Below are positions 1-20,656 of a stretch of DNA of 20,656 nucleotides, in pieces. The DNA is from a virus: positions 1 to 20,656 of IMG/VR virus record IMGVR_UViG_3300001419_000077; one strand, written 5' to 3'. A program made the translations under genes and the position numbers. Numbering within the stretch: position 1 is the first letter of the stretch; every line of letters begins with the position of its first letter. Under the pieces are notes generated by a model, which worked only from the letters and a program-made list of their open reading frames with translations, did not search any database and was not told where the DNA came from.

Positions 1-45
1 CCACCGAGATCTACACTCTTTCCCTACACGACGCTCTTCCGATCT
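1..45 (+). other. Illumina TruSeq/P5 adapter remnant (assembly artefact)
   Basis: These 45 bases match the 3' part of the standard Illumina P5/TruSeq universal adapter, from CCACCGAGATCT to the terminal GCTCTTCCGATCT. This is synthetic sequence and should be trimmed. The orientation is what untrimmed read-through of short inserts would leave at a contig edge. The phage sequence begins at about base 46. Confidence 0.98.
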
Positions 46-80
46 GGTGATTCGCGAGCGCGGTCTTTGCATTCTGCGAG

Positions 81-122
81 GAAATTGCATTTCGGGAATA
101 ATGAAGTGTTACCAAAAGTAAC
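81..122. repeat. Two small inverted repeats in the leader before the small terminase gene
   Basis: GAAAT-TGC-ATTTC (81-93) and GTTAC-CAAAA-GTAAC (108-122) are two short perfect inverted repeats in the 87-base leader. The heptamer TTGCATT also occurs directly repeated at 67-73 and 85-91. In lambda-like phages the region just before the small terminase gene carries the terminase-binding cos subsites, so these are candidate recognition elements. The repeats are seen directly; the function is inference and arms this short can arise by chance. Confidence 0.3.
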
Positions 123-132
123 GGGAGTGTGA

Positions 133-636
133 ATGCCGGTAACAACAAGGGGTAAAAACGTAACACGCCAAGAGGTCGCCGACCTGTTTGGTGTGTCACA
201 TACTACGGTCGACGCCTGGATCAAGCGCGGGATGCCGGTCTCCGAGCGCGGCAGTCGCGGCAAGCCCTGGCGGATCAACACGGCGGAGGTTTCCGCATGG
301 CTCGAGCAACGTGCCAAGGAATCCGCCGCCGGTGGCGACCAGGCCGACGAGCGCGAGCTGAAGCGCCGCAAGCTCGCAGCGGAGACCGCAAAAGTCGAGC
401 TCGAGCTGGCGAAGGTACGCGGCGAGGTCGTGCCACTGGCGCAACTAGAGCGCGCTCTCGCCAATACATTCGCCGAGATTAAAACGAACATCCGCTCGGT
501 CCCGAGCCGGGTGGCGACCGCGATCATCGGCGAGTCAAACGAGACTCGGATCAAGGCCGTGATTCTGAAGGAGCTCGATCAGGCGCTCGAGGCGCTCGGC
601 GACTTCGACCTGGAGCCGGATGACGATGACGAGTGA
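133..636 (+). CDS. terS: Terminase small subunit, Nu1-like
   Basis: A 167-residue DNA-recognition subunit of the packaging motor. The N-terminus (about residues 10-40, with VADLFGVSHTTVDAWIKRGMP) is a helix-turn-helix/winged-helix of the phage lambda Nu1 type. A charged helical stretch follows (about 60-100, rich in E, K, R and A) and then an acidic C-terminal tail ending in DDDDE, where Nu1 proteins contact the large subunit. The ATG has GGGAG six bases upstream. The 3' end overlaps the large terminase start by 17 bases, so the two are probably translationally coupled. The family call rests on the N-terminal motif, the length and the gene order. Confidence 0.85.
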   Translation: MPVTTRGKNVTRQEVADLFGVSHTTVDAWIKRGMPVSERGSRGKPWRINTAEVSAWLEQRAKESAAGGDQADERELKRRKLAAETAKVELELAKVRGEVVPLAQLERALANTFAEIKTNIRSVPSRVATAIIGESNETRIKAVILKELDQALEALGDFDLEPDDDDE

Positions 637-2458
637 GTTCGACAACTTCGACGGATTGCGGCGGACTATTGGCGCCGCTGCGCGTCATCTAAAGCCGCCG
701 CCGAATCTGAAGCCGAGCGAATGGGCGGAGCAGAATGTCCGCGTCCCGATTGGTAACGCGGTCCCCGGCTTGATTCGATTCGATCACGCGCCATACCAGC
801 GCGAGCCGCTGGATATGACCGCTAACCCGGAATGCCAGCGAATCACGCTCATGTGGTCCGCCCAGGTCGGGAAAACGATGCTCGCGCTATGCGCCCAGGC
901 GTTCAAGATCGGGCAAGACCCGCAAAGCCAAATAATGATGCAGCCGTCGCAAGGTGATCTTTCGACTTGGATCGAGACCAAATTCAATCCGTTGGTGGAG
1001 AGTAACGACCAGCTCCAGGCGTTGATCGCGAAGCCGCGCGGCCGGGAGGGCGTGAACAATCAGCGCATGAAGTCATACCCCGGCGGCTTTTTGATGTTCT
1101 CCTGGTCGGGATCACCCAAAACAATGCGCGGCCGTTCGGCGCCTTTCATTGTCTGCGACGAGACTGACGGCTATGACAAAAGCCAAGAGGGTCATCCGGT
1201 GTCGCTACTCTGGCAGCGCGCAGCCACATTTGGCGACCGGCGGAAGCTCCTCGAGATCAGTACGCCAACGATCAAAAATGCAAGCTGGATCGAGGACTCT
1301 TATGTCCAAGGGGATCAGCGACATTTCTACGTTCCGTGTCCGAGCTGTGATCACCGCCAGCAACTGGTCTGGTCGAGCGTCATCTGGGACGAGGATCAAC
1401 CGGAGACCGCAAAATACGCTTGCACCGGGTGCGGCGTTATGTGGTCAGACGGCGAGCGCATCGCGGCGATCAGGCGCGGCGAATGGCGAGGGGCGAGAGA
1501 GTTCCGAGGCCATGCCAGCTATCACCTGAACGAGCTATATTCGTGTTTCAGAAAGCTCGGCGATATCGCGCAATCATTCCTCGAGAAAAAGCGAAGCGGC
1601 GATCTCCAGACCTTTGTGAATGTTTCCTTGGCGGAAACTTGGGAGGAATCGGGCGACAGCGTTGATCAGGATATGCTCGAGACTCGCGCGGAGGATTGGG
1701 GCGAGACCTGGCCGGCGGAGGTCGTTACGGTCGTCGCCGGGGTCGACGTCCAGGACGACCGGCTCGAGCTGGAGCTGGTGGGTGTCGGGCGGGACGAGGA
1801 AACCTGGTCGCTTGAGTATATGGTTCTCCCCGGCGACCCCAGTGCCCCCCAAGTGTGGGCTGACCTGGACGCGGTACTGTTCGCCAGCTATGAAACCGCC
1901 GACGGTCGCGAGCTGGGCGTTCGCGCGACTTGCATCGATACCGGCGGACATCACACCCAGGCGACTTATCGATACATCAAAACGCGCGAGGCGCGGCGGG
2001 TGTTTGGGATCAAGGGTGTCGGCGGTGAAGGTCGTCCGCTGGTCGGGCGCCCGAGCAAAAACAATATCGGCAAGGTGAGGCTATATCCGGTCGGGTCGGA
2101 CACTGCGAAAGAGCTGGTTTATGGCCGGCTGAAGATCACCGAGCCCGGACCTGGATACTGTCACTTTCCCGACAATCGTGATCCCGAGTATTTTCTCCAG
2201 CTCACGGCGGAGCAGCTCGTCACTCGATACATTCGCGGCCATGCGAAACGCCAATGGGTAAAGAAACGCCGAAGGAATGAAGCTCTCGACGTTCGATGTT
2301 ATGCTATGGCGGCGCTATATATTTCCGGTCTCAATGTCAATATACTAGCGGACAAAATCGCGGACCAGCGAATCAATGGTAGCGGTGAAAGACCCGAGCG
2401 CAAAAAGCAACCGGCGAATTCAAGAAAATCGGGCGGATTCGTTAATAACTGGAGGTAG
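620..2458 (+). CDS. terL: Terminase large subunit, lambda GpA-like
   Basis: A 612-residue packaging ATPase and nuclease that translocates DNA into the prohead and cuts it. Visible motifs are a Walker A-type loop SAQVGKT (80-86), a Walker B FIVCDETD (176-183), a coupling motif LEISTPT (211-217), and a CxxC pair repeated as CPSC (240-243) and CTGC (268-271) that suggests a zinc-binding insertion. The nuclease domain shows acidic residues in AGVDVQDDRLE (D375 region), CIDTGGHHT (D440) and ALDVRC (D557). This order and length fit the GpA family (Phage_GpA). It starts with ATG ACG ATG inside the end of the small subunit gene; GGAG at 611-614 supports the first ATG. Confidence 0.95.
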   Translation: MTMTSEFDNFDGLRRTIGAAARHLKPPPNLKPSEWAEQNVRVPIGNAVPGLIRFDHAPYQREPLDMTANPECQRITLMWSAQVGKTMLALCAQAFKIGQDPQSQIMMQPSQGDLSTWIETKFNPLVESNDQLQALIAKPRGREGVNNQRMKSYPGGFLMFSWSGSPKTMRGRSAPFIVCDETDGYDKSQEGHPVSLLWQRAATFGDRRKLLEISTPTIKNASWIEDSYVQGDQRHFYVPCPSCDHRQQLVWSSVIWDEDQPETAKYACTGCGVMWSDGERIAAIRRGEWRGAREFRGHASYHLNELYSCFRKLGDIAQSFLEKKRSGDLQTFVNVSLAETWEESGDSVDQDMLETRAEDWGETWPAEVVTVVAGVDVQDDRLELELVGVGRDEETWSLEYMVLPGDPSAPQVWADLDAVLFASYETADGRELGVRATCIDTGGHHTQATYRYIKTREARRVFGIKGVGGEGRPLVGRPSKNNIGKVRLYPVGSDTAKELVYGRLKITEPGPGYCHFPDNRDPEYFLQLTAEQLVTRYIRGHAKRQWVKKRRRNEALDVRCYAMAALYISGLNVNILADKIADQRINGSGERPERKKQPANSRKSGGFVNNWR

Positions 2459-2461
2459 GAA

Positions 2462-3049
2462 TTGGCAAACCTATTTGATGCCGCAGCCGCGCCGGAGGGC
2501 GAACCGTCCGAGATCGTCGTCGGCGACTATATTCAATGGAAGCGGTCAGACCTGACGACCGACTACCCGACCGCCGACTACACCGCCACATATGTCGCCC
2601 GGATTACCGGCGGCGGGGCAAGTGAGATACAGATCACCGGCACCGCGTCGAATGGCGCCTATCTTTTCACGGCTGACTCGACCACATCGGCGGATTTCAA
2701 TCCGGGCTATTATCACTGGCAACTCGAAATTGTCCGCAATTCCGACAGCAATCGGATCGTGGTGGATCGCGGCGCGTTCACGGCAATCGTTGACCTTGAT
2801 GTCAACAACAGCGACCCGCGCACTCATGCCGAGAAAATGCTGACAAAAATCGAATCGCTGCTCGAGGGTCGAGCCGACTCCGACGTCGCAAATTATTCGA
2901 TCCAGGGTCGCAGTCTGACCAAACTCTCCATCGATGAGCTGGTCAAATGGCGCGACTATTATCAATCCGAGGTCAACAGAACCAAGCGCCTCGAGGAAAT
3001 CAAGCTCGGTCGCAAAACGTCGGCCACGGTTAAAGTGAGATTCATCTGA
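2462..3049 (+). CDS. Putative head-tail connector, beta-rich N-terminus with gpW-like C-terminus
   Basis: A 195-residue protein between terminase and portal, the slot of lambda gpW. The C-terminal 75 residues (from DPRTHAEKMLTKIESLLEG, then YSIQGRSLTKLSIDELVKWR) have the short beta-hairpin plus helix pattern seen in gpW-type joining proteins. The first 120 residues look like a beta-sandwich (alternating hydrophobics, Gly/Thr rich) and are extra relative to gpW, which is about 68 residues. The start is TTG, well supported by GGAGGT at 2451-2456. It overlaps the portal ATG (TGATG). An alternative is a decoration or other accessory head protein. The gpW link is pattern-based. Confidence 0.6.
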   Translation: MANLFDAAAAPEGEPSEIVVGDYIQWKRSDLTTDYPTADYTATYVARITGGGASEIQITGTASNGAYLFTADSTTSADFNPGYYHWQLEIVRNSDSNRIVVDRGAFTAIVDLDVNNSDPRTHAEKMLTKIESLLEGRADSDVANYSIQGRSLTKLSIDELVKWRDYYQSEVNRTKRLEEIKLGRKTSATVKVRFI

Positions 3050-4557
3050 TGGGAATGTTTGACATTTTCCGCCGGAAGCCGAAGCCGATCAAAAAGCGCG
3101 GATTCGATGGCGCTTCGACCGGGCGGCTGTTTTCTGATTTTGTGACTTCGCAACGCTCGGCGGACTCCGAGCTGCGTTATTCACTCAAAACGCTGCGAAA
3201 CCGCTGTCGGGAGCTGGCGCGCAATAACGAATATGCGCGGCGGTATTTGCATCTAGTAAAAACCAACGTCGTCGGCGAACGCGGCGCGACGCTTCAGGTC
3301 AAGGCAACCAATGTCGACGGCAGCCTGGACACGATCGGCAACTCGATCATTGAGCAGGAGTGGGCGCGCTGGACGCGCGTCGGAAATTGCACTGTCGACG
3401 GGCGTCTGTCATTTACCGACGCTCAGGCGATGGTCGCGGAGTCTATGGCGCGCGACGGCGAGGCACTGGTGCGCTTTGTCAATTATGACGGCAACCAGGA
3501 CCGATTCGCTCTCGAATTCCTCGAGCCTGATTTGATCGACGAGGAGAAAAACGAGCGCGCGCCAAATGGTAACGAGATCAGAATGGGCGTCGAGTTCGAT
3601 CAATACCGGCGCCCGGTCGCTTATCACATGATGACCGAGCACCCTGGCGACTACCAATTCCACCAGTATGATCGCCGCACTCAGCGGGTCGAAGCGGATA
3701 GCATCCTTCATTTGTATATGCCAGACAGAGCCCAGCAAACGCGCGGGGTTCCCTGGATGTCGACGGCGCTGACATCGCTGAAAATGCTGCATGGCTATCG
3801 CGAGGCGGAGCTGGTTGCCGCCAGGACAGCGGCGAGCAAGATGGGCTTTTTCATCTCGCGCTCTGGCGATGGGTTTATGGGTGACGATCTCGAGGACAAT
3901 GTGGTCCCGATCACTGACGCGGAGCCCGGCACGTTTTTCCAGCTCCCCAGAGATGTCGAATTCCAGCCCTGGGACCCATCGCATCCGACGACCGCGTTCG
4001 GCGATTTTGAAAAGTCGATTCTGCGCGGCATCGCGTCCGGGCTGGGGGTTTCATATCATTCTCTGGCGAATGATTTGACGCAAACCAGCTACTCCAGCAT
4101 CCGCCAGGGTAGCATCGAGGACCGCGATTTTTACAAAACGATCCAGAGCTATATGATCGCGCATTTTGTCATGCCGGTTTATCAGCGATGGCTGACCAAT
4201 GCTTTCACGATTGGGCGGGTGAATCTGCCCATCGATAAGTTCGACAAGTTTTATGATGCTTCGCAGTTCCGACCGCGCGGCTTCCAATGGGTCGATCCGC
4301 AAAAAGAGATTTCCGCCCATGTTGTCGCACTGACAAACGGGCTGATCTCAATGCAGGATGTCGCGAACATTTACGGGCGCGATGTCGAGGAAGTATTCGC
4401 GCAGATTGCCAGAGACAAACAGCTCGCCGAACAGTTCGGCCTGAAGCTGGCATTCGAGCCGTTTGGCGGCGGCCAATCGCCATACGGACCCGGCAAGATC
4501 AACTTAATGACCGGCGAATCGTTTGACGCGATGACGGAGGAGCCCGATGGCGACTGA
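3049..4557 (+). CDS. Portal protein, lambda gpB family
   Basis: A 502-residue portal, which forms the ring at one capsid vertex through which DNA enters and leaves. The basic N-terminus (MGMFDIFRRKPKPIKKRG), the RCRELARNNEYARRYLHLVK segment and the downstream SILRGIASGLGVSYHSLAND and YSSIRQGSIED stretches are typical of the lambda portal family (Phage_portal_2). The length is slightly below lambda gpB (533). It overlaps the upstream gene by one base and the protease-capsid gene by 11 bases, so the head genes form a tightly coupled operon. Confidence 0.92.
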   Translation: MGMFDIFRRKPKPIKKRGFDGASTGRLFSDFVTSQRSADSELRYSLKTLRNRCRELARNNEYARRYLHLVKTNVVGERGATLQVKATNVDGSLDTIGNSIIEQEWARWTRVGNCTVDGRLSFTDAQAMVAESMARDGEALVRFVNYDGNQDRFALEFLEPDLIDEEKNERAPNGNEIRMGVEFDQYRRPVAYHMMTEHPGDYQFHQYDRRTQRVEADSILHLYMPDRAQQTRGVPWMSTALTSLKMLHGYREAELVAARTAASKMGFFISRSGDGFMGDDLEDNVVPITDAEPGTFFQLPRDVEFQPWDPSHPTTAFGDFEKSILRGIASGLGVSYHSLANDLTQTSYSSIRQGSIEDRDFYKTIQSYMIAHFVMPVYQRWLTNAFTIGRVNLPIDKFDKFYDASQFRPRGFQWVDPQKEISAHVVALTNGLISMQDVANIYGRDVEEVFAQIARDKQLAEQFGLKLAFEPFGGGQSPYGPGKINLMTGESFDAMTEEPDGD

Positions 4558-7237
4558 CTTTCCGAAGAAAGGCGACGACCAGAAGATATCGCTTCGCAAT
4601 TCCGAATATCCGCAATTCGACCGTGAATTCGCGGAGAACATCAAGGAATTCAACTCCGAGGTTTGGGCGCTCGGCGGGAATGTCCGGGGCAATGATGCGT
4701 TCCGGCTGTGGGGAAGCGCGCGCGATGGCGATGAGGCTGGCTCGGTGTTGGACTGGATCAAAGAGCGGGAAGCCTGGGCCGCGCGTCATTTTGAGGATGG
4801 CGCCCATCTATCGAGCGAGGAGCCGAACAAAAGCAATATCGCCGGCGTCGTCGCTCAAATGAAATGGGGTGTCATTGGCACCCTGGGCGAGCAAGGCATG
4901 AAGGACGCGATTCTCGAGCTGATCAAAAAGCTGGAAGGCAAGAAAGAGGACCGCCAGCTCTCCGATCAGGTCGAGACCGCACTCGAGAATAAGCGCGACG
5001 AGCACAACGAGGAGGTGGGCGACGATCCGCTCCGCCGCGTTACGCTTGCCATGTTGCGCGAAGTAATGGAGCGCGGGATCGGCGCGTATAAGACAAACCC
5101 CGGCTCGGTTCGCCCTGGCGTGAGCTCCCCGGAACAGTGGGGATATGCCAGGGTTAATTCGTTTTTGTTTGCAATGAAGAACGACCGATTCCAGGGCGGC
5201 AAACATGACACCGACTTATTCCCCGACGGTCATCCGCTGGCGTCAGATGATGAAAGCGAGAAAGCGGCGGAGTATACTGGCAAGATGGAAGAATCAGGAG
5301 ATCGCGCAGTGGAACAGCGACATATCAAAAACGTCGTCGAGACCGACGACGAGATCATCATCACATTCGGGAAATCTATGCCCGAGGAGGAAGCGGCGGA
5401 CGAGCCTGATATCGTGGAGGCCGTCGACGATTACGACGAGGAGCGCCTCTCGAAATCCGAGGTATTTCATCGGATGGAACACGCCGAGGTCGAGGAGAAA
5501 GACGACCGGCGCGTTCAAATGTCCGTCTCGAGCGAGCAGGAAGTCGAGCGATCATTCGGTCGCGAGCTGATTGTTCACACCGAGGAAACGCTCGACCTTA
5601 AATTTTTACGATCCGGCAGCGCGCCGCTGCTATTAGATCACGACCCCGAACGACAAATCGGGGTCATTGAATCCGTAAATCTCGACGGATCGGCCCGGCG
5701 TCTCCGGGCGACGGTGCGCTTTGGAAAGGGTGCGCTTGCTGACGAGGTTTATCAGGATGTGCTCGACGGCATTCGCTCGAATGTCTCGATCGGGTACAAA
5801 GTTCGGCGAATGGAAAGGGACAAGGACGAACAGGATTTGTTCCGAGTAATCGATGCCGAAATCATGGAGGTCTCTATCGTTTCACTTCCCGCCGACCCGT
5901 CGGTCGGTGTGGGGCGTTCGGTCGAGGTATCCGACACCGCTACCATTAAACCCATCGAAAAGGAGGTTCCTATCATGGAACAAGAAAACCAAATCGATTT
6001 GGATCAGGTACGCGCGGAAGCCGCTGCCGAACGATCCAAGGAAGTAAACGAAATGCTCGGCCTGGCCGCCAAGCACAATCAGCGTTCATTCGCTGACGAC
6101 GCTATCCGCCAGGGCATGACATTGGCGCAGTTCCGGGGCGCTTTGTTGGACAAGATTGCCGACAAGCCGCTGGACGTCGCTGACGTTGAGCTGACACCAA
6201 AAGAGGAGCGACAATATAGCTTGATCAACGCAATCCGATCAGCGCAGACAGGCCGATTTGACGGCTTCGAGCGTGAGGTATCGGAGGAGCTTGCCAAGCG
6301 ATATGGCAAGGAGCCGCGCGGTTTCTACGTTCCTTCCAGCATCTTCAAGCGGGATTTGACGGTCGGCACCAACGCCGCCGGCGGATTTTTGAAGCCAACC
6401 GACCACCTTGGCGGTGAGTTCATCGACGCGCTTCGCGCGAACCTGGTGATCTCTAGCCTGGGCGCTCGCATGATGCAAGGACTGAAGGGCGACGTCGCCA
6501 TTCCTGCACTGAATGCCAAGACCTCAGTCGGCTTTGTCGCTGAGAACGCGGCGCCCGGTGCTGAAGGCGCTCCGACTTTCCGACAGGTAACGATGTCACC
6601 CAAGACTCTGGTTCAGTACGTTGATATCTCTCGCAAGCTGTCAATGCAATCTGATCCCAGCGTCGAGCAGGTGATCCGCGACGATCTGACCCGCCAATTC
6701 GCGGCGAAGATTGACGAAGTGGCAATCGAGGGCGGCGGTTCTAACGAGCCGGAAGGCATCACCCAGACCAGCGGCATCGGTTCCGTTGTAATGGGCAACA
6801 ACGGCGGTGCGGTTACTTACGCCAAGCTGGTCGACCTCGAGAAGGAAGTCGCCATCGACAACGCGCTGGCTGGAAATCTGGCATACCTCACCAACCCGAA
6901 AGTGGTCGGTGCTATGCGTCAGACTCCGCGCCAGGCGAGCGGTGTTGAGGGTAACTTCATCCTGAACGACAGCAACACCCTGCTGGGTTACAACGTAGCA
7001 AGCTCGACGCTTGTTCCTTCGGATTTGACCAAAGGAACCAGCTCTGGTGTTTGCTCGGCTATAATCTTCGGAAACTTCAATGACCTGATGATCGGCATGT
7101 TCGGCGGTCTCGATGTGCTGGTTGATCCCTACACCGGATCAGCTACCGGCGCGACCCGAATCGCGATGTATCAGGACATTGATGTCGCTGTCCGTCATGC
7201 GGAATCGTTCGCTGCGATTCTGGACGTCACGACTTAA
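4547..7237 (+). CDS. Fused prohead protease and HK97-fold major capsid protein with two uncharacterised N-terminal regions
   Basis: One uninterrupted 896-residue frame. Residues about 14-130 (LRNSEYPQF, NIAGVVAQMKWGVIGTLGEQ) and about 160-230 (GAYKTNPGSVRP, SPEQWGYARVNSF, GGKHDTDLF) are motifs I associate with uncharacterised phage head-module proteins. Residues about 325-460 are an HK97 prohead protease (peptidase U35): H365 in LLLDHDP, S414 in NVSIGYKV and E441 in MEVSIVSLPADP are the likely catalytic residues. Residues 477-896 are an HK97-fold capsid protein (Phage_capsid). Protease and capsid are usually separate genes. Internal starts at 5309 and 5975 suggest nested shorter products from the same frame. 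Protease self-cleavage could also separate the parts. It starts 11 bases inside the portal gene with GGAGGAG upstream. Confidence 0.88.
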   Translation: MATDFPKKGDDQKISLRNSEYPQFDREFAENIKEFNSEVWALGGNVRGNDAFRLWGSARDGDEAGSVLDWIKEREAWAARHFEDGAHLSSEEPNKSNIAGVVAQMKWGVIGTLGEQGMKDAILELIKKLEGKKEDRQLSDQVETALENKRDEHNEEVGDDPLRRVTLAMLREVMERGIGAYKTNPGSVRPGVSSPEQWGYARVNSFLFAMKNDRFQGGKHDTDLFPDGHPLASDDESEKAAEYTGKMEESGDRAVEQRHIKNVVETDDEIIITFGKSMPEEEAADEPDIVEAVDDYDEERLSKSEVFHRMEHAEVEEKDDRRVQMSVSSEQEVERSFGRELIVHTEETLDLKFLRSGSAPLLLDHDPERQIGVIESVNLDGSARRLRATVRFGKGALADEVYQDVLDGIRSNVSIGYKVRRMERDKDEQDLFRVIDAEIMEVSIVSLPADPSVGVGRSVEVSDTATIKPIEKEVPIMEQENQIDLDQVRAEAAAERSKEVNEMLGLAAKHNQRSFADDAIRQGMTLAQFRGALLDKIADKPLDVADVELTPKEERQYSLINAIRSAQTGRFDGFEREVSEELAKRYGKEPRGFYVPSSIFKRDLTVGTNAAGGFLKPTDHLGGEFIDALRANLVISSLGARMMQGLKGDVAIPALNAKTSVGFVAENAAPGAEGAPTFRQVTMSPKTLVQYVDISRKLSMQSDPSVEQVIRDDLTRQFAAKIDEVAIEGGGSNEPEGITQTSGIGSVVMGNNGGAVTYAKLVDLEKEVAIDNALAGNLAYLTNPKVVGAMRQTPRQASGVEGNFILNDSNTLLGYNVASSTLVPSDLTKGTSSGVCSAIIFGNFNDLMIGMFGGLDVLVDPYTGSATGATRIAMYQDIDVAVRHAESFAAILDVTT
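5296..5311 (+). promoter_or_regulatory. Candidate internal ribosome binding site and GTG start before the protease domain
   Basis: AGGAG at 5296-5300 lies eight bases before GTG at 5309-5311, which is in frame (codon 255 of the 896-codon gene). Initiation here would give a 642-residue protease-capsid product without the two N-terminal regions. The SD and spacing are seen directly; use of the start is inference. An ATG at 5285, also in frame, is an alternative with a weaker SD. Confidence 0.4.
5960..5977 (+). promoter_or_regulatory. Strong internal ribosome binding site for the capsid part
   Basis: AAGGAGGT at 5960-5967, a full anti-Shine-Dalgarno complement, lies just upstream of ATG 5975-5977 with seven to eight bases spacing. 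The ATG is in frame (codon 477) and sits exactly where the protease ends and the capsid delta-like helical region begins. It is among the strongest SDs in the window. This points to independent, high-level translation of a 420-residue capsid precursor. Confidence 0.85.
5975..7237 (+). CDS. Major capsid protein, HK97 fold, probable nested product
   Basis: A 420-residue C-terminal product of the fused head gene if translation begins at the internal ATG. Its first 100 or so residues are charged and helical (MEQENQIDLDQVRAEAAAE), like the delta/scaffold domain that U35 proteases remove. The rest has the HK97 capsid pattern: TNAAGGFLKPTDHLGGEFID, SLGARMMQGLKGDVAIPAL, FVAENAAPGAEGAPTF (E-loop region), AAKIDEVAIEGGGSNEPEGI and the C-terminal MIGMFGGLDVLVDPYT. 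The length fits stand-alone HK97-family capsid genes. It is followed within 30 bases by an intrinsic terminator. The coding assignment is firm; that it is made separately is inferred from the SD. Confidence 0.85.
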   Translation: MEQENQIDLDQVRAEAAAERSKEVNEMLGLAAKHNQRSFADDAIRQGMTLAQFRGALLDKIADKPLDVADVELTPKEERQYSLINAIRSAQTGRFDGFEREVSEELAKRYGKEPRGFYVPSSIFKRDLTVGTNAAGGFLKPTDHLGGEFIDALRANLVISSLGARMMQGLKGDVAIPALNAKTSVGFVAENAAPGAEGAPTFRQVTMSPKTLVQYVDISRKLSMQSDPSVEQVIRDDLTRQFAAKIDEVAIEGGGSNEPEGITQTSGIGSVVMGNNGGAVTYAKLVDLEKEVAIDNALAGNLAYLTNPKVVGAMRQTPRQASGVEGNFILNDSNTLLGYNVASSTLVPSDLTKGTSSGVCSAIIFGNFNDLMIGMFGGLDVLVDPYTGSATGATRIAMYQDIDVAVRHAESFAAILDVTT

Positions 7238-7247
7238 TAGTCGAAAC

Positions 7248-7275
7248 GGCGCCCTTCGGGGCGCCTTTATTTTTT
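7248..7275 (+). terminator. Rho-independent terminator after the capsid gene
   Basis: A 7-bp perfect stem GGCGCCC (7248-7254), a stable TTCG tetraloop and GGGCGCC (7259-7265) are followed by TTTATTTTTT. It lies 10 bases past the capsid stop. The next gene starts 11 bases beyond the T-tract, with no room for a promoter, so downstream tail genes need read-through or antitermination. Confidence 0.9.
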
Positions 7276-7286
7276 GAGGTCATAAC

Positions 7287-7484
7287 ATGAAAGTGAAGCT
7301 CGTTAGTTCAATCGCCTGGAAGGGCGAGCACCAGGAGGCCGGCAGGGCGCTCGAAGTAAGCGACGCCGATGCTCACTGGCTGATATCTCGCGGTCGGGCG
7401 GTAGCCTGGACCGAGGCAAATGAAGTCGACGCGGATACCCGCGCAGCAAAGCCGAAAGCAACCAGGAAAAAGGCGGCGAAGTAA
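7287..7484 (+). CDS. Small basic-tailed head-tail region protein of unknown function
   Basis: A 65-residue protein: a compact N-terminal part (MKVKLVSSIAWKGEHQEAG, then DAHWLISRGRAVAW) and a Lys/Ala-rich tail (KPKATRKKAAK). Small proteins with this two-part layout are common between capsid and connector genes of siphoviruses, but I cannot assign a function. GAGGT six bases before the ATG is the SD. It is the first gene after the terminator and ends directly against the next start. The 56-residue protein at 8254 has a similar layout (short globular part, charged Lys/Ala tail), so the two could be related in role. Confidence 0.7.
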   Translation: MKVKLVSSIAWKGEHQEAGRALEVSDADAHWLISRGRAVAWTEANEVDADTRAAKPKATRKKAAK

Positions 7485-7796
7485 GTGGCCGTTGAGACAG
7501 ACACCGAGCGCGCGGTATTTTTCGATTCCGATGATTTCGCCGTGTCTGCAACTTATACCCCGGCGGGGGGAGCTGCGACGACGATCTCCGGCATATTTGA
7601 CGACGCATTCGAGCCGGTAGAGGCCGGCGGATTTGTCCCGGTTGCATCAAGCGCGCCCATTTTCCAGTGCAAAACCAGCGATGTCGCATCGGCGGCGGAA
7701 GGTGATGCGCTGACAGTAAACGCGACAAGCTATCTGATCCGGGTCGTAATGGACGACGGGACCGGCGTTACGATGCTCCAGCTCGAGAAACAGTAA
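7485..7796 (+). CDS. Putative head-tail joining protein, lambda gpFII-like
   Basis: A 103-residue beta-rich protein starting with GTG directly after the preceding TAA. The pattern, with an early ERAVFFDSDDFAVSATYTP segment, a central GIFDDAFEP, and a C-terminal strand pair ending DDGTGVTMLQLEK, resembles the gpFII/head-tail attachment family, which sits at the bottom of the portal-connector stack. Length and position (after capsid, before tail terminator) agree. The SD is weak (AAGGCGG), so translation is probably coupled to the gene before. The family call is from pattern and context, not from a search. Confidence 0.65.
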   Translation: MAVETDTERAVFFDSDDFAVSATYTPAGGAATTISGIFDDAFEPVEAGGFVPVASSAPIFQCKTSDVASAAEGDALTVNATSYLIRVVMDDGTGVTMLQLEKQ

Positions 7797-8240
7797 ATGG
7801 CTCACGTTCGCAAACAAATCCGCGACAATGTAGTGACGGCGCTGACCGGGCTGACGACAACCGGGAGCAATGTGTTCCGCTCCAGGGTTTACCCTATGGA
7901 GACCAGCAAGCTCCCCGGCCTGGCGATTTATACCGATTCCGAGGAGATCGCGCCGCAGACAATCAACCCCCCCAGGACCCAACTGCGAACGCTGACGGTT
8001 ACTGTCGATTGTTATGTCAAGGGGGTCTCGAATTTTGACAACGATCTCGATACAATCAGCGAGGAAGTCGAGGAGGCACTCGCGGCGGATTTAACTCGAG
8101 GCGGACTCGCGAAAGATACGCGGGTCTCTAGTTTTCAGGCCGATTTTTCCGGCGAAGGTGAGCAACCTATCGCGACCGGGAAAATCAGCATCGAGGTCGA
8201 TTATGTGACCGTCGAAAACGCGGTCGGTACTGCCGCATAA
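7797..8240 (+). CDS. Putative tail terminator / minor tail protein U-like
   Basis: A 147-residue protein starting directly after the preceding stop. The N-terminal helix MAHVRKQIRDNVVTALTGL, the FRSRVYPMETSKLPGLAIYT segment and the central strands (TLTVTVDCYVKG) followed by an acidic helix (DNDLDTISEEVEEALAAD) fit tail-terminator/gpU-type proteins, which cap the tail tube and join it to the head. It precedes the tail tube gene, the expected position. A neck protein of the gpZ type is a less likely alternative. Confidence 0.7.
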   Translation: MAHVRKQIRDNVVTALTGLTTTGSNVFRSRVYPMETSKLPGLAIYTDSEEIAPQTINPPRTQLRTLTVTVDCYVKGVSNFDNDLDTISEEVEEALAADLTRGGLAKDTRVSSFQADFSGEGEQPIATGKISIEVDYVTVENAVGTAA

Positions 8241-8253
8241 AGGAGAGCAAGAC

Positions 8254-8424
8254 ATGGCGAAACGAATTCAGGTGTGGCCGCCTAAAGGTGGCGACCCGAT
8301 AACGGTTTATGAAGTCGATGCGGGTCGGCTCATAATGAACGGCTGGACAACTGAGCCGGCCAGCAAACCAAAGGCAAAATCGAAAGATCGAGCCGCAACA
8401 CCGAAAGCCGAGGAGGCAAACTAA
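8254..8424 (+). CDS. Small protein (56 aa) of unknown function between tail terminator and tail tube
   Basis: A 56-residue frame with a good SD (AGGAG at 8241-8245) eight bases before the ATG. It fills the 184-base gap between the tail terminator and tail tube genes. It reads MAKRIQVWPPKGGDPITVYE and onward, then VDAGRLIMNGWTTEP and a Lys/Ala-rich tail. The end contains AGGAGG, which is the SD of the tail tube gene. The short globular part plus basic tail resembles the 65-residue protein at 7287. Function unknown; reality is supported by the SD, the tight packing and full use of the gap. Confidence 0.75.
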   Translation: MAKRIQVWPPKGGDPITVYEVDAGRLIMNGWTTEPASKPKAKSKDRAATPKAEEAN

Positions 8425-8817
8425 ATGGCAACACTAACGGGCAACAGCGGGACCGTTAAAGTCGGAGCCAACGCGATTGCGGAGATCCGATCTTTTAGCG
8501 TAGACGAGACAATGGACACCATCGAGTCGACTTCAATGGGCGACACTTATCGCACATTTGAAACATCGCTCAAAAGCTGGAGTGGTTCCGTCGATGTATT
8601 TTTCGACGATACCGACACCAGCGGCCAGGGCGCTCTCACCGTGGGGAGTGAGGTCACTGTAAACTTTCAGATCGAAGGATCGACAGCTGGCGATCACTTG
8701 CTGTCTGGTGCGGCGATTGTTACTGGTCGCACGATCAACAGCTCATTCGATGGCCTGGTCGAGGCATCCTTGTCTCTCCAGGGCGACGGTGCATTGACTG
8801 AAGGCACAGTGCAATAA
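8425..8817 (+). CDS. Major tail (tube) protein
   Basis: A 130-residue protein with the tail-tube pattern: an N-terminal strand (LTGNSGTVKVGANAIAEIRSF), DTIESTSMGDTYRTFETSLKSWSG, then VDVFFDDTDTSGQGAL and a C-terminal domain with SSFDGLVEASLSLQGDGAL. These match a widespread siphovirus tail tube family that polymerises around the tape measure. AGGAGG at 8411-8416 gives strong initiation, as expected for an abundant virion protein. The stop overlaps the next start by one base. Confidence 0.85.
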   Translation: MATLTGNSGTVKVGANAIAEIRSFSVDETMDTIESTSMGDTYRTFETSLKSWSGSVDVFFDDTDTSGQGALTVGSEVTVNFQIEGSTAGDHLLSGAAIVTGRTINSSFDGLVEASLSLQGDGALTEGTVQ

Positions 8818-9173
8818 TGGCCGCCAAGGGTGAAAAGTCTCGCGTCATATCGCGCGCGACCGATCATTTCAAGGCAAAGCCATTAAAGCGCATCGAAGTC
8901 GAGGAATGGGGTGACGAGGACGGGCCGCTGGTCGCGTACTCGTCGCCCTTTACCTTGCGCGACCAGGGGCGACTCCAGCATTTGACGGAGAAGCAATCCC
9001 ACGCGGACACCCTGGCCGAATTGTTGATTATGAAATTGGTCGACGAGAACGGCGATAAGATCTTCACAATCGAAGATAAGCGCGCACTCCGAGAGGATGT
9101 TGACGCAACTATCGTCGCCAGAATCGCGAACAAAATCATGTCTACCGATGCTGAGGCGCTTGAGGGAAACTAA
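8817..9173 (+). CDS. Tail assembly chaperone, G-like (zero-frame product)
   Basis: A 118-residue protein between tail tube and tape measure, the position of lambda gpG. It is mostly helical with an early WGDEDGPLVAYSSPFTLRDQ core and a C-terminal segment ARIANKIMSTDAEALEGN. G-type chaperones coat the tape measure during tail assembly and are absent from the virion. Its last codons form a slippery heptamer, and the -1 frame is open for 69 further codons (see the G-T extension). The ATG overlaps the tail tube stop by one base. Confidence 0.8.
   Translation: MAAKGEKSRVISRATDHFKAKPLKRIEVEEWGDEDGPLVAYSSPFTLRDQGRLQHLTEKQSHADTLAELLIMKLVDENGDKIFTIEDKRALREDVDATIVARIANKIMSTDAEALEGN
9164..9170 (+). promoter_or_regulatory. 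Programmed -1 frameshift site (GGGAAAC)
   Basis: G GGA AAC is read in the zero frame as GAG GGA AAC, immediately before the TAA stop. This is a canonical X XXY YYZ heptamer, nearly the same as the GGGAAAG used by lambda G-T. A possible stimulatory stem, GGAATCG (9175-9181) with CGATTTC (9191-9197) and a nine-base loop, begins four bases downstream. It has seven pairs including one G-U. Confidence 0.88.
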
Positions 9174-9379
9174 AGGAATCGGCCGACAGGCGATTTCGTT
9201 TTGTGCTGGCTGAGAAACTGGGCAAGACCGTCGCCCAGCTCGAGGCCGAAATGTCGGTCGAGGAGTTCATCGAATGGTCAATTTTCTTTCAGCTACAAGC
9301 GGAAGAAACTGAAAAGCAAAGAAAAGAGGCGATGAATGGCGGCAAATCAGGTCATAAAGGTCATATTCGAGGGCGTTGA
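9170..9379 (+). CDS. T-like extension of the tail chaperone, made by -1 frameshift
   Basis: The -1 frame stays open from the slippery site to TGA 9377-9379 and adds 69 residues to the 118-residue chaperone, giving a 187-residue G-T product. It carries RFRFVLAEKLGKTVAQLEAE and MSVEEFIEWSIFFQLQAEE, a pattern typical of T-type domains (short helix, then an E-x-x-E-W-x-x-x-F motif) that bind the tail tube subunit. There is no start codon of its own near the beginning with an SD, so frameshifting is the sensible route. It overlaps the tape measure start by 44 bases. Coding here also explains the otherwise empty 162 bases before the tape measure. Confidence 0.85.
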   Translation, partial: LKESADRRFRFVLAEKLGKTVAQLEAEMSVEEFIEWSIFFQLQAEETEKQRKEAMNGGKSGHKGHIRGR

Positions 9380-12300
9380 TCAGACCTCGAAAGCCGTCAA
9401 GAATGTCAAAAAGGGATTGGGCGATACCGATAAGGCTATCGGCAATCTAAAACGCTCACTCGGCGGAATGACCGGGGCGCTGGCCGCAGCAGCCGGCGCC
9501 GCCGGTTTCGGTCTCATGGCGCGCAATGCGCTCCAGACTGCCGATGCTCTCGGCAAGACATCACAAAAGCTCGGCGTTACTTCGAGCGAGCTTTTCAAAT
9601 TCCAGACTCAGGCCGAGCTTGCCGGTATCTCCACCGATACGGCAAACATGGCACTCCAGCGATTTGTCCGCAGGACAGCGGAAGCCGCCCAGGGGACGGG
9701 CGAGGCGAAAAATGCCCTTATCGAGCTGGGGATTAGCGCCGAAGATATCCAGAAGCTGCCACTATCCGAAAGGATGAAGGTTCTCGCGGACGCATTCAAA
9801 GGGGTCAAAAACCCGGCGGATCGTTTGCGTTTGGCGTTCAAGCTATTCGATAGCGAAGGCGCCTCGATGGTCAATATGCTCGAGGGCGGCAGCGAATCGC
9901 TGGAAGAAACCGAGCGCCGAATGAAGGAGCTCGGCCTCGAGATCGACGACACTGCTGTCCCGGCGATTGAAGAATTCAACGATACGATGGAGCTGATGAA
10001 GCGCCAGGTCCAGGTCGCGATGATTCAAGGGCTCGGCGAGGCGACCCCGGTGTTGCAGGAGCTATCAGAAAAGCTCGCGCCGGTGATTGTTCAGATCACC
10101 GAGGGATTGCTGACCGGCCTTCAGTGGATGCTCGACAACCTGGGGACGATCGTGACGGCGGTGAAGGCGTTTGCCGCAGCCTGGGCGGCGATAAAGTTCG
10201 CCGGGGTAGTCAGCGGTCTCGTTTCTTTAACGACCGCGCTCGCAGGGCTGGCCGTTGCAGCGGCACCGGCCGCGCTTCCGATTCTGGCAATCGGCGCGGC
10301 CATCGCGGCGGTGACTGTCGGGGTCGCGGCATTTACTGGCGACCTTCAAAAGATAGCGGAAAAATTCGGGCTCCTCGAGAAAAGTACCGAAGGCGCGGAA
10401 GTTCAGACCGATGAATTTGCCGGAGCGGTTGAAGAATTGCAAGAGATCGTCGTCACGGCCGAGCGGCGAGAGCTCCCGGCATTTGCTGACGCGGTTGACC
10501 ATGTTGCCGACGAGGAAATCGACGCAACATTGCGGACCAATGAGTTCCGCGTCGCGCTCGAGCAACTGCGCGAGAAAGCACTAAAACCGAAGAAAGACCT
10601 CGAGGATTACACCGCCCAGATGGCGATCCTCAAAAATCAGTTTGAAACCGGAAAGATCGGCATCGAAGAATACCGAGCGATGGTCAAGGTTTTGGCGAGC
10701 GACTTTACCGGCGTCGAAAGCGAGGTCGAGAAGATACGCCAAAAAATCAGCAACTTGAACGTGGTTCTCGCCGATTCGAAAGAGATATTCGGCGAAAATT
10801 CGGACCAAGTTCGCGCCCTTGAGATGGAGCTGGAGTCTCTCGGTGGCGAGCTGGTCGAGGCGATACAAGCGACCTCGACAATGACTGAAAACCAACGGGA
10901 GTTACTCGAGGAAGCGACGGCGGTCGAGCGAAAGATTGCCGAGCTGAACCAAGATCTCGCGGACTATGACGCATTGCTGGCAAGCGGAGCCATTTCGGCG
11001 GATCAACACGCGCGAGCCGTGAAGGGCGTACGAGAGGAAATCACCGAGCTTAACGATTCCACGCTGACCGATTTCGAGCGCATGATAAAAGATTCATTCG
11101 ACGCGACCCCGGTCGGTGAATTCCTGAACGAGATTGATGGCATTGTTGGCGGTTCTGGCGCGCTTGGAGGTCTGATCGATGAATTGCTCGGCGCCGGGGG
11201 CGTAAAACCCGCGATCGACAACTGTTTCGGCACGGCTCCGGTGACTGCGTTTGGCGATGCAGTTAAAGGTTTATTCGGGGGGAGCGGCTCGGCGCTGGGA
11301 GGATTTGGCGCCGCGCTTGGAAATCTGACCAATGCGCTGGGCGGTTTTTTCTCTGGCGCGCTGAGTAGTTTTTCCAGCTTCAAGGATGCGATCATCCGCA
11401 CACTTGAGCAGATTGCCGCCGCCGCGATCGCGTCGGTTGGTCTTAGCTTTCTGAAAAACCTGATCCCAGGATTGCGCGATGGCGGCATGGTTGAGGGATT
11501 TGCTACCGGCGGGAGAGTGAGCGGTCCGGGTGGGCCGACGGCGGATCGCGTCCCGGCTATGCTGTCCGACGGCGAATATGTTATTCGAGCAAGCTCGGTC
11601 AGCAAGTTCGGCTCATCTTTTTTTGATGCAATCAATTCCGGCAGAATGCCCGGCTTCGCATCGGGCGGACTATTTGGCGGCTTTTCTGGGTCGATTGATA
11701 ACTTCGATTGGTTCGAGTTTTTCAGTCAGTATTTCGGAAACTTTGGACCGGCGGGAAATATCGAGGGAATCCAGAATGTGATCAAAACGATCCTGGTCAC
11801 GATGGAGACATTCCAGCAAGCAATCAAGGACGGCGTTACCGGGGCAATCGATGCGGTGACCGAGCAGATATTCGGCGGGACATCCGTTTTTGATGTTAGT
11901 TATGTGACGGAGATCGTCGATAAAATTCTCGAAGGTGTATTCGGCGGTCTGGTGGATATCGCACAAAGCGGAGAAGCACCGACAGACGGCAATATCTTCG
12001 ACCGCATCCGAGAGGCCATTTTCAAGGGTGGCACATTCCCGAATGTGAGCGATGAATTTTCGGAACCATTTTCGCAGAGCATGATCGACGAGCTGATTAA
12101 GATGATCACAAATCTCCAGAACATGATTTTGGATTTTAGCTTCGATGATCATGTAAAGACCTTATTCAACAAGGCCGACGCGGTGGCGGGTGGGTCTCTA
12201 TATGTCCAGGGCCGACAGTTCGGTGGACCGCTCGAGCGCGGCCAGGCGTCGATAGTCGGAGAGGATGGTCCGGAGCTGTTTATCCCCGGTCGAGGCGGCA

Positions 12301-12437
12301 CGGTTTCCCCAATCAATGACCGGGGCGGCAAGGACTTGATCAAGGCCGTGAATGAGGTGCGCGACGAGATCGTCGACCTTCGCAGGCAATTCACCAGAAT
12401 CGAATCGGGTCGTGCGCTGGCGGGTGGCCGACAATAA
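9336..12437 (+). CDS. Tail tape measure protein
   Basis: A 1033-residue protein that sets tail length and is injected with the DNA. It has a coiled N-terminus (VDQTSKAVKNVKKGLGDTDK), a small hydrophobic patch (47-62), a long hydrophobic region (about 271-333, Ala/Val/Ile rich, probably two or more membrane-spanning segments), charged coiled-coil stretches (about 400-600), and two Gly-rich motifs typical of tape measures: GGRVSGPGGPTADRVPAMLS (about 725-745, followed by DGEYVI) and ASIVGEDGPELFIPGRGG (near 970-990). At about 1.5 Angstrom per residue this suggests a tail of roughly 150 nm. AAGAGG at 9324-9329 supports the start. Confidence 0.95.
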   Translation: MAANQVIKVIFEGVDQTSKAVKNVKKGLGDTDKAIGNLKRSLGGMTGALAAAAGAAGFGLMARNALQTADALGKTSQKLGVTSSELFKFQTQAELAGISTDTANMALQRFVRRTAEAAQGTGEAKNALIELGISAEDIQKLPLSERMKVLADAFKGVKNPADRLRLAFKLFDSEGASMVNMLEGGSESLEETERRMKELGLEIDDTAVPAIEEFNDTMELMKRQVQVAMIQGLGEATPVLQELSEKLAPVIVQITEGLLTGLQWMLDNLGTIVTAVKAFAAAWAAIKFAGVVSGLVSLTTALAGLAVAAAPAALPILAIGAAIAAVTVGVAAFTGDLQKIAEKFGLLEKSTEGAEVQTDEFAGAVEELQEIVVTAERRELPAFADAVDHVADEEIDATLRTNEFRVALEQLREKALKPKKDLEDYTAQMAILKNQFETGKIGIEEYRAMVKVLASDFTGVESEVEKIRQKISNLNVVLADSKEIFGENSDQVRALEMELESLGGELVEAIQATSTMTENQRELLEEATAVERKIAELNQDLADYDALLASGAISADQHARAVKGVREEITELNDSTLTDFERMIKDSFDATPVGEFLNEIDGIVGGSGALGGLIDELLGAGGVKPAIDNCFGTAPVTAFGDAVKGLFGGSGSALGGFGAALGNLTNALGGFFSGALSSFSSFKDAIIRTLEQIAAAAIASVGLSFLKNLIPGLRDGGMVEGFATGGRVSGPGGPTADRVPAMLSDGEYVIRASSVSKFGSSFFDAINSGRMPGFASGGLFGGFSGSIDNFDWFEFFSQYFGNFGPAGNIEGIQNVIKTILVTMETFQQAIKDGVTGAIDAVTEQIFGGTSVFDVSYVTEIVDKILEGVFGGLVDIAQSGEAPTDGNIFDRIREAIFKGGTFPNVSDEFSEPFSQSMIDELIKMITNLQNMILDFSFDDHVKTLFNKADAVAGGSLYVQGRQFGGPLERGQASIVGEDGPELFIPGRGGTVSPINDRGGKDLIKAVNEVRDEIVDLRRQFTRIESGRALAGGRQ

Positions 12438-13936
12438 TGGTCGCCACAACTCTCGCCGAATTGGTCGAAAATCCATACGCGGCCAAATCGTATATTGTGA
12501 TTTTGAAGCCCTACGACCCCGGCACATCGTCGACGGTCACGGTTTACCTATCGGATCGCGGCTATGTATCGGCTCCGTCTGAAACCCCGGCGAGCACTTA
12601 CTTCGAGCCCAGAGTGATCGAGGCGCTGAATTTTGAACGCGCGATGTTCACATCCTCGAAGATCGGCGGAGAATCAAGGCCATCGTTCGGGGCGATTGAG
12701 CTGGCGAATGCCGACGGCGGTCTGGACGCATTTGCTGGGTATGCCTGGGACAACCGCGAGGTCGAGGTTAAGGTCGGCGAGAAGGGTGCCAATCTGTCGC
12801 AGCACTTCACCATATTCAAGGGACAATCGAAGTCAGTCGACTTCGACGACCTTGTTCTCCGGGTCGTGATTCGCGACGGCCAGGATAAGTTCACGCGCAC
12901 ATTTCCGCCGAATACCTACGCCGGCACCGGGGGGAATGAGGGTTCGGCGATTATGGAGGGCGTCGCGAAACCGATCTGCCTGGGGGAGGTATTCAATATC
13001 ACGCCGATTCTGGTCGATGACTCGAACGCGGCCGCGAAGGTGTACCAGGTGCATGACGGGCAGATCGAATCGATTGTCGCGGTATATGAGAATGGAGTCG
13101 CGACGACCAACCTCACCGCCGACCTGACGAATGGGCGCTTCACCATGACGGCGGCAGTCGCCGGGAATTTAACGTGCGACGTTAAAGGCGCCAAGCCGGG
13201 CGGCACATACAAGGAGACCGCTGCCGATATCATTCGGTTCCTGGCGGCTGAATATGGCGGACTGACCGATCCCGATGATCTCGATACCGCATCATTTGCC
13301 GATCTCAATACGGCGAACAGCGCGCCGGTGGGCGCTTATATCCCCACCAGGTCGAACATCCTGAACACGCTCGACAATATCGCCAATACAGTCGGCGCAT
13401 TTTATGGATTCGACCGATCCGGCAAGCTCAACGTCGGCCGGGTGGCGGTTGCCAGCGGTACGCCGGACCTCGAGCTGGACTCGACCAATATCATCGAGCT
13501 GGAGCGACTGCCAACCGAAATCCCGACGTCGACGGTCATCGTGAAATACAAGAAAAATCACACCGTATTCGACGAGGACGCGCTCGATAGTGGCGCAGCG
13601 GACCCTGATTTTTTCCAGCGGGAGGGCGCCAGCGTAGTCGCGACCGACTCGGCCGTTGCGGCGATTTACCCAAATGCGAAGTTTCTGGAGCTCGATTCGG
13701 CATTTGCCGCATCGGCCGGGGCATCGGCGGAGGCGACCCGGCTGCTGAATCTTTACAAGGTGCAACGGGACATTTATCGAATCCGCTGCAAGGCGCAGCC
13801 GTTTACGCTGAAGCTCGGGGACGTCGTAAAGGTGACGTTTTCGCGGTATTCTCTCGATTCGGGGAAATTGTTTTCGGTTGTGTCGCTTTTTGAGGACGCG
13901 GCGGTCAATGAAGTAGAGCTGGAGCTGTGGGGCTGA
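12437..13936 (+). CDS. Distal tail / baseplate-like structural protein
   Basis: A 499-residue protein directly after the tape measure, with one-base start-stop overlap. It is almost wholly beta-rich. Notable stretches are YFEPRVIEALNFERAMFTSS, GYAWDNREVEVKVGEK, RSNILNTLDNIANTVGAFYG and a C-terminal LKLGDVVKVTFSRYSLDSGK. The latter two resemble phage tail hub-type proteins, in which a domain that checks local geometry precedes a beta-barrel. Position fits a distal tail or hub protein that carries the fibre complex. I recognise the type, not a named family, so the exact role is inferred. Confidence 0.65.
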   Translation: MVATTLAELVENPYAAKSYIVILKPYDPGTSSTVTVYLSDRGYVSAPSETPASTYFEPRVIEALNFERAMFTSSKIGGESRPSFGAIELANADGGLDAFAGYAWDNREVEVKVGEKGANLSQHFTIFKGQSKSVDFDDLVLRVVIRDGQDKFTRTFPPNTYAGTGGNEGSAIMEGVAKPICLGEVFNITPILVDDSNAAAKVYQVHDGQIESIVAVYENGVATTNLTADLTNGRFTMTAAVAGNLTCDVKGAKPGGTYKETAADIIRFLAAEYGGLTDPDDLDTASFADLNTANSAPVGAYIPTRSNILNTLDNIANTVGAFYGFDRSGKLNVGRVAVASGTPDLELDSTNIIELERLPTEIPTSTVIVKYKKNHTVFDEDALDSGAADPDFFQREGASVVATDSAVAAIYPNAKFLELDSAFAASAGASAEATRLLNLYKVQRDIYRIRCKAQPFTLKLGDVVKVTFSRYSLDSGKLFSVVSLFEDAAVNEVELELWG

Positions 13937-13937
13937 T

Positions 13938-14792
13938 ATGTCGAGCATGATGATTTCAAGCGAAAACCGCATCGATGATGCGACATCGCTGACGGCTGAT
14001 TCGGAGGTTTCAACGCTGCCGATCGCAAACGTGCAGGATCGCCAGCTCGTCAAGGTTTACCGCTCCGATGCGGCGACAACGATCCAGATCGACGCGAATT
14101 TTGGGTCCGGCAAGGTGATCGATTTTGTCGCAATTATCCGCCACAACATCACGCAGTCGGGAACGGTGCGGGTCAGATTGTCTACGGTGTCAGATTTTTC
14201 GACAACTGTTTATGACAGCGGAACGGCGAAAGCCTGGCCGATCATCGAGGAGTTCGGAACGCTTCCCTGGGGTGTTTTTTCCTGGGGCGGATTCCTGAAC
14301 CCATCGGTTGCGGCGGATTATACGATCTCGACTTATCGAGTATTGACGAGCCCGGTCGTCGCCCAGTATTTGCGGATTGATATTGTCGACCCCACCAACA
14401 CCGATGGATATATTGAAATCGGGCGCCTGATATCCGGGCCGGCATATAGACCGTCACAAAATTATTCATTCGGCGCTGAATTTGAGTTCGTTGACGAGTC
14501 TCGGGTGGTAAAATCACGAGGGGGGCAGACGTTCATCGATGAGGTCGAGCGATTCCGGCGGGTGTCTTTTGAGCTGATAAACATCCCGGAGGCGGAGATT
14601 TTCTCGAACGTCTTTAATAGCATCGACCGTCGGCGCGGGATTGCGAAAGATATCCTAGTGATCCCGCAGCCGAATGATGAAGCGACATTTGTCACGCAGA
14701 ACATATACGGGCGCCTAGTCTCGACGACCCCGATCCAGAATCGAACGATGGAGTATTACGGGCGACAACTTGAAATAGAGGAATTGATCTAA
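13938..14792 (+). CDS. Minor tail protein with a galactose-binding-like (jelly-roll) region
   Basis: A 284-residue protein. The start (residues about 10-45, with SLTADSEVSTLPIANVQDRQ) and the following strands, DFVAIIRHNITQSGTVRVRL and VAQYLRIDIVDPTNTDGYIE then IGRLISG, follow the F5/8-type or galactose-binding-like fold found in phage tail tip proteins. The C-terminal half (FELINIPEAEIFSNVFNSID, QNIYGRLVSTTPIQNRTMEY) looks like a second beta domain. A role in tip assembly or host surface binding is likely. The ATG follows the preceding TGA by one base and the stop overlaps the fibre start. Confidence 0.6.
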   Translation: MSSMMISSENRIDDATSLTADSEVSTLPIANVQDRQLVKVYRSDAATTIQIDANFGSGKVIDFVAIIRHNITQSGTVRVRLSTVSDFSTTVYDSGTAKAWPIIEEFGTLPWGVFSWGGFLNPSVAADYTISTYRVLTSPVVAQYLRIDIVDPTNTDGYIEIGRLISGPAYRPSQNYSFGAEFEFVDESRVVKSRGGQTFIDEVERFRRVSFELINIPEAEIFSNVFNSIDRRRGIAKDILVIPQPNDEATFVTQNIYGRLVSTTPIQNRTMEYYGRQLEIEELI

Positions 14793-16711
14793 TGGCATAT
14801 CCGGTCACATTAAACGGCAGAACGTATACCCTGGCGGATTTCGAGGGTACCAATTACGTCGACGGATTACCCGACGCATTCGAGGATTTTGTCACTCACG
14901 CCGGGGACATCTATAACGACACATCGACGACTTCCACCTCCATCGGCACCGGATCAAAAACCTTCACGGTGAGCTCAGGGAAGCCATACCAGGCCGGCAC
15001 TCCGCTGCGAATCGCGGACGCTGCTAACCCGGACACCAATTTCCTCGACTGTATTGTGACCAGCTACAGCGGGACAAGCCTGGTCGTTGATGTTTTTGGG
15101 TTTGCTGGAAGCGGGACGATCGCGTCCTGGACGGTCAATATCGGCGGCGCTAAAACTGTCGACGGCACTCTGGCGGTCGCCCAGGGCGGCACCGGGGCGA
15201 CAACCGCATCCGATGCCCGGACAAACCTTGACGTCTACTCGAAGGCGGACGCGGATTCTCGGTTCCTCAACGTATCCGGCGAGGCGTCCAATGTCACTAT
15301 GACCGGCGACGTCACCATCGGAGACACTTCCGGCGATACACTGACCGTTAACGCGACGGCGACATTCGCGAACGGCGTCTCATTCGGCGACAACGTGATC
15401 TCGGGCGATGACATTGACGGCGGAACAATCTCGAATTTTGCGTCAACAGGCATCGACGATAACGCCACTTCTACGGCACTAACGGTGACTGATTCTGGAA
15501 TAGCAGCAACGCTGACAACCGCTGCACAGCCAAACATCACTTCTGTCGGAACGCTGACAGGGTTCACCTCCACAGGCATCGACGATAACGCCACAAGCAC
15601 TGCGATTACGATTGATGCGTCTGAGAATGTTGGTATTGGTACGATTTTGCCTACTGTGGCCTTGGATGTGGTTGGCACTGCAAAAATCCTGCGTAACACT
15701 GGAGCAACCAACACTGGCGACCAAAATAGCATCGTAGCCGGAGTCACCACAACTGGTGTGTATAACGCCTCTTATGGCGCTGGACTACAGTTTCAGATCA
15801 CAAATTCGTCGGGTGGTTACGCTGGCTCACGCATTGTCAGCAGGCTAAACGCAGACAACAACACCGCCAACTTGGTGTTCCAAGCCAGAAACTATGGTTT
15901 TTCTGACAGCATGACGCTAGATGCCAGCGGCAACGTGCTGGTTGGGAAAACTTCAGACGACATTACGGTTGCGGGCTGTCAACTTAACGCCGACGGTGCT
16001 TTGTTGGGAACCCGCGCAAGCGGCCAGCCTATGACATTAAACAGGACAGGCACTGATGGCGACGTTGCACAATTCCGCAAAAGCGGCACCACTGTGGGGA
16101 ATATTGGTGTTATAAATTCAGATAATTTATTTATAAGCGGTTCTGTCGCAAACCATGCTGGCCTTCAATTTGGTACTAATGCAGTTGCACCAATGGTTGC
16201 AGGCGCAAGTGTAGATGATGTAATTGATTTAGGGGCTCCATCAGAGAGATTTCAAGACCTCTACCTCTCAGGCGGCGCATACCTTGGTGGTACTGGTGCG
16301 GCTAATCATTTAGACGATTACGAGGAAGGGACATTTACACCAACAGTTTCTGGTTCCACTACAGCAGGAACGACCACATATTTACTGCAAACTGGAAGCT
16401 ATACAAAAATTGGTCGAATGGTTTATGTTAACCTGATCGTCCAATACTCGTCTGCCACAGGCACAGGCTCATATCGTATCGGCGGACTGCCATTTACCTC
16501 TAGCAATGGCATTAGTGAGAATTATGCTGTTGGATCTATGTTGCCTAGCGAACTAAATTGGACTGGTGGTAGTAGCTTGATGCCACTACAGTTTCAAAAC
16601 ACAGATTACATCATTCCGTATTACGTCGCAGATGATGCGGGCGCGTCTCCACAGCAAATTGTCAACGAATCGGCAAATGCAAGAATTACCTTAGTTTATC
16701 AAGTAGCTTAA
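14792..16711 (+). CDS. Tail fibre protein, mosaic
   Basis: A 639-residue receptor-binding fibre candidate. The N-terminal 120 residues are probably the virion-anchoring part. AVAQGGTGATTASDARTNL (about 129-146) is a classic fibre hinge motif. The shaft contains a duplicated STGIDDNATSTA (218-229 and 260-271). The end carries RFQDLYLSGGAYLGGTGAAN, HLDDYEEGTFTPTVSG and YTKIGRMVYVNL, a C-terminal module I associate with marine phage fibres. From about base 15,600 the base composition falls (22 of 60 bases are G or C at 16081-16140, against 35 of 60 at 13081-13140), so the tip looks recently acquired. No intramolecular chaperone motif is visible. Confidence 0.85.
   Translation: MAYPVTLNGRTYTLADFEGTNYVDGLPDAFEDFVTHAGDIYNDTSTTSTSIGTGSKTFTVSSGKPYQAGTPLRIADAANPDTNFLDCIVTSYSGTSLVVDVFGFAGSGTIASWTVNIGGAKTVDGTLAVAQGGTGATTASDARTNLDVYSKADADSRFLNVSGEASNVTMTGDVTIGDTSGDTLTVNATATFANGVSFGDNVISGDDIDGGTISNFASTGIDDNATSTALTVTDSGIAATLTTAAQPNITSVGTLTGFTSTGIDDNATSTAITIDASENVGIGTILPTVALDVVGTAKILRNTGATNTGDQNSIVAGVTTTGVYNASYGAGLQFQITNSSGGYAGSRIVSRLNADNNTANLVFQARNYGFSDSMTLDASGNVLVGKTSDDITVAGCQLNADGALLGTRASGQPMTLNRTGTDGDVAQFRKSGTTVGNIGVINSDNLFISGSVANHAGLQFGTNAVAPMVAGASVDDVIDLGAPSERFQDLYLSGGAYLGGTGAANHLDDYEEGTFTPTVSGSTTAGTTTYLLQTGSYTKIGRMVYVNLIVQYSSATGTGSYRIGGLPFTSSNGISENYAVGSMLPSELNWTGGSSLMPLQFQNTDYIIPYYVADDAGASPQQIVNESANARITLVYQVA
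15446..15594 (+). repeat. 23-bp direct repeat in the fibre gene
   Basis: The same 23 bases occur at 15446-15468 and 15572-15594, 126 bases apart, a whole number of codons (42). They encode the two copies of the TGIDDNAT shaft motif. Identity continues only partly outside. Such a repeat could allow recombination that adds or removes one 42-residue shaft unit without breaking the frame. Confidence 0.9.
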
Positions 16712-16713
16712 TT

Positions 16714-16735
16714 ACCTCACTCGGATGATTGAGGT
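16714..16735 (+). repeat. Small hairpin just after the fibre stop
   Basis: ACCTCA (16714-16719) pairs perfectly with TGAGGT (16730-16735) around a ten-base loop, three bases beyond the fibre stop codon. There is no T-tract, so it is not a typical terminator. It might protect the end of the fibre message or be chance. Confidence 0.3.
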
Positions 16736-16755
16736 GGACTAAAGAGGAAACGAAA

Positions 16756-17052
16756 ATGGCATTAACAGAAAGAACAGAAGTAGACAAAATTGAAATCGTA
16801 GGGCCGTATCGCGCTGTGCAGGTGCGTACCGCTACGGTTATCTATCGTGATGACGTAGAGCTAAATCGCTCGTTTCATCGTCACGTTATCCAAGCGGGTG
16901 AAGATTACTCCGCAGAGGATGCAGAGGTTCAAGCAGTCTGCGAGGCAGTGCATACGCCGGAAGTCATCGCGGCTTATGAGGCGCATAAAGCGTCTTTGCA
17001 ACCAGAAGCGCCGGCAGAGGAGCCAGAGCATAAACCAGAGTCGGAGGACTAA
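16756..17052 (+). CDS. Conserved phage protein of unknown function next to the fibre
   Basis: A 98-residue protein, MALTERTEVDKIEIVGPYRA at the start, then VQVRTATVIYRDDVELNRSF, HRHVIQAGEDYS and an acidic Glu/Pro/Lys-rich tail. This pattern is familiar from marine phage and virome contigs, where it often lies next to structural or fibre genes. No function is known to me. I chose ATG 16756 because AGAGG precedes it with good spacing; an in-frame TTG at 16729 would add nine residues but has no clear SD. It shares the AT-rich composition of the distal fibre, so it may have been acquired with it. Confidence 0.75.
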   Translation: MALTERTEVDKIEIVGPYRAVQVRTATVIYRDDVELNRSFHRHVIQAGEDYSAEDAEVQAVCEAVHTPEVIAAYEAHKASLQPEAPAEEPEHKPESED

Positions 17053-17054
17053 AC

Positions 17055-17471
17055 ATGAAAGGGTTGCTGGCAGTATTGGGGTTATGGTCAGCGGTAGCAT
17101 TTGGTCAGACAGTCATCCTTTACGATGACGGAACGCAATACACGCTCGGACACGGCGAGTATATTTATATAAGCATCTACGACACCCTTTACCAAAAGAA
17201 AGAATACAGAAACGGTGACTACTACGTTCGCAACTATCCATCCGAAAAGCGCGACTATGTGCCTGACTATGAGAGCACTAGCGAGGTAGGCACTCAAGAA
17301 TGGTGCGAGGCGTTTGAACCCGCAGACTCTTTTTCATTTTCGACGATTTCATGGGATCGCTACTGCGACACTAATGATGACGGCGAATACAATATGTGCG
17401 ACTGGTACGAGCCTACTGGAGTTATGACGTTTCAAGAAATTGAATATCAAAAGCAATGCGGCGATGGATAG
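17055..17471 (+). CDS. Predicted secreted, Cys-containing small protein
   Basis: A 138-residue protein with a good SD (GGAGG at 17044-17048). It begins with a signal-peptide-like stretch, MKGLLAVLGLWSAVAFGQT, with a plausible cleavage after AFG. The rest is Tyr/Asp-rich (EYIYISIYDTLY, NGDYYVRNYPS) and has four cysteines (in EWCEAF, DRYCDTND, NMCDWY and QKQCGDG), an even number that would suit disulfides in the periplasm. It lies in the AT-rich segment behind the fibre and is not an obvious structural gene. Possible roles are superinfection exclusion or another envelope function, or an accessory virion component. I do not recognise the family. Confidence 0.7.
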   Translation: MKGLLAVLGLWSAVAFGQTVILYDDGTQYTLGHGEYIYISIYDTLYQKKEYRNGDYYVRNYPSEKRDYVPDYESTSEVGTQEWCEAFEPADSFSFSTISWDRYCDTNDDGEYNMCDWYEPTGVMTFQEIEYQKQCGDG

Positions 17472-17580
17472 GCTAATAGAAGGGATATTGGTATGTTCGT
17501 TATTGAGCCTGGCGGTCGTCGTATTGGTTTTCGCCTCTGCCGCTATGGGCTGCGCGTGGGCAATGCAATATCTCAGCTAA
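17464..17580 (+). CDS. Possible 38-residue membrane peptide
   Basis: ATG 17464 overlaps the end of the secreted-protein gene and opens a 38-codon frame ending at 17580. It has a charged start (MDRLIEG) and then about 25 hydrophobic residues (ILVCSLLSLAVVVLVFASAA and on), enough for one membrane span. It overlaps the next gene in another frame. A hydrophobic run this long is unlikely from random sequence, and its location before the lysis genes would fit a lysis accessory peptide. Against it, the SD is weak. The 17493 frame overlaps almost all of it; if that gene really starts at GTG 17556 the overlap falls to 25 bases. Confidence 0.45.
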   Translation: MDRLIEGILVCSLLSLAVVVLVFASAAMGCAWAMQYLS

Positions 17581-17783
17581 TCAACACGCTGGTCGGCGGG
17601 GACAATCCGAACGAGTCGGTCAGTGGGCGCGCCTGGAGAGAACGGCGGAGGTTTGGCTGGAAGCAAACCCGAATCGTCATCGATTTCCTTTTCTCGCCAT
17701 TTCACAAAAATCACTGTCAAACGTCAGCTCGAAATGATGTGCGGCGCGCCAGGTCTTTAATCGCAGATTCGGTCGATCATTAG
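17493..17783 (+). CDS. Small conserved phage protein of unknown function
   Basis: A 96-residue frame. The conserved part, from NAISQLINTLVGG, through NPNESVSGRAWRERRRFG, to FLFSPFHKNHC, resembles a family of short phage proteins found near lysis genes (an NALDQLxNALLGG-type beginning, a basic SxRAWR core and a Phe/His/Cys segment). No function is known to me. AAGGGA before ATG 17493 supports the long form. However, the conserved part would fit GTG 17556 better, and the extra 21 residues overlap a hydrophobic peptide in another frame. Confidence 0.6.
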   Translation: MFVIEPGGRRIGFRLCRYGLRVGNAISQLINTLVGGDNPNESVSGRAWRERRRFGWKQTRIVIDFLFSPFHKNHCQTSARNDVRRARSLIADSVDH

Positions 17784-17858
17784 GGCCGGACAATTATTTG
17801 ACATTTGAATGGATGGGGTCGGCTGGTAGAATCCAGCAAACTCCTGGGGGCGCGCGTT

Positions 17859-18038
17859 TTGGTTACTGAATCCACAAAACAAGCGATTGATGCTGCAAGT
17901 ATAATGACGATGATCGGATCAATGGGCGCAATCTTGCCGCCTATGGCTGCGCTGTTCACGATCGTCTGGACTGCTATCAGAATCTACGAAACCAAAACGA
18001 TCCAGGCACTACTCGGCAAGGACGACGATGCCGGCTGA
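17859..18038 (+). CDS. Putative small holin or membrane protein
   Basis: A 59-residue protein, VTESTKQAIDAASIMTMIG then SMGAILPPMAALFTIVWTAI, RIYETKTIQALLGK and an acidic end (KDDDAG). The two hydrophobic stretches around the Pro-Pro suggest a helical hairpin, as in small holins that open the inner membrane for lysozyme. I chose TTG 17859, after GGGGG eight bases upstream, because related small phage proteins begin just before the TESTKQAIDA-like sequence. The open frame begins at TTG 17805 and would give 77 residues. It lies directly before a second holin-like gene and the lysozyme. Confidence 0.65.
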   Translation: MVTESTKQAIDAASIMTMIGSMGAILPPMAALFTIVWTAIRIYETKTIQALLGKDDDAG

Positions 18039-18090
18039 TATCGGTCAACATAACACCCGCAACAACAAACCATGATCACCAGGGGGCGTC

Positions 18091-18534
18091 GTGTCTTTAT
18101 TGGGAAAACTGTTCGGATCAAGTAAGGCGACCGGCGACATCATCGACAGGACATTCGGCCTGATCGATAAATCCTTTTACACCAAACAAGAGCAAGGCGA
18201 GGCGCTAATGAAGGCCGAAGCCGACGCTCGCCAGATGACGATCAAATGGCTCGAGTCGACCAGCGGCTCCAGACTGGCGCGTCGCGTTATCGCCTTTGGG
18301 ATCACCGGGGTGTGGCTCTTTATGTTCCTGGCTGCGACTGTCAGCTCCCTGGTGGCGATCTGGGTGACTGACGACGCAGCGGCAAAGCTCGCAGATAGCA
18401 CAGCCATCCTCGATGGTCGGATCGATACCATGACCCCGGCGGTCATGCTGATCCTGGGCTTTTATTTCGCAGCGCCCTACATGGGCGACCTGGCGAAGGG
18501 CGCGCTCCAGAAGTTCGGGAACACTGAAAGATGA
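18091..18534 (+). CDS. Holin-like membrane protein, GTA_holin_3TM type
   Basis: A 147-residue protein starting with GTG after AGGGGG. The N-terminal half is amphipathic and charged (LIDKSFYTKQEQGEALMKAE). Membrane-spanning stretches follow at about 65-92 (RRVIAFGITGVWLFMFLAAT and on, likely one long or two short spans) and about 115-132 (PAVMLILGFYFAAPYMG). This matches the layout of the three-span holin family first described in gene transfer agents. It overlaps the lysozyme start by four bases (ATGA), so the two are coupled, which supports a lysis role. With the 59-residue gene upstream there may be a two-component holin system. Confidence 0.75.
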   Translation: MSLLGKLFGSSKATGDIIDRTFGLIDKSFYTKQEQGEALMKAEADARQMTIKWLESTSGSRLARRVIAFGITGVWLFMFLAATVSSLVAIWVTDDAAAKLADSTAILDGRIDTMTPAVMLILGFYFAAPYMGDLAKGALQKFGNTER

Positions 18535-18965
18535 CGGCCGGCGTCGACTTCAAGGTTTTGACCAAATGGCTGGAGCTCGACGAGGGCTGCAAGCTGAAGC
18601 CTTACTATTGTACCGCTGGGAAGCTAACCATCGGCGTCGGGCGCAACCTCGAGGACACTGGGATCACCAGGGCCGAGGCGCAGTTCATGCTTGAGAGCGA
18701 TATTGTGCGGTTGATGAAGGAGCTCGACGAGCTTTTTCCAGAATGGCGCGACCTATCCGAAACCCGGCAAATGGTCGTGCTCAATATGTGTTTCAATATG
18801 GGGACGTTCGGATTCCTCAACTTCAAGCGAACAATAGCGTATATGCGCGAGGAAAGATTCGCGGAGGCAGCGGACGAAATGTTGCGGTCCCAATGGGCCG
18901 AGCAAGTGGGGGCAAGGGCGCACAGACTGTCGGATGCAATGCGGGAGGATAAAGCGCCCGTTTAA
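18531..18965 (+). CDS. Endolysin, GH24 (T4-type) lysozyme
   Basis: A 144-residue muramidase that cuts peptidoglycan. The catalytic region reads LELDEGCKLKPYYCTAGKLT then IGVGRNLEDTG. The E-8aa-(D/C)-5aa-T arrangement of the family is present as E18, C27 and T33, with Cys instead of the Asp of T4 lysozyme, a known natural variation in phage lysozymes. The helical C-terminal lobe contains LSETRQMVVLNMCFNMG and FKRTIAYMREERFAEAADEM. There is no signal peptide or SAR anchor, so release depends on the holin. It overlaps the holin by four bases and is followed in the same frame by the HNH sequence. Confidence 0.92.
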   Translation: MTAGVDFKVLTKWLELDEGCKLKPYYCTAGKLTIGVGRNLEDTGITRAEAQFMLESDIVRLMKELDELFPEWRDLSETRQMVVLNMCFNMGTFGFLNFKRTIAYMREERFAEAADEMLRSQWAEQVGARAHRLSDAMREDKAPV

Positions 18966-18968
18966 TAT

Positions 18969-19541
18969 CTGATCAGATCGGTCGAACAGGCTCGGAATAA
19001 TGGGGCCGCGTATTACTTCACCGGGAAGCCCTGCAAGTTCGGGCACCTGGCGCCCAGGTATACCGCCAATAAATGCTGCACAACGTGCAACGCCATCAAA
19101 TGCACCGTATTGAGCCCTGAGAAACGCGCAGAAAAGCGCGCATACTGGCGCGAATATGACCAGGAGCGCGGGTCTCGAGCCGAATACTGGCGCGATCATT
19201 ACCGCAAAAACAGGGCTCATATATACCCGGCGCGCTACATCCGGCCGAAGTACAAAAGCACGAACAGAAAATGTCGCGAGAGGCGCCGGCTTTACATTGA
19301 GCGCGCCAACATACTGCGCGAAAATGACCTGGTGCAGGCTGAGATCGATGAGGTTTATCGCCAGGCGCGAGAAGTCACCGCCGAAACCGGCGTCCCGCAT
19401 TCGGTCGATCACATCGTCCCGCTGCGCGGCAAATTGGTTTGCGGCCTTCACGTTCCCTGGAATCTGCAAATACTGACCGCGAGGGAAAATTCAGTAAAAG
19501 GCAACCGCTGGGATGATCAAACTGGTAACGGAACAAGGTGA
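18969..19541 (+). CDS. HNH endonuclease with N-terminal zinc-binding region, non-canonical start
   Basis: About 190 residues if it begins at CTG 18969. The N-terminus shows [20 protein letters not shown] then H and a CCTTC, a zinc-knuckle pattern (C22, H26, C36/C37, C40) common to phage HNH nucleases. A long basic middle part follows. The HNH core is [12 protein letters not shown] with [20 protein letters not shown] then NRW (H144, D147-H148, H161, N165, N174). Between the lysozyme stop (18963-18965) and TTG 19110 this frame has no ATG, GTG or TTG, so the conserved zinc part needs CTG/ATC initiation, perhaps by coupling, or the 5' end is decayed. Starting at 19110 would remove the zinc part. 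It could act as a homing endonuclease or in packaging. Confidence 0.75.
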
Positions 19542-19755
19542 TCTCTACATCCGATCGGGCGAGATTTTGATGCTTTTACCCGAGCGCGGCCGCTCTGGCT
19601 GTTCGATGATTTACACGCAGCTATTCCCGGAGGGGCTATCGATCGACATGAACCCCGAGGAGATATACGCCGCAGTTCTCGAGGAGGAAGGCTGGGAGGT
19701 CGAGACGGTCGACGAGTATGAGATCGAAGTCGAGGACGGCGAGGAACACTTCTAA
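19513..19755 (+). CDS. Small acidic protein of unknown function
   Basis: An 80-residue protein, [20 protein letters not shown] at the start and a strongly acidic end ([19 protein letters not shown]). It overlaps the HNH frame by 29 bases. There is no strong SD, so coupling is likely. The start resembles small beta-barrel-like regulatory proteins but this is weak. It is the last plus-strand gene before the convergent boundary. I cannot assign a function; the acidic surface could suit a DNA-mimic or a small binding partner. Confidence 0.6.
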
Positions 19756-19785
19756 AAAAAGGCCGCTGTCAAAAGACCAGCGGCC
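19754..19785 (-). terminator. Intrinsic terminator for the minus-strand (recombination) operon
   Basis: GGCCGCTG (19761-19768) pairs with CAGCGGCC (19778-19785), with two further possible pairs inside. On the minus strand this GC-rich hairpin is followed directly by a run of seven T (plus-strand A at 19754-19760). On the plus strand it has no T-tract, so any termination of the late genes by it would be weaker. Confidence 0.8.
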
Positions 19786-19803
19786 GAACCTTTAGGAGTG
19801 GTT

Positions 19804-19828
19804 GATCCCGCAAAGGGAGAGCGGGATC
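19804..19828. repeat. Second perfect hairpin, tandem with the terminator
   Basis: GATCCCGC (19804-19811) and GCGGGATC (19821-19828) form a perfect 8-bp stem with a nine-base loop, two bases beyond the minus-strand gene's stop codon. There is no T-tract on either side. It may add to termination or protect the 3' end of one of the two convergent messages. Confidence 0.7.
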
Positions 19829-19830
19829 GG

Positions 19831-20656
19831 TTAGATACTACTCCGAATAATCAAAGACTTCAAACGAATGGTGCGCGCCTCTTTGGCGGCGACTACGCGC
19901 TCCGGCTGGGCTTTGTAATTCCTGACCGGCCATTCCACCCGGTAGGGTCCAGCCTGCCCGAGTGTCGCGTCACCCATCGCGGTCATCACCTTGACCTCCA
20001 ACTCCTCGATCTCGTCGTTCAACTGGCGCCGGTGATCGCGTAACAGCTCCAGGTGATAGATATCGTTCTCGAGGCCGTTAAGCTCGACCGGAATTTCGTT
20101 TTTCTCCGCCGGCGCGATCACCGCATCGTCGACATTCACCGGCGGGTAGTAATTTTCAGAAATCACGCGCAGCCGGAAGTCGGTGCAAAGTAGCCCGATC
20201 TCGGCCTGAATATCCAAATCCGCGCGCATGATGGTGATCCGACGCTCAATGCCCCGATGCAGCGTGACAATAATCCCGGTGCTGGCGCCGATCGCCATCA
20301 TTTGCGCCTGGAGCTGAATGGGTCCGCGATAAAGTGGGATTTCATCGCTCGGCGGTGCGGTCGTGACCTTGCACTCGATGGGGATACGACCCTGGAGGGT
20401 GATCTCGTCGGCGCCTTCAATGCGGACTGTTGCGCCTGACGCAACAAGTAGCGGTTCGTCGATCGTGGCAATGCCATCGCATGAGACCTCGAAATCCTCG
20501 AGCTTAATCACCGGAGGCGATTGCTCGACCTGGGTGATGCCCAGAACGTCGCAGGCGTTTTGTATCAGCACCGGCTCGAGCAGATTGCCGACGATGCCCG
20601 GCTCTCCGATGTCGGATTCCTGACGCTCTCCGCGCGCTGCCTGGATCGATTTGCGG
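19831..20656 (-). CDS. YqaJ/lambda-exonuclease-type recombination nuclease, 5' end outside the window
   Basis: The frame is open to the window edge; a GTG at 20571 is internal, since upstream codons (with SDIGEPGIVGNLLEPVLIQN) look like family sequence. About 274 residues are visible. The PD-(D/E)XK core shows FEVSCDGIATID (D60 of the visible part), RIPIECKVT (E94, K96) and IPLYRGPIQLQAQMMAIG, the Gln-rich helix typical of YqaJ nucleases. This family degrades one strand of duplex DNA and works with an annealing protein (RecT/Erf/Beta class), so such a gene may follow to the right. The C-terminal 100 residues include a coiled part (HLELLRDHRRQLNDEIEELE). It converges on the late genes. Confidence 0.85.
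   Translation of the reverse strand, partial: RKSIQAARGERQESDIGEPGIVGNLLEPVLIQNACDVLGITQVEQSPPVIKLEDFEVSCDGIATIDEPLLVASGATVRIEGADEITLQGRIPIECKVTTAPPSDEIPLYRGPIQLQAQMMAIGASTGIIVTLHRGIERRITIMRADLDIQAEIGLLCTDFRLRVISENYYPPVNVDDAVIAPAEKNEIPVELNGLENDIYHLELLRDHRRQLNDEIEELEVKVMTAMGDATLGQAGPYRVEWPVRNYKAQPERVVAAKEARTIRLKSLIIRSSI

Follow-up and report, generated by a model that had tools for sequence, protein, structure and literature searches.

The locus described here raises the question of how a phage makes two head proteins, a prohead protease and a major capsid protein, from what appears to be a single gene. It lies in a viral stretch of 20,656 nucleotides (the window; IMG/VR record IMGVR_UViG_3300001419_000077), where a lambda-type portal gene (3049..4557; PF05136, E 1.1e-99, and TIGR01539) is followed by a frame whose start overlaps the portal stop by 11 bases; these and the parts of the locus described next are on the + strand. 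The original prediction of one 896-codon frame holding both protease and capsid was borne out, as the frame is open from the ATG at 4547 to the stop at 7237. The full-length fusion has its own Shine-Dalgarno sequence, GGAGGAG (4536..4549 including the ATG; duplex energy -9.5), and a strong intrinsic terminator with a stem of 7 G-C pairs and a T-rich tail (7248..7275) lies directly 3' of the capsid stop. Pfam recognises DUF5824 (residues 165-212), Peptidase_S78 (357-453) and Phage_capsid (616-890) in the 896-residue product.

The product begins with module A (residues 1-132; 4547..4942), an all-helical domain supported by its conservation in relatives and by AlphaFold2 helices, and continues with module B (residues 140-232; 4964..5242), a helical domain that contains DUF5824 (PF19141, E 5e-6). 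The claim that these two N-terminal regions are conserved stands, with a mean column identity of 74% over 29 sequences. A short beta hairpin, RHIKNVVETDDEIIITFGK, lies within residues 256-277 (5312..5377) and has near-invariant E265 and K276; its strands, 259-265 and 270-275, are taken from a low-confidence model, and the linker around it is poorly predicted or disordered. Next come the protease (residues 320-457; 5504..5917), a second linker (residues 458-484), a delta-like scaffolding segment (residues 477-611; 5975..6379) that is predicted to be mostly helical, and the mature part of an HK97-fold major capsid protein (residues 612-896 plus stop; 6380..7237). The helices of the delta-like segment come from the full-length model, with pLDDT mostly 60-80 there; at a mean pLDDT of 52.2 this model is usable only for the order of elements and is too poor for domain contacts. 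Predicted masses are 98.3 kDa for the full product, 44.8 kDa for residues 477-896 and 29.6 kDa for residues 612-896.

The protease scores 44.1 bits against Peptidase_S78 (PF04586), where the gathering cut-off is 21. Because H365, S414 and E441, which we take to be the catalytic His, Ser and acidic residues of an S78 protease, are invariant in 31 of 31 representatives, the protease looks active. The capsid part (PF05065, E 6e-36) matches the solved R4C capsid chain 8gta_A (E 1e-32), and these two matches identify its HK97 fold, our own model of this part being poor; the accessible text of PMC10276861 also calls the R4C capsid HK97-like. Chain 8gta_A comprises 268 residues and begins at residue 362 of the 629-residue fused R4C ORF (L100), which aligns with G612 in the window. 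Since the solved chain starts at this residue, everything before the position aligned with approximately 612, the delta-like segment included, is cut away or disordered in the R4C virion; the residues before 362 could be disordered instead of cleaved. The word protease is absent from the accessible parts of the R4C papers (PMC6836515, on the genome, and PMC10276861).

The fusion had been singled out as a departure from the normal arrangement of separate genes, but it is not exceptional: protease and major capsid protein in one frame are common and, judged by profile, constitute an already known family, phrog_617. The window's product belongs to this family, since the phrog_617 profile runs through its protease and its capsid part alike (E 2.6e-138; residues 317-894 on profile positions 22-624 of 626). 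NCBIfam NF045541 (prohead protease/MCP fusion) gives 139 bits, over residues 318-548 only, against a curated cut-off of 525, so that by this score the frame is a relative and not a member. The protease-capsid part is also fused in Vibrio VP882, Halomonas phiHAP-1, Dinoroseobacter R4C, Rhodobacter RcCronus, PPpW-3, Escherichia ECO1230-10 and Roseobacter CRP phages, among others; a search of E. coli genomes for DNA related to the ECO1230-10 gene found nothing at its level of sensitivity. In the accessible texts, fused protease-capsid proteins are reported for Paracoccus prophages (PMC6536676, which cites Lactococcus c2 as a fusion precedent), and protease and capsid in one protein for Rhodobacter cluster RcC (PMC8601537).

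The original prediction proposed looking for the same fusion in related contigs, and a frame of module, protease and capsid indeed recurs in many relatives. A tblastn search of 50,697 phage records gave 274 with a match, 183 of them from Salinibacter; the first Salinibacter record, and the sole one read (L083), matches via the N-terminal modules only. Scanning IMG/VR returned 486 stretches that encode relatives, and 80 were kept. Among the loci L001-L102, which include the window's own sequence as L001 and L002, module A, DUF5824, protease and capsid are combined in 63 ORFs, and module A, protease and capsid without DUF5824 in 6. Module C, a different N-terminal module, precedes protease and capsid in 9 ORFs and stands before DUF5824, protease and capsid in 1, while DUF5824 alone precedes them in 1; protease and capsid with no module detected were found in 19 named or partial ORFs, some of them cut by contig ends. 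That an assembly error or frameshift joined separate genes is vanishingly improbable. The start of the window does bear an adapter left untrimmed at the contig end (bases 1-45, presumably Illumina), which calls for caution on contig ends, but independent contigs and complete isolate genomes have the frame open as well, and a frameshift or stop between the parts, named at the outset as the refuting case, is excluded by these relatives. One record, L102 (PQ671644.1), is filed as a Straboviridae Escherichia phage, and the stretch fetched from it has the portal/fused-capsid arrangement described here; it is possibly mislabelled or chimeric.

The layout had been taken to imply either an internal start or self-cleavage, and the evidence favours both, the former for production of the capsid and the latter, near residue 612, for its maturation. 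At the junction of protease and capsid, AAGGAGG, an 8-nt spacer and an ATG (5960..5977; Met477, ATG at 5975) form an internal ribosome-binding site and putative pro-capsid start. With an anti-Shine-Dalgarno duplex energy of -12.8, it ranks first among the 49 in-frame start codons of this ORF and surpasses all 18 gene starts that were scored across the window. The Met477 column is Met in 98 of 99 aligned ORFs spanning protease and major capsid protein (L001 and L002 included) and in all but one of 31 representatives that share less than 80% identity, within a variable linker where nearby columns are mostly far less conserved; L102 (26% identical) is the single ORF of the 99 without Met at the aligned site. 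A second set of relatives, obtained via module C, has the equivalent Met in 56 of its 58 ORFs; among its 30 representatives the count is 28, and each of these 28 carries a Shine-Dalgarno core of at least 4 bases. Of the two misses, L233 has an ATG 3 codons upstream and L263 has none at the aligned site.

Compared with 629 further in-frame ATGs in these ORFs, the junction ATG has a longer Shine-Dalgarno core (p 2.5e-12), and the observed Shine-Dalgarno total was reached in 0 of 1000 rounds of synonymous-codon resampling; both analyses used 30 representatives, L102 being omitted as it has no Met there. With the invariant Arg457 as the only anchor, an in-frame ATG follows within 40 codons in 61 of 61 representatives, versus 69% of random windows drawn from these ORFs (p 1.8e-10); 40 of the 61 have an ATG in the +1 frame, and none of the 61 has one in the +2 frame. 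By a score that ignores spacing, no more than 33 of the 99 ORFs have their strongest in-frame duplex at the junction ATG (one tie). The core is just 3 bases long in L091 and L099, and the cyanophages S-CBS1, S-CBS3 and S-LBS1 keep the junction Met with no Shine-Dalgarno sequence; cyanobacteria make weaker use of this signal. RNA folding at the junction site is unremarkable (z -0.61), with a 5-bp hairpin that encloses the ATG and leaves the Shine-Dalgarno sequence mostly free. A nested start for the protease alone (M310 or M325) was rejected, since neither Met is conserved.

A conserved in-frame start with a ribosome-binding site inside a longer ORF is the signature of a nested in-frame gene. 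Since the junction Met is conserved and its Shine-Dalgarno sequence exceeds what synonymous resampling yields, internal initiation is the most likely source of the pro-capsid (residues 477-896). In relatives with separate genes (14 listed of 33), the capsid ATG sits at or a few bases past the protease stop, mostly with AGGAG-like sites, and the fused form for this reason looks like the separate-gene arrangement minus a stop codon. The junction Met could be left over from a time when the capsid had its own gene; the Shine-Dalgarno cores of 4-8 bases, above synonymous expectation, argue against drift or a relic.

We therefore favour, with a probability of roughly 0.8, a nested in-frame double gene that would yield an excess of short pro-capsid and a minority of a long, protease-bearing form. 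The sequence itself shows the open frame with its domains, the conservation of the junction ATG and the excess of Shine-Dalgarno matches there. Ribosomes starting at 4547 would produce the 98-kDa form with module A, DUF5824 module, protease, delta segment and capsid domain, and those starting at 5960-5977 the 45-kDa pro-capsid, presumably in larger amount. Because both forms share the capsid domain, the long form could co-assemble as a minority subunit, so that the prohead would enclose the protease and the N-terminal modules in an amount governed by both start sites. Cleavage by the protease close to residue 612, in long and short forms alike, would then leave identical mature subunits of approximately 30 kDa and release modules, protease and delta segments. 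The idea that the modules enter the prohead on a minority of subunits would follow from the internal start.

The same frame could instead encode a true polyprotein, with only the 896-residue form made and the capsid freed by its protease, one protease per capsid subunit. The uninterrupted frame with its upstream Shine-Dalgarno sequence, the predicted activity of the protease and the lack of the upstream part in the mature R4C capsid would all suit such a scheme, but it leaves the invariant junction ATG and its enriched Shine-Dalgarno sequence without a reason and would need hundreds of protease and module copies to fit into each prohead; we consider it quite unlikely. It is also unlikely that the capsid comes mainly from a transcript of its own, whether started at a promoter within the protease-coding part or produced by mRNA processing, with the internal site used on that transcript. 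Such a transcript is compatible with the same internal start, and there is one sigma-70-like match at 5250-5278, but promoter-like matches are at chance level (1 found versus 1.2 expected). A promoter at the junction itself was rejected, none standing out over chance.

Known systems offer partial parallels to the nested double gene. Other phrog_617 fusions likewise consist of an S78 protease, a Met-bearing linker, a delta-like segment and an HK97-fold capsid, encoded after a portal gene; those fetched without modules match from approximately residue 317, and the window adds the two N-terminal modules, approximately 235 residues. The Roseobacter phages CRP-821, CRP-406 and CRP-811 share the gene order, the fusion and the presence of N-terminal modules, but their first module is module C, not module A. 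HK97 encodes its protease (gp4) and its capsid with delta domain (gp5) in separate genes, and the N-terminal scaffold segment is cut in maturation. The protease family, the capsid fold and the N-terminal scaffold segment are thus common to HK97 and the window, which differs in its single frame and nested start. Retroviral Gag and Gag-Pro-Pol also combine a shell protein with a co-assembling minority subunit that is longer by a protease; there the extension is C-terminal and arises by frameshift or readthrough, so that this is an analogy only and implies no relationship.

In lambda, the protease gene C has a nested in-frame downstream start, that of Nu3. The nested product of lambda is the scaffold, with the capsid gene E separate, whereas in the window it would be the capsid. 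Lambda C and E are covalently joined as X1/X2 in the prohead (accessible text of PMC3224144), a joint protease-capsid product that is made after translation. The Paracoccus fusions are unlike the window in having a ClpP-type domain and a Mu gpT-type capsid (accessible part of PMC6536676), and the accessible parts of the Paracoccus and Rhodobacter papers (PMC6536676, PMC8601537) do not mention an internal start. Searches of the largely open-access literature turned up no paper that describes an internal start for the capsid in phrog_617-type fusions, and the phrog_617 fusion records examined carry no such annotation. What is new is the two-start reading with its conservation evidence, together with the swapping of modules between portal and protease.

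Profile searches of the N-terminal regions, suggested by the original prediction, succeeded for the second region and failed for the first: residues 1-130 gave no Pfam match and no PHROG match below E 0.05, and the second region is DUF5824, at 27.1 bits against a gathering cut-off of 25, in a partial match covering positions 69-113 of 127. We found no paper mentioning DUF5824 in the open-access literature. AlphaFold2 predicts residues 1-250 to be helical (mean pLDDT 74.6). Among solved structures the modules have no match by sequence and 8 by fold, all with E above 6. A fold search of BFVD gave 12 matches at E <= 0.001, some named XkdF and ChaB, with a prohead protease just above threshold (2.2e-3); aligned identity is high and global TM-scores are low, so these matches are mostly the same sequence families.

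Scanning with module A matched at least 600 stretches, with 589 relatives among the matches listed, from which 80 were kept (L106-L185). Among the matches listed in this set, module A is joined to a portal in 69 ORFs and to protease and capsid in 6, and stands alone in 5, several of them cut by contig ends. All 10 of the portal-module cases scanned with Pfam are PF04860 (HK97-type) portals. In at least 32 loci the portal-module ORF is followed by separate protease and capsid ORFs, and in none listed by a fused ORF; the portals detected in fused phages are of the lambda type and lack the module. The module C scan (L186-L265) gave 40 ORFs with module C, protease and capsid, 20 more with DUF5824 in between, and 2 cases of module C at a portal C-terminus. 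Module C is part of phrog_2859, and homology between modules A and C was rejected (hhalign probability 0.3%), with a distant link possible given the low-diversity profiles. In L262 (3799-4326), module C is an independent gene of 176 aa, with the unfused protease and capsid genes on either side. A Tudor-like domain (PF11160) is present in the N-terminal part beside module C in L199, L209, L243, L055 and L085.

In Salinibacter phage 15_1, module A and DUF5824 belong to a protein of 846 aa that matches S78 weakly, and a separate 460-aa ORF after it is taken to be the capsid; its module-bearing protein (L083, 7569-10109) has an extra N-terminal segment of approximately 145 aa. On cellular genome contigs the module was found in 3 loci, all on MAG contigs and accompanied by phage genes or, by eye, by protease-like sequence (L104); of 100 genomes sampled from the phylum to which L104 belongs, 1 has it, namely the L104 genome itself. 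In L105 (5001-5379), a Verrucomicrobiales MAG contig, a frame break splits module A between a portal ORF and a MuF-like ORF, by either sequencing error or recoding.

What the modules do is a separate matter, compatible with the nested start. They may serve as a longer scaffold or as a targeting segment, holding the protease at the portal or the prohead core until they are degraded, to which we give slightly less than even odds. In favour of such a tether, the same modules sit on the portal C-terminus at the at least 32 loci where all three ORFs were detected and protease and capsid are separate, and the C-terminal crown of the R4C portal opens toward the inner capsid (accessible text of PMC10276861). 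Since the crown and the N-terminus of the long form would both be placed inside, both attachment points would face the head interior, and a role inside the prohead may be the common denominator of the modules. Yet the modules come and go, less like an obligatory targeting device, which one would expect to be less dispensable: besides the 6 ORFs with module A and no DUF5824 and the 19 named or partial ORFs with neither module detected, L029 is 90% identical to the window over residues 231-896 and lacks residues 127-230, for which reason DUF5824 looks dispensable.

T4 and P1 (Dar) package internal proteins in their heads. By analogy, the long subunit might be a delivery vehicle, by which swappable domains (module A, DUF5824, module C, Tudor-like) would enter the prohead, be cut loose, leave with the DNA and act in the new host, with the portal C-terminus as carrier in unfused phages. 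This is rather doubtful; if true, the nested capsid start would set the cargo dose.

Fused protease-capsid ORFs are annotated as 'major capsid protein' across a widespread phage family. Should the nested start be in use, capsid translation would really begin hundreds of codons downstream of the annotated start, and the protease-to-capsid ratio would be set by translation, with the protease covalently tied to the lattice. That these modules are exchanged between the tail end of a portal and the front end of a protease suggests that they have a common job inside the head. Elsewhere in the window, a slippery heptamer, G GGA AAC, stands in frame at 9164-9170, directly 5' of the stop of a 118-aa tail assembly gene, and the -1 frame after it stays open to the start of the tape measure gene; by analogy, this looks like a programmed frameshift of the lambda G/GT type.

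Follow-up and report, generated by a model that had tools for sequence, protein, structure and literature searches.

A conserved internal Shine-Dalgarno sequence and ATG very probably mark a capsid-precursor gene nested in a fused viral protease-capsid gene

Organization of the locus

The window, i.e. the whole stretch of DNA that was analysed (20,656 bases of a virus record), carries a head-tail module, with genes for the small and the large terminase, head-tail joining protein, portal, a fused protease-capsid protein, head closure protein, tail terminator, tail tube and tape measure. The features at the fused gene are:

4536..4549, + strand: Shine-Dalgarno sequence (SD) GGAGGAG and ATG, start of the full-length open reading frame (duplex energy -9.5)
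4547..7237, + strand: fused open reading frame of 896 codons with no internal stop, S78 prohead protease and HK97-type capsid in one frame
7248..7265, + strand: terminator-like hairpin with a T run, directly 3' of the capsid stop

The 5' end of the fused frame overlaps the 3' end of the portal gene (portal stop at 4557). The encoded protein is composed of an N-terminal helical domain (aa 1-233), the S78 protease (about aa 260-448), a linker (448-485), a putative delta domain (485 to about 610) and the HK97-type capsid part (about 612-896). Pfam matches were found for S78 (PF04586, aa 357-453) and for the capsid (PF05065, aa 616-890), and PHROG 617 (fused protease-major head protein) matched aa 317-894 with 463.7 bits (2.6e-138). 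An S78/U35 protease and an HK97-type capsid thus lie in a single open frame with the profile extending over both, as is characteristic of PHROG 617, from which the window protein differs by its extra N-terminal domain.

The PDB sequence search gave no match to a protease, and the assignment of the protease part is that of Pfam and PHROG; H365 and S414, invariant in alignments of 30 and of 33 sequences, are the putative catalytic His and Ser of the S78 protease. The capsid part, aligned from aa 612, had its best PDB sequence match in the phage R4C capsid (8gta; E 2e-32), and structure comparison with HK97 prohead I (Z 17.9, 250 residues, rmsd 4.2) identifies the HK97 fold of a major capsid protein in the mature part. 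The AlphaFold2 model is of low confidence at 234-258 and at 448-485, and hence each of the two internal starts discussed below falls within a disordered linker that immediately precedes a folded part; the disordered stretch 448-485 includes M477 and is followed by a long helix (485-509), modelled as the putative beginning of the delta (scaffold) domain.

The N-terminal helical domain that is fused to the protease (window 4547-5245) was modelled with an AlphaFold2 pLDDT of 79 and has a DUF5824-like match at aa 165-212; its fold had no counterpart in PDB at E < 0.001, and the domain is absent from most of the wider family. The hairpin at 7248-7265 is strong, and a terminator-like hairpin within 80 nt past the stop was found in 30 of the 101 non-redundant relatives described below.

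An internal initiation signal ahead of the capsid part

Within the linker, the following features were located:

5960..5967, + strand: internal SD AAGGAGGT, from its duplex energy with the anti-SD; site conserved in relatives
5975..5977, + strand: in-frame internal ATG (codon 477), candidate start of the nested capsid precursor; Met invariant in the 33-sequence alignment
5975..7237, + strand: predicted nested capsid-precursor gene (420 aa; delta domain and mature coat), from the AlphaFold2 model and the alignment to PDB 8gta from aa 612

The SD and the in-frame ATG pointed out by the sequence-only reading are present, 7 nt apart, and its view that such a pair seldom arises by chance is borne out, as AAGGAGGT-N4..10-ATG occurs once in the window against a mean of 0.01 per shuffled window. 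The pair lies, as proposed, at the protease/capsid boundary (the Pfam match to S78 runs to aa 453, that to the capsid from aa 616); strictly, the ATG at 5975 sits between the protease and the N-terminal delta domain of the capsid, and the mature shell part begins about 135 residues further on, by alignment to the first modelled residue of the R4C capsid (8gta). The duplex energy of AAGGAGGT with the anti-SD (-12.3 kcal/mol) is the top value among in-frame starts of the open reading frame, the ATG of the frame itself being second (-9.5), and also surpasses all 19 gene starts scored in the window (runner-up -11.8).

Conservation among relatives

Relatives were collected from viral contigs, isolated phages and prophages in bacterial genomes (247 loci, of which 237 contain both domains). 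Protease and capsid share one open frame in 236 of these 237, with locus L192 as the sole candidate for a non-fused arrangement; the searches put long joint matches first and so favour fusions, and the absence of split relatives therefore cannot be concluded from this 1 in 237. In the non-redundant set (fusions clustered at 70% identity; 101 members), 859 of 2,525 linker codons are one change away from a stop, and the frame being kept open nonetheless suggests, with the fusion-biased search in mind, selection for the long form. The open frame is also what would be expected of a pure polyprotein, i.e. if proteolysis released every capsid subunit from a fusion and the SD-like sequence simply mirrored a Lys-Glu-rich cleavage linker.

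By the criterion of the sequence-only reading, a nested gene would have been refuted if relatives sharing the fusion had lost the SD. Across the 236 fused relatives, an in-frame ATG was found in the linker of all 101 non-redundant members, and about three quarters (75%) have an SD ahead of the first linker ATG, compared with 12% of 1,478 other internal ATGs (p 4e-44). When set against 60-codon control windows, taken from the same frames and treated in the same way, the linker had a best SD of -5 or lower in 78% versus 16% (p 6e-34), and it was the best SD window of the entire frame in 54 of 101. The SD is retained nearly letter for letter in the window's own clade, and is represented at the same place in other clades by GTGGAGGTAATTACA-ATG, TTAAGGAGAGTCCC-ATG, AAAGGAAAATAAA-ATG, CAAAGGAGTGATCCC-ATG, among others. 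Around the linker Met, an alignment of 26 members, some of them phages with 32-47% identity, is gapped and unconserved, whereas the Met itself hardly varies.

The averaged anti-SD profile of the 101 fusions has a single peak 13 nt upstream of the ATG (-5.4 versus -1.2) with depletion on both sides, and the SD-to-ATG spacing is fixed at 5-10 nt. RNA structure at the linker start is weaker (folding energy -4.1 versus -8.2), the GC content is 13 points below that of the open reading frame, and the second residue is S, T, E, A or P in 70% versus 36% (S/P/E/D/T after Met in the averaged profile). Judged from the sequences, the linkers have, on average, the profile of a translation initiation region. 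The hexapeptides ahead of the linker Met are all distinct (101 in 101 fusions), and the site is therefore not explained by a common peptide. A cleavage linker leaves the Met in 101 of 101, the spacing, the low RNA structure, the start-like second residues and the 101 different peptides unexplained, and release of all subunits from a polyprotein is very unlikely.

The same features bear on the possibility that elongating ribosomes, not initiating ones, are the target of the internal SD, which would make them pause for domain folding or would stimulate frameshifting. SD-like sequences within genes can pause ribosomes or stimulate frameshifts; however, neither pausing nor shifting requires the ATG at start spacing, the low-structure context or the start-like second residue that are conserved here, and on reading the sequence no classical slippery heptamer was seen beside the site of the window. 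We attach next to no probability to this explanation.

Among 13 isolated phages the linker site was at least as strong as the annotated starts, with a mean peak above that of 95 annotated gene starts. The ATG is kept with no clear SD in the cyanophages S-LBS1 (L073), S-CBS1 (L075) and S-CBS3 (L079), in Xanthomonas phage M29 and in some prophages; cyanobacteria make weak use of the SD, with which the cyanophage fusions are in line.

An SD-ATG was also found at the junction of three distant fusions, i.e. l5 of Lactococcus phage c2, Helicobacter prophages and DCP80-like enterobacterial phages, and is conserved in each family among its own relatives. The Pfam model of the lactococcal capsid (PF06673) begins exactly at the junction Met, residue 131 of c2 l5.

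Synonymous constraint

5948..5998, + strand: strongest synonymous constraint in the open reading frame, codons 468-484 (ratio 0.36; 0 of 400 permutations)

Conservation of the SD in synonymous positions had been proposed as a check, and was assessed among close relatives (18 sequences), each pair being normalised by its own divergence; the stretch most constrained in the whole frame, codons 468-484, is the one that holds the internal start, and it ranked first again in a wider set of 35 sequences (p 0.010). Codons 241-257 were second in the close set (p 0.007, 17-codon window) and not significant in the wider set. In a first run, codons 241-251 had appeared as the top constraint, which was partly due to their coverage by close relatives only; after pair normalisation the capsid start came first. 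A third, marginal stretch of low synonymous divergence was observed within the N-terminal domain (window 4763-4807, codons 73-87).

Shuffling of synonymous codons within each sequence gave a small SD excess (median p 0.33, combined 5.6e-4); the GGA cores lie in one shared codon phase in 62 of 77. This shuffle has low power because most of the SD is already dictated by the encoded residues, Lys-Glu codons alone resembling one, and it was dropped as a sole test; the small excess indicates that the use of Lys-Glu residues, and not codon choice alone, accounts for much of the signal. The modest excess, and the frequency of Lys-Glu ahead of the linker Met, would also suit a cleavage linker in a polyprotein, which leaves the peak of synonymous constraint unexplained.

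A candidate second start at the protease boundary

5296..5311, + strand: candidate second internal start, AGGAG (5296-5300) and GTG (5309-5311, codon 255), in a constrained stretch at the boundary of N-terminal domain and protease

The constrained codons 241-257 cover this AGGAG and GTG, and the protease part begins there (M/V..RHI). Of the 10 non-redundant relatives in which an N-terminal domain is present and the M..RH motif has a start codon, eight have an SD there (p 2e-6). In Roseobacter phage CRP-823 (L070) the N-terminal domain is a separate, overlapping open reading frame (1537-2253 and 2213-4465), and in Roseobacter phage CRP-821 (L071) it is fused (1538-4462); the record of CRP-823 calls its separate frame major capsid protein, probably in error. 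Initiation at GTG 5309 is probable, though less certain than at ATG 5975, and would yield a protease-capsid protein without the N-terminal domain. A match to ATGAAA-17-TATACT (5250-5278) lies upstream of GTG 5309 within the synonymously constrained stretch, in the closest clade only; as a sigma-70-like promoter it was rejected, since 1.2 such matches are expected by chance in each region and relatives such as L014, L023 and L051 lack it.

The chances are about even that the gene is nested in three tiers (N-terminal-domain-protease-capsid, protease-capsid from GTG 5309, and capsid from ATG 5975) and that an internal capsid start is a general rule of phage protease-capsid fusions. If so, a few protease-tagged coat subunits would be built into each shell by translation alone.

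Comparison with known systems

In phage lambda, the scaffold gene Nu3 is nested in frame in the gene for the ClpP-like protease C. The arrangement in the window is alike in that a protease gene has an internal start, in frame and 3'-coterminal, for an abundant assembly protein which is its C-terminal part; here, an internal SD and start codon in the frame of the longer gene are conserved as an initiation site. The analogy to lambda C/Nu3 drawn by the sequence-only reading is apt as logic, whereas homologous membership in that family was rejected, since the nested product holds a PF05065 coat and the protease matches PF04586. The roles of lambda C, Nu3 and E have been described (PMC3224144). 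The nested product is a scaffold in lambda and would be a capsid precursor with a built-in delta (scaffold) domain here, and the protease is S78 by annotation, not ClpP-like.

A second parallel is UL26/UL26.5 of herpesviruses, where a protease is fused to an assembly protein and a separate short form co-assembles with it, carrying the protease into the procapsid; there the short form is a scaffold from its own transcript, whereas here it would be the coat, made via an internal ribosome site. The herpesvirus protease enters the procapsid by its scaffold part, and the long form should likewise enter the shell via its delta/coat part.

Phage HK97 has an S78-type protease, a delta domain and the HK97 capsid fold as well, and the 420-aa short form is laid out like gp5; in HK97, however, protease (gp4) and capsid (gp5) are encoded by two separate genes, in contrast to one open frame with an internal start. 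The fusion may accordingly have come from stop loss, and the SD and ATG could be a vestige of the formerly separate genes, now functionless. Against this, the signal persists where protein identity is down to 34-45% and every lineage has replaced the peptide around it, and the site is the most constrained stretch among close relatives, where a vestige would decay; we regard a vestige as extremely unlikely. Fusion of protease and capsid genes is known from Paracoccus prophages, described with reference to Lactococcus c2 (PMC6536676).

Proposed products and their significance

The site is very probably a working internal start, by which one open reading frame would give rise to few copies of a protease-capsid fusion and to a 420-aa capsid precursor in abundance; the nested gene suggested by the sequence-only reading is thus supported, on the conserved ATG and SD and on the synonymous constraint. 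From the initiation signal established here with its conservation and spacing, from the domain layout and from the open fused frame, we infer the making of both products, their ratio, their co-assembly, and self-release or cleavage. Ribosomes that start at 4547 (or at GTG 5309) would read through to produce the protease-capsid fusion, and those binding AAGGAGGT at 5960 would begin at ATG 5975 to produce the delta and coat precursor, similar to the stand-alone gp5 of HK97. The short form would make up the bulk of the shell, and the long form, which has a delta/coat part as well, would use it to co-assemble, bringing a controlled, sub-stoichiometric amount of protease inside the prohead, which would then remove the linker and delta domains. 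The mature T=7 capsid of R4C contains 415 copies of the capsid protein (PMC10276861), which makes one protease per subunit implausible; if all subunits were released from a polyprotein, such a prohead would need about 415 proteases inside.

The protease-capsid fusion (PHROG 617; PMC6536676) and in-frame nested starts (lambda C/Nu3) are already known. No description of a nested capsid start conserved across protease-capsid fusions was found in the literature searched, with most subscription journals outside the search, and none is listed in the PHROG 617 entry or in 19 annotated phage records, which give one long head protein or an equivalent.

Annotations of the fused genes would hence miss a second product, as the abundant capsid precursor of this widespread family would begin at an internal Met that is skipped, and the N-terminus of the capsid would be corrected for structural and proteomic work. 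SD-ATG pairs at domain boundaries under synonymous constraint may expose further hidden nested genes. The nested start would explain why a fused gene need not force phages to load as many proteases as coat subunits, and single-codon changes would make it possible to test protease dosage during HK97-type assembly.
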